A stretch of 64,000 nucleotides of DNA from Ferruginibacter sp. (GTDB lineage: Bacteria > Bacteroidota > Bacteroidia > Chitinophagales > Chitinophagaceae): assembly GCA_019638575.1 (NCBI GenBank), contig JAHBTN010000006.1, positions 111,319-175,318 of the forward strand, read 5' to 3'. Position 1 is the first letter of the stretch; every line of letters starts with the position of its first letter. The translations under genes and the position numbers were made by a program. Below the pieces are notes generated by a model. It was not told the origin of the DNA and did no database searches. It was given only the letters and a program-made list of their open reading frames with translations. This document shows, one piece after another, positions 1 through 64,000 of this stretch.

Positions 1-2
1 TC

Positions 3-1247
3 AGGTGGTCATCGTTGTTAAGTGTTGCAGGTTTGATACCAGTAAAAAATATGCTGGCCATTTCAAATGATGAAGATAAAAATGTTTTTAAAAATAAAGA
101 TGACAGAAAGTATTGGGTAGCGTTATTAGATAAAATTGCATCGCCGGTGCTATCTAATATGAGTAAAGGCGAGTTAAAGAAAAACATGAAAGTGGCATAC
201 AGTCCTACCTGGGATGGCCGTAATAACCAGGTGGCATATATGGAAGCATTTGGCAGGCTGATAGCAGGCCTTGCCCCTTTTCTTGCATTGCCGGATGATG
301 GAAGTGAAGAAAGCAAGGTAAGGGAAAAGCTACGCAGGCAAACACTTGAAAGCCTTGTGCATGCTGTAAATCCGCAAAGTCCCGATTATTTATACTGGGG
401 ATCGCCACAAACACGGCAGCCATTGGTGGATGCAGCTTACATTGCACAAGCATTACTTACTGCTCCCGAAGCATTATGGCATCCGCTTGATGATATCACC
501 AAACAGCGCTTTGTTCATGAGTTTAAATCTATCAGGCAGATACAACCTTTTAACAGCAATTGGTTATTGTTTGCCGCCATAATTGAAAGTTTTTTACTTA
601 GCATTGGCCAAGAAATTGATGCAACAAGGATTGATAACGCCATTGATAAAATAAATAAATGGTATGTGGGAGATGGTTGGTATAGTGATGGCGAAAAGTT
701 TCACTTTGATCATTACAACGGTTATGTGATTCATCCCATGCTTACACAGGTATTGAAAGTAAATGTTGCTAAAGGTAGAAGAGATAAAAAAGAATATGAT
801 ATTGCATATAAAAGAATGCAGCGGTATGCCAGTTTCCAGGAGCGGTATATTTCTCCCGAAGGAACATATCTTGTTGTTGGCCGTTCATCCACTTATCGCA
901 TTGGTGCATTTTGGCCGCTAACTAAATTATGTCTCGATAATAACTTGCCGGAAGATATAAAACCTGCACAGGTTCGCTGTGCATTAACAGCCGTAATGAA
1001 AAAAATGTTCATCCCGGCAACATTCACCAGCGATGGTTGGCTTACATTGGGACTTGTAGGTGATAAGCAAGAAGCCTTAGCAGATTATTATTCCAATACT
1101 GGCAGCATGTACATAACATCACTGGCATTTTTACCGCTTGGGCTTCCAGCCACACATGAATTTTGGAGCGACCCATTTACCGAATGGACACAATGTAAAG
1201 CCTGGAGAGGCAAACCTTTTAAAAAAGATTATGCAGTGGATTACTAG
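3..1247 (+). CDS. DUF2264 family protein (5' end outside window)
   Basis: The reading frame is open to the left window edge, so the true start is probably upstream; a TTG at 15 would cut into what looks like a signal-peptide or N-terminal helix. About 410 residues are visible. The pattern of aromatic and tryptophan-rich motifs (YWVALLDKI, YSPTWDGRN, FGRLIAGLAPFL, SNWLLFAAIIE, DGWYSDGE, HYNGYVIHPM) is that of DUF2264 proteins, which are alpha/alpha-barrel-like and often found in Bacteroidota polysaccharide loci. No enzymatic activity can be assigned from sequence alone. The large uronate locus starts 9 kb further on with unrelated genes between, so this gene probably belongs to a different sugar locus to the left. 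Confidence 0.8.
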   Translation, partial: RWSSLLSVAGLIPVKNMLAISNDEDKNVFKNKDDRKYWVALLDKIASPVLSNMSKGELKKNMKVAYSPTWDGRNNQVAYMEAFGRLIAGLAPFLALPDDGSEESKVREKLRRQTLESLVHAVNPQSPDYLYWGSPQTRQPLVDAAYIAQALLTAPEALWHPLDDITKQRFVHEFKSIRQIQPFNSNWLLFAAIIESFLLSIGQEIDATRIDNAIDKINKWYVGDGWYSDGEKFHFDHYNGYVIHPMLTQVLKVNVAKGRRDKKEYDIAYKRMQRYASFQERYISPEGTYLVVGRSSTYRIGAFWPLTKLCLDNNLPEDIKPAQVRCALTAVMKKMFIPATFTSDGWLTLGLVGDKQEALADYYSNTGSMYITSLAFLPLGLPATHEFWSDPFTEWTQCKAWRGKPFKKDYAVDY

Positions 1248-1270
1248 AAAATGAAATTGTTGATTTTAAT

Positions 1271-1525
1271 CTATTCAGTTGAGCTACCAATCAACCGCTC
1301 TATCATCCTCTTACTTTTCCAACGTTTAATCTCATACTCCCTCTTACGGGCTTCATCATTTGTTTCAAAATATTGACTGAAGACTACAATCCAGTCTTTA
1401 GCCTTTGCTGTATGGCCTTTGTGCATTTGTAAATGACGTTCCAGTCTTTCTTCTACAGTAAGAGATGTTGAACCTACATAATAGGAACCCAAACTTTCAG
1501 CATATAAAATATAACAAAAGGGCAT
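1271..1525 (-). CDS. Stand-alone GIY-YIG nuclease domain protein
   Basis: An 84-residue single-domain protein of the GIY-YIG/UvrC-N type. The first strand motif reads CYILYAESLGSYYVG, giving the YIL and YVG half-motifs about ten residues apart; the downstream Arg (EERLERH) and the Glu in the helix with KREYEIKRWKS fit the family's catalytic positions. The gene starts at the T-run of the tRNA-Arg terminator. Its 3' end is odd: the last five codons (G-S-S-T-E) and the TAG stop lie in a 17-bp stretch, 1271-1287, that is identical to the D-arm region of the neighbouring tRNA-Arg (1607-1623). Substrate and role are unknown; family members include homing and repair nucleases. Confidence 0.88.
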   Translation of the reverse strand: MPFCYILYAESLGSYYVGSTSLTVEERLERHLQMHKGHTAKAKDWIVVFSQYFETNDEARKREYEIKRWKSKRMIERLIGSSTE

Positions 1526-1551
1526 AAAAAAAGCACCGGTTTAAAGTGCTT
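1525..1551 (-). terminator. Rho-independent terminator after tRNA-Arg
   Basis: On the minus strand the 6-bp stem AAGCAC/GTGCTT (1531-1536 with 1546-1551) has a 9-nt loop and is followed by a run of T. It lies directly 3' of tRNA-Arg, and its T-run abuts the ATG of the GIY-YIG gene. Confidence 0.75.
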
Positions 1552-1555
1552 ATTG

Positions 1556-1629
1556 TGACCCCGTCAGGATTCAAACCTGAAACCTTTTGATCCGTAGTCA
1601 AATGCTCTATTCAGTTGAGCTACGGGGCC
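1556..1629 (-). tRNA. tRNA-Arg (anticodon ACG)
   Basis: A full cloverleaf can be drawn. The acceptor stem is GGCCCCG with CGGGGTC (one G-T pair), there is a standard D-arm, the anticodon stem is TTTGA/TCAAA with loop CTACGGA (anticodon ACG, U33 present), and the T-stem is TCAGG/CCTGA with loop TTTGAAT. The discriminator base is A and CCA is not encoded. The gene is 74 nt. ACG is the usual bacterial anticodon reading CGN arginine codons after deamination of A34. Confidence 0.93.
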
Positions 1630-1650
1630 ATTAATTTTTTTTGTTCGATT

Positions 1651-1725
1651 TTTTTTAGAAGGATTCGAACCTAAAACCTTCCCGACCTGTGGTCGGGATG
1701 CTCTATTCAGTTGAGCTACGGGGCC
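1651..1725 (-). pseudogene. tRNA-Arg relic with a palindrome in place of the anticodon arm
   Basis: The first 28 nt (minus strand from 1725) are identical to the adjacent tRNA-Arg through GAGCAT. The anticodon arm is then replaced by a perfect inverted repeat, TCCCGACC-TGT-GGTCGGGA on the plus strand (1680-1698, 8-bp arms). After that comes AGGTTTTAGGTTCGAATCCT, close to the tRNA-Arg T-arm. The 3' acceptor strand is A-rich and cannot pair with GGCCCCG. Read as a tRNA, position 33 would be C rather than U. It is therefore not a working tRNA but a degenerate or remodelled copy. Confidence 0.8.
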
Positions 1726-1772
1726 AATTTTTTTTGGAGGGCAAAGATAGGATTTTTAACTATCTGTACAAA

Positions 1773-2885
1773 TTACAAACCATTTAAAAATTCAGTATGT
1801 ATATAATCAACTACATCTACCAGGCTTTTTGATTTTTCATAAACTTTAATCTGGCGGTCTGCCCCGGTACCTTCTTCCAGTATTTTGTGTGCATGGTTTA
1901 TGGCATGCCTGCTACCTAAATCGGGTACCACATCATCAATAAAATCCAATAATTCATAAATTAAAACACGGGTATTCACTTCAGTTTCTTTTCCAAAATC
2001 TATCATGCTTCCATCAATGCCATAGCGGCTGGCACGCCATTTATTTTCGTTTAATAAAGCACGGGAATACATCATAAAATTTAGGTTTTGGCTGCGTAGT
2101 TTATACAGCTTTGCACATATAGCCTGGAAAAGTGCAGCAATAGTAATGGTTTCCTGTACTGTTAAAGGCACATCGCAAATCCTGAACTCAACAGTGTTAA
2201 AGAAAGGATGTACTCTTAGGTCCCACCATATTTTTTTTGCATTGTCAATACAATTTGTTTTTACCAAAAGCTTAATGTAGTTATCATAAGCTTCTATGCT
2301 GTCAAAAAAATCGGGGATACCGGTTCGTGGAAATTTATCAAAAACTTTTGTTCTAAATGATTTATAGCCTGTAGTGCGTCCTTCCCAAAATGGCGAATTG
2401 GTACTTAATGCATAAATATGTGGTAAAAAATAACGGGCCGAGTTGGCAATATGTATAGCCATTTCACGGTTTTCCATTCCCACGTGTACATGCAATCCAA
2501 AAATAAGGTTGCTGCGTGCAGCTTCCTGTAATTCGTTTACAATTTCGTTGTACCGTACATGTTCGGTAATTAACTGGCTTTCCCAGTGGCTAAAGGGATG
2601 TGTACCGGCAGCACCAACCCAAAGCCCCAGTTCATCGGCAATGCCACTGATTGTTTTACGCAATGTACCTACATCAATAAAAGCTTCATCAATATCCTGG
2701 CAAATATCTGTTCCTACTTCCACCACTGCCTGGTGCATCTCGGCCTTTACTTTATCTTTAATTACTTTCTGGCCTTCCTGTACAATTTTTTGGTCATGGC
2801 TTTTAAGCTCCCTTGTTTGAGGATCTATAACCATATACTCTTCTTCTACACCAAGTGTAAAATGTTTGTAAGATAAATTTGCCAT
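1773..2885 (-). CDS. Carboxylate-amine ligase, GCS2 / YbdK family
   Basis: 370 residues, the usual length for YbdK-type glutamate-cysteine-ligase-2 proteins. The N-terminal FTLGVEEEYMVIDP is the family signature (metal- and ATP-binding glutamates). Further conserved elements are FGLHVHVGM (about residue 130), SARYFLPHIYALSTNSPFWEGR and WWDLRVHPFFNTVEFRICDVP. The fold joins an amino acid or other carboxylate to an amine with ATP; the natural substrate of this branch is generally unknown. The gene lies directly after the ATP-grasp gene on the same strand with a 6-bp gap, so the two are almost certainly co-transcribed. It could act in a gamma-glutamyl or small-peptide pathway rather than in glutathione synthesis. 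Confidence 0.9.
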   Translation of the reverse strand: MANLSYKHFTLGVEEEYMVIDPQTRELKSHDQKIVQEGQKVIKDKVKAEMHQAVVEVGTDICQDIDEAFIDVGTLRKTISGIADELGLWVGAAGTHPFSHWESQLITEHVRYNEIVNELQEAARSNLIFGLHVHVGMENREMAIHIANSARYFLPHIYALSTNSPFWEGRTTGYKSFRTKVFDKFPRTGIPDFFDSIEAYDNYIKLLVKTNCIDNAKKIWWDLRVHPFFNTVEFRICDVPLTVQETITIAALFQAICAKLYKLRSQNLNFMMYSRALLNENKWRASRYGIDGSMIDFGKETEVNTRVLIYELLDFIDDVVPDLGSRHAINHAHKILEEGTGADRQIKVYEKSKSLVDVVDYIHTEFLNGL

Positions 2886-2891
2886 ATGCTG

Positions 2892-3848
2892 TTATTTATA
2901 AAGTTTCTTTTTGGCAGCACTGTTTTTAATATAGTTGCCCCATGTTAAATTATCGGCATTGTCTTTATGCTCTAATGCTTTTTCAATAGCATAAGTGGCT
3001 GCTGTTTCCACTACCCAGTCAAAGTTTTCCTGGCCCACGCTTTTTACTTCTGCATCGGGCGCCGGGTTACAAAAATCAATGGCATACGGCACGCCGTCTC
3101 TTACTGCTAATTCCACCGTATTGAAATCGTAGCCTAAATAATGGCAAATCCTCAATACGATATCTTCCATCAGTTTATATCTTTCTGCCGATGGTTTAAA
3201 ATCGGCAACATAACGCAGGTGATGCGGATTACGGGGTTCATAAGGCATGATACGTACATATTTGCCGCCAATACAATAACACCTGTAATATTCTTCAAAT
3301 TTTATTTCTTCCTGCAGCATCATAACCAACTGGCCGGTTTCTGCATGTTTTTCAAAAAACTCTTCCATACTGTTTAACTGGTAAACACTTTTCCATCCGC
3401 CACCCGAAAATGGTTTCATGTATGCCGGAAAACCAATGTAATTAAAAATACCTTCCCAGTCTAAAGGGTAGGCAAGGTTGCTGAAAGATTCTTCGCTGGT
3501 ATCATTGGGTAAATCCCTTGATGGCAGTATAACGGTTTTAGGTACCGGCACATCAATTTTTGTTGCCAGGCAGTTATTAAAGAATTTTTCATCGGCACTC
3601 CACCAAAAAGGATTATTAATAACAGTTGTGCCACACAATGCTGCGTTTTTTAAGTAGGCACGGTAAAACTCAACATCCTGCGATATACGGTCGAAGATAA
3701 CGGCATAGCCCGATGGTTCGCCCTGCATCACTTTATCTATACGTACGGCTTCAGCCATAATTCCATCTACTTTTTTACTGTTTACCCTTTCTATAAAGGC
3801 TTCAGGAAAACTTCTTTCTTTTCCAAATAAAACTCCAATTTTCTTCAT
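2892..3848 (-). CDS. ATP-grasp domain protein
   Basis: 318 residues. The N-terminus MKKIGVLFGKERSFPEAFIERVN is a pre-ATP-grasp segment. The middle has PAYMKPFSGGGWKSVYQL (about residues 140-160, the nucleotide-binding lysine and glycine-rich loop), then MLQEEIKFEEYYRCYCIGGKYVRIMPYEP and the C-terminal metal-binding stretch YDFNTVELAVRDGVPYAIDFCNPAPDAE. This is a carboxylate-amine/thiol ligase fold; the substrate is not evident. It is first in a two-gene unit with the GCS2 ligase, and a related esterase is divergently placed upstream. Together they suggest an uncharacterised peptide- or amide-forming pathway. Confidence 0.85.
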   Translation of the reverse strand: MKKIGVLFGKERSFPEAFIERVNSKKVDGIMAEAVRIDKVMQGEPSGYAVIFDRISQDVEFYRAYLKNAALCGTTVINNPFWWSADEKFFNNCLATKIDVPVPKTVILPSRDLPNDTSEESFSNLAYPLDWEGIFNYIGFPAYMKPFSGGGWKSVYQLNSMEEFFEKHAETGQLVMMLQEEIKFEEYYRCYCIGGKYVRIMPYEPRNPHHLRYVADFKPSAERYKLMEDIVLRICHYLGYDFNTVELAVRDGVPYAIDFCNPAPDAEVKSVGQENFDWVVETAATYAIEKALEHKDNADNLTWGNYIKNSAAKKKLYK

Positions 3849-4015
3849 AAATTATTTTTTAGATTATTTGCAGATATGGTTCCGGTTATTGTTATACCTA
3901 ATCAAATATATTTTTTAGCAGGCAATTAAAAAAATTAAGTTTTTAATATTTTCTTCAAAGGCAAATAATAGCAAGTTTAATTGCTTTAATAAGAATCATT
4001 TTAAAGGTATTTCCT

Positions 4016-4023
4016 TATTTTTG
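4016..4023 (+). promoter_or_regulatory. Possible -7 promoter element (TATTTTTG)
   Basis: The sequence matches the Bacteroidota -7 consensus TAnnTTTG and ends 5 bp before the esterase ATG at 4029, which would make the mRNA nearly leaderless. No well-spaced -33 TTG is seen, so support is weak. Confidence 0.35.
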
Positions 4024-4028
4024 GCGAT

Positions 4029-4856
4029 ATGTCATTGATAAAGACAGCCCGGATTTTAGTAGAAAACCACACAATACAATCAGTTTATTTGGAACGTGAA
4101 GTAAAAGTTGACTTTTATTATCCGCCTACTTATGTACCACCCAATAACCTTAGCCTTTTATTGATAAACGACGGGCAAGACCTGGTTACCATGCAGTTTG
4201 AAAACATTTTAGAAGAATTGTATGAAACCAATAGTATCAATAATCTTTTTTGTGTGGGCATCCATTGCTCTACCGACAGGAAAAATGAATATGGTACGGC
4301 CAACTACCTTGATTATAAAGGCCGTGGTGCAAAAGCAATACTGTATAACCAGTTTGTTTTTGATGAGTTGATACCTTTTATCCGTAAAACTTTATCAGTT
4401 TATTCATTTAAAGAAAAATGTTTTGCCGGTTTTTCGCTGGGTGGCTTGTGTGCCTTGGATATAGTTTGGAACCATCCACTTGAGTTTAGTAAGGTGGGAG
4501 TTTTTAGCGGATCATTGTGGTGGCGGGATAAAGACCAGCACGATGCTGATTTTAATGAAGATACCGACCGCATTATGCATAAGCAGGTTAGAGAAAGCAA
4601 AAATTTTTATCCCTGGCTAAAATTCTTTTTTGAAGTAGGCACTTTAGATGAAGTGGCCGACAGAAATAACAATGGTGTAATAGATTCTATAGATGATACT
4701 TTGAGTTTTATTGAAATACTTGAAGAAAAAGGGTATGATCAGGGCAGGGATATTAAATTTATAGAACTTAAAGACGGCCACCACGATGTACATACCTGGG
4801 CCATTGCTTTTCCACAATTTTTAAAATGGGGCTGGGGTATTGAAGATGAGTCGTAA
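4029..4856 (+). CDS. Alpha/beta-hydrolase, putative esterase (enterochelin-esterase-like)
   Basis: 275 residues without a signal peptide, so probably cytoplasmic. The fold is that of the esterase D/Fes family: LLLINDGQD near the oxyanion hole, the nucleophile elbow GFSLGGLCALD (Ser in G-F-S-L-G), and a C-terminal HHDVHTW that supplies the His. Between nucleophile and His is DRNNNGVIDSIDD, which resembles a DxDxDG calcium-binding loop. The gene is divergent from the ATP-grasp/GCS2 pair with a 180-bp gap. A paralogue with the same loop, but with a lipoprotein signal, occurs at 46141-46998. Acyl substrate unknown. Confidence 0.85.
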   Translation: MSLIKTARILVENHTIQSVYLEREVKVDFYYPPTYVPPNNLSLLLINDGQDLVTMQFENILEELYETNSINNLFCVGIHCSTDRKNEYGTANYLDYKGRGAKAILYNQFVFDELIPFIRKTLSVYSFKEKCFAGFSLGGLCALDIVWNHPLEFSKVGVFSGSLWWRDKDQHDADFNEDTDRIMHKQVRESKNFYPWLKFFFEVGTLDEVADRNNNGVIDSIDDTLSFIEILEEKGYDQGRDIKFIELKDGHHDVHTWAIAFPQFLKWGWGIEDES

Positions 4857-5454
4857 AAATAAAACACTTAATATTTGTTTAAAGGATTGCCAAATTTTAA
4901 GTACTCAGCGTTTCATTCAGTAAATGCTGTTAATATCTAAACTTAATCTCCCGTATTTAATTGAATAAAATTTTACAGCATTAACATGAATACTGCTGAT
5001 GTTTTACCAAATAAAATATATATAACCTATGCGGCTTCATGATAAAACCAAAACATTGGTTAAACTGTTGCTGTAAATTATGCCATGTAGTTTTTAATTG
5101 TTAGCTTTGCACTAATGTTTGCAAAAAATATATATAATATGCCATTACATACACCAGGGTACACAATACCCGGGCCTTTGGCATTTATTATATCATCATT
5201 TAAGGAGTTTCTTCCTTTTTGCAACAAAGTTTTTTACTTTTCAAGTTATAAAGACTTTAAAACCTTAGCCCTGGCCTAATACACACCTGGTCCGGGATTG
5301 CTTTGCTCTATAGATTTCCATTAATTTAAAAAATGCGTTCACTGGCGCTGTTTTCAGAAAATGAAAAAGGCGGCAGTTAGTATCGATGCCGCTTGTGTAA
5401 ATTTTACCGGTATAATTGATAAACGCATTTTAAACAATCTAAAAATTTTTTAAA
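4857..5454 (+). other. 598-bp AT-rich spacer without a confident gene
   Basis: No conserved gene is recognised. A 55-codon ORF (5115-5279) begins 5 bp after a TAGCTTTG box at 5102-5109; its product matches nothing I know. A hairpin with 6-bp arms GCGGCA/TGCCGC is at 5370-5392 without a T-run. The rest is AT-rich with no clear repeat. Confidence 0.5.
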
Positions 5455-5982
5455 ATGTCAACTATCATCAGTGCTGCAATTATCATTGCTGTACTTATAC
5501 TTATCACATGGCTGTTTATAGCTATTCATAAAAATAACCAGGAAAAAAAAGCTGCCGGGCTCAGGGTACAATTTAATGAACTGGCAATTAAAAATAACCT
5601 GGTAATTAACGATACCGAAATAATGCACAACCAGTTGTTTGGAATTGACGAACTATATAGTAAAATACTGGTTGTAGAAACAACAGGTAAAAACAGGTAC
5701 CGGCACCGAATCGTTTTCCTTGACGACGTTATTGCATGCACTTTGCAAAAAAATACCCGGGCTGTATATGAAAATGGTAATACAGGTAAAATTACAGAAG
5801 TAATTGCAGAACAGGTAAGCCTTTTGTTTGAATATACAGACAAACGAAAACCTTTTGAATTGGTTTTTTATAAGAATGATACCGATTACATTTTTGAATT
5901 ACCTCAGTTGCAAACTAAAGCAGAAAACTGGCAGGAACATATTTCGAAAAAAATAAAAAATCAATTAAGAAACATAGCGTAA
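5455..5982 (+). CDS. Membrane-anchored hypothetical protein
   Basis: 175 residues. Residues 4-26 form one strongly hydrophobic helix (IISAAIIIAVLILITWLFIAI) followed by positive charge (HKNNQEKK), so the C-terminal domain should be cytoplasmic. The soluble part contains RHRIVFLDDVIACTLQKN and FELVFYKNDTDYIFELPQ, reminiscent of small PH-like or DUF-type beta domains, but I do not recognise a family. It is 14 bp upstream of the glutamate-synthase-like gene and probably in its operon, so it may be a partner of that membrane protein. Confidence 0.7.
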   Translation: MSTIISAAIIIAVLILITWLFIAIHKNNQEKKAAGLRVQFNELAIKNNLVINDTEIMHNQLFGIDELYSKILVVETTGKNRYRHRIVFLDDVIACTLQKNTRAVYENGNTGKITEVIAEQVSLLFEYTDKRKPFELVFYKNDTDYIFELPQLQTKAENWQEHISKKIKNQLRNIA

Positions 5983-5996
5983 TAAAAATAAATAAA

Positions 5997-7571
5997 ATGA
6001 AAAAGTTGAGTTTTAACAGAGGAGTTTCAATAAGCGGAATGATTGTGCTAATCATTGTTTTACTGAATGCAATAATTATAAACCATGCGTTTATTAATAA
6101 TGCAAACATGTACTGGGCATTAGTTGTAACACTGCCTTTATTGATGTTAGCTATATACGACAGGTGGCAAAAAAAACATGCTGTTGTACGCAATTATCCT
6201 GTTATAGGGCATTTGCGTTATTTCCTTGAATCTATTCGCCCGGAGTTGAGGCAATATTTTTTTGAATCTGATTTGGATGGAAAACCTTTTAACAGGCGGC
6301 AGCGTTCAATTGTATACCAACGGGCTAAAAACGAAAAACAAACAGTGGCATTTGGAATGCAGGCCAATCCTTATGAACGTGGTTTTGAGTGGGTGGCTCA
6401 TTCATTGTATCCGGTAAAAATAAAAGAAACCGATTTAAGAGTAATGATTGGGAATCATTTATGCAGCCAGCCCTTTAGTGCAAGTATTTTAAATATTGGC
6501 GCCATGAGTTATGGTGCATTAAGCAGAACGGCTATTGAGTCGCTTAATAAAGGAGCCAGGTTGGGAAACTTTGCACACAATACCGGCGAAGGGGGCATAA
6601 GTGAATATCATTTACAAGGTGGCGATCTTATCTGGCAAATAGGTACCGGTTACTTTGGTTGCCGAGATGAAGAAGGGAAATTTAATCCGCAATTGTTTAG
6701 TAACAATGCCAAGCTGCCGCAGGTTAAGATGATTGAATTGAAATTATCGCAGGGCGCTAAGCCAAGTCATGGCGGCATTTTACCGGCACAAAAAAATACA
6801 CCTGAGATTGCAGCTATCAGGCAGGTGAAGCCCGGTATAACGGTGCATTCGCCTGCCGGCCATTCATCTTTTAACACACCGGAGGGACTGGTAAATTTTC
6901 TTAATTGGCTGCGTGAGTTATCTGGTGGTAAACCTGTTGGGTTTAAAATATGTATTGGAGATAAAACTGAGTTTGTTGACATATGCAAAGCTATCAGGGC
7001 AAAAAGGTGTTACCCCGATTTTATAACTGTTGACGGTGCAGAAGGCGGCACAGGTGCAGCATCGCTTGAGTTTACCGATAACCTGGGTATGCCTTTGTAT
7101 GATGCATTATCATTTGTGAAGCAAACACTGGATGAATTTAATTTGTCGCAACATGTAAAAATAATTGCTTCGGGAAAAATTATTACAGGCTTTGATATTT
7201 TAAAAGCACTTGCAATGGGTGCATCGGCATGCTATTCATCAAGGGGCATGATGTTTTCGCTTGGGTGCATTCAGGCGCTTGTATGCGATAGCGGCAAATG
7301 CCCGGTTGGCGTGGCCACACAAAACCCATCGTTGTATAAAGGGCTGCACCCGGCAGAAAAATCTGTAAGGGTATTTAATTTTCACAGCAATACCATTAAA
7401 GCTACCCGTGAATTGATGGAAGCATGTGGTTTTAGGGATATACATAGTGTACAGGCCCGAAAGTTTTTTAAAAAAATTGACGAACAATCAACAAAATCAT
7501 TTGAAGAAATTTATTTCAATAACAACATGCTGCCGGTAAAAAAGCAGCACATTCAATCACTTTTAAATTAA
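5997..7571 (+). CDS. FMN-binding glutamate synthase-domain protein, membrane-anchored
   Basis: 524 residues. Two N-terminal membrane helices (about residues 12-32 and 40-54) precede a GltB-type FMN barrel. Diagnostic stretches are LNIGAMSYGALSRTAIESLNKGA, HNTGEGGISEYH, AKPSHGGILPAQK, HSPAGHSSFNTPEGL, DGAEGGTGAA and the cysteine cluster SGKCPVGVATQNP. This is the stand-alone synthase domain without the glutamine amidotransferase part, so it is not a complete glutamate synthase; family members are often of unknown function. The next gene (Rnk-like) begins 5 bp downstream and the run ends at a strong terminator at 8022-8088. Confidence 0.9.
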   Translation: MKKLSFNRGVSISGMIVLIIVLLNAIIINHAFINNANMYWALVVTLPLLMLAIYDRWQKKHAVVRNYPVIGHLRYFLESIRPELRQYFFESDLDGKPFNRRQRSIVYQRAKNEKQTVAFGMQANPYERGFEWVAHSLYPVKIKETDLRVMIGNHLCSQPFSASILNIGAMSYGALSRTAIESLNKGARLGNFAHNTGEGGISEYHLQGGDLIWQIGTGYFGCRDEEGKFNPQLFSNNAKLPQVKMIELKLSQGAKPSHGGILPAQKNTPEIAAIRQVKPGITVHSPAGHSSFNTPEGLVNFLNWLRELSGGKPVGFKICIGDKTEFVDICKAIRAKRCYPDFITVDGAEGGTGAASLEFTDNLGMPLYDALSFVKQTLDEFNLSQHVKIIASGKIITGFDILKALAMGASACYSSRGMMFSLGCIQALVCDSGKCPVGVATQNPSLYKGLHPAEKSVRVFNFHSNTIKATRELMEACGFRDIHSVQARKFFKKIDEQSTKSFEEIYFNNNMLPVKKQHIQSLLN

Positions 7572-7576
7572 AAATC

Positions 7577-7972
7577 ATGAAAACAATAAACAACAGTTTA
7601 ATTCTTACAAAAGACGATCATAACCTGCTGCTTTCTTATTTAAAAGGATGGTGGCATAACAGGAATGTTGACAGGCGCTTTGCTGAAGCATTGCAGGATG
7701 ACCTTAAAAGTGCTCATTTAGTAGACACGAAAGATGCACCGGCAGATGTGGTAAGGCTTAATTCGAAAGTAAAAATTAAAACAGCCGACAAGGATGATGT
7801 AATGGAATTAACATTGGTTACTCCCGAAGAGGCAAATATTAAAGAGAAAAAAATTTCAATTATGGCACCTATCGGCACAGCGCTTATTGGTTTTCGAAAA
7901 GGCCAAAAAGTGAAGTGGAACATGCCATCAGGAAAAAAAGTTTATACCATATTGGATGTGATAAATGCCTGA
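7577..7972 (+). CDS. GreA/GreB C-terminal-domain protein, Rnk-like
   Basis: 131 residues. The C-terminal half (VVRLNSKVKIKTADKDDVMELTLV, then EANIKEKKISIMAPIGTALIGFRKGQKVKWNMPSGKKVYTILDV) is the FKBP-like C-terminal domain of GreA/GreB. The long coiled-coil N-terminal domain of GreA is missing, as in Rnk. Such proteins bind RNA polymerase near the secondary channel; the N-terminal 60 residues here are a helical stretch. Last gene of the glutamate-synthase-like operon. Confidence 0.82.
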   Translation: MKTINNSLILTKDDHNLLLSYLKGWWHNRNVDRRFAEALQDDLKSAHLVDTKDAPADVVRLNSKVKIKTADKDDVMELTLVTPEEANIKEKKISIMAPIGTALIGFRKGQKVKWNMPSGKKVYTILDVINA

Positions 7973-8021
7973 TGACGGCAGCATTTGTCATTAACTGAAA
8001 AACCAAAACCGTTTTAAGAGT

Positions 8022-8088
8022 TACCTGTACAAAGGAGTAAGTGGAATATATAATTCAACAACTTATCTCTTTTGTGCAGGTATTTTTT
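8022..8088 (+). terminator. Strong rho-independent terminator
   Basis: A long imperfect stem pairs TACCTG at 8022 with CAGGTA ending 8082, continued inward by ACAAAGGAG/CTCTTTTGT and TAAGT/ACTTA, and is followed by six T. It ends the 5455-7972 operon. Confidence 0.82.
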
Positions 8089-8162
8089 ATTTATAAACGT
8101 CTTAATTAATTTAATAAGGCCACAAACGGCATAGTAGATTATCTTAAAAAATTTTAAACAAA

Positions 8163-9791
8163 CTATACCTGAAAAACACCGGTTTTAAATTCGGCCATTT
8201 CGGGATTGTGATTGGCGGCTGCAATACCTTCGGATATATATGTACGGGTTTTACCGGGATCTATTATTTCATCAACCCAAAGCCGGGCAGCAGCGTAAAA
8301 CGGCGTGGTTTGCGAATCGTACCGGTCTATCAGTTTGTTTAAAAGATTTTTTTCATCTTCTGCAGTAATAGTTTGCCCTTTACTTTTAAGGCCCGCAATT
8401 TCAATCTGCAACATAGTTTTAGCAGCCTGTTCTCCGCCCATTACTGCAATTTTTGCAGTAGGCCATGCATAAATAAAACGGGGGTCGTAAGCCTTGCCAC
8501 ACATAGCATAGTTACCTGCACCATACGAATTGCCAACAATGATGGTAATTTTTGGAACAACAGAATTGGCAACAGCATTCACCAATTTTGCACCATCTTT
8601 TATGATGCCGTTGTGTTCGCTGCGGCTACCCACCATAAAACCTGTAACATCCTGCAAAAAAACAAGTGGTATCTTTTTTTGATTACAGTTCATGATGAAC
8701 CTTGCCGCCTTATCGGCGCTATCGTTGTATATCACGCCACCCAATTGCATTTCGCCTTTTTTGCTTTTTACAACAAGGCGTTGGTTAGCTACAATCCCCA
8801 CTGCCCATCCATCTACACGGCCATAACCGCATACAATTGTTTTACCATAATCTTCTTTAAACTGGTCAAAGCTGCCATCATCACAAATACAATTTATCAT
8901 ATCAACCATATCATAAGGCTTGGTATTACCGGCGCTCATGATACCATAAATTTCGCCATTGTTGTTTTTGGGTGCTTTGCTTTCAACCCGGTTAAAACCG
9001 GCTTTCTTTTGTTCGCCAATTTTGTTCATTATTTTTTTTACCTGGTCAAGGCATGCTTCTTCAGTTTCAAATTTATAATCGGCAATACCGCTGATGCTGT
9101 TGTGTGTATCGGCGCCACCAAGGGTTTCGCTGTCAACATCTTCACCAATAGCGGCTTTAACAAGGTACGGCCCTGCCAGGTAAATTGAGCCATTGCCTTG
9201 CACCATCAATGTTTCATCGCTCATAATAGGTAAATATGCCCCACCTGCAACACAGGCGCCCATAACGGCTGCAATTTGTGTAATGCCCATAGCGCTCATC
9301 TTTGCATTATTGCGAAAGATGCGGCCGAAATGTTCTTTATCAGGAAAAATTTCATCTTGCTTTGGAAGAAAAACACCTGCACTATCAACCAGGTAAATGA
9401 TGGGTAAATTATTTTCCATTGCAATTTCCTGCATACGTAAATTCTTTTTGCCCGTGATAGGAAACCAGGCGCCTGCTTTTACCGTTTGGTCGTTGGCAAC
9501 AATTACACATTGCCTGCCGCTTACATAACCAATACCGCTTACTGTACCGCCTGCAGGGCAGCCACCTTCTTCTGCATACATATCAAAACCGGCAAAAGCG
9601 CCAATTTCAATAAAGGTTGATTCTTTGTCAATCAAATATTCAATCCTTTGCCTTGCAGTTAGTTTGTTGCGTTCCTTTTGTTTATCGGCCGATTTTTTAC
9701 CACCGCCTTCATATATCTTTTCCAGTTGGCGCTTCACATTGCTCCAGGTCATTTTCATGGCGTCTTCATTTTTGTTGAATGCTATATCCAT
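8163..9791 (-). CDS. Acyl-CoA carboxylase beta (carboxyltransferase) subunit
   Basis: 542 residues, typical for the beta subunit of methylcrotonyl-CoA carboxylase and relatives. Two crotonase-like carboxyltransferase halves are visible: N-half with LTARQRIEYLIDKESTFIEIGAF, AVMGACVAGGAYLPIMSDE and GPYLVKAAIGEDVDSETLGGADTHN; C-half with IPLVFLQDVTGFMVGS, VPKITIIVGNSYGAGNYAMCGKAYDPRFIYAWPTAKIAVMGGEQAA. It works with a biotin-carrying alpha subunit that is not in this window. The alternatives are geranyl- or propionyl-CoA substrates; the motif set fits methylcrotonyl-CoA (leucine catabolism) best. Confidence 0.9.
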   Translation of the reverse strand: MDIAFNKNEDAMKMTWSNVKRQLEKIYEGGGKKSADKQKERNKLTARQRIEYLIDKESTFIEIGAFAGFDMYAEEGGCPAGGTVSGIGYVSGRQCVIVANDQTVKAGAWFPITGKKNLRMQEIAMENNLPIIYLVDSAGVFLPKQDEIFPDKEHFGRIFRNNAKMSAMGITQIAAVMGACVAGGAYLPIMSDETLMVQGNGSIYLAGPYLVKAAIGEDVDSETLGGADTHNSISGIADYKFETEEACLDQVKKIMNKIGEQKKAGFNRVESKAPKNNNGEIYGIMSAGNTKPYDMVDMINCICDDGSFDQFKEDYGKTIVCGYGRVDGWAVGIVANQRLVVKSKKGEMQLGGVIYNDSADKAARFIMNCNQKKIPLVFLQDVTGFMVGSRSEHNGIIKDGAKLVNAVANSVVPKITIIVGNSYGAGNYAMCGKAYDPRFIYAWPTAKIAVMGGEQAAKTMLQIEIAGLKSKGQTITAEDEKNLLNKLIDRYDSQTTPFYAAARLWVDEIIDPGKTRTYISEGIAAANHNPEMAEFKTGVFQV

Positions 9792-9919
9792 AACATTTTA
9801 TTTATTGAAACAAACAGTATCTAAATAGATATATGATAGTTTAATAACTGTTCATAATAATCTTTGAGTTTTAGTGCGTTTGTTGGTAATTTTAATAGTC
9901 TAAAATAAGTTACAAAAAT

Positions 9920-10381
9920 ATGGGTAATGAAATTAATCGCATATTAAAACAATTTGCAGAGTTGCAACATGGCAACCATTGGACAGATAATAGTTTTAAA
10001 CAAGTACTGCATGGTATAGATGCAAAAAAAGCGATGATGGCCATTGAGGGAAAAACAAACAGTATCTGGATGTTGGTATCGCATATCATTTATTGGCGTA
10101 CTTATGTGGCAAACCGGTTAACCGGCTCTAATAACCCTCCGCCATTTGCCGATTTTAATTTACCTGCAGAAACTAATTCCGAAACCTGGCACCAGGCTTT
10201 ACAGGATTTTGAATCGGTTTATCATTTACTGCGTAATGCTATCCATCATTTTAATGAAGATAATTTAGACAAGCCTTCTCCCAAAAAAGATCAAACGTTT
10301 TATGAACTCATCATTGGTTGCCTGCAGCATGATGTATACCACCTGGGGCAGATGATGCTAATAAAAAAACTTTGTGCATGA
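9920..10381 (+). CDS. DinB-family protein
   Basis: 153 residues forming the four-helix bundle of the DinB/YfiT group. Putative metal-ligand histidines sit in SIWMLVSHIIYWRTYVANRL (about residue 56) and LQHDVYHLGQMMLIKK (near the C-terminus), the usual two-site pattern. These proteins are metal-dependent enzymes or thiol transferases of mostly unknown substrate. It overlaps the N-terminal extension of the next frame, but the real start of the beta-helix gene is downstream. Confidence 0.82.
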   Translation: MGNEINRILKQFAELQHGNHWTDNSFKQVLHGIDAKKAMMAIEGKTNSIWMLVSHIIYWRTYVANRLTGSNNPPPFADFNLPAETNSETWHQALQDFESVYHLLRNAIHHFNEDNLDKPSPKKDQTFYELIIGCLQHDVYHLGQMMLIKKLCA

Positions 10382-10406
10382 TTCTTGCATCAATCAGCCA
10401 AAAGAT

Positions 10407-12023
10407 ATGGATATGATTAAAAACGCCGCCGTACCTGCGCTGCTTCCTTTTGTTTTGTTATTGTTTATCTGTTGTAAACAACAACCTGTTTTTTCTCAAA
10501 AAATAAAAGTGTACGACCTGGTTAAAGATTTTAATGCCGTGCCCGATGATAAAACAGATAACTACCAGGCTTTTGCTAAAGCGGCTGAAACCTTATCCAG
10601 GGCCGGCGGCGGGCAATTAAATATTCCAGAAGGGAAATATTATATAGCAGCTTATAAAGCAAAAGACGGGGATAAAGTTTTGCAGGTAACTGATATTACA
10701 TTTGCAAACTGTAAAAATTTAACTATTAACGGTAACAACAGCACCATAAGGGTGAACGGAAAATTTACAAGAACAAAAGATTACCAATTGAAGGGGTTAA
10801 GTTATCATTATAGTTATAACAATACCGTTTGCCCTTTTAAGTTTACAAACTGTAAAAATGTTTTGTTAAAAGATGTAACACTTTATGGCGAGGTAGATAA
10901 AATGCGAAAAGAAGATGGCGTAGTAGAAGGCCAATCGTATGGTGTTTCAATTAATGATGCAACAGATACCGATGAAAGCAGCCATATTGTTTTACAAAAC
11001 ATTACGGCACATCATTTTGCAGCTGATGGATTTTTAATACAAAGCAACGGAAAAGATATTGTGATGGATAGCTGCAGGTTGTACAACAATGCCAGGCAGG
11101 GACTTAGCATTGTTAAAGGAAAACAAATAAAAATCCTCAACTCTGTTTTTGATTCCACTGCTAATACGGGGGCTTATGGATGGCATGCGCCGGGTGCAGG
11201 CATTGATATAGAAAATGAATTTGGCCCGGGTAAGTTAAGTGATGTAGTAATAAAAAATTGCACATTCAGGCATAATAAAGGCTTTCAAATTGTAACCACC
11301 ATGGCGTCGGACAGGGTGTTAATTGATTCCTGTTTTATTGCAGATCTTTCATCAGGTTATGCTGATGCATTGAACGGGATTGGTATGTACAGTTTACATT
11401 CTACAATCTCCAATTCCATACTTTTTGCCGGCATACAAGTTGACCTCTCTGACCAGATATACAGGGGAGAAGCAGTGCAGGAAATCAAAAACAATATCAT
11501 TTACTCAGGCAACAGGGGTATTGTTAGCGCTGATTTTGCAAGGCCGGTTAACATAACCGGAAATATTTTGGTGATGCTTCCCAATCCAAAATTAGATACC
11601 TATTTCCCTTATATACAAAACCACAATGCGGTGTTTAATGACAACATCATTGTGGTACATGCCGACAGGGTTAAAAAAGATCCCAACCAGGTTACGGCCC
11701 TCATGCAAAATTGCAAAGAGGCAAAAAATAATTTTTGGTTGGTAAACGGGTATGATATGCCGGTTGAAAAACAAAAAGATTATTTTTTTATGCCTGCTGT
11801 AAACAATGTAAAAAATATAGGCACCCAGTTTTTTATGGATCGTGCTGTTGTGGCAAGAAGCAGTTTTAAAGAAAAGAAAATCATCACTGCAGCGCAGGTA
11901 AATAAAATTCTTTCTTATAAATTATTTACAGCTTACAAACAATCGGCTTACAATAAAAACTACATGGCAGAAGCAACTGCTGTTTGTAAATACACCGGGC
12001 AAATTGCAGCGGCTGCAAAATAA
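10407..12023 (+). CDS. Secreted right-handed beta-helix protein (pectate-lyase superfamily-like)
   Basis: 538 residues from ATG 10407 (an ATG at 10413 is equally possible); a longer frame from 10374 would add residues before an obvious signal peptide and overlap the DinB gene. The signal sequence ends near LLLFICCKQQPVFSQ, perhaps as a lipoprotein. The mature N-terminus KVYDLVKDFNAVPDDKTDNYQAFAKAAE is the pectate-lyase-superfamily entry motif, followed by about ten parallel-beta-helix coils (INGNNSTIRVNGKF, FTNCKNVLLKDVTLYG, SSHIVLQNITAHHFAADGF, VIKNCTFRHNKGF). It is convergent with the PL6 gene and probably acts on the same or a linked polysaccharide; lyase or glycosidase cannot be decided. 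Confidence 0.75.
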   Translation: MDMIKNAAVPALLPFVLLLFICCKQQPVFSQKIKVYDLVKDFNAVPDDKTDNYQAFAKAAETLSRAGGGQLNIPEGKYYIAAYKAKDGDKVLQVTDITFANCKNLTINGNNSTIRVNGKFTRTKDYQLKGLSYHYSYNNTVCPFKFTNCKNVLLKDVTLYGEVDKMRKEDGVVEGQSYGVSINDATDTDESSHIVLQNITAHHFAADGFLIQSNGKDIVMDSCRLYNNARQGLSIVKGKQIKILNSVFDSTANTGAYGWHAPGAGIDIENEFGPGKLSDVVIKNCTFRHNKGFQIVTTMASDRVLIDSCFIADLSSGYADALNGIGMYSLHSTISNSILFAGIQVDLSDQIYRGEAVQEIKNNIIYSGNRGIVSADFARPVNITGNILVMLPNPKLDTYFPYIQNHNAVFNDNIIVVHADRVKKDPNQVTALMQNCKEAKNNFWLVNGYDMPVEKQKDYFFMPAVNNVKNIGTQFFMDRAVVARSSFKEKKIITAAQVNKILSYKLFTAYKQSAYNKNYMAEATAVCKYTGQIAAAAK

Positions 12024-12047
12024 TAAACGCAATATTTTTTAACCTTT

Positions 12048-14291
12048 TTACAGGTTGGTAACAAATATATTTTCTGCAATTGCACCGCTGTTGGTTAGCG
12101 AATTATTTTTTTGCTGATGATCGGCTCTTACTTTATCCTCGTACAAAATTGTATTGGAGTGTGGGTTACAATTTGTAAAAATATTATCACTTACCATCGA
12201 TTCCTGAACACCGTACAGCCTTATCAATTCATAATCGTTACGGCAGTTGGTAATTTTATTATTGCTGAACAATAGTTTTGGCCCCATAGTGCTTTCATCG
12301 TTACCGCCACGGTACATGTTTAGCAGGCTGCCTACATTGTTTTCAAAATTACAGTTGCTAATCACCATCTCTTCAGTATTATAAAAACCTTTATTATCGT
12401 TTTCGTCTTTTAAACTGAAAATAGGCCCTGTTATTCTATTAAAGCTTGTATTGGTAACCGAAATAATGTTTGCAAATGAGTTTTTTTGAATGTTACAAAA
12501 AGCAATCACATCCATTCCTGTAAACTGGCAGTTGTTGATATAGATACTGAAATAATTGCAACTGCCGGCTGAATCAGTATTGATGAATTGGTTAAATGCA
12601 AGTGTATCCGTCATCAGGTTAAGGTTTTCTAAACTGAGCGTATTGCTGCCTGTTATTTCAAAAAAATTAATAAGGTTATGATCTGATGAAAAAGCAATTT
12701 GCCTGTTGGGGCCGTTGATACGGGTGTTTGCAGTTACCTGTAATGGTTTGCTAAAAAAATACCAGTTGCCTGTTAGTTCAATATCAACCTGCCCACTGCC
12801 CGATGATAAAGCTGCATACACTTCATTGGCATCTTTACATTTAAAAACTTTGGCATTGCCTGTTTCCTTTGCCACAGTTTCTTTCCAGGAGGTTCCCATT
12901 TGCGTACTGTTATTGTACAAATGCATGAAATACGAAAGATTTTCACAGCCTGCCAGTTTTGGAAATGTTTCTTTTAGCCTTGTACTTTCAAGGTTACGCA
13001 TCGCATCGGGTAAAATGTTTACCGATTTTTTTGCTACGTTAGGAAAATCGTAGCTGTCCCATTTAGATAATTTTATTTTAGTTTTTTCAAACCCCTTAAT
13101 GGTATGTACATTTTGTTTGTTGCTGATGAAATTATTGGCAAAATAAATGCTATCGGTAGGGCTGTATTGATTAAATAATACATTGCTGCCCGGGTTATAA
13201 AATACATTGTTGAAAATATAAACATTTATAGGTTGTACTGTGCGTTCTGTATCGGCGCCTTCGCCAAGGCTAACAGGGCTGCAGTTGTAAAAAGTATTGT
13301 TTGCAATTACTGCATCACGTACAGCCAGGTACCTGTGTGGCGGCGAATTAAATACACCGTTCATAATTGCCAGCGGCGATTTAAAACCCTTGCCTACGCA
13401 GTTATAAAAATAATTATTTACAATCCAGTTGCCTTCATTAATTACACGTACACCGCCAGAGCCTCTTTTACCGTTGCCCCAAAAAATATTTCCTTCTACA
13501 GTGTTGTTATTGCCATGCCGCAATACTACACTGCCCTGGCACTCTTTAAAAACATTGTTTCTTACCACGTTGCCACACGATTTGATGGAAACAATCTCAG
13601 TTTCTCCATCGCAATGTTCAAAAAAGTTATTGCTTATAACCGTATTGCTGTAAAAAGTGCAATGCTGCGATACACCAACCCTTATTATTTCTCCGCCATT
13701 GCTGCCCAGTGGTATTCTTTTACCAAAATAATTGCTGTCGATGCTATGGTTGTTTTGCCGGCTCCTGTCATCATCTAATATAACGGCAACCAATACACCC
13801 AGGTTGGTCTTATCAATAAAATTACAATGATCTACCCGGTTGTTTTTACCATAAAAGGCCACCCAGTAATTTTCTTTTTTACGGTTTGTATTGTTGAAAC
13901 TTTTTATTGTGCAATTGGTAATACGGCAGTTGTTTGCAACTATTTTTCTTTTCCTGAATTCCCATACGCTACCGGTAGATGCAAAACCATTTGTAAAAAA
14001 CAATCCTTCAACAATAATATAACTACCACCCAGCCTTAAGCTGCTTTTGCCTGTTATAGTTACCCGGCCGTTTGTCTCTGCTTTAAAAACTATCGGTTGC
14101 TTAGCATTGCCCCGGCAGCTAAGTATCATATCAAGGTTTTGCCATTCGCCGTTTTTAAGCAAGATTGTATCGCCGGGTTTTGCATCTTCATTAGCAGCCC
14201 TAAGTTCTTCTGCATTGGTAACAATAATTTTTTTTGCCTGAACTGATGAACAGCATAATAAAAGAAAAAAAATCAGTGAATGCTTTATCAT
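12048..14291 (-). CDS. Polysaccharide lyase family 6 (alginate / chondroitinase B-type lyase)
   Basis: 747 residues with a signal peptide ending about residue 19 (SSVQA-KK). The N-terminal 420 residues are a PL6 parallel beta-helix: NAEELRAANEDAKPGDTILLKNGEW, FRAY-type coil repeats, SNGGEIIRVGVSQ and, for catalysis, Lys in EIVSIKSCGN (about K237) and Arg in GSVVLRHGNNN (about R258). The 21-residue spacing equals that of the Lys/Arg pair I recall from characterised PL6 alginate lyases. A second beta-helix region follows at about 490-720, as in two-domain PL6 enzymes. It is 9 bp behind the LacI gene on the same strand, so regulator and lyase form one transcript. Confidence 0.88.
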   Translation of the reverse strand: MIKHSLIFFLLLCCSSVQAKKIIVTNAEELRAANEDAKPGDTILLKNGEWQNLDMILSCRGNAKQPIVFKAETNGRVTITGKSSLRLGGSYIIVEGLFFTNGFASTGSVWEFRKRKIVANNCRITNCTIKSFNNTNRKKENYWVAFYGKNNRVDHCNFIDKTNLGVLVAVILDDDRSRQNNHSIDSNYFGKRIPLGSNGGEIIRVGVSQHCTFYSNTVISNNFFEHCDGETEIVSIKSCGNVVRNNVFKECQGSVVLRHGNNNTVEGNIFWGNGKRGSGGVRVINEGNWIVNNYFYNCVGKGFKSPLAIMNGVFNSPPHRYLAVRDAVIANNTFYNCSPVSLGEGADTERTVQPINVYIFNNVFYNPGSNVLFNQYSPTDSIYFANNFISNKQNVHTIKGFEKTKIKLSKWDSYDFPNVAKKSVNILPDAMRNLESTRLKETFPKLAGCENLSYFMHLYNNSTQMGTSWKETVAKETGNAKVFKCKDANEVYAALSSGSGQVDIELTGNWYFFSKPLQVTANTRINGPNRQIAFSSDHNLINFFEITGSNTLSLENLNLMTDTLAFNQFINTDSAGSCNYFSIYINNCQFTGMDVIAFCNIQKNSFANIISVTNTSFNRITGPIFSLKDENDNKGFYNTEEMVISNCNFENNVGSLLNMYRGGNDESTMGPKLLFSNNKITNCRNDYELIRLYGVQESMVSDNIFTNCNPHSNTILYEDKVRADHQQKNNSLTNSGAIAENIFVTNL

Positions 14292-14300
14292 ACTATTTAT

Positions 14301-15323
14301 TTAGTGTTTAATTTTTTTTTGAGAAGATTGCCTTATGTGCAGTTTTGTTTTAAGAACTTTTTCAACATTACTCATGTCTTCCTTGTTGTGCATACATTCA
14401 ATAAAAAGTTTGGCGGTTGTTTTTCCCATTTCAAAAAAAGGTTGCTCTACACTTGAGATGGTAGGAGATACCAGGTTCAGTATGGGTTCGTCGTTAAAAC
14501 CAACAAGGCCTATATCATCGGGCATTATCAATCCTTTCTTTTTAATTGCCAGCATGGCGCCAATGGCCATGCGGTCGCTGATGGTGAAAATTGCATCGGG
14601 CCTTTTTTTCATCGATAATAACTCTTCCGTTGCAAAAAATGCATAGTCCTGGTTAAAATCGCAATGCATAATAAGGCTGGGGTCGGGTTTAATTTTATTT
14701 TTTTTCAAGGCGCTTAAATAGCCTTCCATTCTTTTGTTGCTTATATCAAGGTTTTTTGGGCCGGCCAATATGGCAATACGTTTATACCCTTGTTCTATCA
14801 AATGTTCTGTTGCCTGGAAACCACCGTCTTCATTATCTATACGTACACTTGGTGCTTTTAAATGCGGTGTAACCCTGTCGAACACTACCATCGGTATTTC
14901 TTTTTCCTGTATTTTTTTTATGTGGTCAAAATTTTTTGTTTCGCTGCTTACCGATATGATGAAACCATCCACTAAGCTTTCAAGTAACCGCCTTGTATTT
15001 AATATTTCCCTGCCAAACGATTCATTGCTTTGGCAAATCATTACGGTATATCCGGCTTCAAGTGCCACTTCATCAATTCCTCTAACCATCATCGATAAAA
15101 CATAATCAAGATTTGGTACAATCACGCCGATGGTATGTGTTTGTTTGTTGCGTAAACTAAGCGCTAACTGGTTGGGTTGGTAATTTAGTTCAGCTACAAG
15201 GTTAAGAACCGCCTGTTTGGTTTCTTTGTTTACATCCGATGCGTTACGTATAGCCCTTGATACTGTAGAAACAGAAATATTCAATTGCCTGGCTATATCT
15301 TTTATGGTAGGCGGTTTAGTCAT
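14301..15323 (-). CDS. LacI-family transcriptional regulator
   Basis: 340 residues. The N-terminal HTH (TIKDIARQLNISVSTVSRAI) and hinge helix (NYQPNQLALSLR) are canonical, followed by a periplasmic-binding-protein-like sensor domain (TIGVIVPNLDYVLSMMVRGIDEVA; PDAIFTISDRMAIGAM; VGFNDEPILNLVSPTISSVEQP). It is encoded at the junction of the uronate locus, co-transcribed with PL6 and divergent from the main run, so it probably represses both until an unsaturated uronate or KDG-like sugar binds. Tandem 12-bp palindromic sites with central CG in the intergenic region (15380-15403) are candidate operators. Confidence 0.93.
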   Translation of the reverse strand: MTKPPTIKDIARQLNISVSTVSRAIRNASDVNKETKQAVLNLVAELNYQPNQLALSLRNKQTHTIGVIVPNLDYVLSMMVRGIDEVALEAGYTVMICQSNESFGREILNTRRLLESLVDGFIISVSSETKNFDHIKKIQEKEIPMVVFDRVTPHLKAPSVRIDNEDGGFQATEHLIEQGYKRIAILAGPKNLDISNKRMEGYLSALKKNKIKPDPSLIMHCDFNQDYAFFATEELLSMKKRPDAIFTISDRMAIGAMLAIKKKGLIMPDDIGLVGFNDEPILNLVSPTISSVEQPFFEMGKTTAKLFIECMHNKEDMSNVEKVLKTKLHIRQSSQKKIKH

Positions 15324-15379
15324 TCGCTAAAAAATCTTGTAGAGGTAAAGCTAATCAATATTAAATTTTCGGGAAATCC

Positions 15380-15403
15380 GGTACCGTTACCGGCACCGTT
15401 ATC
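15380..15403. promoter_or_regulatory. Tandem LacI-type operator candidates
   Basis: Two adjacent 12-mers, GGTACCGTTACC (15380-15391) and GGCACCGTTATC (15392-15403), agree at 10 of 12 positions. The first is nearly self-complementary around a central CG, as LacI-family operators are. They lie 28 bp upstream of a -7-like box for the plus-strand run. Confidence 0.55.
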
Positions 15404-15430
15404 GGTTTAAAAATATAGAAATCGGTTAAA

Positions 15431-15438
15431 TATATTTG
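15431..15438 (+). promoter_or_regulatory. -7 promoter element candidate (TATATTTG)
   Basis: Matches TAnnTTTG and lies about 200 bp before the SDR start, just after the operator-like tandem. A clear -33 TTG at the right distance is lacking. Confidence 0.45.
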
Positions 15439-15640
15439 CATGAAGTATAAAAATATTTTAATAAAAATATAATATAATTAGAAAATTTCTAACAACCGTA
15501 AAATACCTAAACCCGTTTATTAAGGCTACTATTGTACAGTTGGTTAACGGCTTGCCATTAACGATTGCGTTTTCAATTAAAATTTTATTACCCTTTTAAA
15601 ATATAATTAAGATTTCTTAAAACTTGTAAATATTATAATC

Positions 15641-16390
15641 ATGATGAAAGGAAAAATTGCAATAGTAACCGGTGGAGCCAGGGATATTGGCAGGCAGGCT
15701 TCTTTAAAACTTGCTGCTGCCGGTGCAAAAGTTTGTGTAAACTATTTTGAAAACAAAGATCAGGCAGATGAAACCATCCGTATAATAAAAGATGCCGGTG
15801 GCGAAGCGATAGCTGTACAAGGCGATATGACAAAGGCAGCAGATGTAAAAGCAGTAGTAGATGCTTGCGTGGCAGCTTATGGAGAAACAATTCATGTGTT
15901 AGTGAATGTTGCAGGCGGATTGCTTGGCCGTAAAACATTACCCGATCTTGATGAAGCATTTTGGGATGCGGTAATGAATGTAAACCTAAAATCGGTTTAC
16001 CTGGTTACAAGGGCTGTTGTTCCGCACATGACGGCTGGTGGAAGCATTGTTAACTTTTCATCGCAGGCGGCAAGAGATGGTGGCGGCGGCGGTGCATCGG
16101 CCTATGCTGCAGCAAAAGGCGCTGTATTAACTTTTACAAGAGGAATGGCAAAAGAACTGGGGCCCAAAGGCATTCGGGTTAACTGTATTTCGCCGGGGAT
16201 GATTAATACAACATTTCACGACACATTTACTAAACCCGAGATAAGAACTAAAGTGGCAGATTCAACACCTTTAAGAAGAGAGGGCAGGGCAGATGAAGTA
16301 GGCGACCTTGTTTTATACCTGGCCGGCGATTCATCATCTTTTATAAATGGCGAAAGCGTGGAGATAAACGGCGGTACTTATTTTGTTTAA
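15641..16390 (+). CDS. SDR-family oxidoreductase, possible DEH/uronate reductase
   Basis: 249 residues of the classical short-chain dehydrogenase fold: cofactor motif TGGARDIGRQ, NVAG at the end of strand 4, catalytic Ser in VNFSSQA and YAAAK (Tyr and Lys), and the C-terminal GESVEINGGTYFV. It opens the plus-strand run of the uronate locus and is followed by a PL17-type lyase. In alginate pathways an SDR reduces 4-deoxy-L-erythro-5-hexoseulose uronate to KDG; that is the most likely job here, but the sequence alone does not exclude another uronate or ketoacid. ATG at 15644 is an equally good start. Confidence 0.8.
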   Translation: MMKGKIAIVTGGARDIGRQASLKLAAAGAKVCVNYFENKDQADETIRIIKDAGGEAIAVQGDMTKAADVKAVVDACVAAYGETIHVLVNVAGGLLGRKTLPDLDEAFWDAVMNVNLKSVYLVTRAVVPHMTAGGSIVNFSSQAARDGGGGGASAYAAAKGAVLTFTRGMAKELGPKGIRVNCISPGMINTTFHDTFTKPEIRTKVADSTPLRREGRADEVGDLVLYLAGDSSSFINGESVEINGGTYFV

Positions 16391-16446
16391 ATAATGATTG
16401 ATTGTTGCACATTGATTGCAACAAAAAAAATAAACGATTGCTAAGG

Positions 16447-18630
16447 ATGAATAGGATTTTTACATTGCTATTTGTTTTATTGTTGTATACACCAGTAATG
16501 GCACAGCATCCTTGTACTTTTTTTACAAGGAATGAAGCGGCAGCAGTTAAAAAAAATATTTCACTTTACCCGGTTCTCAGCAAATCATTTACCGATATTA
16601 AAAACAGTGTTGATCTGTGGATTGGAAAAGATGTGGATGTGCCTTTTCCCAAAGACCCTGCCGGTGGTTATACTCACGATAAGCATAAAACTAATTATAC
16701 TTTAATGTTCAACAGCGGCCTGTTGTACAATATTACCGGCGAAAAAAAATATGCCACACTGGTTAAAGATATGCTGATGAAATATGCAGCATTAAACCCA
16801 ACCTTAAAAAATCATCCACAGGCCACAAGCAATTCGCCCGGCCGCATATTTTGGCAGGCATTAAACGATGCCAACTGGATGGTGTACACCGGTATGGCTT
16901 ACGATTTAATTTATAATTCGCTTACAACTACCGAACGAAAAAAAATTGAAGACGGCGCTTTTAAACCCGAAGTGGATTTTTTTACGCATGATTTAAAAAA
17001 CTGGTTCAACCTGATACACAACCATGCCGTATGGGCCTGTGCAGGCGTAGGTATCATTGGCATTGCAACCTATAACCAGGATTATATTGATATGGCCATG
17101 ATGGGATCGGATAAAAAAGGGAACAGTGGTTTTATTGCATTGATGGATAAACTTTTTTCGCCCGATGGGTATTATACCGAAGGCCCTTATTACACCCGGT
17201 ACGCTATTTTACCTTTTGCTCTTTTTGCAAATGCATTAAACAACAGCAACCCTTCATTAAAAATATTTGAACACCGCAATGGCATTTTAAAAAAAGCATT
17301 AACTACCTGCCTGCAACAAACAAACAGTAACGGCGCTTTCTATCCATTCAACGATGCGTTAAAAGAAAAAGATTACACATCTAACGAACTGGTAACCGCC
17401 ATAGATATTTTTTGGAAAGCATATGGCCCCGATAAAAACTGGTTATATGTTGCAAACAAACAGGGCCGTGTTTTACTTAATAATGGAGGTACTGCTATTG
17501 CTGCCGCATTGGCAAAAGCAAAAAACATCCCTCCCTATTTCGATTATAAGTCTATTGAATGTTCAGATGGTTTTAATGGCAATGAAGGCGGTATAAGTAT
17601 TTTCAGAAATGGAAAAGGCAAAGACCTTACAAGTTTACTTTTTAAATACACATCGCATGGCTTATCGCACGGGCATTACGATAAACTGGGTATTATGCTG
17701 TACGACAAAGGCAATGAAATTATCACCAACTATGGATCGGTAAGATTTATCGGAGTGGAACAAAAATACGGCGGCCGTTACCTGCCCGAAAACAAGAAGT
17801 ATGCTGAACAAACCATTGCACACAATACCATTGTGATGGACGAAACAAGTCATTTTAACGGCAAAGAAGAATCAGCAGAAAAATTTCATTCCGATAAATT
17901 GTTCAGTAGTTATGCAGATTCAACAGTGCAGGTAGTTGCTGCCAAGGACGACAATGCCTATCCCGGCACACGCATGCAGCGTACTTTATACATGCTGGAC
18001 CTGCCCGGCGGTAAAAAAATACTGGCAGATATATTTAATGTGCAATCGGCAACAACGCACCAATACGATTTACCATTTCAATACAATGGTGCTTTGATAA
18101 ATACTTCTGTAAAATATGATGCCAATACAAAAAAATTAGAACCGCTTGGCAAAAAGAACGGTTACCAGTTTTTATGGAAAGAAGCCGCAGGTACAGCGGT
18201 TGATACCCTGGTGCAGCTTACATTCCTTAATCATCAAACTTATTATACTATTTCAACGCTTGTACTGGATACAGCACAAGTGTTTTTTACACGTACAGGT
18301 GCAAATGACCCCAACTTTAATTTACGGCACGAGCCGGCATTTATCATTCGCAAGAATGGTAAAGGTCAGTCATTTGTTAGCGTGATAGAAATTCATGGCA
18401 AGTTTGACCCCGTGTATGAATTCTCGTCCAATGCATACCCATCGGTAAAACAAATACAACTATTGCAAAACGATAAAGACTATACGGTAGCAGAGATACT
18501 GGTTGATGATAAAAAATTGGTACTGGCACAATGTAACAACAGTGTTGATGAAAAGCAGGTACATATGGCAGCCGGCTTTACATGGACAGGGGCTTTTACC
18601 GTAATATATAACCAACAAAAATTAAAATAA
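16447..18630 (+). CDS. Heparinase II/III-like, PL17-type oligoalginate lyase
   Basis: 727 residues from ATG 16447, which follows AAGGA and starts a clean signal peptide (MNRIFTLLFVLLLYTPVMAQ); the longer TTG frame from 16402 is rejected. An N-terminal alpha/alpha toroid (to about residue 330) carries Asn-His in LIHNHAVWACAG (about N192-H193) and the tyrosines in GYYTEGPYYTRYA (about Y248), matching PL17 catalytic positions. The C-terminal beta-sandwich heparinase II/III domain has GLSHGHYDKLGIMLYDKGNEI and ENKKYAEQTIAHNTIVMDE. PL17 enzymes act exolytically on oligoalginate to release unsaturated monosaccharide. A periplasmic location is likely. The same fold occurs in PL12/15/21, so the substrate is not fixed. 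Confidence 0.86.
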   Translation: MNRIFTLLFVLLLYTPVMAQHPCTFFTRNEAAAVKKNISLYPVLSKSFTDIKNSVDLWIGKDVDVPFPKDPAGGYTHDKHKTNYTLMFNSGLLYNITGEKKYATLVKDMLMKYAALNPTLKNHPQATSNSPGRIFWQALNDANWMVYTGMAYDLIYNSLTTTERKKIEDGAFKPEVDFFTHDLKNWFNLIHNHAVWACAGVGIIGIATYNQDYIDMAMMGSDKKGNSGFIALMDKLFSPDGYYTEGPYYTRYAILPFALFANALNNSNPSLKIFEHRNGILKKALTTCLQQTNSNGAFYPFNDALKEKDYTSNELVTAIDIFWKAYGPDKNWLYVANKQGRVLLNNGGTAIAAALAKAKNIPPYFDYKSIECSDGFNGNEGGISIFRNGKGKDLTSLLFKYTSHGLSHGHYDKLGIMLYDKGNEIITNYGSVRFIGVEQKYGGRYLPENKKYAEQTIAHNTIVMDETSHFNGKEESAEKFHSDKLFSSYADSTVQVVAAKDDNAYPGTRMQRTLYMLDLPGGKKILADIFNVQSATTHQYDLPFQYNGALINTSVKYDANTKKLEPLGKKNGYQFLWKEAAGTAVDTLVQLTFLNHQTYYTISTLVLDTAQVFFTRTGANDPNFNLRHEPAFIIRKNGKGQSFVSVIEIHGKFDPVYEFSSNAYPSVKQIQLLQNDKDYTVAEILVDDKKLVLAQCNNSVDEKQVHMAAGFTWTGAFTVIYNQQKLK

Positions 18631-18671
18631 GAAAAACCAACATATACTAGTTCATTACCAAAACAAAAAAA

Positions 18672-19031
18672 ATGGGAACAACCGAATCAACAAAAGTATT
18701 CATTGAAAACGATGACATACCCTGGGAAAAAACAGGCGAAGGTGTTAAAAGAAAAATCATGGGTTATGATAACAACCTGATGGTTGTTAAAGTGTCTTTT
18801 GATAAAGGCGGAATAGGAACATTGCACAAACATTTTCACTCGCAGGTAACGCATATTGAAAGCGGTGTGTTTGAAGTAGAGATAGGAGCTGAGAAGAAAG
18901 TGCTTAAAGCAGGCGATGCTTTCTACATTCCGCCTAACACCATGCATGGCGCCATTTGTTTGGAGGCCGGTGTATTAATAGATGTGTTTAGCCCAATGAG
19001 GGATGACTTTATTAATGGAGAGAAATATTAA
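18672..19031 (+). CDS. kdgF: KdgF-like cupin (unsaturated uronate linearisation)
   Basis: 119 residues, one cupin domain. The metal site is visible as H52-x-H54 with H56/Q58 (GTLHKHFHSQVTHIESG) and His92 (PPNTMHGAI), with the PxxxxH second cupin motif. Size, motifs and position between a PL17-type lyase and KduI/KduD genes fit KdgF, which converts 4,5-unsaturated uronate monomers from pectin or alginate lyases to the linear 5-keto form. No signal peptide, hence cytoplasmic. Confidence 0.87.
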   Translation: MGTTESTKVFIENDDIPWEKTGEGVKRKIMGYDNNLMVVKVSFDKGGIGTLHKHFHSQVTHIESGVFEVEIGAEKKVLKAGDAFYIPPNTMHGAICLEAGVLIDVFSPMRDDFINGEKY

Positions 19032-19076
19032 AAGTTTTAAAACAACATAAATATAAAACGTATAAAACGCTGCATC

Positions 19077-22000
19077 ATGAAAAAAATATTTTTTACCATT
19101 TTCCTTTTATTCACAGCAGGAATGATGTTTGGACAAACTACTTATTATTGGGTAGGTGGCCTTGCCGCTACAACTGGCATCAATACCGGCTCTAACTGGA
19201 ATACAGATATCAATGGCGCTGGTACGGCAAGGCCATCATCAACCGGCGCAACTGACATACTTGTTTTTGATGGCACCAACCTGGGCGGGGCTACAACAGC
19301 CACCGGGCCTGCAACTATATTGGCAAGTTCAAGCATTACCTGTGCCCAGTTAAAATTTGTAAATAATGTAAACATTACGATGCTTCGCCCCACATCGGGC
19401 ACAAGCACTATTACCATTGCAGGCGAACTGGGAGAAGATTTTGTTGTAAATGCAGGATGTACTTTCAATGTAGCATCACCTGTGGGAAGCCTTCGTTTCA
19501 CTTTCCAGGCAAATGTTGATGCCTGTAGGGTAAGCGGCACTGTTTCGCTGATAACACCCTGGCAAATGCGTTTCGAAAATGGTACATCGGGCTCACCGGG
19601 CACATTCATATTCACAAGTGGCTCTTCATTTACCACTAACATCACTTCTTCCTCTTCCTCTTATGCATTTGGAAGTTCATCACAGTCGTCAGAAAAATGG
19701 GTGGTGTTTCAAAGCGGTGCTCATTTATATTATTTAGGCGGATGGAGCCCCATGGGTAACAGCTCTACTTTTTCGGCCATAGATTTTGAACCCGGAAGTT
19801 TCTGGCATCACCGTGCACCCATTGCAGGAGGCTCTTTTTTCAACAACAAAAGTTTTGGAAACATCATTGTTGAAAACAACTCAACCTTAGCTGCCGACGG
19901 GCCAATTCATAGAATCAATAATTTAACCATCAATAACGGTTGTACTTTTAAAACACATACATCGGGCGAAACAGCCATTATGGGCAACCTGCTTGTTGAC
20001 GGCACATTAAATGCAGATGCTGCCAGCACCAATGAAATAATAATGGCAGGCAAAACGCCGCAGTCAATTTCGGGAGCAGGGGATATAAATGTGCCCAATT
20101 TTAAAGTGGCCGATAATGCAGATGTAACCTTAGATAAAAATATTACTGTTAGTGCTGCTACCACTGTTTATGGTAAATTTAATTTTACCGATAAACAAAT
20201 TTTAGGCTCTGTTGATTTTGATGCAAATGGTATTAATACGCCTGTAGCAGGCACCGGCGACCTTACTGCAGGTTCGTATGTTATTACCAATACATCAACA
20301 GGTTCAACTGGGCAAACCATTACCGGCACCGGGATTCCGGCAAATACTTCAATCGTAAGTGTATCCACTTCTAATAACTATATTATCATTTCAAACCCTG
20401 CCACTACCACTGCTACCAATGTTGCATATAGTGTAACAACAGGTGGCGCCACATTAGGTACTGCCAATATAAACGGGTTTAACCCTGCCACAGGTTCTGT
20501 GACTGCATCAGGTAATTTAAATTTTGATGATAAAATAAACTATACTATCAACGGTGCCACCACCTGGCCTTTTGGAATCACTACCGGTTCTACAGGTAAT
20601 ATGATAGAAACCGGCACCGTAAATATTAATGCCAACATAACAGCCAATACAGGTTTTACCATCAATAATAATTTACTGGTAAATGGAAAAATAACTTTGC
20701 GCCCGGCCGATACATTACATGTGCTAACCGGCGCTACTATTAGTGGAACATTTGATGATACCAAATATATTGCTACCGATTATACCACGGCCGGTGTACA
20801 AAGTATTGTACAGGTAGATGGTGTATCTGCAGCAACAACAGTTCCCGTTGGTACAACGCTGCATTATTTACCCATCACCATTACGCCAACGGCTACATCA
20901 AATTTCAGCATTGCAACTTTTACCGGCATTACTGCCAATGGTACAATTACAGGAACACCCATGCCCACTTTTCAAAAGCAACGTATGGTTGATGCAGTGT
21001 GGAACGTAAACAGGCTTTCGGGCTCGGGTGATGCAACCGTGTTAATCAACTGGCCTACTGTTTTAGAAGGCTCTACTTATACAACATTAACCAATGCCGA
21101 AATAGGTTTGATACAAAACAACGGTAGCTCATGGAACTTACCAATAGGCACAGCCGATAATACAGCCAACACGGCCACCGCCACCATTAGCGGTTTTACA
21201 CCTATTGGTACAGGCGCTGTTGCACAGGTTACGCCATTTATATTTAACCCTATACCGACAAAAACTTATGGCGATGCAGATTTTAATGGTGGCGCTACCA
21301 GTTTAAATACTACCGAGCCTATTATTTATACAAGCAGCAACCCGCTTGTTGCAACTATTGTAGGTGGCCTTATTCATATTACGGGCGCAGGTACATCTGT
21401 TATTAATGCTTCACAAGCTTCGGATGGTAACTACCCTGCAGCAAGTGTTGATCAAACACTTACCGTTAATACGGCGCCGCTTACTGTTACAGCCGATGAT
21501 AAAACTAAGTTTGAACAAGTGGCCAATCCGCCATTAACCATTACTTATACCGGTTTTGTTTTGGGCGAAACACCGGCAGTGTTATTAACGCAGCCAATCA
21601 TTACAACAACAGCCGTATTAAACTCACCTCCCGGAACTTATCCAATTACAGTTTCAGGTGCTACGGCTGCCAACTATACCATCACCCATGTAGATGGCAC
21701 ACTTACTGTTGTTCCAAAACAAAATCAAACCATTACATTTAATGCATTGCCAACTAAAACTTACGGCAATGCCGATTTTAATGCAGGGGCAACAAGCACA
21801 AACAATACCATCCCCATCACTTATACAAGCAGCAACACTGCTGTGGCAACAGTTACCGGCAACATCATTCATATCACCGGCGCAGGTACCACTACCATCA
21901 CTGCATCGCAGGCGGGTAACGATGGGTATTTTCCTGCAACACCTGTTAGCAGAACGCTTACAGTAAATAAAACAAACCTTTCTATTAAAGTGTTGGATAC

Positions 22001-22481
22001 GGTAAAAACAACAGGTCAACCTAATCCTGCATTTACTATAATTTATACCGGTTTTGTTTTGGGCGAAACAGCTGCAAATTTATTAACCCAGGTAGATGCT
22101 TCTACCATTGCAAACACCAATACATCGCCGGGTTATTATCCCATTACTTTGTCAGGCGCCACATCAAACAACTATAACATAACATACACTAATGGCAGAT
22201 TAACCATATTACCATTAACCGGTACTACAGCAATGTATTTTAATGCATACCAAAATGCATCGGGAAATTTAACCGTAAAAGTTTATTCTACCGAACCATT
22301 GTTGGGCGATGTGATTGTATATAATATGGCAGGGCAACCTGTTGCTAAAAAGAACCTGTTTATGCCGGTAGGTTTTATAACCACCGATTTACCTGCATTA
22401 CATTTTCCTTCGGGTATTTATATAGTAACTGTAAGAGGTAATAATGTAAAACTGCAAAAAAAGATAACTTTTGTAAAATAA
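19077..22481 (+). CDS. Large secreted MBG-repeat protein with T9SS C-terminal module
   Basis: 1134 residues with a signal peptide ending near MMFGQ. Residues about 20-330 are a Gly/Ser/Thr-rich beta-solenoid (YYWVGG start, repeated INNLTINNGC-like strands). From about 720 there are alternating MBG-type domains: two copies of the TKTYGDADFNGGATS / TKTYGNADFNAGATS module with YTSSN and ITGAGT, and two of the ADDK-type YTGFVLGETPA module. The last about 80 residues (VYSTEPLLGDVIVYNMAGQPV...PSGIYIVTVRGNNVKLQKKITFVK) are a T9SS type-A sorting domain. Lying inside a polysaccharide operon, it may be a cell-surface binding protein or scaffold for the polymer. Catalytic motifs are not seen. Confidence 0.82.
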   Translation: MKKIFFTIFLLFTAGMMFGQTTYYWVGGLAATTGINTGSNWNTDINGAGTARPSSTGATDILVFDGTNLGGATTATGPATILASSSITCAQLKFVNNVNITMLRPTSGTSTITIAGELGEDFVVNAGCTFNVASPVGSLRFTFQANVDACRVSGTVSLITPWQMRFENGTSGSPGTFIFTSGSSFTTNITSSSSSYAFGSSSQSSEKWVVFQSGAHLYYLGGWSPMGNSSTFSAIDFEPGSFWHHRAPIAGGSFFNNKSFGNIIVENNSTLAADGPIHRINNLTINNGCTFKTHTSGETAIMGNLLVDGTLNADAASTNEIIMAGKTPQSISGAGDINVPNFKVADNADVTLDKNITVSAATTVYGKFNFTDKQILGSVDFDANGINTPVAGTGDLTAGSYVITNTSTGSTGQTITGTGIPANTSIVSVSTSNNYIIISNPATTTATNVAYSVTTGGATLGTANINGFNPATGSVTASGNLNFDDKINYTINGATTWPFGITTGSTGNMIETGTVNINANITANTGFTINNNLLVNGKITLRPADTLHVLTGATISGTFDDTKYIATDYTTAGVQSIVQVDGVSAATTVPVGTTLHYLPITITPTATSNFSIATFTGITANGTITGTPMPTFQKQRMVDAVWNVNRLSGSGDATVLINWPTVLEGSTYTTLTNAEIGLIQNNGSSWNLPIGTADNTANTATATISGFTPIGTGAVAQVTPFIFNPIPTKTYGDADFNGGATSLNTTEPIIYTSSNPLVATIVGGLIHITGAGTSVINASQASDGNYPAASVDQTLTVNTAPLTVTADDKTKFEQVANPPLTITYTGFVLGETPAVLLTQPIITTTAVLNSPPGTYPITVSGATAANYTITHVDGTLTVVPKQNQTITFNALPTKTYGNADFNAGATSTNNTIPITYTSSNTAVATVTGNIIHITGAGTTTITASQAGNDGYFPATPVSRTLTVNKTNLSIKVLDTVKTTGQPNPAFTIIYTGFVLGETAANLLTQVDASTIANTNTSPGYYPITLSGATSNNYNITYTNGRLTILPLTGTTAMYFNAYQNASGNLTVKVYSTEPLLGDVIVYNMAGQPVAKKNLFMPVGFITTDLPALHFPSGIYIVTVRGNNVKLQKKITFVK

Positions 22482-22491
22482 AGAAAATTGT

Positions 22492-23700
22492 ATGCAAAGG
22501 GTATTAGCAATTTTAATTGTGTTTTTATTATTGAGTTATGATTCAATAAAGGCTGCCGGGCCAATGCCCGGTAAGCCTTCGTTGATAGCGCTTGATTTAA
22601 AAGCTTTGGAACGTAACAAAGCAGCCATCAATAATAAAGACCAGTCTGTAATGAAGGCATACAAACAATTACTTAAAGATGCTGATAAGGCTTTGCAATT
22701 TGGCCCGGTAAGTGTAATGGAAAAAACCAACATACCGCCAAGTGGCGATAAGCATGATTACATGAGCCTGGCACCATACTTCTGGTACGATTCATCAAAA
22801 CCAAACGGGCTGCCTTATTTACGCAGGGATGGGCAAACCAACCCCGAAGTGAGGCAATACAAGGATAAAGAATACCAGCCCAAACTTTGTGAATATGTGC
22901 AAACCCTTGCCCTGGCTTATTATTTTTCGGAGAACGAAATGTATGCAAAGCATGCAGCAACATTATTAAGGGTTTGGTTTCTTGATACAGCAACAAGGAT
23001 GAACCCTAACCTGGATTTTGCTCAGGCCATCAAAGGAAAAAATGATGGCCGTGGCGCAGGCTTGATTGATACAAGGCATTATGTAAAACTTGTTGACGGG
23101 ATTAATTTATTAAAAGGTTCAAAAAACTGGAAACAAGCCGATGAAGATGGCATGAAAAAATGGTTTGCTGAATTTTTAAACTGGATGCAAACAAGTAAAA
23201 ATGGTAAAGACGAAATGGATGCAAAAAATAACCATGGCGCCTGGTACGATGCTCAAAGGCTGGCGCTGTCTTTATTTATTGATAGCACTAACCTGGCAAA
23301 ACAAATCATCCACCATGCTGCAGGCCGTTTAGATTACCAGTTGGATGACAATGGCTTTTTTCCCAAAGAAATGGAAAGAACAATTTCACTGCATTACACG
23401 GCTTTTGTGATGAATGCTTTTTTCAACATTGCACAAATGGCCGATAAGGCGGGCATTAATTTCTGGAAGCTAACAACTCCTTCGGGCAAATCGTTGCAAA
23501 AAGCGTTTACGGTTTTAAAGCCATATTTAGCCGATGAAAAAAACTGGCCGGGCCAGCAAATAAAACCATATAGTTACGAAGACGGGTACATGCTGTTAAT
23601 GGAAGGCTATATTCATTTTAAATGCAAAGATTGTTTACAGGATATACAAAATCTTGCAGGCGATAAAGCATCAAGGTTGCGAATTAAACTTTTATACTAA
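22492..23700 (+). CDS. Alginate-lyase-domain protein (PL5/PL38-type)
   Basis: 402 residues, signal peptide to about residue 21. The alpha/alpha-barrel alginate lyase domain is indicated by YMSLAPYFWYDSSKP, LRRDGQTNPE, LALAYYFSENEMYAKHAATLLRVWFLD, the catalytic-type NNHGAWYDAQRLAL (Asn-Asn-His), and SLHYTAFVMNAFF. The N-terminal SLAPYFWPD-like motif and the NNH element are shared by PL5 alginate lyases and PL38 enzymes, some of which cut glucuronan. It starts 10 bp after the MBG protein and precedes SusC by 35 bp. Predicted periplasmic or secreted endolyase; the exact uronan is open. Confidence 0.85.
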   Translation: MQRVLAILIVFLLLSYDSIKAAGPMPGKPSLIALDLKALERNKAAINNKDQSVMKAYKQLLKDADKALQFGPVSVMEKTNIPPSGDKHDYMSLAPYFWYDSSKPNGLPYLRRDGQTNPEVRQYKDKEYQPKLCEYVQTLALAYYFSENEMYAKHAATLLRVWFLDTATRMNPNLDFAQAIKGKNDGRGAGLIDTRHYVKLVDGINLLKGSKNWKQADEDGMKKWFAEFLNWMQTSKNGKDEMDAKNNHGAWYDAQRLALSLFIDSTNLAKQIIHHAAGRLDYQLDDNGFFPKEMERTISLHYTAFVMNAFFNIAQMADKAGINFWKLTTPSGKSLQKAFTVLKPYLADEKNWPGQQIKPYSYEDGYMLLMEGYIHFKCKDCLQDIQNLAGDKASRLRIKLLY

Positions 23701-23735
23701 TCATAAAACTTTTTTTAAATATTCAAACTGCAATT

Positions 23736-26700
23736 ATGAAAAAACTTCAATGCTTATTAATGCTGATGATCTTTATGTGCGGCGCAGCAATGGCACAAAA
23801 GAAAACCATTACCGGAAAGGTAATAAGTAAAAACGGAAATGAACCGTTGCTTGGTGTGAATGTACTGGCCGATAAACAAAAAGGCGGAACATCTACCAAG
23901 GCCGATGGTACATATTCCATCAATGTAAACAATGATGCTTCGGTATTGATATTCTCGTATGTAGGATATCAAACACAAACCATAGCTATTGGTAACAGAA
24001 CAAGTATTGATGTGGTGATGGAGCCTGCGGCAACAACCGGCGAAGAAGTAGTGGTAATTGGTTACGGTTCGCAAAAGCGGGCTGATGTAACAGGTGCGGT
24101 TTCAAAATATCAAAACGAAAAGTTAGATGAAACACCTGCATCAAGGCTCGACCAGGCATTGCAGGGAAAAATTGCCGGTGTGCAAATACAAAATATTTCT
24201 TCCGAAGCAGGCTCCGATCCTAAAATACAGGTACGTGGCTTAACCAGTATCAACCAGTCGCAAGGCCCATTGGTAGTGGTGGATGGACATCCCGTGCCCG
24301 ATGGTTTGGCTTTTATTAATATGGCCGATGTACAATCGGTGGAAGTTTTAAAAGATGCTGCTTCTGCTGCTATCTATGGTTCAAGAGGCTCAGGCGGTGT
24401 GATAATGGTAACCACCAAAAGCGGTAAGGCCAATAAAACAAAGTATAGTGTAAAATATTCAACCGGTGTAAAAACTGCTTACAAGTTATACCCGATGATG
24501 ACAACTTCTGAATATACCAATATGCTTTTTTATGAAGCAGCGCTTAAAGCTTTAGACCCAAGCATTACTCCACCAACCGGAAACCAAATTGCTTCCACTG
24601 CTGAAAGAGGTGCATACATTATAGAAAACCAGTTAAGAGGCGGTGCTGCTACCAACTGGCAAAACGAAGCAATAAGAAATGCCGGAACAAAAAACCTGCA
24701 GTTAAGTGCATCGGGCGGAAACAGCGGTGTTAAATATTATATATCGGGCGGCTATCAAAATGATGAAGGGCAAATGTACCACAGCAATTACGAAAGGTAT
24801 AATGTAAAAGCAAAGATTGATGCACAGTTTAGTAAGAGAGTAAAATTTTCTTTCAATGTAAATCCGTCTTATATAAAAAGAGAAAGGCCTTCGGTAAATT
24901 ATATCGACTTTGTAAGGTTCCAGTCTTATATGCCGGTAGTGCTTGATGAAGCGCTGGCTGCCTTTGTAAGCCAAAACCCAACCTATGCCGATGTAAAAGC
25001 CGGCGATTGGGCACAGGCACGTTATTTTAACAACAGGGTTTATAGCGGCTTAATGCCCGACGGAAGTACATGGGTGAATACATCGCCGGTAACACCTTTC
25101 AACACAGCTAACAACACACCTAAGTCGGTGATGGAAACAAGAACAATCCACTCAAACGATTACCGTGTATTATCTTCAGCCGATTTAACAGTTAATATTA
25201 TTCCCGGCCTCGATTTTAAATCGCTGGCAAGTTTTTACCTTTCTTATTCAAACGCTATTGATTTTGCAAAAGCAAATTCTAACAGGGCAGGCGATTTAAG
25301 CACCGGTATTTACAACGATAGGTTATATACAGATATCCTTAATGAAAATACTTTAACTTATACCAAACGTATAAAAGATCATGCCCTTACTGCGCTTGCA
25401 GGTTTTACAATTCAAAAAACCTCTACCAGGAACGAACAGGCAACCGGTTACAATTATCCAAGCGATAATATAACTACATTAAACAATGCTGCCATCATTG
25501 CACAATACCCGTTAACCTTTAATGATATTTATAAAGAAGGTTTGATATCGTACCTGGGCCGTGTTATCTATTCTTATAAAGATAAATACATGATTAACGC
25601 AAGTGTAAGGGCCGATGGAAGCTCACATTTTGCACCGGGTCATAAATGGGGTTATTTTCCTGCAGTATCAGTTGGTTGGTTAGCCAGCAAAGAAAAGTTT
25701 TTGGAAAATGTAAATTGGTTAAGTACGCTTAAATTACGAGCCAGTTATGGCGCTACGGGTAATAATGTGGTACCACCTTTTGCCTGGGTAGATTTATTGT
25801 ATGCAGCCAATTATATCACCGGTACAGGCAATGGTGTTTCTTCTCCGGGTTTTGTTCCGTCAAGAAATTTTCTTTCAAACGAAGAAATAACCTGGGAAAC
25901 CACATACCAGTTCAACGGCGGTATAGATCTTTCCCTTTTCAGGAATGCAATTTCATTGTCATTGGATTATTATCAAACCAAAACCAAAAAATTATTATTA
26001 CAGCAAGCCACCATGGCATTTACAGGGGCACCTACAACCTATAATAATATTGGAAGTATGAAAAATAATGGTGTTGAATTTGAAATAACAACTAATAATT
26101 TCAGGAAAAAAGATTTCAGGTGGTCAACAACAGCCAACATTGCAAATACCAAAAACTCCATCACCGAATTAGGCGGCGAAGCTTATTTACTTAACCAGGG
26201 CGAGCGTACAGAAACATATATGAATAAAGTTGGTGGCCCATTGGTTCAGTTTTATGGATACAAAACTGATGGGGTTTGGTTATCGCAAGCCGATATTACA
26301 GCTGCGCAGGCTGCAGGCCTGTCAAGCACTATGAGCAATGTATTTGTTGCCGGTGGTTTAAAATTAGTTGATACCAATGGTGATAATGTGATTGATGCCA
26401 ACGACCGTGTGGTTATAGGAAACCCTTATCCCGACTTTACCTGGGGCATCTCCAATAATTTCACCTATAAAAATTTCGACCTCAGTTTCTTCTTCCAGGG
26501 CTCGCAGGGTGGAAAATTGATTAATGGCGATGCCAATTACAATGAAACCAAACGTTACAATAAAAATTATAACCAAAACAGGTGGTTAAGCCCTATGTTC
26601 CCGGGCGATGGAAAAACTCCTTATTCAACACTTGGGTTTAACTGGATGCTTACCGATTATGTAGTGGAAGATGCATCTTTCTATTCATTGCGTGAAGTTT

Positions 26701-26933
26701 TGGTTGGTTATACCTTACCTCAAAAATGGGTTAATAAAGCAAGGTTAAGTTCATTGCGGATTTATTTTTCGGCACAAAACCTTTTCTTCCATTCGGCATC
26801 AGGTTACAGGGGTATTAATATTGAAGGAAGAAGCACCGGCGGTAACTATGCAACTCCATTAATAGATGGATACCAAAGAGGTTCATTCCCCATTGCAAAA
26901 ACTTACCAGTTTGGTATTGATTTAAATTTTTAA
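23736..26933 (+). CDS. susC: SusC/RagA-family TonB-dependent outer membrane transporter
   Basis: 1065 residues. A signal peptide (to about residue 21) is followed by a CarboxypepD_reg-like domain (ITGKVISKNGNEPLLGVNVLA...YVGYQTQTI), the TonB-box-like GEEVVVIGYG, the plug domain (RLDQALQGKIAGVQI, VRGLTSINQSQGPLVVVDG, SVEVLKDAASAAIYGSRGSGGVIMVTTKSGK) and a large beta-barrel ending in FGIDLNF. It imports oligosaccharides together with the SusD-like lipoprotein encoded 18 bp downstream. Neighbouring lyases indicate unsaturated oligouronates as cargo. Confidence 0.97.
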   Translation: MKKLQCLLMLMIFMCGAAMAQKKTITGKVISKNGNEPLLGVNVLADKQKGGTSTKADGTYSINVNNDASVLIFSYVGYQTQTIAIGNRTSIDVVMEPAATTGEEVVVIGYGSQKRADVTGAVSKYQNEKLDETPASRLDQALQGKIAGVQIQNISSEAGSDPKIQVRGLTSINQSQGPLVVVDGHPVPDGLAFINMADVQSVEVLKDAASAAIYGSRGSGGVIMVTTKSGKANKTKYSVKYSTGVKTAYKLYPMMTTSEYTNMLFYEAALKALDPSITPPTGNQIASTAERGAYIIENQLRGGAATNWQNEAIRNAGTKNLQLSASGGNSGVKYYISGGYQNDEGQMYHSNYERYNVKAKIDAQFSKRVKFSFNVNPSYIKRERPSVNYIDFVRFQSYMPVVLDEALAAFVSQNPTYADVKAGDWAQARYFNNRVYSGLMPDGSTWVNTSPVTPFNTANNTPKSVMETRTIHSNDYRVLSSADLTVNIIPGLDFKSLASFYLSYSNAIDFAKANSNRAGDLSTGIYNDRLYTDILNENTLTYTKRIKDHALTALAGFTIQKTSTRNEQATGYNYPSDNITTLNNAAIIAQYPLTFNDIYKEGLISYLGRVIYSYKDKYMINASVRADGSSHFAPGHKWGYFPAVSVGWLASKEKFLENVNWLSTLKLRASYGATGNNVVPPFAWVDLLYAANYITGTGNGVSSPGFVPSRNFLSNEEITWETTYQFNGGIDLSLFRNAISLSLDYYQTKTKKLLLQQATMAFTGAPTTYNNIGSMKNNGVEFEITTNNFRKKDFRWSTTANIANTKNSITELGGEAYLLNQGERTETYMNKVGGPLVQFYGYKTDGVWLSQADITAAQAAGLSSTMSNVFVAGGLKLVDTNGDNVIDANDRVVIGNPYPDFTWGISNNFTYKNFDLSFFFQGSQGGKLINGDANYNETKRYNKNYNQNRWLSPMFPGDGKTPYSTLGFNWMLTDYVVEDASFYSLREVLVGYTLPQKWVNKARLSSLRIYFSAQNLFFHSASGYRGINIEGRSTGGNYATPLIDGYQRGSFPIAKTYQFGIDLNF

Positions 26934-26951
26934 ACCGATAATATTTTTATT

Positions 26952-28499
26952 ATGAAATACATTCAATTTGTCATCATCAGTATTTTTTGCATTAGCATCA
27001 GCGCCTGCAAAAAAACAATCGACCTCTATCCCGAGTCGAATATTAATACGGCAACTTTTTACAGTAATTATTCCGAAGTGCAGGCAGGTATTTTAGGATG
27101 TTACAACGGTTTGCACAATCCGCAATACAGGGAATGGCAGATGACGGAACTGCGTTCGGATAACTCATGGCAGGGCGTTACCGGAAGTACCAACTCTTTT
27201 AACAGGGATTTGAGCGACCTTGACCAGTTTATCCCTGCAACTACCAATGCCGGCATTTACAGTTATTGGTTAGATACTTATAATAATATCCTTAACTGCA
27301 ATGTGGTGTTAAAAAAACTGGGAGTAAGTTACGACCCTGCCAGTGGAACCATTAATATGGCAAGTGTAAATATTCCTATTTCGGATGTTGACAGGAAACA
27401 GTTTGCTGGCGAAGCCATGTTTATAAGGGCTTATCATTATTTTAATTTGGTGCGTTTATTCGGCGGCGTATTTCTTATTTATCAACCCGTAACACCTACC
27501 GAAGCAAAAACCATCAACCGTTCTTCGGTGGCAGATATTTATAAATTGATTGAAGCAGACCTTACCACTGCATCAACATATTTAAGCAATGCAAAGTTTT
27601 CGCAAATACCGGCAGCCAATGTAGGCAAAGCAAATGCATGGGCGGCAAAAGCATTGCTGGGCAAAGTTTATCTAACCCAAAACCGTAAGGCCGATGCTAT
27701 TGTGCAACTGCAGGATGTGATAGCAAACAGCGGATTTTCACTACAACCCACTTATGCAGCTGTATTTTCTATCACCAACGAAATGAATTCAGAAATACTT
27801 TTTACAAACAGGTACAAATCCGGTGGCCTAGGCTTAGGCTCAAGTTTTGGAAATGATTTTGGCCCGTTAAACAGCGGCTCGGCCGTAATAAACGGATCGG
27901 GGCTTGGATGGAATGCACCAACCACCGAAATGGATACGGCATTGATTGCATCAGATGCCCGCCGAAACGTAAACATTTCTTTTTATGGTACCGGCCCGGC
28001 GGCAGTTGTGTATGTAAAAAAATATCTTTTCCCGGTTGCTATTTCGGGCGATGGCGAAAGCGACTGGCCCATCATTCGGTATGCCGATGTATTGCTGATG
28101 CTGGCAGAAGCACAGGGTTTTTCACCATCAAGTATTGCATTAATAAGCCAGGTAAGAGAAAGAGCAGGTATTGGCCCGGTGCCCAATACGGTTAATACTG
28201 TTGCCTTATTTGAAAAAGAACTGGCAGAACAACGCAGGCTGGAGTTTGCTTTTGAAAACCAACGATGGTTTGATTTGGTGCGTTATAATACAACCATGAC
28301 CACCTTTTCGGCCGAGCAAACCATCAAAGATCATTTTGCACATACTTATGCAGTTCATTATTCAACCTATACTGCTCCAACACCTACGCTGGCGCAGTTA
28401 CAGGCGAATGTTACCACTAATCGTTTGCTGTTACCAATACCACAACATGAAATTGATACTAATACGCAATTGGTGATAGCACAAAACCCGGGTTACTAA
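26952..28499 (+). CDS. susD: SusD/RagB-family surface lipoprotein
   Basis: 515 residues. The lipoprotein signal has cysteine in CISISACKKTIDLYPES. TPR-like SusD features follow: WLDTYNNILNCNVVLKKL, GEAMFIRAYHYFNLVRLFGGV, ANAWAAKALLGKVYLTQNRKADAI and the C-terminal RYADVLLMLAEAQ, KELAEQRRLEFAFENQRWFDLVRY, LLPIPQHEIDTN. It caps the SusC barrel and binds the polymer on the cell surface. The next gene starts 1 bp after the stop, so translation is coupled. Confidence 0.97.
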   Translation: MKYIQFVIISIFCISISACKKTIDLYPESNINTATFYSNYSEVQAGILGCYNGLHNPQYREWQMTELRSDNSWQGVTGSTNSFNRDLSDLDQFIPATTNAGIYSYWLDTYNNILNCNVVLKKLGVSYDPASGTINMASVNIPISDVDRKQFAGEAMFIRAYHYFNLVRLFGGVFLIYQPVTPTEAKTINRSSVADIYKLIEADLTTASTYLSNAKFSQIPAANVGKANAWAAKALLGKVYLTQNRKADAIVQLQDVIANSGFSLQPTYAAVFSITNEMNSEILFTNRYKSGGLGLGSSFGNDFGPLNSGSAVINGSGLGWNAPTTEMDTALIASDARRNVNISFYGTGPAAVVYVKKYLFPVAISGDGESDWPIIRYADVLLMLAEAQGFSPSSIALISQVRERAGIGPVPNTVNTVALFEKELAEQRRLEFAFENQRWFDLVRYNTTMTTFSAEQTIKDHFAHTYAVHYSTYTAPTPTLAQLQANVTTNRLLLPIPQHEIDTNTQLVIAQNPGY

Positions 28500-28500
28500 A

Positions 28501-29403
28501 ATGAAAAAAATAGTTTTTGTTTTTGCTTTGTTTTTTGTTTTTAAACAAATGCAAGCACAGGTTACAGATTCGGTAACAACCTATAAACCTGTTGAGCTTC
28601 CTGCTGGGTTTACTGCACATTTGAATGTGGTATATACAAAAGTAAACGATTGGGAAGGTAAGATGGATATCTATCTGCCGCCAAAAGATAATAAGCCAAC
28701 ACCTGTTGTTATTAATATACATGGTGGCGGATGGAACCATGGAGTGAAAGAATCACAAACAGGATTCAGCACTTTTTTTAAAGCTGGTTTTGCTGTTGCC
28801 AATATCGAGTACAGGCTTACCGGGCAGGCTACGGCGCCGGCTGCAGTGGAAGATGCAAGGTGTGCATTGATTTATCTTATTAAAAATGCACCTGCATTAA
28901 ATATTGATGTAAATAAAATTGTGTTGATGGGTGGCAGCGCAGGCGGGCACCTTGCCTTGCTTGCAGGTTTGCTCGGCAACAACCATATTTTTGATACCCA
29001 TTGCAAGGGTGTTGAAAACATAAAAGTAGCCGCCATTATTGATAAATATGGTGTTACAGATATTTGGGAAAATGGCAATGGAAAAGTTTTAAAAAGCAAG
29101 TCGGCCAGGAACTGGTTAGGCGATAAAGCAGCTGATAAAGATTTTGTAACTTCTGTATCTCCCATCAATTATGTTGATAAAAACTGTCCGCCCGTTTTTA
29201 TTGTTCATGGCGATGCCGACCCCACGGTGCCATACCAGCAATCGGTTAATCTGCATAAAAAGTTAGTGGCAGCAGGTGTAAAAACTGAATTCATTACGGT
29301 TGAAGGCGGGTTGCATGGAAAATTTGAAAGAGAAAAAAATAGTGAAATAAATAAAGCGATTATGGCTTTTATAAAATCCATACCTGCTTTTAATAGTAAA
29401 TAA
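28501..29403 (+). CDS. Secreted alpha/beta-hydrolase, probable carbohydrate (acetyl)esterase
   Basis: 300 residues with a signal peptide ending MQAQ. Oxyanion motif NIHGGGWNHG, nucleophile GGSAGGHLALLAG (Ser), Asp in VHGDADPTVPYQQS and His in EGGLHGKFE form a complete catalytic triad of the Aes/BD-FAE type. In a uronan locus the natural role is removal of O-acetyl (or other ester) groups before or after lyase action; bacterial alginate is often acetylated. It overlaps neither neighbour but is spaced by single bases on both sides. Confidence 0.85.
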   Translation: MKKIVFVFALFFVFKQMQAQVTDSVTTYKPVELPAGFTAHLNVVYTKVNDWEGKMDIYLPPKDNKPTPVVINIHGGGWNHGVKESQTGFSTFFKAGFAVANIEYRLTGQATAPAAVEDARCALIYLIKNAPALNIDVNKIVLMGGSAGGHLALLAGLLGNNHIFDTHCKGVENIKVAAIIDKYGVTDIWENGNGKVLKSKSARNWLGDKAADKDFVTSVSPINYVDKNCPPVFIVHGDADPTVPYQQSVNLHKKLVAAGVKTEFITVEGGLHGKFEREKNSEINKAIMAFIKSIPAFNSK

Positions 29404-29404
29404 A

Positions 29405-30241
29405 TTGAAAAACACAGTGCCTGTAATATTTGTATTGATGCTGCTGAATGTGATGTGTAAAAAATCAGCAGCGCCTGAACCAATAATCGTACCACCCGAA
29501 TTACAGCAACCGGTAGTGTTAAATGCAGATGGTCCGGGTAATACGTACGAACTAATAAATAATGTATTGGCGCCGGGATACAATGCTGTTGAAAATCCCG
29601 AATGTGCACACCCTGCTTTTGGCAGGCATATTGCCGAAGTGTGGGATGCTGAACTAAACAGTTATGTGTTTGAATTTTACATGCATGTTACACCCGATAA
29701 TGACCGCTGTATTAATTTCGACAGGCAACGGGTTGAAATAAAAACGTATGAATCATCTCCTGCAAAACTGAAAGGCACCATCGGCGAAACCATAACGTAT
29801 AAATGGAAATTCAGGCTGGCGCCGGGCTTTCAGCCATCATCAAGTTTTACACATATTCATCAAATAAAACCTGTTAATGGTGATGATGGCACCCCTATTT
29901 TTTCTTTAACTGCACGAAAAGGCAATCCCAATAAACTGGAGTTGATACATGATAACACAACAAAAGTTGCTACGGCAGATTTATCGTTGTTTGATGGCGT
30001 GTGGGTGCAGGTAGTTGAAACTATAAAAGTGGGGGCACAAGGTACATACTCGATGCAGGTAAAAAGGATAAGTGATGATGCAACTTTGCTAAGCTATTCA
30101 AGTACAGATATAAAAACCATCAGGCCCGATAATGATTTCATTAGGCCCAAATGGGGCATTTACCGTAGCCTGAACAATGTTGCCGACCTAAGGGATGAAA
30201 GCATACGGTTTAATTCGTTCAGTATTGAAGAAATGAAATGA
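29405..30241 (+). CDS. Lyase-like lipoprotein with predicted beta-jelly-roll fold
   Basis: 278 residues from a TTG start at 29405; the frame gives a textbook Bacteroidota signal (MKNTVPVIFVLMLLNVMCKKS), and no later ATG would keep it, so TTG is favoured. The mature protein has YVFEFYMHVTPDNDRC, FDRQRVEIKTYESSP, GETITYKWKFRL, FTHIHQIKPVNGDDGTPIFSLTAR and WGIYRSLN. The pattern of R-x-E-x-K and H-x-H-Q strands resembles jelly-roll polysaccharide lyases of the heparin lyase I / PL7-PL20 type, but I cannot place it in one family. Its position in the operon supports a surface uronan lyase or binding protein. Confidence 0.7.
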   Translation: MKNTVPVIFVLMLLNVMCKKSAAPEPIIVPPELQQPVVLNADGPGNTYELINNVLAPGYNAVENPECAHPAFGRHIAEVWDAELNSYVFEFYMHVTPDNDRCINFDRQRVEIKTYESSPAKLKGTIGETITYKWKFRLAPGFQPSSSFTHIHQIKPVNGDDGTPIFSLTARKGNPNKLELIHDNTTKVATADLSLFDGVWVQVVETIKVGAQGTYSMQVKRISDDATLLSYSSTDIKTIRPDNDFIRPKWGIYRSLNNVADLRDESIRFNSFSIEEMK

Positions 30242-30292
30242 TATTACATTTATAATCGCTAAATTGAAAGCAGGTAAAAAATAAATGTAAAC

Positions 30293-31054
30293 ATGGTAAA
30301 CTTTAAATTAGAAAACAAGATAGCGCTTGTAACAGGCTGCAGCAGCGGAATAGGAATGGCGGTAGCTGTTGAGATGGCAAAAGCCGGCGCCGATATCATC
30401 GGTGTTAGTAGTTCCATGCCGGCAACAGGCAGTGCGGTTGCGGCAGCGGTTGAAGCAGCAGGCAGGAAATTTTATGCCTGCCAGGCCGATTTTTCAAATC
30501 GGGATTCATTGTATAAGTTTTTAGAAAAAGTAAAGGCCGAGCATCCACGTATTGATATTTTGATAAACAATGCCGGCCATATCATGCGTAAACCGGCCGC
30601 CGAACATCCCGACGAATATTGGGATACCATCATTGATATCAATTTAAATGCACAGTTCATCATCACCCGTGAAATTGGTAGGCGAATGGTAGAGGCAAAG
30701 CAGGGAAAAATTGTTTTCACCTGTTCTTTATTAAGCTTTCAGGGTGGCATCAATGTGCCGGGATATGCCGCCAGCAAAGGCGCTGTAGCATCTTTATTAA
30801 AAGCATTTGCCAATGAGTGGGCGGTGCATGGTGTAAATGTTAATGGCGTGGCACCGGGTTATATTGCTACAGATAATACAAGCCAGTTAAGGCAAGACGC
30901 TGATAGGAATGCAGCCATACTTGCCAGGATACCGGCCAACAGGTGGGGTACTCCGGAAGATATGGCCGGCGCTTATATTTTCCTGTCATCGCCTGCGGCC
31001 GATTATGTAAACGGAACCATACTTACCGTAGATGGCGGATGGATGGGAAGATAA
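30293..31054 (+). CDS. kduD: KduD-like 2-deoxy-D-gluconate / DKII dehydrogenase (SDR)
   Basis: 253 residues. MVNFKLENKIALVTGCSSGIGMAVAVEMAKAGADI gives the TGxxxGIG cofactor motif; NNAGHIMRKPAAEHPDEYWDTIIDINLNAQFI is strongly KduD-like; catalytic Ser is in CSLLSFQGG and Tyr/Lys in YAASKGAV; C-terminal DGGWMGR is the family ending. KduD oxidoreduces 2,5-diketo-3-deoxygluconate to KDG. It is directly followed by KduI, the enzyme of the preceding step, which supports the call. Confidence 0.92.
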   Translation: MVNFKLENKIALVTGCSSGIGMAVAVEMAKAGADIIGVSSSMPATGSAVAAAVEAAGRKFYACQADFSNRDSLYKFLEKVKAEHPRIDILINNAGHIMRKPAAEHPDEYWDTIIDINLNAQFIITREIGRRMVEAKQGKIVFTCSLLSFQGGINVPGYAASKGAVASLLKAFANEWAVHGVNVNGVAPGYIATDNTSQLRQDADRNAAILARIPANRWGTPEDMAGAYIFLSSPAADYVNGTILTVDGGWMGR

Positions 31055-31096
31055 ATGAATGCAGTAGCACATTAAAAAAATTAAAAGAAAAAGAAA

Positions 31097-31927
31097 ATGC
31101 AAATAAGATTTCAAAATAGCCCCAAAGAAACAAGCCAGATGAATACGCAGCAATTGCGTGAAAATTTTTTAATAGAAAATTTAATGGTTGCCGGAACCAT
31201 ACAATTAACCTATTCGCATTACGACCGGATGATTGTTGGCGGTGCCGTGCCAACTACCAGGCCCATTGTTTTGCCATTGGAAGAAGAATTAAAAGCGAAA
31301 TATTTTTTAGAGAGAAGGGAAATGGGAATCATAAATGTTGGCGGCAAAGGAACTGTAACTGCCGACGGGGTTGATTTCACCATTGATAAATTAGGATGTG
31401 TGTACCTGGGCAAAGGCACAAAGGATGTGAGTTTCAGCAGCAGCGATGCAAAAGCGCCTGCTATATTTTACCTGCTATCGGCGCCGGCGCATAAAACTTA
31501 TGCAAACCGAAAAATGACAAAAGAAGAAGCACAGCCTGTTAATATGGGTGATGCTGTTACCAGTAATAAAAGAACCATCTATAAATACATTCATAACGAC
31601 GGCATTGAAAGTTGCCAATTGGTGATGGGCCTTACTACGCTTGCCGAAGGCAGTGTGTGGAACTCGGTACCACCGCATACGCATACACGCCGCATGGAAG
31701 CATATTTTTATTTTGACCTGGATGCTGCACACCGTGTAATGCATTTTATGGGCGAACCACAGGAAACAAGGCATATTGTTATTGCCAATAACGAAGCAGT
31801 ATTATCTGCACCCTGGAGCATGCACTTTGGTGTGGGTACAGCCAATTATGGTTTTATTTGGGGCATGGCCGGCGAGAATAAAGAATTTACAGATATGGAT
31901 CAAAAAGCAGTGGCCGAATTAAAATGA
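31097..31927 (+). CDS. kduI: 5-keto-4-deoxyuronate isomerase (KduI)
   Basis: 276 residues, normal KduI length. Zinc ligands are in place: His194, His196, Glu201 (PPHTHTRRMEAYFYFDL) and His243 (SMHFGVGTANYGFIWGMAGEN), with the same spacing as in the E. coli enzyme. Other family motifs are GTIQLTYSHYDRMIVGG and LERREMGIINVGG. The enzyme isomerises 4-deoxy-L-threo-5-hexosulose uronate to 2,5-diketo-3-deoxygluconate in the cytoplasm, feeding KduD. An in-frame ATG at codon 15 is a weaker alternative start. Confidence 0.96.
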   Translation: MQIRFQNSPKETSQMNTQQLRENFLIENLMVAGTIQLTYSHYDRMIVGGAVPTTRPIVLPLEEELKAKYFLERREMGIINVGGKGTVTADGVDFTIDKLGCVYLGKGTKDVSFSSSDAKAPAIFYLLSAPAHKTYANRKMTKEEAQPVNMGDAVTSNKRTIYKYIHNDGIESCQLVMGLTTLAEGSVWNSVPPHTHTRRMEAYFYFDLDAAHRVMHFMGEPQETRHIVIANNEAVLSAPWSMHFGVGTANYGFIWGMAGENKEFTDMDQKAVAELK

Positions 31928-31991
31928 TTAAATGCTTTTAATGTTTAGTTTTTAATATATAAGCCATCAGTGATGGCATTAAAAAAATTGT

Positions 31992-33278
31992 ATGAAAATA
32001 AAAGGACTATGTTGGTGGATTATCACTTTGATAGGAATTGCAACTGTAATAAATTATATAGACCGCAGCGCCATCAACATTATGTGGCCCTATATTTATA
32101 AAGATTTTGGTATTGCTGATGCTGATAATAAAAATGCCCTGGCGCTCATCACCACTTTTTTTATGATAGCCTATGCCATTGGCCAAACAGTAACCGGAAA
32201 AATGATGGATGCTATTGGTACAAAGCTGGGCATGGTGGTATCAATTGCTGGCTGGAGCATTTCCATTGCATTGCATGCAATTGCCAAAACCATTTCTTCA
32301 TTCAGCATCTTCCGTTTTTTTCTTGGGCTTAGCGAAGCAGGCAACTGGCCGGGCGCTACAAAAAGCAATGCCGAGTGGTTTCCTCCCAAAGAGCGGGCTA
32401 TTGCACAAGGCATCTTTGGCGCCGGTGCATCGCTGGGTTCGGTGGTTAGTGCGCCGGTGATTGCCATGTTATATTTATCAATTGGATGGCAAGGCACTTT
32501 TGCAGGTATTGCTGTGCTGGGCTTGCTTTGGATTGTTCCCTGGCTTATAATGAATAAAACAACACCCGATAAGCATCCCTGGATAACAAAAGAAGAACAG
32601 GATTATATTTTGGACAGTAAAAACGAAAAAACAAAAACTGCAACCGAAACAAAAGTTTATAGTTGGCGGCAGTTGCTGAATTTTAAAGCCACCTGGAGCA
32701 TCATATCATCCCGGTTTTTTATTGACCCCGTATGGTGGCTGTTTGTAACCTGGCTGCCAACTTTTTTAAAAGAGCAGTTTCACTTTGATATAAAACAGGT
32801 TGGCGCTTTTGCATGGTTTCCATATTTAATGGCTGCCATTGGTGGTATCATTGGCGGTTATTATTCGTCCCGTATGATTAAAAAAGGAGTAGATGCGGTT
32901 GCAGCACGTAAAAAAGCAATCACCATCGGGTCGGTAATTATGCTGGCATCGTTGGTTGCAATTGTGCTTATGCTTAATCAGCTTAAAGATCAACCTGCGG
33001 TTGCCATTGGTTTAATCAGCATCACATTGTTTGGTTTCCAGTTTTTAATTGGCAACATACAAACACTTCCTTCCGATTATTTTAATGGAAAAAATGTTGG
33101 TGTAGTAGCAGGCATGGGCGGCACAGCGGCAGTAATTGGGGTGTTAATCACCACCTGGATGGTGCCGGTGATTACAAAAACTAGTTATAATTCTTTCTTT
33201 ATCCTGGCTGCATTGCTGGTACCACTGGCATGGTTGTCGCTTAAATATTTTGGTAAAAAAGATTTTAACGCATCCTAA
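31992..33278 (+). CDS. MFS transporter, hexuronate (ExuT/ACS) type
   Basis: 428 residues with twelve hydrophobic segments in two blocks separated by a charged loop (KTTPDKHPWITKEEQDYILDSKNEKTK). The N-terminal ATVINYIDRSAINIMWPYIYKDFGI (NYxDR) and FRFFLGLSEAGNWPGATKSNAEWFPPKERAIAQGIFGAGASLGSV are hallmarks of the anion:cation symporter family containing ExuT and GudP. It should carry unsaturated or keto-uronate monomers from periplasm to cytoplasm. It is the last gene of the plus-strand run and is convergent with ispH. Confidence 0.92.
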   Translation: MKIKGLCWWIITLIGIATVINYIDRSAINIMWPYIYKDFGIADADNKNALALITTFFMIAYAIGQTVTGKMMDAIGTKLGMVVSIAGWSISIALHAIAKTISSFSIFRFFLGLSEAGNWPGATKSNAEWFPPKERAIAQGIFGAGASLGSVVSAPVIAMLYLSIGWQGTFAGIAVLGLLWIVPWLIMNKTTPDKHPWITKEEQDYILDSKNEKTKTATETKVYSWRQLLNFKATWSIISSRFFIDPVWWLFVTWLPTFLKEQFHFDIKQVGAFAWFPYLMAAIGGIIGGYYSSRMIKKGVDAVAARKKAITIGSVIMLASLVAIVLMLNQLKDQPAVAIGLISITLFGFQFLIGNIQTLPSDYFNGKNVGVVAGMGGTAAVIGVLITTWMVPVITKTSYNSFFILAALLVPLAWLSLKYFGKKDFNAS

Positions 33279-33346
33279 TAGAAATATATTTCTTTGATGA
33301 TACTGTTGATTATTGGAGCAGCAATTGGAATTTATTGTGGCAATGT

Positions 33347-34573
33347 TTATGAAAATTCCTGCAGCATATCATCCATCGTTTTTGTTACAGTATAAAAAGA
33401 TGATAATTTTTCTATCACGGCTTCTACCAGTGCATCGGGGCAGCTTGCGCCACTGGTAACCAAAATTTTTGTTACATCTTTTTGTGGTAAAAAATTATTT
33501 GTAACCATCTCTTCCCTGGCATGAAAATTAAAATGCCTGATGCTGTCTTTTGAAATTATCTTTTCATCATTATTAATAAAATACGTAGGCAATTTCTCTT
33601 CACATAATTCTACCAGGTGCGATGTGTTGCTGCTGTTATAACCACCCACAACAATAGCAAGGTCTGCATCGGTTTGTAACATACCATACACCGATGACTG
33701 GTTATCGTTGGTGGCATAACACAAAGTGTCCCTGGTATCGGCAAACCTTTGTGTAATGTTAGTTTCATCCAAACCATATTTTTTCTTCATCACATCTTTA
33801 AGATAATTGGCAATGGCTTCTGTATCACTTGCAAGCATAGTGGTTTGGTTTACCACGCCAATGCGGTCAAGGTCTTTTGCAGCATTAAATCCATCGGTAT
33901 ATTTACCGGCAAACTCATTATAAAAAGCAGCTACATCTTTTTCGCCGGTAATGTATTTGCCAAGTTCAACAGCATCGGCCATATCGTTTACAATTACAGT
34001 GGCGGTGTGTACCGATGCATGTGAAAAAGTGGCCCTTGTTTCTTCATGTGTGGGTTTGCCATGCACCACTACGGTATAATTTTTTTTAGCAATCTGCTCA
34101 CTGCGGTTCCATACTTTTTCTACAAAAGGGCAGGTGGTATTATATTTATGTATGGCAATGCCTGTTTTTGTCAGTTGCTCTTCAATAGCAAGCGTGGTAC
34201 CAAAAGCGGGAATGATTACAATATCATCGCTTGTTAAAGTTTCAAAAGGTATTACCTGTTTACCTCGTGTGTCCTGCAAAAACTTTACTCCCTTTTCAAT
34301 AAGGTCGGCATTTACCTGTGGGTTATGAATCATTTCACTTAATAAAAAAATACGTTTACCCTGGTTTTCTTCAATGGTTTTAAATGCAATTTCAATGGCA
34401 TTTTCTACGCCATAGCAAAAACCAAAATGGCGGGCCAGGTAAATTTGCAGCGGTCCAAAATTGAGCAGGGTGGGAGTAAAATCCTTCTTCATCTTATCCT
34501 CCTGCTTCCTTTTATTTTTAATAGATGCAATTAACGGGCTGCGGTATATAATTGGAACATTAAATTTTTTCAT
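33347..34573 (-). CDS. ispH: 4-hydroxy-3-methylbut-2-enyl diphosphate reductase
   Basis: 408 residues from ATG 34573, which starts MKKFNVPIIYRS; the longer frame from 34594 would begin inside a good -7 promoter box and is rejected. The three Fe-S cysteines are present (HFGFCYGVENA about C53, NTTCPFVEKVW, SGASCPDALVEAVI), as are the HGKPTHEET and GYNSSNTSHLVELCEE substrate motifs. This is the long IspH form common in Bacteroidota. The enzyme makes IPP and DMAPP in the last step of the MEP pathway. Confidence 0.94.
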   Translation of the reverse strand: MKKFNVPIIYRSPLIASIKNKRKQEDKMKKDFTPTLLNFGPLQIYLARHFGFCYGVENAIEIAFKTIEENQGKRIFLLSEMIHNPQVNADLIEKGVKFLQDTRGKQVIPFETLTSDDIVIIPAFGTTLAIEEQLTKTGIAIHKYNTTCPFVEKVWNRSEQIAKKNYTVVVHGKPTHEETRATFSHASVHTATVIVNDMADAVELGKYITGEKDVAAFYNEFAGKYTDGFNAAKDLDRIGVVNQTTMLASDTEAIANYLKDVMKKKYGLDETNITQRFADTRDTLCYATNDNQSSVYGMLQTDADLAIVVGGYNSSNTSHLVELCEEKLPTYFINNDEKIISKDSIRHFNFHAREEMVTNNFLPQKDVTKILVTSGASCPDALVEAVIEKLSSFYTVTKTMDDMLQEFS

Positions 34574-34591
34574 GTGTTGAATATACAGTTG

Positions 34592-34599
34592 CAAAGGTA
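34592..34599 (-). promoter_or_regulatory. -7 promoter element of ispH (TACCTTTG)
   Basis: Matches TAnnTTTG on the minus strand, about 18 bp upstream of the chosen ATG at 34573, a usual distance for a short leader. Confidence 0.6.
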
Positions 34600-34624
34600 C
34601 ATGGTTAACTGCTAAAATATACGG

Positions 34625-34654
34625 TTGTAATTAATACCGGCAGGCTTACTTTTG
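34625..34654 (+). promoter_or_regulatory. Bacteroidota-type promoter (TTG-N19-TACTTTTG)
   Basis: TTG at 34625-34627 and TACTTTTG at 34647-34654 are separated by 19 bp, the consensus -33/-7 geometry; the amylase-family ATG follows 26 bp later. Confidence 0.7.
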
Positions 34655-34680
34655 ATTATAAACAAACATGTAACTCAACA

Positions 34681-35970
34681 ATGGAAACGCAAGCTGTTTT
34701 TAAAAGAGCCAATTGGATACAGCATACCAATATTTATGAGGTGAACCTGCGGCAATACAGCGCCAACGGTACTTTTAATGCTTTTGCCAAAGCGCTGCCA
34801 CGGTTGGCTGCAATGGGTGTGGAAACACTTTGGTTTATGCCCATACATCCAATTGGAAAAATAAACCGGAAAGGAACTTTGGGAAGTTATTACAGCATCA
34901 GCGATTTTAAGGCCGTTAATCCTGAGTTTGGCACTGCCGGCGATTTTAAAAAACTGATTGCATTGGCACATGATGCAGGCATGAAAGTGATTATGGATTG
35001 GGTGGCCAACCATGCAGCATGGGATAATGTATGGACAAAAAATCATCCTGAATATTTTGACAGGGATGAAGCAGGAAATTTTAAACCACCGTATGATTGG
35101 ACGGATGTTATACAAATAAACCATGCAAACACGGCACAACAGGATGCGATGATTGAAGCGATGAAATACTGGGTTAGCGAATTTGATATTGATGGTTTCA
35201 GGGCCGACTTGGCGCATTTAACACCACTTGATTTTTGGATAAAAGCAAGAACAGCTATTGAACCTTTAAAAAACGATTTGTTTTGGCTGGCAGAATCGGA
35301 AGAGATAAATTATCACAAAGTATTTGATGCAACATTTACATGGGAATGGATGCACAGTACAGAAAATTTTTACAAAAAAAATCTTGCTCTCAGCAGTTTA
35401 TATGATGTGCTGTATAAGTACAACAACAATTTTCCTAAAGATGCTTATCGCATGTATTTCACCAGCAACCACGATGAAAATAGCTGGAACGGAACCGAAT
35501 ATGAAAAATATGGCGATATGGCTTTGGCGCTTGCGGTTTTTAGCTGCACCTACAACGGCATACCCATGTTGTACAGCGGCCAGGAATTACCCAATATGAA
35601 ACGATTAAAGTTTTTTGATAAAGATGCAATTGATTGGACAGGCGAATGTAAACTGCATGATTTTTATAAAACATTGCTGTCATTACATAAAAATAATCCT
35701 GCATTAAGTGCCTGCAATCCTGCAGTATCAACATTCTTTATAAGCCATGATGCAACTGAAAAAGTGATGGCATATTTACGAAAGACAGAAAATAATGAAG
35801 TGCTGGTTTTGCTAAACCTTTGCAATACCGAAACAACATTTACTATACAGGATAAGTTAATAGAAGGCGATTACATGGATGTGTTTGCAAATACGATACA
35901 AAAATTGTTGCCCGGCAGTTCTATCACAATGAAACCCTGGGGCTACCTGGTTTTTGAAAAATGTAAATAA
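34681..35970 (+). CDS. Alpha-amylase family (GH13) enzyme, cytoplasmic
   Basis: 429 residues without a signal peptide. The GH13 barrel is visible: IYEVNLRQYSANGTFNAFAKALPRLAAMGVETLWFMPIHPIG, region I MDWVANHAAWD, region II IDGFRADLAH (nucleophile D176), region III FWLAESEE (acid/base E205) and region IV TSNHDENSW (D265), followed by a short C-terminal beta domain. It acts on alpha-glucans or maltooligosaccharides inside the cell; hydrolase and transglycosylase cannot be separated here. It is divergent from ispH and its own promoter is well formed. Confidence 0.92.
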   Translation: METQAVFKRANWIQHTNIYEVNLRQYSANGTFNAFAKALPRLAAMGVETLWFMPIHPIGKINRKGTLGSYYSISDFKAVNPEFGTAGDFKKLIALAHDAGMKVIMDWVANHAAWDNVWTKNHPEYFDRDEAGNFKPPYDWTDVIQINHANTAQQDAMIEAMKYWVSEFDIDGFRADLAHLTPLDFWIKARTAIEPLKNDLFWLAESEEINYHKVFDATFTWEWMHSTENFYKKNLALSSLYDVLYKYNNNFPKDAYRMYFTSNHDENSWNGTEYEKYGDMALALAVFSCTYNGIPMLYSGQELPNMKRLKFFDKDAIDWTGECKLHDFYKTLLSLHKNNPALSACNPAVSTFFISHDATEKVMAYLRKTENNEVLVLLNLCNTETTFTIQDKLIEGDYMDVFANTIQKLLPGSSITMKPWGYLVFEKCK

Positions 35971-36002
35971 AAAAATACCGTAGCGTTGTTGTGCTACGGT
36001 AT
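35969..36002 (-). terminator. Terminator between amylase and degP genes
   Basis: Perfect 10-bp inverted repeat ATACCGTAGC/GCTACGGTAT (35975-35984, 35993-36002) with an 8-nt loop. Read on the minus strand it is followed by a T-rich tail, so it terminates the protease gene. It may also stop the convergent amylase transcript. Confidence 0.85.
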
Positions 36003-36028
36003 CATTTATAAGTTAAGAGAAATGGTAA

Positions 36029-37564
36029 TTACTGGTTGTCTAAAGTAATTGGATATTCATATATGCCATCGTATCCCGGGTAAAATCCACTGATGGTGAT
36101 ATTTTTATTAGTACCGATGGTTGATTTCATTTCATCAACAGATTTAACAGACGAGTCATTTATTTTTAAAATTATAAAACCATCTTTCATACGTGTTTGG
36201 TCGTTTAAAGCACCGCTATTGATTTTTTTAACTATAACCCCGCCCGGTACGCCATACTCTTTTGCTTTTTTAGCATCAAGTGTTGCAAAATCGGCGCCCA
36301 GCATATCAATCATGGCATCAGCTTTTACAATATCGTAATTACCTGCACTGTTTCTGAGCGTAACGGTTACTGTATTTTCTTTGTTATTTCTTAAATAAGA
36401 TACCTGTATTTTATCGCCTGGTTTTTGCCTGCTGATGAAGCCCTGCATTTCGGCGCCATTGGTAATGGCATTGTTATTTATTTTGGTTAAGATATCACCC
36501 TTGCGAATACCGGCTGCATAAGCGGCGCCATCGGTTGGTACATCCGATACATAAATACCTTCGGTACCTGCTGGTATGCCCGCACGTTTTTTATCATCTT
36601 CATTTAAATCGCTGGCATTTAAAAAACGTACGCCTAAATAACCCCTTTGTACTGTTCCAAATTTAATAAGGTCATCAATTACTTTTTTAACAATGTTAAC
36701 AGGTATGGCATACGAATAGCCTGAATAATATCCGGTAGGTGATGCGATGGCCGAATTGATACCAATCAGTTTGCCATCGGTATTTATTAAAGCGCCGCCA
36801 CTGTTGCCCATGTTAACGGCAGCATCGGTTTGTATAAACGATTCAACACCGCCGCTTTGGTCGCCGTTTTTATCTTTATTCAATCCTAACGATCTTGCTT
36901 TGGCGCTAACAATACCCGCTGTAACGGTTGTTTCTAAATTTAAAGGATAACCAATAGCCAAAACCCACTGGCCAATTTTTACATCATCAGAATTTCCGTA
37001 TAATAAAAATGGTAGCGCCTTTGCATCAATTTTTATAACTGCTAAATCATATGATGGATCGGTGCCAATTACCTTTGCCTTATAAGTTTTTTTATTGTTG
37101 AGTGTTACATCTATGTCATCGGCATTTTCTACCACGTGGTTGTTGGTAACAATATAACCATCATCGCTAATGATAACACCCGAACCGCTTGCTCTTTGCT
37201 CTGGAATATAATTGCGGCCACGACCTCCAAAAAGCTGGCTAAGCATATCATCATCAAACAAATCGCTGAATGGATTATTAGGATACTTCTTTGGTAAATT
37301 ATTATTTACTTGTTTGGCATTTGTTTTTGTTTTGATATGCACAACTGCAGGTGTGGCCGATTCGGCAGGAATAGTAAAATCAATAGCATTGGGTGCGGTT
37401 TTACCATCACCAAAACCGGTATATGTATAATTGGAAGGCATAACACCCGGTTGCTGCCCTGCATAAGTATTACTTTCTTTCATATATTTTCCATAACCCC
37501 ACATTACAGCAAAAGCAGTAACAGCGCTTATAACTACCGTAAAAAAAATCTGTTTCAATTTCAT
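36029..37564 (-). CDS. degP: DegP/HtrA-type periplasmic serine protease (Do family)
   Basis: 511 residues. N-terminal membrane anchor or signal (IFFTVVISAVTAFAVMWGYG), then a trypsin-like domain with triad His143 (VTNNHVVENADD), Asp173 (SYDLAVIKID) and Ser255 (NMGNSGGALI). Two PDZ domains follow (GYLGVRFLNASDLNEDD...GAAYAAGIRKGDILTKINNN at about 310-390 and ADFATLDAKKAKEYGVPGGVIVKKINSG from about 430). It degrades or refolds damaged envelope proteins. No regulatory site was recognised in the 220 bp upstream. Confidence 0.95.
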   Translation of the reverse strand: MKLKQIFFTVVISAVTAFAVMWGYGKYMKESNTYAGQQPGVMPSNYTYTGFGDGKTAPNAIDFTIPAESATPAVVHIKTKTNAKQVNNNLPKKYPNNPFSDLFDDDMLSQLFGGRGRNYIPEQRASGSGVIISDDGYIVTNNHVVENADDIDVTLNNKKTYKAKVIGTDPSYDLAVIKIDAKALPFLLYGNSDDVKIGQWVLAIGYPLNLETTVTAGIVSAKARSLGLNKDKNGDQSGGVESFIQTDAAVNMGNSGGALINTDGKLIGINSAIASPTGYYSGYSYAIPVNIVKKVIDDLIKFGTVQRGYLGVRFLNASDLNEDDKKRAGIPAGTEGIYVSDVPTDGAAYAAGIRKGDILTKINNNAITNGAEMQGFISRQKPGDKIQVSYLRNNKENTVTVTLRNSAGNYDIVKADAMIDMLGADFATLDAKKAKEYGVPGGVIVKKINSGALNDQTRMKDGFIILKINDSSVKSVDEMKSTIGTNKNITISGFYPGYDGIYEYPITLDNQ

Positions 37565-37785
37565 TTTTCTATTATTTTTTTAGTTCAATAATTACAATTT
37601 TAATAAAGACATATTTGTACATCAACTCCTGTGCCTTTGTGTACAAAATAACGAAGCAATGACAAAATGTTATTTACCAACTGCCATGTTTAACAATATA
37701 TTAGGAAGGGTTTCGTAGATGATTGATTGGTTAAAATAAATTCTATCATCTCCCTTATATCCGGCGCTGTTGTTTTTTATTAAAG

Positions 37786-38802
37786 TTATAGCGTTAATAA
37801 AAATTGCATACTATCTGCACCATCTGCATAATCCATCAGTGATGGTGTTTGTGATTTACCAAACGATGTTTCGCCGGCGCCGCAAACACATTGTATGTCT
37901 TCATTATTTTGTAAACCTTCTTTTATTTTTTTTGCCGATGGATAAAAACTGTAATGCAGTACAGCAATAGCAGAAAAAACAGAATCACTTTCCATTAACA
38001 AGATGCTGCCGTTGGTCATGTAAAAAACATTATTCAACAAGGCAAGCGAAAGCTGGTAATCGTAATTGTTTTTGTATTTGTGATGATCGGCAAAGTAAGC
38101 ATACTTCTCAAATGATTTTAGTAATGGTACAAAATCATACCCTTCAGGAACAAATATTTTTGTTACGTTTCTGCATCCTAATCCAAAATACAGGTGTACA
38201 TCATCAGCCAGTTTCGATAATTCTTCTTCTGTTTCGTTGCCGGTTAAAATGGCAACCGAACTCCTGTTGCGCCGGATAATATTAGGATACTTTGAAAAAT
38301 AATAGTCAAAATACCGGGCCGAGTTATTACTGCCCGTTGCAATGTATGCATCGCAACCTTTTAAAGTATCGGCAAACTGTATATGTTGTTTTAACGCAGG
38401 CTCCCATTCAGTTATTTTATTTACCAGGTGTTTTAATAATACATCATCTTTTGATGAAAGTTTTATAGTTTGTTTATGCCCGCTTATGAACACACATAAA
38501 AAATCATGAAAGCCTACCATTGGTATATTGCCGGCCATAACAATACCAATATTTTTTCCGCCTACATTATCATCAAGGTGGTAATGCATAGCCCATTCGT
38601 GAAGTTTTGATTCCTGTAAAAATTGTGTACAGATATTTTCAACTGCTAAATCTATAAATTCAGGCGTAAACCAACCATTTTGTGCTGCAGCTTTTTGTTT
38701 TATAAGTTGCCATTCATCTTCAGCCGTTGATAAATATTTTTGTAAGCGTTGTAATATGTCAATTCGATTTTGTAAATTCATGCTGTTATTATTAAATTGC
38801 AT
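37786..38802 (-). CDS. LuxC-like acyl-CoA reductase
   Basis: 338 residues of the acyl-CoA reductase (LuxC) family, an aldehyde-dehydrogenase relative: GKNIGIVMAGNIPMVGFHDFLCVFISGHKQTIKLSSKDDVLL, YIATGSNNSARYFDYYFSKYPNIIRRNRSSVAILTGNETEEEL, then DVHLYFGLGCRNVTKIFVPEGYDF, which has the conserved Cys (GLGCRNV). ATG codon 8 (38781) is another possible start. It would reduce an acyl-CoA or acyl-ACP to the aldehyde. It is divergent, with a 42-bp gap, from a ferredoxin gene. Product pathway unknown. Confidence 0.85.
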   Translation of the reverse strand: MQFNNNSMNLQNRIDILQRLQKYLSTAEDEWQLIKQKAAAQNGWFTPEFIDLAVENICTQFLQESKLHEWAMHYHLDDNVGGKNIGIVMAGNIPMVGFHDFLCVFISGHKQTIKLSSKDDVLLKHLVNKITEWEPALKQHIQFADTLKGCDAYIATGSNNSARYFDYYFSKYPNIIRRNRSSVAILTGNETEEELSKLADDVHLYFGLGCRNVTKIFVPEGYDFVPLLKSFEKYAYFADHHKYKNNYDYQLSLALLNNVFYMTNGSILLMESDSVFSAIAVLHYSFYPSAKKIKEGLQNNEDIQCVCGAGETSFGKSQTPSLMDYADGADSMQFLLTL

Positions 38803-38844
38803 TAGCTTCTGTTTTTGGAAGCATTAAAAACAAAATTACGAAGG

Positions 38845-39192
38845 ATGGCTATAAAGATTACAGACGAATGTATAAACTGCGGTGCCTGCGAACCCGAATG
38901 TCCTAATAACGCTATTTACGAAGGCGGTGTAGAATGGGCAATGGCAGATGGAACTACGGTAAAAGGTATGTTTACCTTGATGGATGGAACACAGGTAGAT
39001 GCCGATGCACGGCAGGCACCCATCAGTACCGACATCTATTACATTACACCTAATAAGTGTACAGAGTGCCAGGGCTTTCATGAAGAACCGCAATGTGCTG
39101 CAGTTTGCCCGGTTGATTGTTGTGTACCCGATGAAATGTATGTAGAAACAGTAGAACAGTTATTGGCTAAAAAAGACAGCATGCACATATAA
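38845..39192 (+). CDS. 4Fe-4S dicluster ferredoxin
   Basis: 115 residues from ATG 38845, preceded by GAAGG and starting [28 protein letters not shown], the canonical CxxCxxCxxxCP cluster. A second set, [22 protein letters not shown], contains the expected insertion, as in the Fdx family with two [4Fe-4S] clusters. The frame from 38815 adds an unlikely basic extension. Low-potential electron carrier in the cytoplasm. Confidence 0.93.
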
Positions 39193-39353
39193 TTTGTGTA
39201 CAGATGCAGTGTATTGTTTCATCATGCTGCAATAAAAATTTTTAAGGCTTAAAAGGCCTATAACAGGCAGGTGATATTTCCTGCAACATGGCGAGGGTAT
39301 TCGTTAGAATACTTTCGCCTTTTTTCTTTGCGTTAATTATGTTAAATTGTTGC

Positions 39354-39830
39354 ATGAACAGGATTTTATTTTTTTTCTTTCTTGTATTGTTGAGTACATC
39401 ATGCAATAACAAAGAACCCAAAAAGGCCAAAACAGATGCTTTTGATAAGCTTGATATGATGAATGCCGACAGGGAATTTTCCAGGATGTGCGAAGAAAAA
39501 GGCATGAAGGCTGCGTTTATAGAATATATCGACAGCAATGGAGTATTACTGCGGCCCGACCACCTGCCCATTGCCGGTGCCGAAGCTATCGACTTTTTAA
39601 TACAACAAAACGATACCGGTTATACATTAAGCTGGGAACCCCGTAATGGCTCGGTGGCAAGGTCGGGCGACCTTGGCTATACCTATGGCATTTACGCTTT
39701 AAAACCAACCCAAAAAGATACTGTCATCTACGGCACTTATGTAAGTATCTGGAAAAAAGAAAAAAACGGAAAATGGAAATTTGTTTTAGATACCGGTAAC
39801 GAAGGGATTGGCTCAGTTGAAAATGAATGA
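39354..39830 (+). CDS. Lipoprotein with NTF2-like (DUF4440-type) domain
   Basis: 158 residues from ATG 39354, which gives a clean lipoprotein signal (MNRILFFFFLVLLSTSCNNK, lipobox STSC); the upstream ATG at 39288 would place a second hydrophobic stretch in front. The mature part (ADREFSRMCEEKGMKAAFIEYIDSNGVLLRPDHLPIAGAEAIDFL...YTYGIYALKP...YGTYVSIWKKEKNGKWKFVLDTGNEG) has the cone-shaped NTF2/SnoaL pattern of DUF4440 proteins. Function unknown, cell envelope. Confidence 0.82.
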   Translation: MNRILFFFFLVLLSTSCNNKEPKKAKTDAFDKLDMMNADREFSRMCEEKGMKAAFIEYIDSNGVLLRPDHLPIAGAEAIDFLIQQNDTGYTLSWEPRNGSVARSGDLGYTYGIYALKPTQKDTVIYGTYVSIWKKEKNGKWKFVLDTGNEGIGSVENE

Positions 39831-40000
39831 AAACAATTTTACATTCCTGTATATTTTTTATGTCGCCATAATTTTTTAAAGTTTGGTTCACCATACAGGT
39901 TGCAAAAATGTTAAATCATATCAAATTAAAGTTTTGTTTAAAAAATCCTGTTCACCCTTAATGATATTTTGTTTCTTTGTAAAATAACTTACTCAACCGA

Positions 40001-40987
40001 ATGAAGAAAAAAATTGCATTGATAACCGGCGGCTATTCCGGCGAATCAGTCATATCTTATCTTAGCGCTTCTACCATTGAAAAAAACCTCGACCCCGAAA
40101 AATGGGATAATTATAAGATCGATATCAACCCTGCCGGTTGGAATTACCTGTCGCCCGATGGCAATAAATTCCCGGTTGATAAAAATGATTTCAGCATTAC
40201 GGTTGATGGTAAAAAAATAAATTTTGATGCTGTATTGGTAAGTTTACATGGCACACCCGGCGAAGATGGAAAACTGCAGGGATATTTTGATACACTTGGT
40301 TTGCCTTATTCTTCCTGCGATACAGCTACATCGGCTTTAACTTTTAACAAGCGTTACACGGTGGCTGTTGCGGCTTTTGCCGGAATAAATGTTGCTAAGT
40401 CGGTACATCTTTTTAAAGATAATCCCTTAACACCGGCACAGGTATTACAGGCATTAAAACTGCCGGTTTTTGTAAAACCAAATAATGGCGGCAGCAGTAT
40501 TGGTATGAGTAAGGTAAAAAAAGCCGAAGACCTGCAGGCTGCATTGGATAAGGCTTTTAAAGAAGACGACCAGGTGCTGGTGGAAGAGTTTATTAAAGGC
40601 AGGGAACTTACTATTGGTGTTTTTAAACATAAAGGTAAAGTGATAACATTGCCCATAACCGAAATCATTGCCAAGAACGAGTTTTTTGATTATGAAGCCA
40701 AGTATGAAGGAGCCAGCGATGAAATTACACCTGCGCAGGTAGATGAAACTGTTGCACAAAAGATAAGGGATGTGGCAGGTAAAGCTTATTCGATATTTAA
40801 TTGCAAAGGCATAGTAAGGATAGATTTTATTTATGATACGGATACCGATACTCCTTTTATGCTGGAGATAAACACAGTGCCCGGGCAAAGTGCTGCCAGC
40901 CTGGTACCGCAACAGGTGCAGGCAATGGGTTGGTCGTTACAACAATTTTATACAGCTTTAATAGAAGAATGTTTTTATAAAAAATAA
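40001..40987 (+). CDS. ddl: D-alanine--D-alanine ligase
   Basis: 328 residues. The N-terminal KKKIALITGGYSGESVISYLSA, VSLHGTPGEDGKLQGYFDTLGLPYSSCDTATSALTFNK, KPNNGGSSIGMSKV, VEEFIKGRELTIGV and the C-terminal metal site GIVRIDFIYDTDTDTPFMLEINTVPGQSAASLVPQQ are all Ddl signatures of the ATP-grasp superfamily. It forms the D-Ala-D-Ala dipeptide for peptidoglycan. It is followed by a PASTA protein, a usual Bacteroidota arrangement. Confidence 0.96.
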   Translation: MKKKIALITGGYSGESVISYLSASTIEKNLDPEKWDNYKIDINPAGWNYLSPDGNKFPVDKNDFSITVDGKKINFDAVLVSLHGTPGEDGKLQGYFDTLGLPYSSCDTATSALTFNKRYTVAVAAFAGINVAKSVHLFKDNPLTPAQVLQALKLPVFVKPNNGGSSIGMSKVKKAEDLQAALDKAFKEDDQVLVEEFIKGRELTIGVFKHKGKVITLPITEIIAKNEFFDYEAKYEGASDEITPAQVDETVAQKIRDVAGKAYSIFNCKGIVRIDFIYDTDTDTPFMLEINTVPGQSAASLVPQQVQAMGWSLQQFYTALIEECFYKK

Positions 40988-41018
40988 GGTTGAATAATTT
41001 ATCAATAAAATCAACAGC

Positions 41019-41834
41019 GTGTTTAAATTTATAACAAACAAACCATTTTGGGTAAACCTGTTAGCAGCTATCATATTGGCTGTGTTGTTCGTTTTCCTGG
41101 TGTTAAAAACATTAAGTTGGATAACCAAACATGGCGAATATTTAAAAGTACCTGCCATTACAGGAATGAAAACCGATGAAGCTATTGCATTACTGAAAAA
41201 ACAGGGATTTGATGTGTACATACAGGATTCTGTTTTTACCGATACAGCCAAAAGAGGTGTCGTATTAAAACAACTGCCCGACCCCAATGCTACAGTTAAA
41301 ATTAACCGTACGGTTTTTATAACCGTTAACCGTTATACGCCACCATTGGTAAGCATGCCAAAGCTGGAAGGGCAAAATCTTTCATTTGCACTAACCATGT
41401 TAGAACGTAACCATTTAAAACTGGGCGATACTATTTATAAACCCGATTTTATGATGGGCTCGGTACTGGAGCAGCAATATAACGGTGTACGGATACCCGA
41501 AAAAACCAAGATACAATGGGGCAGCCACATTACGTTGATTATTGGCGCAGGCTTGCAGGATAAGCAGATGCTGGTGCCGTCGTTAATAGGATTAACCTAT
41601 ACCGAAGCAAAAGCCATGCTTGAATCAAGCGGTATTGGCCTTGGCGCTGTTGTGCCCGATGGGCCGATAACAGATACTGCCGCTGCTTATGTAATTCAGC
41701 AAAGGCCCGATCGCTTTGATGAAAACCAGGCGCCCATTTATATACAATCGGGCCAGTTAATGGATATTTGGATTTCGCAGGTGATGAAAGTTGCAAAAGA
41801 TTCTACTTCAACCAAAAAAAATGAGTTACCATGA
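41019..41834 (+). CDS. PASTA-domain membrane protein
   Basis: 271 residues from a GTG start at 41019. One membrane helix (about residues 11-30: WVNLLAAIILAVLFVFLVL) is followed by three PASTA repeats of about 65-70 residues, each opening with a V-P motif (LKVPAITGMKTDEAIALLKKQGF; VSMPKLEGQNLSFALTMLERNH; LVPSLIGLTYTEAKAMLESSG). PASTA domains bind peptidoglycan or beta-lactams. No kinase domain is present. It lies between ddl and a rhodanese gene, which it overlaps by 4 bp. Confidence 0.92.
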   Translation: MFKFITNKPFWVNLLAAIILAVLFVFLVLKTLSWITKHGEYLKVPAITGMKTDEAIALLKKQGFDVYIQDSVFTDTAKRGVVLKQLPDPNATVKINRTVFITVNRYTPPLVSMPKLEGQNLSFALTMLERNHLKLGDTIYKPDFMMGSVLEQQYNGVRIPEKTKIQWGSHITLIIGAGLQDKQMLVPSLIGLTYTEAKAMLESSGIGLGAVVPDGPITDTAAAYVIQQRPDRFDENQAPIYIQSGQLMDIWISQVMKVAKDSTSTKKNELP

Positions 41835-42139
41835 CAAATATCAATGCAGAAGAAATAAAAGCACGATTGGATGCAGGTGAAAAAATAAATCTTATTGATG
41901 TAAGAGAACCCGATGAACATGCTGAATATAGTATTGGTGGTATTTTATTGCCCCTGGGTAATATACTTTCTATGCAGGTAGATGATATAGAAGATTTAAA
42001 AACCGAAGAAGTAATTTGTTACTGCCGCAGCGGTAACAGGAGCATGCAGGCCGCCATGATGCTGGAAACATTTGGTTTTGCCAATGTAAAAAACCTGGCC
42101 GGCGGGATGAATGGCTGGAGAGAAAAATTCCCCGGCTGA
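41831..42139 (+). CDS. Single-domain rhodanese
   Basis: 102 residues. LIDVREPDEHAEYSIGGILLPLGNI and the active-site loop YCRSGNRSMQA with catalytic Cys are complete; LAGGMNGWREKFPG closes the domain. The ATGA overlap with the PASTA gene points to translational coupling. Predicted cytoplasmic sulfur transferase, partner unknown. Confidence 0.94.
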   Translation: MTNINAEEIKARLDAGEKINLIDVREPDEHAEYSIGGILLPLGNILSMQVDDIEDLKTEEVICYCRSGNRSMQAAMMLETFGFANVKNLAGGMNGWREKFPG

Positions 42140-42143
42140 AAAA

Positions 42144-44309
42144 TTAAAATTTCAAACTCACACCAAACATAAAATTAAATCCTGCCATAGGAAAATAGAA
42201 ATTTTCTGTTGTTAAAGCTCCGCCATAAATATAACTGAAACTATATCCGTTGGGTTCGTACTTCTTATTAAAAACATTGTTCAGTTGCAATACCAGGTTT
42301 GTTTCTTTAAAAATCTTGTGTGTTATCTTATAGCTCAGTCTTACATCCTGCAGGTAATAAGGGTTTAAGCTTCTTGATTTTTGAGAACTGTTATCAAGGT
42401 ATTGCCTGCCCACATATTTACTTATCAAACTTATTTCGGCATTTTTTACAGCAACAATATCTACACTACCACCTGCAATTACCGAAGGCGAAAATGAAAT
42501 GTTTGTTTTACGGTAGAAATTTACCTGCTGCCCACCATTATCATAATCATCAATATACTCGGTAAAATCTTTAATCTTGTTCTCACTAAAACTGATATTG
42601 GTATTTATATTTAACCACGATGCAATTTTTACTTTACCCTGCAGTTCAATACCGGTGCGGTAACTGTTGCTGATGTTTGTTCGGGTATATGCGCCCACAT
42701 CATTTATTTTACCGGTAAGTACAAGTTGGTTTTTGTAAAGCATATAATACAAGTTGGCACCCAAAAAATATTTGTTGCCTTTTTTTTCTACTCCAATTTC
42801 AAAATCATGCAGGCGCTCGGGTTCCGGTAATTGGGAATTGCCTGCTTCAAAGTCATCACGGTTAGGCTCTTTGCCGGCTAAGGCATAAGAAGCATACAGC
42901 AACCAGCTTTTATGGCTATATGTAATTCCCATCTTGGGATTCATAAATGTATATTTTTTTGAAACCTGCAATTGCGGATTTTTTCTAAAACCATGAATAC
43001 TGTAATTTATATTTCTCAGTTGCACATCAACAAAACTTTGCCAGTGGCTATTCCATTGCTGTATCCATTTATTATATACCGAAAAATCATTTTTATATGC
43101 AGTATTATCGTACCAGCGGTAATTGCCTGGTACGGCAGCTTGTATGGCAGCCCATTTTATTTCACCAAAATGTTTTCCATCATAAGCATTATAGCCGCCA
43201 CCAACAATTATTTGTGTTTGGTGTTTTTTGTATTGAAGCGAAAATATGCTGCCATAAAAATCATTATCAAGCCATAACCTTCTTACCAAATCGGTTCTTT
43301 TAACAGTGCTGGTGCCGTTAAAATAATCAGGCAAGTTATAAGCCGAAAATTTTTCATCGGCTTTGTATTGTTCGTAATAACCTTTGCCTGTAGTTAAAAA
43401 AACGGCGGCATTGGCGGTAAAGTAATTGTTGAACTTATGGTTAAAAAAAAGCTGGTAATGTGTTTGTGTATAATTATCAGTTTCGTTTTTATAAGGCTCG
43501 CCGGGCTTTTCGGTTCCGCTGCTGTTATATGTTCTGTCTGTTTCCAGTAAATATTCAGGCACCCCGTTCCATGCCTGGTAAGTTTTTTCTTTGCCCGAAA
43601 AAATATTCAGGCGAAGTGAATTTTTACAGGTAATATAAGCAGTGCTCAGGTAAAACGATTGCAGGTTTGATGAGGCCCTGTCGATATAGCCATTGCTCCT
43701 GATACTGCTAAGCCTGCCATCAATTGTAAAATGTTTGCCAATAATACCACTGCCAAACTGTAAATTGTTTTTCCAGGTATTAAACGATCCTGCACTGTTA
43801 TTGGTAGCTACATAAAAATCTTTATTGATTTCATTGGTAGATATGTTGATGCTGGCGCCAAATGCACCGGCCCCGTTTGATGAAGTACCTGCGCCTCTTT
43901 GTATTTGAATGCTGTTGGCCGATGATAAAAAATCGGGTAGGTCAACAAAAAAAGTACCCTGGCTCTCGGCATCATTGTAGGGTATGCCATTAAGCGTAAC
44001 ATTTATGCGGCTTGCATCGGTACCACGTATACGAATGCCGGTATACCCTATGCCATTGCCGGCATCGGAATTAACCACCACAGATGGAGTTTGGTTTAAC
44101 AGGAACGGTATATCCTGCCCCAGGTTATTTTTTTCAATATCTTTTTTTGCCAGGTTGGTTTTGGCAAAGGGGGCTTTGTCGCCGGCACGTATGGCCTGCA
44201 CTTCTACCGGTTGCAGAAGAGTAGTATCATTAAATTTTTTTTCGGTTTGTGCAAAAGCTGTTACGCTGCAGCAATAGTATAGCACTATTACAAATAATCT
44301 TTTCATCAT
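42144..44309 (-). CDS. TonB-dependent outer membrane receptor under a TPP riboswitch
   Basis: 721 residues from ATG 44309 (or 44306), starting MMKRLFVIVLYYCCSVTAFAQ; the longer frame to 44459 reads through the riboswitch and is not coding. The plug (VEVQAIRAGDKAPFAKTNLAKKDIEK, PFLLNQTPSVVVNSDAGNGIGYTGIRIRGTDASRINVTLNGIPYNDAESQGTFFVDLPDF, SIQIQRGAGTSSNGAGAFGASINI) and the barrel ending FNFMFGVSLKF are standard. The riboswitch suggests uptake of thiamin or a thiamin precursor, as proposed for thiamin-regulated receptors of Bacteroidota. It is convergent with the rhodanese gene. Confidence 0.93.
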   Translation of the reverse strand: MMKRLFVIVLYYCCSVTAFAQTEKKFNDTTLLQPVEVQAIRAGDKAPFAKTNLAKKDIEKNNLGQDIPFLLNQTPSVVVNSDAGNGIGYTGIRIRGTDASRINVTLNGIPYNDAESQGTFFVDLPDFLSSANSIQIQRGAGTSSNGAGAFGASINISTNEINKDFYVATNNSAGSFNTWKNNLQFGSGIIGKHFTIDGRLSSIRSNGYIDRASSNLQSFYLSTAYITCKNSLRLNIFSGKEKTYQAWNGVPEYLLETDRTYNSSGTEKPGEPYKNETDNYTQTHYQLFFNHKFNNYFTANAAVFLTTGKGYYEQYKADEKFSAYNLPDYFNGTSTVKRTDLVRRLWLDNDFYGSIFSLQYKKHQTQIIVGGGYNAYDGKHFGEIKWAAIQAAVPGNYRWYDNTAYKNDFSVYNKWIQQWNSHWQSFVDVQLRNINYSIHGFRKNPQLQVSKKYTFMNPKMGITYSHKSWLLYASYALAGKEPNRDDFEAGNSQLPEPERLHDFEIGVEKKGNKYFLGANLYYMLYKNQLVLTGKINDVGAYTRTNISNSYRTGIELQGKVKIASWLNINTNISFSENKIKDFTEYIDDYDNGGQQVNFYRKTNISFSPSVIAGGSVDIVAVKNAEISLISKYVGRQYLDNSSQKSRSLNPYYLQDVRLSYKITHKIFKETNLVLQLNNVFNKKYEPNGYSFSYIYGGALTTENFYFPMAGFNFMFGVSLKF

Positions 44310-44375
44310 TACAATTAAACTGAAAATCCGGGGTGGGAGCAGCGTTAATAACCTAAAATAAAAATCAGGTGGTAT

Positions 44376-44456
44376 TTCTCCCTTCGCAGGCATTATCCTG
44401 TGCAGGTTATCGGGTATTATCTCAGCTTGCCTTTTGGCATAAGCACCCCGGAAATT
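44376..44456 (-). promoter_or_regulatory. TPP riboswitch (THI element)
   Basis: On the minus strand the order GGGGTGC, GCTGAGATAATACCCG, AACCTG, CAGGATAATGCCTGCGAAGGGA is present. These are the P1 start, the conserved CUGAGA pyrimidine-binding segment, and the CUGGAUAAUnCCnGCGnAGGGA diphosphate-binding side of the TPP aptamer. It ends about 65 bp before the receptor ATG. It should lower receptor expression when thiamin pyrophosphate is plentiful. Confidence 0.93.
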
Positions 44457-44482
44457 CAAACGGTTATAAGAACTTTAAAATG

Positions 44483-44490
44483 CAAATGTA
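44483..44490 (-). promoter_or_regulatory. -7 promoter element before the TPP riboswitch (TACATTTG)
   Basis: Matches TAnnTTTG on the minus strand and lies 27 bp upstream of the aptamer. This fits a transcript beginning just before the riboswitch. Confidence 0.6.
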
Positions 44491-44652
44491 ATGGAGTTTT
44501 TAATATTTTTTTAAAACGGTGTAACAAAATCATGGGTTATGCGTAAAATACAATGTATAGCCACGAAATTATCTGACCAAAGCACCTGTGTAAAAATGCA
44601 CCGGCTGCTTTGGAGATGATGTTTCGTCTTTTTAACCATAAAAAATAATAAG

Positions 44653-45369
44653 ATGAAAAAACTATTTCTTTCAATTGCATGTATGTTGTCATTAGCCGTT
44701 TTTGCACAGGATGCTAAAGTTTTTAATGATGCCAATGCAGTAAAACGAAACCTTAATGGCAGTTTTACTGCTATCAGCGTTTCAAGTGGTATCGACCTAT
44801 ATTTAACACAGGGTAATGAAGAATCATTAGCTGTTAGCGCCAACGAGCAGCAATACCTCAACAGGATGATAACCGAAGTTGTAGATGGTACATTAAAAAT
44901 TTATTTTAACAGCAAAGGTTTTACCTGGAAACATGGCAACAGGCGGTTAAGGGCTTATGTATCTTGTAAAACAATTGAAAAATTAAATGCTTCTGCTGGT
45001 TCTGATGTGCATGTTAGCGGAAACATCAATACATCAAAGCTGGATGTGGAAGTAAGCAGTGGCGCCGGTTTTACGGGAGCTATTACAGCTTCTGAAATGA
45101 ATGCTACCATAAGCAGCGGTGCTGCAATGAAAGTAACGGGCAGCGCTGCAAAGCTTACCGTAGATGTAAGCAGTGGCGCCGATTTTAAAGGATTTGATTT
45201 TGCAGTTGACTATTGCAATGCCAAAGCAAGCAGCGGCGCTGGCGTGCATATAACCATTAATAAAGAACTAAGCGCCAAAGCAAGCAGTGGCGGCGATATA
45301 CTGTATAAAGGAACCGGCCTTATAAGGGATATTAAAACAAGTGGCGGTGGCTCGGTTAAAAAAGTTTAA
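44653..45369 (+). CDS. Secreted DUF2807 (GIN-domain) protein, copy 1
   Basis: 238 residues, signal peptide ending VFAQ. The DUF2807 single-stranded beta-helix begins at FTAISVSSGIDLYLTQGNEESLAVSANE, with recurrent SSGA/ASSGG turns (EVSSGAGF, TISSGAAM, DVSSGADF, KASSGAG, KASSGGD) spaced about one helical turn apart. Function unknown; such proteins are envelope-associated. A diverged tandem copy follows 23 bp downstream. Confidence 0.92.
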   Translation: MKKLFLSIACMLSLAVFAQDAKVFNDANAVKRNLNGSFTAISVSSGIDLYLTQGNEESLAVSANEQQYLNRMITEVVDGTLKIYFNSKGFTWKHGNRRLRAYVSCKTIEKLNASAGSDVHVSGNINTSKLDVEVSSGAGFTGAITASEMNATISSGAAMKVTGSAAKLTVDVSSGADFKGFDFAVDYCNAKASSGAGVHITINKELSAKASSGGDILYKGTGLIRDIKTSGGGSVKKV

Positions 45370-45392
45370 CTTTCTTACAAAAGCATATAAAA

Positions 45393-46118
45393 GTGCGAAA
45401 CCTATCTTTAATTTTTTGTTTTATTTTTTTACAGGTTACTGTAACCGCTCAAAAAAAATTTGTGGTAGATGCTGATGCAGTATTGCGTACCGTAAATGAA
45501 AAATATGATGCCATAAAAGTTTCAGGTGGTATTGATCTTTACCTGTCGCAGGCAGATGATATGGCAGTTGCTGTTAGCGCATCTGCCGAAGCTGTGAGGA
45601 ATAATATTAAAACATCTGTTGAAAACGGGTTGTTGCATATTTACTATGATGGCGATAAATTTTTGAATAATAAAAAAAGAAAACTAAGGGCTTATGTTTC
45701 TTTTACTGAAATAAAAAAAATAGAAGCAATAGGAGCCTGTGATGTATTTGTGGTTGACAGCCTTTTAGTAAACAACCTTACGCTGCATCTTAGCGGCGCC
45801 AGCGAGTTTAAAGGTATTGTAAAAGTTACCGGCCTTGATGTGATACTGAGCGGCGCTTCTGATGTTTATATAACTGGCACTGCAGGTAAGGTAAACATTG
45901 AAAGCTCCGGCGCCAGTGATGTGCATGGGTATGGCCTTGTAACAGATTATTGCAATACCAAGGCTTCGGGAGCATCCGATATTCAAATAACTGTTAATAA
46001 AGAAATAAATGCAAAGGCCAGTGGTGCCAGCAATATTTTATATAAAGGCGATGCCTTGCTGAGGCAAAGCGAAAGCAGCCATGCAAGTACCATTGAAAAA
46101 AGAAAAGGAAAGAAATAA
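45393..46118 (+). CDS. Secreted DUF2807 (GIN-domain) protein, copy 2
   Basis: 241 residues from a GTG start (MRNLSLIFCFIFLQVTVTAQ). Same layout as copy 1: YDAIKVSGGIDLYLSQADDMAVAVSASAE, KLRAYVSFTEIKKIEAIGACDVFV and recurrent SGAS turns (HLSGASEF, ILSGASDV, ESSGASDV, KASGASDI, KASGASNI). Thus turn residues changed from SSGA to SGAS between paralogues. It is convergent with the lipoprotein esterase. Confidence 0.92.
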   Translation: MRNLSLIFCFIFLQVTVTAQKKFVVDADAVLRTVNEKYDAIKVSGGIDLYLSQADDMAVAVSASAEAVRNNIKTSVENGLLHIYYDGDKFLNNKKRKLRAYVSFTEIKKIEAIGACDVFVVDSLLVNNLTLHLSGASEFKGIVKVTGLDVILSGASDVYITGTAGKVNIESSGASDVHGYGLVTDYCNTKASGASDIQITVNKEINAKASGASNILYKGDALLRQSESSHASTIEKRKGKK

Positions 46119-46140
46119 TTTGCTGATTCTGCAAACGGTA

Positions 46141-46998
46141 TTATTTGCCAAAAGCCCAAATTAAAAAATCGGGTAGTTGTTTGCTCCATGCACTGTAATC
46201 ATGCTTACCATTTGCATCTTCAATAAATTTGATATCGCCAGGCAGGCAAACATTTTTTGATTGTATCAAAGCAATTAAATCTTTAGTATCATCCACCACA
46301 TCAATGATACCGTCTTTATCCCGGTCGTTTTCTTCTTCCTTATCTCCGGCATACAACCAATATTTTAGTCCGGGTTTTTTACGGGAAGCTTTTAATTTGG
46401 TAAACATAATCCTGCTTTTTGCATCCGAATAACCGGGTGCTTTATCATCCATATCACGCCACCAGAAAGAGCCCGAAAAAACGCCCACTTTGTCTATCTT
46501 ATCTGCACGGTTCCAGGCAATGTCAAATGCCGATAAGCCACCCAGCGAACAACCGGCAATAGCAACCGATTTAAATTTGCGAACCGTAGCATTCTTTTTT
46601 GCAAAAGGGTATAATTCGTTATTGATAAAATCATCGTAGAAGCCGGCTTTGTCTCCCCGTTTTAAAAAATCGGGGTAACCGGCCACGCCATACTCTTTCA
46701 TCCTGTCGCCGGCATGTACGGCTACAATCACCAGTGGTTTTATTAATTTCTTACGGTATAAGCTGTCCACTGTTTCTTTTACCCTCCATTTACCAATGTC
46801 TTGCCCGTCGTTCAATATCAGTAAGTTTAAATCATTTTTATCGTCGGGCATGGGCGTAGTAATAACAGTTAATTTTACATGACGTTGCAAATGACGGCTG
46901 TAAATTTCATCATCCTGCTGTTTAATTTTTCTTTTACAGCAAACCGATGTAAGCAGCAACAGTAGTATGGTTAAAAGCGAAAAGGTTTTTTTAATCAT
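46141..46998 (-). CDS. Lipoprotein esterase, paralogue of the 4.0-kb esterase
   Basis: 285 residues from ATG 46998; the lipoprotein signal MIKKTFSLLTILLLLLTSVCCKRK excludes the longer frame to 47097, which also runs into tRNA-fMet. Nucleophile GCSLGGLSAFDIAW, LLILNDGQDIG and the C-terminal KHDYSAW match the paralogue at 4029-4856. The DxDxDG-like loop is stronger here: DRDKDGIIDVVDDT. Predicted outer- or inner-membrane-anchored hydrolase of unknown substrate. Confidence 0.87.
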   Translation of the reverse strand: MIKKTFSLLTILLLLLTSVCCKRKIKQQDDEIYSRHLQRHVKLTVITTPMPDDKNDLNLLILNDGQDIGKWRVKETVDSLYRKKLIKPLVIVAVHAGDRMKEYGVAGYPDFLKRGDKAGFYDDFINNELYPFAKKNATVRKFKSVAIAGCSLGGLSAFDIAWNRADKIDKVGVFSGSFWWRDMDDKAPGYSDAKSRIMFTKLKASRKKPGLKYWLYAGDKEEENDRDKDGIIDVVDDTKDLIALIQSKNVCLPGDIKFIEDANGKHDYSAWSKQLPDFLIWAFGK

Positions 46999-47062
46999 AC
47001 TCAAATCTACTGAAACAAAGTTTATTATTTGGCAGCAAAGGGGTAAAAGCTTAGTTTTGCAC

Positions 47063-47134
<72 letters not shown>

Positions 47135-47143
47135 CAGTGAAGA

Positions 47144-47169
47144 AAAGGCTCGGTTGAGCCTTTCTTTTA
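47144..47169 (+). terminator. Terminator of tRNA-fMet
   Basis: 8-bp perfect stem AAAGGCTC/GAGCCTTT (47144-47151, 47156-47163) with loop GGTT, followed by CTTTTAT. Confidence 0.85.
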
Positions 47170-47250
47170 TTTGAAAAGTTCTTTTACACGATGCTTTTAA
47201 AAAATTAAAAGTATCATTTTGCAAACTTTTTAGGTCAATAATATAGATTT

Positions 47251-47308
47251 GGAATTGTGGCTCATATCCGCCAGCAGGCGGACACTGGTTCGATTCCAGT
47301 CTTTGTAA
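47251..47308 (+). pseudogene. tRNA-fMet relic carrying a palindrome
   Basis: GGCTCATA (47259-47266) equals the anticodon region of the neighbouring tRNA-fMet. Where the functional gene has ACCCGAAGGT the relic has a perfect palindrome, TCCGCC-AGCA-GGCGGA (47267-47282). Then CACTGGTTCGATTCCAGTCTTTGTAA follows, almost identical to the T-arm and 3' acceptor strand. The 5' half is not recognisable, so it cannot fold as a tRNA. Confidence 0.75.
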
Positions 47309-47563
47309 AATAATATCGGCCTCAAATATTTATTGTCATTCAACTGCGAAGTCGCAAAGCCGCAAAGAGTTTAATCATAAAATCTTTGCGCCTTAATAAC
47401 TTTGCATCTTTGCGTGAAAATTGCAACTTAATAATTTTTGAGACAACCGCTTAGTATTAAAAAATTTTTATTCTTAGCTGCAACTGCAGCTAATGAATTT
47501 GATTATCTCCTCCATCTTTTAGCATGTTTGTGATAATCAATTTTTATAAAATAATCACAAATA
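47309..47563. repeat. AT-rich spacer with CGCAAAG-type repeats
   Basis: Contains GTCGCAAAGCCGCAAAGAG near 47349 and, in opposite orientation, CTTTGCGCC and CATCTTTGCGTG up to about 47417. The same kind of TTTGCG/CGCAAAG elements appears at 55385-55440. No gene is seen before era. Confidence 0.55.
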
Positions 47564-48430
47564 ATGAAATCAGGTTTTGTAAATATATTTGGTAAACCCA
47601 ACGCAGGCAAAAGCACTTTGCTGAATGCCCTCATTGGCGAAAAGATGGCTATTGTATCGCACAAAGTGCAAACAACAAGGCACCGTATCAAAGCCATCCT
47701 CACTGAAAAAGATTACCAAATTATTTTTTCCGATACGCCGGGCATCATCGAACCAAAATATAAACTGCACGAAAAAATGATGCAGGCCGTAAAAAGCAGC
47801 CTTGAAGATGCCGATGTGGCATTGCTGATTACTGATGTGCGTGAAAATGCAGAAGAAAGCCATCTCGTATTTTCTTCTTTACAACTTAAAGTGCCTGCCA
47901 TTGTTGTTTTAAACAAAGCCGATACGGTTAATGCAGAACAATTAAAATCTGCCGCTGTATTTTTTGCCGCACAGCCTTACTGCAAAAAAACAGTTGCTAT
48001 ATCGGCGCTTAAAAAAACAGGTATTGGTGATTTGCTGAAAGCCATACTTGATTACCTGCCACAGGGAGAGCCATTTTATGCTACCGATGAATTGAGCGAC
48101 TTGCCTACAAAATTTTTTGTTGGCGAAATCATCAGGGAAAAAATATTTTTATTGTACGGCGATGAAATACCTTACCACTCAACCGTGTTGGTACAGGAGT
48201 TTAAAGAAAAAACTACGCTTACTAAAATACGTGCAGAAATTATTGTGCAGCGTGAAACGCAGAAAGGTATTATACTTGGCAGCGGCGGAGCTATGATAAA
48301 AAAAATTGGCACCGATGCCAGGAAAGAAATAGAAGCTTTTTTAGGAAGAAAAGTATTTTTGGAATTATTTGTAAAAGTAAGGCCAAAGTGGCGAGATAAT
48401 GAAATGCAGTTGAAGGAGTATGGGTATTAG
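47564..48430 (+). CDS. era: GTPase Era
   Basis: 288 residues. G1 NIFGKPNAGKSTLLNAL, the switch region TTRHRIKAI, G3 FSDTPGI, G4 VLNKAD and G5 ISALKKTG are present, followed by a C-terminal KH domain (TLTKIRAEIIVQRETQKGIILGSGGAMIKKIGTDARKEIEAFLGRKVFLELFVKVRPKWR). Era binds 16S rRNA and aids 30S ribosome assembly. It is separated from der by heptad-repeat DNA. Confidence 0.97.
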   Translation: MKSGFVNIFGKPNAGKSTLLNALIGEKMAIVSHKVQTTRHRIKAILTEKDYQIIFSDTPGIIEPKYKLHEKMMQAVKSSLEDADVALLITDVRENAEESHLVFSSLQLKVPAIVVLNKADTVNAEQLKSAAVFFAAQPYCKKTVAISALKKTGIGDLLKAILDYLPQGEPFYATDELSDLPTKFFVGEIIREKIFLLYGDEIPYHSTVLVQEFKEKTTLTKIRAEIIVQRETQKGIILGSGGAMIKKIGTDARKEIEAFLGRKVFLELFVKVRPKWRDNEMQLKEYGY

Positions 48431-48431
48431 A

Positions 48432-48598
48432 ATGTTGAATTTTGAATGATGAATACTAACTACTAAATTCCAACTACTAACTACTAACTATTAAATACTA
48501 ACTACTAACTACTAAATACTAACTACTAAATTCTAAATTCTAAATTCTAAATTCTAAATACTAAATACTAACTACTAACTACTAAATACTAAATACTG
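48432..48598. repeat. 7-bp-period array A between era and der
   Basis: About 24 consecutive heptamers stay in register: ATGTTGA, ATTTTGA, ATGATGA, then a long run of units of type ACTACTA, AATACTA and AATTCTA, ending AATACTG at 48592-48598. From 48452 on, 21 units occupy exactly 147 bp with no indel. Confidence 0.9.
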
Positions 48599-48600
48599 GA

Positions 48601-48691
48601 TGATGAATTTTGAATGGTAAATAGTAAATGGTAAATTTTGACTTTTGATTTTTGAATGGTAAATAGTAAATAATAAATTTTGACTTTAAAT
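48601..48691. repeat. 7-bp-period array B before der
   Basis: Thirteen heptamers in register, such as TGATGAA, TTTTGAA, TGGTAAA, TAGTAAA, TTTTGAC and TAATAAA. A 2-bp phase break separates it from array A. It ends about 24 bp before the der start. Confidence 0.85.
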
Positions 48692-48714
48692 ATTGATTTT
48701 TCAACAATAACAAG

Positions 48715-50031
48715 ATGAGTTTTACTTTAGCAATAACAGGCAGGCCCAATGTAGGCAAAAGCACATTTTTTAATCGTTTGCTTGAACAGAGGAAAGCCAT
48801 TGTGGATGATATCAGTGGCGTTACCCGGGACAGGCAGTATGGCGTAGCCGAATGGGCCGGAAAAACTTTCAACGTTATTGATACCGGCGGATTTGTAAGC
48901 GGCAGCGACGATGTTTTTGAAAGAGAGATTCGTAAACAGGTGATGATTGCCATTGAAGAAGCCAATGCCATCATTTTTATGGTTGATGCATCAACCGGCA
49001 TTACCGAACTGGATAATGCTATGACCGACCTGTTGCGCCGCAGCACCAAACCTGTTTTTTTGGTGGTGAACAAAGTTGATAACCACGACAGGCTGATGGA
49101 AGCAAGCGAATTTTATGCTCTTGGTTTTGATGAAATATTTTTTATCTCATCTGTTAGCGGTAGCGGCACCGGCGAAGTATTAGATGCGGTTACTGCCTTG
49201 ATATCCGAAAATGATTCCAATAAAGTATTAACAGAAAATGCGTTGCCAAAATTTGCCATTATTGGCCAGCCCAATGTGGGCAAATCTTCTTTATTAAATG
49301 CGCTGATAGGGCAGGAGCGTACTATTGTAAGCGATATTGCAGGCACTACAAGAGACACTATACACACACATTACAACCTTTACAATAAAGAATTTATGCT
49401 GATTGATACAGCCGGTATCAGGCGTAAAACCAAGGTGCACGAAGACCTTGAATTTTATTCGGTAATACGTGCCATAAAAGCGGTTGACGAAGCCGATGTT
49501 TGTTTATTAATGCTGGACGCCGGCAAAGGAATTACGGCGCAGGACCTTTCTATTTTTGCGCTGGCTGCAAAAAAAGGAAAAGGCATTGTGGTACTGGTAA
49601 ATAAATGGGACCTGGTGCAGGATAAAAAAACCAATACCATAAAAGATTATGAAAAAGAACTGAAAAACCGTTTGGCGCCTTTTACCGATGTGCCCATCAT
49701 TTTTATATCGGTTACAGAAAAGCAACGCATTTTTAAAAGTATAGAAAAAGCACTTGAAGTGTATGAAAGCCGGCAACGGAAAATTCCAACATCGCAGCTA
49801 AACGAAGTGATGCTAAAAGCAGTGGAAGCCTACCGGCCGCCGGTGGTGAGGGGCAACCCTTTAAAAATAAAATATATCACGCAGTTGCCAACGCATACGC
49901 CAAGCTTTGCATTTTTCTGTAACTATCCAGATGATGTGAAAACATCTTATAAAAATTACCTCGAGAACAAATTGAGGGAGCATTTTAATTTTAGCGGAGT
50001 GCCGGTAAGACTGTTTTTCAGAAAGAAATAA
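48715..50031 (+). CDS. der: Ribosome-associated GTPase Der (EngA)
   Basis: 438 residues with two tandem G domains: domain 1 GRPNVGKSTFFNRLL...DDISGVTRDRQYG...DTGGF...NKVD; domain 2 (from about residue 178) GQPNVGKSSLLNALIGQERTIVSDIAGTTRDTIH...DTAGIRRKTKV...VNKWDLV. A C-terminal KH-like domain ends HFNFSGVPVRLFFRKK. It acts in 50S subunit maturation. Confidence 0.97.
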   Translation: MSFTLAITGRPNVGKSTFFNRLLEQRKAIVDDISGVTRDRQYGVAEWAGKTFNVIDTGGFVSGSDDVFEREIRKQVMIAIEEANAIIFMVDASTGITELDNAMTDLLRRSTKPVFLVVNKVDNHDRLMEASEFYALGFDEIFFISSVSGSGTGEVLDAVTALISENDSNKVLTENALPKFAIIGQPNVGKSSLLNALIGQERTIVSDIAGTTRDTIHTHYNLYNKEFMLIDTAGIRRKTKVHEDLEFYSVIRAIKAVDEADVCLLMLDAGKGITAQDLSIFALAAKKGKGIVVLVNKWDLVQDKKTNTIKDYEKELKNRLAPFTDVPIIFISVTEKQRIFKSIEKALEVYESRQRKIPTSQLNEVMLKAVEAYRPPVVRGNPLKIKYITQLPTHTPSFAFFCNYPDDVKTSYKNYLENKLREHFNFSGVPVRLFFRKK

Positions 50032-50050
50032 AAACTGTCAATTAAAAACC

Positions 50051-50479
50051 TTATTCCATTTGTTTAACCAGGGGTCTTAGTAACTCAATTTCTTTTTGCA
50101 GGTTTGTTATCAGTTGTTGCTGGCTGGCAATTAATTTTTTCTGGCTTTCTGTTTCCTGGTCTTTAAGCCTCAATAATTTTTTCATACTGCTAAACAATTC
50201 TTTGTTGTTATCGGGTGCAGGTGTAGCCTTACCCGGATCTGCCACTACCCAATCCAAGTCGGTATAAGAAAAAGGGTCGCTGAGGCTGATATTGAAACTG
50301 TTTTCAAATTTTTTAAAAAATGCTTCGGTAAAAGGTTTGTTGCCATGCAGCATTTGCGATAAATACGAAGTAGATATTTTTAATTCCCTGGCTACATCGG
50401 TGTTATTGCGTATAATCTCTTTTCGTTTTAAGAATAAAATAGCTTTTTTTAATTCCTTTAATTGGTTGTTGTTTTCCAT
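50051..50479 (-). CDS. HTH (XRE-like) protein with C-terminal coiled coil
   Basis: 142 residues. Residues 22-60 hold a helix-turn-helix (NNTDVARELKISTSYLSQMLHGNKPFTEAFFKKFENSF). From about residue 98 a leucine/glutamine-rich coiled coil (MKKLLRLKDQETESQKKLIASQQQLITNLQKEIELLRPLVKQ) likely mediates dimerisation. Target genes unknown; it is convergent with der. Confidence 0.85.
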   Translation of the reverse strand: MENNNQLKELKKAILFLKRKEIIRNNTDVARELKISTSYLSQMLHGNKPFTEAFFKKFENSFNISLSDPFSYTDLDWVVADPGKATPAPDNNKELFSSMKKLLRLKDQETESQKKLIASQQQLITNLQKEIELLRPLVKQME

Positions 50480-50753
50480 AAATAGTTGCCGCTATGAGTT
50501 AATGTGGTAAAAACGGTATTTGACTTGTGTTAGTATAATTAGAGTTTATGAAACCGGTAGTTTGTAACATTGGTAACCTAAGATGAAATGTTTGCTTTTA
50601 AAAGCAATTTAGTTAATTTTTAATAAAACATTTTTTATACGATGGTTATAAATATAATGCTATTTTATGCGTTATACTGAAAATTAGGTTAGATTTACGG
50701 TTTTATATTTTAGATTAAACTAATTGTTTTATTATTCAATATCAAAGAAAATC

Positions 50754-53700
50754 ATGAAATTAAAAATTACCTACCCTTCAACTGTACTATTTATTTTATT
50801 AATTATCATTCAAACGGTTGGGTGCAACCAGAAATTTGAGAATGAGCCCGGCGAAGATGAGGAATATGATGAACCTGCTAAAGCGGCCATGTTTCAAAAA
50901 TTAAGAACGCATGATCCATTAACCGGCGAAGTGCCACAGGATAAAATGTGGCAGGCTATTTTACAAACAGAAGAAATTAAAAACCGGTTAAGGAGCAATT
51001 CTAATTTTATATCAGCCCTCACCTGGCAGGAACGTGGTTCTAATTCAGATGCTATAGGGCCATCTAACGGAAATTCTCGTGCCAATAATGCTGTTACATC
51101 AGGCCGTATTGATGCCATACTGGTTGATGCCGGCGATGCAACCGGTAAAACAGTTTGGGTTGGAGGCCGTGGCGGTGGATTATGGAAAACAACTGATATC
51201 ACTGCATCGCCTGCCACCTGGATACTGGTTAACGATTTCCTAAGCAACCTCTCTATAAGTGGAATAACTCAAGACCCTACCAATCCCGATATCATGTACT
51301 TATGTACCGGTGAATCTTATGGCGAAGCCAACGATTTAAGGGGTAATGGTGTATTTAAAAGTACCGATCATGGTGTTACCTGGACCCAATTGGCAAGTAC
51401 CAATAACAGTAGTTTTTATTATTGCCCCCGTATTTTATGCGATTACCAGGGTAATATTTACGTGGGCACCAGGACCGGTTTATACCGAAGTACCAAGGCT
51501 AGCGGAGGTGCTGCCTGGACAAATATCACACCTTCGGGTGCTACTTCACCAAGGGTTTGCGACCTTGATATTTCTTCCACATCATCGGCAGGAAGGCTGC
51601 ACGTGGTTTTTGGGGTTTTCTCTACCCGTACATATTTTTTTACCGATATCCCTTCAACTGTTGCAGCGGGTACCTGGACAAGTCCAACAAGTGGTTTCCC
51701 TACCGGCAGCCAGCGTGCAGAGATTGGTGTAAGTGGCAATACGTTATATTGTATTCCATGTACTGCAGCATACCAGGTTACTGCCGTTTATAAATCTACC
51801 GATGGAGGCGCTACCTGGGCTACAACTACTGGTACACCACCCACAACTGCATCAGGCGGCCCTTTTGCAAACGGACAGGGATGGTACGATTTAACGGTTG
51901 CCATCAACCCGGCTAATAGTAATGAATGTATTATTGGCGGTATTGATAATGCTAAAACTACCAATGGTGGCACCACCTGGACCCGGATTTCAGATTGGGT
52001 TGGCACTACGGGCCAGTATGTACATGCCGACCAGCATGCCAGCATTTGGTACGATAACGGGAATAAATTATTGTTTGGTTGCGATGGAGGTATCTTTTAT
52101 TCTTCCAATGGCGGCACTACTATACGTGACAGGAATGTGGGGCTTAGGCTTAAACAATTTTATTCGGTGGCTGTACATCCATCAACTACCGATTATTTTT
52201 TAGCAGGTGCACAGGATAATGGTACACACCAGTTTACTAATCCGGGCCTTAGCAGCAGTATTGAAGTTTTTGGGGGCGATGGCGCTAATGTTGCTATTGA
52301 CCAGGATCAGCCACAATATCAAACCGGTGCTTATGTATATTCAAACTACCGGCGCAGTTCTAATAGCGGCGCCACCTGGAGCTTTGGCTCCAGCAATAAT
52401 AACGGGCAATTCATTAATCCTTACGATTACGATAACCTGGGCAATAAAGTATATGCCTGCTACACTGCCGGTAATTATTTAAGATGGGATAACCCTCAAT
52501 CGGGATTTACTTATACAACAGTACCAATTTCGGCATTTGGTGGGCAAATGATAGGCGCTGTTTGTGTATCGCCTTATACTGCCAACAGGGTTTATTTTGG
52601 TATGGCATCGGGTGGTAAAATTATAAGGGTAGATGGCGCTAATGGCGCTTCTCCTACTGCTACAGATATAACCGGATCGGGAATGCCTACGGGTACACAA
52701 TATATGAACTGCATTAATACAGGCAGCAGCGATCAAATACTGGTAGCCTGTTATTCAAACTATAGTACCAATAATATTTGGGTAAGTTCTAACGGCGGTA
52801 CAAGCTGGACGAATATTGATGGTAACCTTCCGGATATACCGGTGTACTGGGCATTGTATAACCCTAACGACAACAGTAAAATGATTATAGCCACCGAAAC
52901 AGGCGTTTGGGAAACAGATGCCATTAACGGAGCTTCTACAATTTGGACACCAAGCACCAGCTTTCCTACTGCAAGGGCAACCATGCTTAAATACCGCAGC
53001 AGCGACGGGCTAATTGCCGCCTCATCTTATGGTCGTGGTTTGTGGACGGCTATTTTATCTGTAGCAACTACACCCGATATTCAATTTGAAAATCCTTCAG
53101 GTAGTTCAACCGAAGCTACGGCTGCTACAAGCGGCTGCCGTGGATATACCGACTACACTGCCAATATGCGTATCCTTAATGCGCCCACAGGTAATGCCAT
53201 AGTAACTTTAAATGTTGCGGCCGGTGGTACGGCAAGGCAGGGAGTTGATTACGATATTACTACCAATGGAAATTTTGCTTCGCCAAGTATGGTATTAAAT
53301 TTCCCCAATGGTTCAACCGCCTTGCAGCCTTTTACTATTCGTGTGTATGATGATGCAGCAGTTGAAAGCCCCGAAAGCTTTACGCTTAATTATACCATTT
53401 CGGGCAGTTCAAATGCACAACCGGGTTCATCTAACCAAACATTTACTTACACTATTAATGATAATGATGCTGCACCACTGGCTGCATCAACAGGCACCAG
53501 CAGTAGTATTGGAAGCCTTAATTATATTACCAACGGTGGGCTCAGTTGTTTTTACAGTTCAAAAAACAGGCATAAAATACAGTACCTGGTTACCAAAGAC
53601 GAGTTAAATACAGCCGGCATTACCAGTGCCGGTAACCTTACCAGCCTAACCTTTAGGGTATATACAAAAAACAGTACAAAAGCTTTTACTGGTTTCACCG

Positions 53701-55115
53701 TGTCGATGGCAAATACCAACACCACTTCGTTCAGTAATTTTATCTACCCGGCATTTACGCAGGTGTACTCAGGAAATTATACAACACAATTAGGTAACAA
53801 CACAATTAATTTCAGCACCAATTTTGCCTGGGATGGTACAAGCAATGTAGTGATAAACCTTTGCTATCAAAATGCAACAGCCGATGCACTGGATGATATA
53901 TTGGAATGTGACCTGCCTGCATTAACTGCTAATTATGCCGTATATGCAAATTATACTTCCGGCAGTACTTCCGGTTGTAGTTTACCGGCTGCATATACTT
54001 CAACTTACAGGCCCAATATGGTTTTTGGTTATAGCCTGCCCGGCACCCCGGTATCTACTGCATTAAACAGTTCTAAAACTGCTTACCTGGGCCCTTATGA
54101 CGATGTATATTTTTACGACGGGTCGGGAAATATTATGGCACGCATTAAAAACCTGGGCGCTTTTGACTACGGCTGTACACAGGTTATTATTGACAGGGCC
54201 GGCAGCAGTGCTGTACCTTTCTGGAATAATAATGTAAATAATTATTTCCTGTCAAAATCATTTAAAGTAATTCCAACTAATAATACCAGCAGCGGCGATT
54301 ATCAAATTACTTTGTATTATACCAATACTGAAGTAACCAACTGGCAAAGCGCTACGGGCAACAGCTGGGCTAATGCACAGGTTGGTAAAGTATCCAACGG
54401 GTATTATATACCCGATGTAACGCCTGCTGCACCGCATGTGGCCGATGTAATTATAACCAATGGTACCGACGGAACTTTAGGTACCAATTATACCATCACC
54501 GGTAATTTTGCATCAACCGGTTTCTCAGGTTTTGGTGTTGGTATTTCGGGTCAGCCATTGCCAATAGATATCAGTTATTTTAACGGAAACAAACAAGGCC
54601 TTGCCCATATCCTTAACTGGAAAGTGAATTGCAATGCATCGCCACGGGCCACCATGGTTTTGCAGCGCAGTAAAGATGCCGCCAACTTTAGCCAGTTATA
54701 TGCAATCACAGCCGATGCTGCCCGCTGCAACCAGCCATTTACTTATACGGATGCCACCCCGTTGGTGGGTATGAACTACTACCGTCTTAAGATTACAGAT
54801 GTAGATGGTAAAGTTAAATACAGCGCTGTTGTGCCTTTGATGAATACCATTAAAGGATACGAAATACTAACGGTATCGCCTAACCCCGTAAAGGGTAATA
54901 CCATTAACCTGCGTATTGCCAGCTCGCAGGCAATTAACTTACAACTGGCCATTAGCGATGCCGGCGGCAGGGTACTTCAAAAACAAAATATAAACCTGGC
55001 AGCCGGCTACAACAGTACTACCATTAACATTGGTAAACTGGCTGCCGGTACATATTATATTTATGGTTTTGTAAATGGCAATAAATCTAAACCTATTGCA
55101 TTTGTAAAACAGTGA
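50754..55115 (+). CDS. Giant secreted BNR/sortilin-like repeat lipoprotein with Calx-beta and T9SS domain
   Basis: 1453 residues from ATG 50754, with a lipoprotein-like signal (IIIQTVGCNQKF). A pro-like acidic stretch is followed by a beta-propeller of BNR/VPS10 type to about residue 780 (VFKSTDHGVTWTQL, LYRSTKASGGAAWTNI, VYKSTDGGATWATT, KTTNGGTTWTRIS, WVSSNGGTSWTNI). Next come a Calx-beta-like domain (RQGVDYDITTNGNFASPSMVLNFPNGS...VESPESFTLNYTI) and a T9SS type-A sorting domain at the C-terminus (VSPNPVKGN...LAAGTYYIYGFVNGNKSKPIAFVKQ). The propeller resembles those of sialidases and GH74, but no catalytic set is evident. Surface-exposed or secreted. Confidence 0.88.
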   Translation: MKLKITYPSTVLFILLIIIQTVGCNQKFENEPGEDEEYDEPAKAAMFQKLRTHDPLTGEVPQDKMWQAILQTEEIKNRLRSNSNFISALTWQERGSNSDAIGPSNGNSRANNAVTSGRIDAILVDAGDATGKTVWVGGRGGGLWKTTDITASPATWILVNDFLSNLSISGITQDPTNPDIMYLCTGESYGEANDLRGNGVFKSTDHGVTWTQLASTNNSSFYYCPRILCDYQGNIYVGTRTGLYRSTKASGGAAWTNITPSGATSPRVCDLDISSTSSAGRLHVVFGVFSTRTYFFTDIPSTVAAGTWTSPTSGFPTGSQRAEIGVSGNTLYCIPCTAAYQVTAVYKSTDGGATWATTTGTPPTTASGGPFANGQGWYDLTVAINPANSNECIIGGIDNAKTTNGGTTWTRISDWVGTTGQYVHADQHASIWYDNGNKLLFGCDGGIFYSSNGGTTIRDRNVGLRLKQFYSVAVHPSTTDYFLAGAQDNGTHQFTNPGLSSSIEVFGGDGANVAIDQDQPQYQTGAYVYSNYRRSSNSGATWSFGSSNNNGQFINPYDYDNLGNKVYACYTAGNYLRWDNPQSGFTYTTVPISAFGGQMIGAVCVSPYTANRVYFGMASGGKIIRVDGANGASPTATDITGSGMPTGTQYMNCINTGSSDQILVACYSNYSTNNIWVSSNGGTSWTNIDGNLPDIPVYWALYNPNDNSKMIIATETGVWETDAINGASTIWTPSTSFPTARATMLKYRSSDGLIAASSYGRGLWTAILSVATTPDIQFENPSGSSTEATAATSGCRGYTDYTANMRILNAPTGNAIVTLNVAAGGTARQGVDYDITTNGNFASPSMVLNFPNGSTALQPFTIRVYDDAAVESPESFTLNYTISGSSNAQPGSSNQTFTYTINDNDAAPLAASTGTSSSIGSLNYITNGGLSCFYSSKNRHKIQYLVTKDELNTAGITSAGNLTSLTFRVYTKNSTKAFTGFTVSMANTNTTSFSNFIYPAFTQVYSGNYTTQLGNNTINFSTNFAWDGTSNVVINLCYQNATADALDDILECDLPALTANYAVYANYTSGSTSGCSLPAAYTSTYRPNMVFGYSLPGTPVSTALNSSKTAYLGPYDDVYFYDGSGNIMARIKNLGAFDYGCTQVIIDRAGSSAVPFWNNNVNNYFLSKSFKVIPTNNTSSGDYQITLYYTNTEVTNWQSATGNSWANAQVGKVSNGYYIPDVTPAAPHVADVIITNGTDGTLGTNYTITGNFASTGFSGFGVGISGQPLPIDISYFNGNKQGLAHILNWKVNCNASPRATMVLQRSKDAANFSQLYAITADAARCNQPFTYTDATPLVGMNYYRLKITDVDGKVKYSAVVPLMNTIKGYEILTVSPNPVKGNTINLRIASSQAINLQLAISDAGGRVLQKQNINLAAGYNSTTINIGKLAAGTYYIYGFVNGNKSKPIAFVKQ

Positions 55116-55148
55116 TGAAATAGAATAACAGTTTTTAAAAAATAAAAT

Positions 55149-55174
55149 AGCCCTGCAATTGCGGGGCTGTTTAT
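55149..55174 (+). terminator. Terminator of the BNR protein gene
   Basis: Stem AGCCCTGC/GCGGGGCT (one T-G pair) with loop AATT at 55149-55168, flanked by AAATA on the left and TGTTTATT on the right. Confidence 0.8.
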
Positions 55175-55228
55175 TTACCTGCACACCGGTTCCTGGCTCA
55201 CGAAGTGGAATAATAAAAAAATGATAAT

Positions 55229-55251
55229 TTGGTTGGTGAGCCACCAACCAA
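55229..55251. repeat. 9-bp inverted repeat TTGGTTGGT/ACCAACCAA
   Basis: Perfect arms with a 5-nt centre (GAGCC). The right half, as GCCACCAACCAAG (55240-55252), recurs at 55553-55565 on the other side of the heptad arrays. Confidence 0.8.
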
Positions 55252-55311
55252 GGCAAAGGCGCAAAGCACATTAGCAGTTGGTTAAAACCAGGCTGCGACT
55301 TAAAAATAAAT

Positions 55312-55360
55312 AATCAATATTCAATGCTCAATATTCAATGCCCAATGTTCAACATTCAAA
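55312..55360. repeat. 7-bp-period array C
   Basis: Seven heptamers in register: AATCAAT, ATTCAAT, GCTCAAT, ATTCAAT, GCCCAAT, GTTCAAC, ATTCAAA. Their reverse complements (ATTGAAT, TTTGAAT) are of the same type as units in arrays A and B. Confidence 0.85.
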
Positions 55361-55443
55361 CTTTGCTTCTTATTTAACTTAGCGGCTTTGCGTGCAATAA
55401 AGGCTTCACGCAAAGAAACAAAGCAAGCAAGGGCGCAAAGCTC

Positions 55444-55548
55444 ATTCGAAAATTAATATTCAATATTCAATAATCAAAATTCAATGCTCAATGTTCAAAG
55501 TTTAACATTCATCATTCATAATTCATAATTCAACATTCAACATTCAAA
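55444..55548. repeat. 7-bp-period array D
   Basis: Fifteen heptamers in register from ATTCGAA to ATTCAAA, including ATTCAAT, GCTCAAT, GTTCAAA, ATTCATC, ATTCATA and ATTCAAC. No indels inside the array. Confidence 0.85.
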
Positions 55549-55825
55549 AAAAGCCACCAACCAAGCGCAGGCCACTTACCTATATACAGTAGTTTTACAA
55601 AGTAATTTTTCTAAAAAAATCAATGGCACAACATGTAAAATTATTGTAAAAATAATGCTCTCATTAACCAATTCTTTTTTAATAATGAAGTATCTTAGCT
55701 GTCCCGTATAGAAATCCCCAACCCCAACAAAACAAATTCAACCCTTTATAAAAAACTTGTAAACCTGCAGGTGGTAAACCACCCGGAAGCAATTTTATTT
55801 TTAAAAATTAATTAAGTTATTAACT

Positions 55826-58800
55826 ATGAAAAAATTTTACGTACTGTTGATTTGTTTGTTTTCGGGCTCTGTAATTTGGGCACAGGCAATACTTACCAAT
55901 GCCTCACCAACATTAACTATTGATTTCAGCAGCAGTATGCCGGCATCGGTTGGTAGTAACCCTTCTACAGCATTTGCAGGCGCCGGCTTTGAGCCAAACA
56001 CTACCACTGCAGGCCGGCTCAACTCAAATGCTTGGGCATCTACCGGTATGAGTGATGGATCACTTGCTTTTGGCGGTTCAAGAACAACAGGCGACTATGC
56101 CAGGGGAGCTGTAAGTGCAGCACAAACTACCGGAGGTTTTTATGCATATACCGGGTTACCCAATTCAGCAGCCGATCCGGCTTTGATGATACAGCCTGGA
56201 GGATCTGATTTTACACCTGGTACACTTACATTACGAATTCAAAACAATGGTACTTCCAGTATAACCCAATTAGATGTATCGTACAATATATATATCCGAA
56301 ACGACCAGTTATATTCCGGCTCTTTTAATTTTTCATATTCGGCAGATGATGGTTCTTATACAGCCGTACCGGCTTTAGATTATACATCACCTGCCGCCCC
56401 TGATGCAAATGGTTGGGTGGTAGTACCCGGTTCTCCGTCAAGATCTACATCTATAACAGGTATTAATGTTTTACCCGGCGCATATTTTTATATCAGATGG
56501 TCGGGCGATGATGTGAGCGGTAGCGGAAGCAGGGATGAGTTTGGCCTCGACGATATTTCTTTGGCTGCTACTTATGGTGTGGCCAGCACACCCGATGTAG
56601 CCCTTTCTTCTCCCAACCCTGCAGTAGCTGCAGCTAACATTGCACAAGGCAGCAGCAATCAACCCATTTACCGGTTCGATTTAGCTGTTACCACAGCCAA
56701 TGCAACCCTTAACGGAGTTACTGTTAACACTGCCGGTACCTATGCAGCTACCGACTTTAATAATTTCAGGTGCTGGTATTCGGCCGATAATGTATTTGAT
56801 GCTGCAAGTGATGTATTGCTATCAACACTTAGCCCTGTTGGTACAGCAGGGGCACAGGTGTTCCCGTCATTTACCAACCAGGCAATAACAAGCGGCAGCA
56901 CAGGTTATATTTTTATTACTGCCAACACAGCCTGCGCTGCTGCACTCAATAATATTTCTGTAAACGCTATTACCACGGCCGATATAAGTTTTGTAAGCGC
57001 CAATAAATCGGGTACTGCCTTTGCCGGCGACCTGCAAACTATTGTAGCTGCCGTTCCCGGCGATGCAAGGTTCCCGGCAGCATCGGTGGGTAATGCCAGT
57101 ACATCTGTAAGCTGGAGCGCCCCCCTGGGTTGTTACGACGAAGTGATGATTATTGCATCGGCCACAGCACCCAACAGCGGTGGCACACCCACCGGCGATG
57201 GCACCGCCTACACAGCCAACCTCGTTTATGGCAGTGGCACCGCTTATGGCAACGGCTTTGTGGTTTATAAAGGCAATGCATCGCCACAGGTAGTAACCAA
57301 CCTGGTTAATGGTACCACTTACTATATTAAATTTTATACAAGGTTTGGCACTACCTGGAGTACCAATACCGTAGAAGTAAACACTACCCCGGCAATGGTA
57401 ACCAATGCTACCGATTATTTCCGTTCGGTAGGATCCGGCGAGTGGGACCAACTTACAACATGGCAAAGCTCTCCCGACAGTAGTACCTGGATTGCGGCCA
57501 CACTGTTCCCATCTACCAATGCGGCGCATGTGGTAATACAAAGCCCCGATTCGGTTTGGCTTACCGCCAACCGAAGTACCAAAAACTTTACCCTGCGCCC
57601 CGGCGCTAAATTTAATGCGCTAACTTTTAGCCTAACTGCATCTACCAGTTTTGCGCTCGAAGGCAATGCAGCTTTTTACCAGGGCGGCACCAGTGCAACT
57701 GTTCCCGGCGGCACGGGCACACAATCATTAAGTGCTACCAGCAATTATCATTTTAATGGTGTACAAAACGGTGCCTCGGGCAATTACCCCGAATTTGGTA
57801 ACCTGTATTGGGAGCCTGCTGCAACAGGCAATGGCACCATGCAAAATAATGTGGCCGCAGCGCCTTTCAATAATGGTTTTGTTGTTAGGGGCAACCTAAC
57901 CATCAACCTGCAATCGGCTGCTCCTTTTGAAGTACGTTTTGGTACCGGCTCAAGCACATCACGCCGCCATATTGTTGATGGCGACCTTAATGTTGTAGGC
58001 GCTAACACAATCCTGGTGGTAAATAACGGCTCGGTACTTTCTTCCATTGCTGTAGGCGGAAACATAAATGTTAACGGCGCAGTTTTAAGAGGTGTTAACA
58101 GCAGCGGCCAGGCCATCATTAACCTAAAAGGCAACCTTAATAATAATGGCGGCTCGGTTGTTACCGGCGCAGGTAGCGGTAGCTACAGCTTTAATTATAC
58201 AGGCACAGCGGCACAAAGCATCAACAATACCGGCGGTACTTTCTTATATGATGTTAACCAGGTTGACAGTATCAACAACAGCAGCAGCGGCGGTGTTACT
58301 CTTAATACACCCATCACCCATGGCGGTACCATTCATTTTATAAATGGAATACTTACCACTTCTGCTACCAACCTGCTTACTATGGATGCTGGCTCATCGG
58401 TTGCCGAAACTAGCAATGCAAGTTTTGTAAACGGCCCTGTAAGTAAAATAGGTAATACCGATTTTGTTTTCCCGGTGGGTAAACTCAATACCGGTACTTC
58501 GGGTACGGCTCCCGGTTATGCACCCATTACCATCAGTAATTTTGTAGGCGGTACTTTAACCGATAGGTTTACCGCCGAGTACATACGTGGCAATGCGGCT
58601 GCATTGGGTGCGGTTACTGCTGTTGGTTTAAACCATGTAAGCCATTGCGATTACTGGACGCTGAACCGGGATGCAGGCACTGCCACCGTTGACCTAAAAC
58701 TTAACTGGAACGATGCCATCAACAACTGCTCCGGCACTTATATTGATAACCTGCCATCGCTGGTGGTGGCACATTTTAATGGCACAAACTGGGATAGCTA

Positions 58801-59467
58801 TGGCGCCACCGGCACGGCTACCGGCACCAATACAGCAGGCGATGTAAGCTGGCCGGGGGTATCGGTGTTTAGCCCATTCTCTATTGCAAGTATCGACTTT
58901 AATAACCCATTGCCTATTGCCATCAACTATTTTAAAGGCATAAAGCAGGGCAACAGCCACCTGTTAAACTGGAAAGTTACCTGCATAAGCACGCCATCAA
59001 CTACAATGGTATTGCAGCGCAGCAGCAACGGGCAATTGTTTACCGATATCAACAGCATAACTGCCGATGCAGCACGCTGCAACCAACCCTTTACTTATAC
59101 CGATGCGGCGCCGCTGCCCGGTATAAATTATTACCGCCTTAAAATAACCGATGCCGATGGCAAGGTTAGCTACAGCGCTACGGTGGCTTTATTAAATGAA
59201 ACAAAAGGCATACGCATCATCAGCATTGCGCCCAACCCGGTGGTAAACCAAACCCTGTTGCTGAATATTACAAGCGCCAAAACAACACAGTTAGGTATAA
59301 ATATTTTTGATATGCAGGGCCGCCTGGTAAGCAGGCAGGCGCTTACGCTGATAGCAGGTTACAGCAGCCTGCCCGTGCAGGTAGGCAGCCTGGCGCCCGG
59401 CACCTACACTATTGGTACTTTTGCCGAAGGCGAGCAGGCCATTAAAATTAGGTTTGTAAAACAATAA
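55826..59467 (+). CDS. Giant secreted protein with T9SS C-terminal module
   Basis: 1213 residues, signal peptide ending VIWAQ. Residues 20-260 form a beta-sandwich-like region (YTGLPNSAADPALMIQPGG, YFYIRWSGDDVSGSGSRDEFGLDDISL). Then come an Ig/BNR-like segment, a fibronectin-III-like domain (GDARFPAASVGNASTSVSWSAPLGCYDEVMI...YYIKFYTRFG), a beta-solenoid with G-D-L-N-V repeats (about 600-850), and the C-terminal type-A sorting domain (SIAPNPVVNQ...LAPGTYTIGTFAEGEQAIKIRFVKQ). No catalytic motif recognised. Adhesin or polymer-binding roles are possible. The 3' two-thirds appear richer in G+C than the N-terminal part. Confidence 0.85.
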   Translation: MKKFYVLLICLFSGSVIWAQAILTNASPTLTIDFSSSMPASVGSNPSTAFAGAGFEPNTTTAGRLNSNAWASTGMSDGSLAFGGSRTTGDYARGAVSAAQTTGGFYAYTGLPNSAADPALMIQPGGSDFTPGTLTLRIQNNGTSSITQLDVSYNIYIRNDQLYSGSFNFSYSADDGSYTAVPALDYTSPAAPDANGWVVVPGSPSRSTSITGINVLPGAYFYIRWSGDDVSGSGSRDEFGLDDISLAATYGVASTPDVALSSPNPAVAAANIAQGSSNQPIYRFDLAVTTANATLNGVTVNTAGTYAATDFNNFRCWYSADNVFDAASDVLLSTLSPVGTAGAQVFPSFTNQAITSGSTGYIFITANTACAAALNNISVNAITTADISFVSANKSGTAFAGDLQTIVAAVPGDARFPAASVGNASTSVSWSAPLGCYDEVMIIASATAPNSGGTPTGDGTAYTANLVYGSGTAYGNGFVVYKGNASPQVVTNLVNGTTYYIKFYTRFGTTWSTNTVEVNTTPAMVTNATDYFRSVGSGEWDQLTTWQSSPDSSTWIAATLFPSTNAAHVVIQSPDSVWLTANRSTKNFTLRPGAKFNALTFSLTASTSFALEGNAAFYQGGTSATVPGGTGTQSLSATSNYHFNGVQNGASGNYPEFGNLYWEPAATGNGTMQNNVAAAPFNNGFVVRGNLTINLQSAAPFEVRFGTGSSTSRRHIVDGDLNVVGANTILVVNNGSVLSSIAVGGNINVNGAVLRGVNSSGQAIINLKGNLNNNGGSVVTGAGSGSYSFNYTGTAAQSINNTGGTFLYDVNQVDSINNSSSGGVTLNTPITHGGTIHFINGILTTSATNLLTMDAGSSVAETSNASFVNGPVSKIGNTDFVFPVGKLNTGTSGTAPGYAPITISNFVGGTLTDRFTAEYIRGNAAALGAVTAVGLNHVSHCDYWTLNRDAGTATVDLKLNWNDAINNCSGTYIDNLPSLVVAHFNGTNWDSYGATGTATGTNTAGDVSWPGVSVFSPFSIASIDFNNPLPIAINYFKGIKQGNSHLLNWKVTCISTPSTTMVLQRSSNGQLFTDINSITADAARCNQPFTYTDAAPLPGINYYRLKITDADGKVSYSATVALLNETKGIRIISIAPNPVVNQTLLLNITSAKTTQLGINIFDMQGRLVSRQALTLIAGYSSLPVQVGSLAPGTYTIGTFAEGEQAIKIRFVKQ

Positions 59468-59477
59468 TATTTTGCCC

Positions 59478-59517
59478 GCCCCGGTTTGTACTTATACACA
59501 AGCCGGGGCTTTTGTAT
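59478..59517 (+). terminator. Strong terminator between T9SS genes
   Basis: GCCCCGG (59478-59484) pairs with CCGGGGC (59503-59509), extended by TTTGT/ACAAG-like pairing in the loop, followed by TTTTGTATT. Confidence 0.88.
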
Positions 59518-59560
59518 TGATGGAATAATTTTTGTTACTAACTTGCCTTTGTTTACAAGG

Positions 59561-59568
59561 TATGTTTG
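59561..59568 (+). promoter_or_regulatory. -7 promoter element candidate (TATGTTTG)
   Basis: Matches TAnnTTTG 50 bp before the ATG at 59618. A TTG at 59543-59545 is 15 bp upstream, slightly short of the usual spacing. Confidence 0.5.
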
Positions 59569-59617
59569 TACCCAACTGGTTTAATTATATAACCGGGGCT
59601 TTAAATAAAATATGATT

Positions 59618-62600
59618 ATGAAAAAACTATACTTATTACTTGTTTTTTTATTTGCTGGTTTTATTACTACAATACAAGCACAAATTGCAGCTTGGGAATT
59701 TAATGGTAATGCAGGTAATGAAGCAACAGTTACAGCTACTACTTTAAATGCAAACCTATTAGCAACTGTAGTAAGTAGGGGCGCTGGTATTACAGCAAGT
59801 ACATTGGGTAATGCATTTTCATCTGATAATTTTACTGCTTCTGGTACATTTACCGATGCGGTTACTAACAATAAATACATTGAGTTTACTATTGCTGCAA
59901 ATTCAACATACCAGGTTTCTTTATCTACTTTAGATGCAAATTTCAGAAGATCAGATACTGGGCCCAATGCATTTCAATGGCAATATAGCCTGGATGGTTT
60001 TGCTACAGCAGGTGTAAATATTGGTACCGTAATCAATTATACAAGTACTGCCACTGATGGTACTGCACAGACACAAATAAATTTAAGTAGTATTTCTGCA
60101 TTACAAAATGTAGTATATCCTACAGTAATTACTATAAGGTTATATGGTTGGGGTGCATCTTCTACTGGGGGAACATTTGCTTTAGGCAGGCTTGCTGGCA
60201 ATGATTTAGCCATTGGGGGTACGGTTGTTTTAGGTCCTTCAATTTATACATGGGATGGTTCAACCAATTGTTCATGGCTTATTGTAAATAACTGGACACC
60301 CAATACCAATTACCCGGGTAATACCTTAGGTAATAATGATATTGCCAGGTTTGGCGCAGCAATCACCGCTAATACAGGTATTGGTATAAATATGAATACA
60401 CTTGGCAGTTCATTAGAGGTAGGTGGTATTGAAATTGCAAGCTCCTATCCCGGTGGTAATTTTAATATTGGGAATAATTCGGGTACAGTAAGCGGAATTT
60501 TAAAACTAAATGGAACAAGCCTGAATGCTGTAAGTAATACGGTAATAAGAAATGCAAGTGCTTATGATGTATCTATTAATGATAAATCAACAGGTGGTAC
60601 ATGTAATAATATCAGTTCTGTTACTATGGGTGTTTTATTAAATAATACCACCAATAATATTGTAAGTGTGGAAGGTGCAGGTTCAGTAATAATGAACTCC
60701 ATTATTTCGGGTGGCAACCCATTAGAGAAAGCAGGCTCGGGTACAGGTAAACTAACATTAAATGCAAACAATACACTTTCGGGAAATGTAACGGTATCTG
60801 CCGGCACATTACAATTATCCAATAATCCTACACTTGCATCGGTAAATACAATAACAGTAAAATCAGGTGGTACATTACAAATTACAGCATCACAAACCTT
60901 AACAAATATTATTTTAGAATCCGGCGCTACACTAACTGTTGATGCCACAAGGACATTAACGATAAACGGTACCTTAACCGTAAATGTAGGCGCTACTATT
61001 AGTACTACCGGCACTATAAGTTATGCCGGTGCTGCAGCTTTAGTATATAACGGAACAGGTACAAGAACTACCGGTATTGAGTGGACATCTTCAACGGTTA
61101 ACAGTGTTACAATAGATAATAATGCAATTGTAAAAGTTAATTCGAATAGGAGTTTACCGGCAACTTTATTTTTAATAAATGGAATACTTGATGCCGATGC
61201 ATACAGCTTTAGCGGTACTGGTACTTCTTTTACTATTAATGGTACAGTTAGAACCGCTAATTTAAACGGGCTTATTAACTCCGGAGCAACTGGTACTACA
61301 TTTACGGGATATACCAATGGTGCAACTTTTTCTACCAATGTATTGGGCGCAACATCTATTATAGATTTTAATGCATCAACCGGTACCCAAAATATTACTA
61401 CATCGGTAAATTATAAAAACCTGATTGCATCTGGTGGTGGTACTAAAGTACCGGGTTCATTAACGGCAACAAGTGTTTCTGGTTCAATAACCATTAAAGA
61501 TGCTAATACTGTATTAAATGTAGGTACTAATAGTTTTGGTATTCCAGGTTGCAATTTTACTATGGCAGATAACAGTACATACATTAATGGAGGTAATAGT
61601 ACTAAACCTGATGCTTCCGGAACTTACAGTTTGTCTGCTGCCAGTACCATTGAATTTATGGGAGGTTCAGCAACCATACTTCGGGTTGGGTCGCCATCTA
61701 TAAATTATGGCAACATCATTGTTTCGGGTAGCAATGTTAGCCTTTCATCTGATATTGCTTCTATTAAAATGCAATCAAGTACATCATTTACCGTTACCAG
61801 TACCGGTACGTTTAATGTACAAAGTTCAACCGGTTTTACCGGCGCAGCAGGTACCGCCGTTAGTAGTACCAATAACCCAACAATTGATTTGCAAGCAGGC
61901 TCTACCATTAATTATAATGGAATTGCACAGCCGCTTACTGCACGTACTGATTATAAAAACCTTACTATTTCGGGCTCCGGTGCAAAAACACCCACAGGCG
62001 CATTTAATGTAGCCCAAACCTTTACCCGTAGCGGCGATGCTTCGCTGGCAACTACCAGTCCTACTTATGCAGCAAATGCCACATTGGCTTATGTAGATGC
62101 TGGTGCCGGCCGTACGTATAATGTTGGACTTGAGTGGCCAACTGCTGCTGCTGTTCCAACTAACTTAACAGTTAACTTAAGCGGCACCGGAACCAGGCAA
62201 GTTATAATGTCGGGCGATAGAACTCTTGCAGGCAATGTTGCCCTCACTGCCGGTGAACTAAGCATCAATGGCAATACACTTACTGCCAATGGTGCTTTCA
62301 GTTATGGCACAGGTACCATCACCGGCTCAAGTACCAGTAACCTAACCCTCGGCGGTGCCGCAAGTATATTAAACTTTACGCAAACAAGTGAAGCTACAAG
62401 GTCGTTAAAGGCATTAAACATGGGAGGCTCATCATCTGCCACACTTGGGGATTCATTGGCTGTGTACGATGCTATTAATTTTACAGCAGGCGGCAATCTT
62501 AATTTAAATGCACAAAATCTTACATTAAAATCAAACGTAACCAATACAGCCCGTATAAGTGATTTAACAGGAAGTACCTTAAGTGGTGCAACCAATGTAA

Positions 62601-64000
62601 CTGTAGAGAGATGGATACCACAACGTGGCGGCATACCGCTTGGTGGCAGGGCATACAGATTGCTTGCGCCTACAGTACAAACAAGTACTACTATACGCCA
62701 AAACTGGATGGAGAATGGTCTTGTAAATTCTATTGGTGGAATCGACAATCCTGTTCCGGGTTATGGTACAAATATAACAGGCACCGGAGGTAATGCAAAT
62801 GGTTTTGATAAAACACAAACTAATCAAGCTTCATTATATTTAACAACCAATGGGCTAACACCAACATACACATCTATTGCCAACACCGGCTTAACTTTAG
62901 ATCCTTATAGAGGTTATTTCCTGTTTATCCGTGGCGACCGCAGTGTATCTACTACAATTTACAATACCAATGTACCACCAACTCCTGTGCCTTTACCTAC
63001 AACCAGTACTACCTTAAGGGCAACGGGTACCATACAACAAGGAACAATAACAACTTTTACAAACCCTATCAGTAATGTTGCCGGTACAATGAACCTTGTT
63101 ACTAACCCATATCCATCTGCTATTGACTGGAGCCTGGTTTATGCAGCAAGTACCAATTTAAAAGATGCTTATACTTTGTGGGATCCAAATATTGGTTATC
63201 GGGGCGATTGGGTAACTGTAAATAACTCAGGAGTAGTAACCGGCGGAGGTGTTGCAACAAAGTTCATACAACCCGGCCAGGCATTTTTTGTAGAAACAAA
63301 TACTAATGGAGCAACATCTATAAGCATACAGGAAAGTCATAAAGCTGTAGGTAATAACAACGGAGTGTTTTTTGTAGATCCAGCTACCTTACAAACCTTT
63401 GCCTTAAACATGTATTATTACGAAGGTACCGGCTATCGCCGCTTAGCCGATGGCATTACAACCGTGTACGATGCAAGCTATAGTGCTGCACTTGATGAAA
63501 ACGATGCATCAGACATTAATAACTGGGATGAAAACCTTGCTATATCCAGCAATGGTAAACGCTTGGCAATAGAATCCCGGCCGTTAATAACAGCTAAGGA
63601 TACCATCTTTATCTTTATGAACAACATGAAGCTGATGAACTATGAACTTGAGTTTAAGGCAGCTAATTTTAATATACCCGGCCTTGTTGCCAACCTGGTA
63701 GATAATTTTACACAAACAAAAACACAGCTTAGCACTACCGGCACCACGGTGGTACCCATCACCGTTAGCAGCAACCCTGCATCGGCAGCAAGCGACCGCT
63801 TTATGGTAGTGTTTGAAAATACCGGCGGCCCGCTGCCCATTGTTATCAGCAGCATTAAAGCCTACGAAAAAAACAGCGGCATACAGGTAGATTGGGTGAT
63901 GAGTACCGAGCAGGATATGGATAAATATGAAGTGGAAAAATCAACAGATGGCCGCCACTTTGTAAAAACAGGCTCGGTATTATCAAAAGGCAATAGCAGC
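59618..64000 (+). CDS. Giant secreted beta-solenoid protein, 3' end outside window
   Basis: 1461 codons are visible and the frame stays open to the right edge. It starts MKKLYLLLVFLFAGFITTIQAQ, a clear signal peptide. Residues about 20-210 are a beta-sandwich domain (IAAWEFNGNAGNEATVTATTLN...QWQYSLDGFATAG). From about 220 to 950 a long autotransporter-like solenoid repeats short strands (KLTLNANNTLSGNVTVSAGTLQLSNN, RTLTINGTLTVNVGATISTTGTISY). The region around 970-1390 (VERWIPQRGG, MNLVTNPYPSAIDWS, FIQPGQAFFVETN) is typical of T9SS cargo. The last residues (VISSIKAYEKNSGIQVDWVMSTEQDMDKYEVEKSTDGRHF) begin the module that in such proteins precedes the sorting domain, so little should be missing. 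Probably a third T9SS-exported surface protein. Confidence 0.85.
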   Translation, partial: MKKLYLLLVFLFAGFITTIQAQIAAWEFNGNAGNEATVTATTLNANLLATVVSRGAGITASTLGNAFSSDNFTASGTFTDAVTNNKYIEFTIAANSTYQVSLSTLDANFRRSDTGPNAFQWQYSLDGFATAGVNIGTVINYTSTATDGTAQTQINLSSISALQNVVYPTVITIRLYGWGASSTGGTFALGRLAGNDLAIGGTVVLGPSIYTWDGSTNCSWLIVNNWTPNTNYPGNTLGNNDIARFGAAITANTGIGINMNTLGSSLEVGGIEIASSYPGGNFNIGNNSGTVSGILKLNGTSLNAVSNTVIRNASAYDVSINDKSTGGTCNNISSVTMGVLLNNTTNNIVSVEGAGSVIMNSIISGGNPLEKAGSGTGKLTLNANNTLSGNVTVSAGTLQLSNNPTLASVNTITVKSGGTLQITASQTLTNIILESGATLTVDATRTLTINGTLTVNVGATISTTGTISYAGAAALVYNGTGTRTTGIEWTSSTVNSVTIDNNAIVKVNSNRSLPATLFLINGILDADAYSFSGTGTSFTINGTVRTANLNGLINSGATGTTFTGYTNGATFSTNVLGATSIIDFNASTGTQNITTSVNYKNLIASGGGTKVPGSLTATSVSGSITIKDANTVLNVGTNSFGIPGCNFTMADNSTYINGGNSTKPDASGTYSLSAASTIEFMGGSATILRVGSPSINYGNIIVSGSNVSLSSDIASIKMQSSTSFTVTSTGTFNVQSSTGFTGAAGTAVSSTNNPTIDLQAGSTINYNGIAQPLTARTDYKNLTISGSGAKTPTGAFNVAQTFTRSGDASLATTSPTYAANATLAYVDAGAGRTYNVGLEWPTAAAVPTNLTVNLSGTGTRQVIMSGDRTLAGNVALTAGELSINGNTLTANGAFSYGTGTITGSSTSNLTLGGAASILNFTQTSEATRSLKALNMGGSSSATLGDSLAVYDAINFTAGGNLNLNAQNLTLKSNVTNTARISDLTGSTLSGATNVTVERWIPQRGGIPLGGRAYRLLAPTVQTSTTIRQNWMENGLVNSIGGIDNPVPGYGTNITGTGGNANGFDKTQTNQASLYLTTNGLTPTYTSIANTGLTLDPYRGYFLFIRGDRSVSTTIYNTNVPPTPVPLPTTSTTLRATGTIQQGTITTFTNPISNVAGTMNLVTNPYPSAIDWSLVYAASTNLKDAYTLWDPNIGYRGDWVTVNNSGVVTGGGVATKFIQPGQAFFVETNTNGATSISIQESHKAVGNNNGVFFVDPATLQTFALNMYYYEGTGYRRLADGITTVYDASYSAALDENDASDINNWDENLAISSNGKRLAIESRPLITAKDTIFIFMNNMKLMNYELEFKAANFNIPGLVANLVDNFTQTKTQLSTTGTTVVPITVSSNPASAASDRFMVVFENTGGPLPIVISSIKAYEKNSGIQVDWVMSTEQDMDKYEVEKSTDGRHFVKTGSVLSKGNSS

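Follow-up and report, generated by a model that had tools for sequence, protein, structure and literature searches.

A tRNA-linked GIY-YIG nuclease gene with a palindrome-bearing pseudo-tRNA in Ferruginibacter, and a possible selfish element of bacterial tRNA genes

tRNA genes serve as sites for integrative elements, which restore the tRNA, REP palindromes go together with RAYT transposases, and homing endonucleases of the SegB kind have a DNA-binding module separate from the catalytic domain. GIY-YIG homing endonucleases encoded near tRNA genes are already known in phages, and SegB of phages T4 and T6 is such a free-standing enzyme, its gene lying beside tRNA genes (PMC13096335, PMC2988022). 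SegB cuts inside tRNA genes and, in phages that escape the Septu defence, drives tandem repeats of tRNA-Tyr with a C-terminally truncated segB; the repeats involve microhomology between the 5' end of the tRNA and the 3' end of segB (PMC13096335). SegB-type genes accompany various tRNA isotypes across phages, some of which infect Bacteroidota (PMC13096335, PMC2988022), and how SegB spares its own genome is called an open question (PMC13096335).

The locus described here lies in a window of 64,000 nucleotides, the whole stretch of Ferruginibacter DNA analysed, and comprises the following features.

1741..1779, minus strand: promoter-like sequence of the Bacteroidota type (TTTG ... TATCTTTGC), found by reading, 5' of the relic and tRNA
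1657..1725, minus strand: pseudo-tRNA (tRNA-Arg relic), Rfam tRNA score 19.8 bits over 1658-1718
1680..1698, no strand: palindrome TCCCGACCTGTGGTCGGGA, standing where the relic would have its anticodon stem-loop, found by pattern scan
1555..1629, minus strand: intact tRNA-Arg(ACG), found by ARAGORN, Rfam score 62.5 bits
1526..1551, minus strand: terminator-like hairpin with a T run, separating the tRNA from the start codon (ATG) of the nuclease, found by reading
1271..1525, minus strand: GIY-YIG nuclease gene, 84 aa, UPF0213-like, PF01541 E 9.8e-16
1270..1287, minus strand: tRNA-derived 3' end of the nuclease gene (D-arm sequence GTAGCTCAACTGAATAGA), 18-nt identity to tRNA-Arg

The order along the minus strand is promoter-like sequence, tRNA-Arg relic, intact tRNA-Arg(ACG), terminator-like hairpin, the ATG of the GIY-YIG gene, and the tRNA-derived 3' end. 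The promoter-like sequence, a putative assignment made from what we take to be the Bacteroidota consensus, is identical at the corresponding place in a sister genome (locus L207, genome G268). ARAGORN reports a single intact tRNA at the locus, tRNA-Arg(ACG) at 1555-1629, and the relic scores below the Rfam tRNA threshold of 29 bits. The 5' acceptor strand and D arm of the relic are complete, its anticodon arm is replaced by the palindrome, and its T arm and 3' end have decayed; the orthologous relic at L207 has another loop. The palindrome is perfect (TCCCGACC-ACA-GGTCGGGA), and its pattern has one match in the whole window (1680-1698) and none in 100 shuffles.

The preliminary description of this DNA noted a 17-mer, CTATTCAGTTGAGCTAC, occurring three times, and exact copies are indeed present at 1271-1287, 1607-1623 and 1703-1719; a chance origin was considered and rejected, the dinucleotide-shuffled window giving 0.12 matches with three mismatches tolerated. 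The accompanying claim that the gene ends in tRNA-Arg sequence encoding S-S-T-E-stop is confirmed by ORF translation and by the 18-nt identity: the final codons S-S-T-E-TAG are D-arm sequence of tRNA-Arg, and the stop is the TAG of the tRNA. This tRNA-like end (1270..1287) is probably what is left of a tRNA copy that lay downstream. The palindromic anticodon arm of the relic and the hairpin ahead of the ATG are additions to the preliminary description, which mentions neither. It had further been suggested that the nuclease gene had inserted into, or been duplicated with, a tRNA; the duplication holds and a simple insertion does not, as the gene lies within a duplication that spares one intact tRNA. 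The relic, which had been described as a tRNA fragment bracketing the gene, is present here but is not tied to this gene copy, since an orthologous relic of the same kind is found in G268, which lacks the gene. Thus one half of what had been named as evidence against the proposal, a tRNA fragment in strains without the gene, is observed.

The likeness to SegB lies in a GIY-YIG gene beside tRNA genes, in tandem units of tRNA and nuclease, in a joint between nuclease 3' end and tRNA 5' end like that in the window, and in the same puzzle of how the element spares its own tRNA. SegB is found in phage genomes, whereas the units described here lie on bacterial chromosomes, and the available parts of the SegB accounts contain no isotype-specific clades, pseudo-tRNA copies or palindromes (PMC13096335, PMC2988022). 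With integrative elements the locus shares the use of a tRNA gene as a site and the keeping of the tRNA, but the window unit has no integrase gene (the ORFs in 1248-1772 are the nuclease and one 41-aa ORF only), the unit period is mostly 290-443 bp, and the duplicated piece can begin in the anticodon or D arm and extend beyond the tRNA end. The likeness to REP/RAYT systems is that short genomic palindromes are statistically linked to a nuclease gene; the unit nevertheless has no Y1 (HUH) transposase, its only protein being of the GIY-YIG type, and its palindromes lie within tRNA stem-loops.

The nuclease scores 58.3 bits against PF01541 (curated cut-off 22.6) with residues 2-72 of its 84 covered, and the Pfam search found neither a second family nor a separate DNA-binding module. 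SegB is the larger protein. Residues Y16, R27, H31 and E63, whose catalytic role we presume from I-TevI, are invariant in 19 of 19 family sequences, and H31 is nearly invariant in another set of 16. Among solved structures the family profile matches 1ZG2 (E 7.2e-13), 1YWL (5.3e-11) and, weakly, SLX1 (E 1e-4). An AF2 model (pLDDT 80) has its best Foldseek match to 1ZG2 at E 5e-3, with SLX1, UvrC and I-TevI weaker and zero matches at E 0.001 or better. The nearest solved sequences and structures are thus the UPF0213 proteins BH0048 (1ZG2) and EF2693 (1YWL), which are alike in size and fold; UPF0213 is, we assume, COG2827, no tRNA association has been described for these proteins to our knowledge, and none appeared among the literature matches listed. 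SLX1, which works with SLX4 in repair, resembles the window protein as a GIY-YIG nuclease of branched DNA with a weak profile and a weak fold match, and we know of no report of it as mobile or tRNA-linked. Searches of PHROGs, NCBIfam and PADLOC gave weak matches only, homing and group I intron endonucleases included. That the window gene came from a phage or a plasmid was also considered and set aside, as tblastn with the window protein at E 0.001 found no match in 50,697 phage and 72,556 plasmid records.

Linkage to tRNA extends throughout the genus. The window protein has 57 matches in 59 same-genus genomes, its own included, and with the flanks of all 57 read, a tRNA or tRNA fragment lies within 400 bp of 55: 54 of 56 scored above every reversed-tRNA decoy, and L258 was added by ARAGORN (intact tRNA-Met 114 bp downstream). 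The panel included the tRNAs of the loci themselves, the decoys being the same panel reversed, and only L017 and L029 had no tRNA match above decoys within 400 bp. HNH nuclease loci of the same genomes, put through the same test, were tRNA-linked in 1/30 (30 of 31 matches were used; six of the 30 are on short contigs and were scanned round the middle). The reversed-tRNA decoys rule out chance as the cause of the linkage and of the tRNA-derived gene ends described below.

Beyond the genus, a profile of 19 family proteins finds matches in 132/198 Bacteroidota genomes, counting the best 28 scored candidates per genome. An intact tRNA lies within about 420 bp in 27 of 28 newly examined phylum loci, which are best hits, one per genome, and not a random sample; the 28th (L044) has a palindrome-bearing tRNA-Ala relic directly downstream and another approximately 1 kb upstream (L132). 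A scan of named genomes for the Asn-type unit finds the same layout in many Patescibacteria, as well as in Ignavibacteria and in further Bacteroidota. Fourteen Patescibacteria genomes, a biased set picked for holding an Asn-type unit, have 1-14 family matches each (83 in total), and of the 29 loci scored 25 are tRNA-linked (L290 barely above decoys) and four are without a link; the intact tRNA, where present, is downstream in 20/22, and the partners are Asn, Lys, Ser, Arg, Cys, Val, Gln and Ala tRNAs, among others. Together the Bacteroidota and Patescibacteria units occupy about 20 isoacceptors.

A second stand-alone GIY-YIG gene in the genome of the window (L002, C36:33371-33580) follows a fragment like a tRNA 3' end and a terminator. 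An apparent tyrosine integrase gene, recognised by eye, adjoins this fragment, which gives the impression of a unit interrupted by an integrative element.

The protein lineages keep their tRNA kind rather than their host, as indicated by a tree of 155 domains (78 columns, with many unresolved forks) and by pairwise identities. Identical domains that recur, fragments, and units lacking a same-strand tRNA within 700 bp do not enter the tree and relic counts (38/155). With all 117 remaining units there are 36 changes of isoacceptor label vs 78 when labels are shuffled, with one unit per locus (100 units, 20 isoacceptor labels) 35 changes vs a minimum of 64 in 200 shuffles, and in the genus alone (40 units) 16 changes vs a shuffled minimum of 25. 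Within the genus, mean identity is 52% between proteins of different genomes that lie beside the same isoacceptor (61 pairs) and 39% between proteins of one genome that lie beside different isoacceptors (17 pairs; p 0.003, the pairs not being independent). Changes of target are nonetheless many, and Asn alone is spread through several clades.

Two layouts are found among the 117 distinct units with a partner tRNA. In Type I (84 units) the tRNA is upstream and is followed, usually after a terminator, by the gene and the relic; in Type II (33 units) the relic comes first, then the gene, and the tRNA is downstream. The 84/33 split and the isoacceptor labels are approximate, because ARAGORN takes some relics as tRNAs (L018, L021, L032 and L153 among them). 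The copied piece after the gene extends at least 10 nt past the tRNA end in 34 of 72 pairs with the tRNA at most 120 bp upstream, and several copied pieces reach the start of the nuclease domain (L065, 74/75 nt; L072, 94/96; L055, 65/66). These genes therefore lie between direct repeats of the 3' part of the tRNA, the terminator and the spacer. Many Type II genes extend into the intact tRNA at its 5' end.

The preliminary description proposed looking for tRNA-derived 3' ends in related GIY-YIG genes, and these proved frequent: 57/155 ORFs end in tRNA-derived sequence vs 0/155 with reversed tRNAs, at a score of at least 13, the lowest without decoys (63 vs 4 at a score of 12, and 86 vs 32 at 10). 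The commonest places of the stop codon are tRNA positions 8-9, in 18 units, and 19-22, in 24 units, and such ends are the general form of the S-S-T-E-stop of the window.

One account of this arrangement makes the nuclease a harmless passenger, with tRNA loci duplicating through unequal exchange and small genes surviving there on the tRNA promoter. Tandem duplication could explain both the repeats and the variation in copy number, and many Type I units have the gene placed after the terminator of the tRNA; set against this, HNH genes of the same genomes are not linked to tRNAs and the protein clades track tRNA isotype across genomes, and we consider this account quite unlikely.

Arrays of two to eight units are common, with the period given above and a few up to 900 bp. 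That they are artefacts of draft assembly was rejected, as arrays are also present on single-contig genomes of 3.3-4.8 Mb (G245, G189, G227). In the 8-unit array of L064 (G111:C34:5800-11200) the head keeps only the 3' part of tRNA-Met, the relic examined has two TCCGCC palindromes, and an intact tRNA is absent from the 5.4 kb examined. Pseudo-tRNA units also occur without a nuclease, as two upstream copies at 72-bp spacing before intact tRNA-Ala (L131) and before intact tRNA-Val (L253), and at L067 pseudo-tRNA-Asn copies approximately 68 bp apart are interspersed with three nuclease genes. Between the genome of the window and its sister G268 a Thr unit and a Pro unit each differ as single vs double (L140/L251 and L142/L252), with no nuclease gene within the stretches read.

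The orthologous site of the window gene could be followed through the neighbouring GCS2 gene, the protein of which is 100% identical (rounded) in G268. In a sample of the best-scoring 30 of 82 places, which is not a random one, an intact same-strand tRNA-Arg(ACG) lies within about 230 bp after GCS2 at 18 loci, and the nuclease is present at two, in the window genome and G017. It is absent from 13 loci readable well past tRNA-Arg, a pattern that fits loss as well as gain; L223, whose contig stops at the tRNA, and L224 and L233, which stop 66 and 119 bp beyond it, were not counted as empty sites. By coordinates, G006 and G008 also have the nuclease at the same GCS2 place. G268 lacks it and shares the upstream relic, the palindrome of which has another loop there. 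Some of the nuclease-less GCS2 loci hold other tRNA-derived pieces, clearly so at L207 and L217.

Five carrier tRNA-Arg sequences were compared, over the tRNA sequence only. That of L260 is identical to five non-carriers, those of L219 and L008 equal that of L223 (of indeterminate carrier state, its contig ending at the tRNA), and those of L206 and L261 match none. An obligatory alteration of the carrier tRNA is not seen, on thin data (five carriers), given the identity of L260, and neither, thus, is the classical rule that insertion makes the site immune. Set beside homing endonucleases of the SegB kind, the family has its genes at or beside the presumed target, as 55/57 linkage and the isotype clades attest, the tRNA being the probable target of cutting; it has orthologous sites with and without the gene at the GCS2-tRNA-Arg locus; and a consistently altered carrier allele was not found among the five carriers.

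At L207 (G268, after GCS2) and L217 (G043) the host tRNA-Arg is truncated at the T arm, and after it comes a second, complete tRNA-Arg of another sequence (GGCTCTG...), which has a terminator of its own. This looks like another kind of element, one that brings a whole replacement tRNA.

Palindromes are a frequent property of the broken tRNA copies. By an automatic position rule a GC-rich palindrome lies at the relic in 79/120 units with a partner tRNA (including a few false positives, such as L007 and L032) and none does in 41/120. On the relic side, 300 nt contain a non-terminator palindrome of any sort in 94/120 units vs 9.2 expected from dinucleotide shuffles, and in 5/48 flanks of HNH loci; for TCC...GGA palindromes the figures are 74/120 on the side of the broken copy vs 0/48. 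Across 56 Type I relics the distance from the right palindrome edge to the tRNA end depends on the isotype, being 27 nt in 12/15 Met units, 31 nt in 4/6 Val units and 17-25 nt in 9/9 Asp units, with Asn and Ser edges scattered; the spread of edges within isotypes is 220 vs a minimum of 240 in 5000 shuffles, a contrast that related units inflate. The palindrome thereby occupies the anticodon arm in Arg and Val relics, lies 3' of the anticodon in Met relics and is displaced toward the T arm in Asp relics. In the Patescibacteria Asn units read as examples the palindrome is in the D loop. At L258 (G057:C80) a pseudo-tRNA-Met with palindromes in both the D loop and the anticodon loop precedes the nuclease gene and an intact tRNA-Met, and L040 and L159 likewise have two palindromes in one relic.

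The number of TCCCGA palindromes correlates with that of nuclease matches across 198 genomes (rho 0.50, vs -0.10 for a control with the reversed-sequence palindrome); within-family permutation reaches the correlation in 0/2000, although it is significant in only two of six families tested alone. That the palindromes are purely general hairpins was considered and rejected on the reversed-sequence control, which gives 0-5 in most genomes; it is, however, high in G193 (40), G071 (33), G090 (17), G130 (14) and G075 (11), and on account of these genomes and of the two families in six we use the control argument as weak support only.

These observations suggest a reading in which the palindromes are themselves mobile DNA, TCC...GGA hairpins entering tRNA stem-loops with the aid of the GIY-YIG nuclease and the tRNA duplications being a by-product. 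The excess on the relic side, the relics with palindromes in two arms and the rise of genomic TCCCGA palindromes with nuclease number all speak for it. Many of the genomic sites are nevertheless outside tRNAs, most of the palindromes listed in G227 belong to another sequence class, seven genomes have at least 10 TCCCGA palindromes without a nuclease match, the correlation is significant in two of the six families taken alone, and both non-tRNA sites compared between the sisters G000 and G268 are flanked by other differences; we judge this reading unlikely.

Palindromes of this kind were also seen elsewhere. Palindrome TCCCGATAGCTATCGGGA lies inside an apparent nuclease gene at L135 (G122:C44:276900-278800), where there are three tandem unit copies; members of the same family lie within apparent protein-coding sequence at L134 (G235:C4, by eye) and as dispersed repeats at L136-L138 (G251), reaching 102-120 per genome (G251, G069). 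At L256 (G268:C2, 25998-26015) a palindrome outside tRNA lies between direct repeats of approximately 32 bp, so that, as in the tRNA relics, a tandem duplication has a palindrome close to its joint.

The retained stem-loops also raise the question of whether RNA is the substrate, the nuclease being an isotype-specific toxin that cleaves tRNA or a tRNA-like RNA and the hairpin pseudo-tRNA a decoy or antitoxin. Isotype specificity would be expected of such a toxin, the palindrome retains a stem-loop in place of a tRNA arm at a position that varies by isotype, and pseudo-tRNA copies are retained without the nuclease. The other profile and fold relatives (SLX1, UvrC and I-TevI) are nonetheless DNA nucleases, many relics lack one tRNA half and so could form no cloverleaf, and tandem arrays and direct repeats require a process at the DNA level. 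We consider a toxin improbable, the least probable of the explanations given here.

Observation establishes linkage to tRNA, isotype fidelity, duplication that spares one tRNA, tandem arrays, presence and absence at orthologous sites, and palindrome-bearing spare copies. The explanation that we favour, and think rather probable, is that the nuclease gene and the flanking tRNA copies together form a unit of a selfish element borne by tRNA genes, whose nuclease would cut the cognate tRNA gene and whose cassette would be amplified by repair; it is best read, by analogy, as a chromosomal and tRNA-isotype-specific counterpart of phage SegB. The small GIY-YIG nuclease, specialised for one kind of tRNA, would probably cut within that tRNA gene, and repair from a locus holding the unit, or between tandem tRNA copies, would insert or amplify a cassette that joins a portion of the tRNA, often together with its terminator, to the nuclease gene. 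Since tRNA sequence travels with the cassette, one tRNA would be kept intact and the second copy be free to decay, in agreement with the anatomy observed, in which a hairpin-forming palindrome often replaces one stem-loop of the spare copy and the nuclease ORF, as in the 57/155 ends described above, often enters the adjoining tRNA copy and stops at the conserved TAG of the tRNA. The nuclease-less pseudo-tRNA units may be derivatives.

The small tRNA-targeting mobile unit envisaged in the preliminary description thus gains comparative support from the 55/57 linkage, the isotype clades, the gene-less tRNA-Arg orthologs and the arrays; cleavage and transposition we infer. Several findings count against a selfish element: the protein consists of the catalytic domain alone, with no DNA-binding module recognised, 2/57 genus loci and 4/29 Patescibacteria loci are unlinked, 41/120 units have no relic palindrome, the L064 array has no intact tRNA in the stretch examined, and the carrier tRNA-Arg need not be altered.

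The palindromes are outside what the selfish-element model predicts. A more far-reaching proposal, which we regard as doubtful though less so than the alternatives above, is that nuclease and nuclease-less pseudo-tRNA units spread via tRNA genes as a categorically new mobile system, in which a tRNA-specific GIY-YIG enzyme would open stem-loop DNA and TCC...GGA hairpins would be installed, both killing and protecting the spare copy; its lineages would keep one kind of tRNA over large distances, in Bacteroidota and in the reduced genomes of Patescibacteria.

In the open-access literature the matches listed include no tRNA-linked GIY-YIG genes in bacterial chromosomes, no palindrome-bearing pseudo-tRNA, no such palindromes and no nuclease-less derivatives. 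A related motif could lie within the candidate structured RNAs of PMC2864571.

Many small genes annotated as 'GIY-YIG nuclease' have so far been without explanation, and where flanks were read most family matches in Bacteroidota and Patescibacteria are tRNA-linked. If the selfish-element explanation is true, these genes would be a tRNA-bound selfish element with a target predicted for each lineage, pseudo-tRNA arrays would have an origin, and the amplification mechanism described for SegB in phage in 2026 (PMC13096335) would be extended to bacterial chromosomes. It raises the question of how an essential tRNA whose site is unaltered can be home to such an element. Should the enzymes cut as we propose, they would be natural nucleases of approximately 85 residues with some 20 tRNA-gene specificities.
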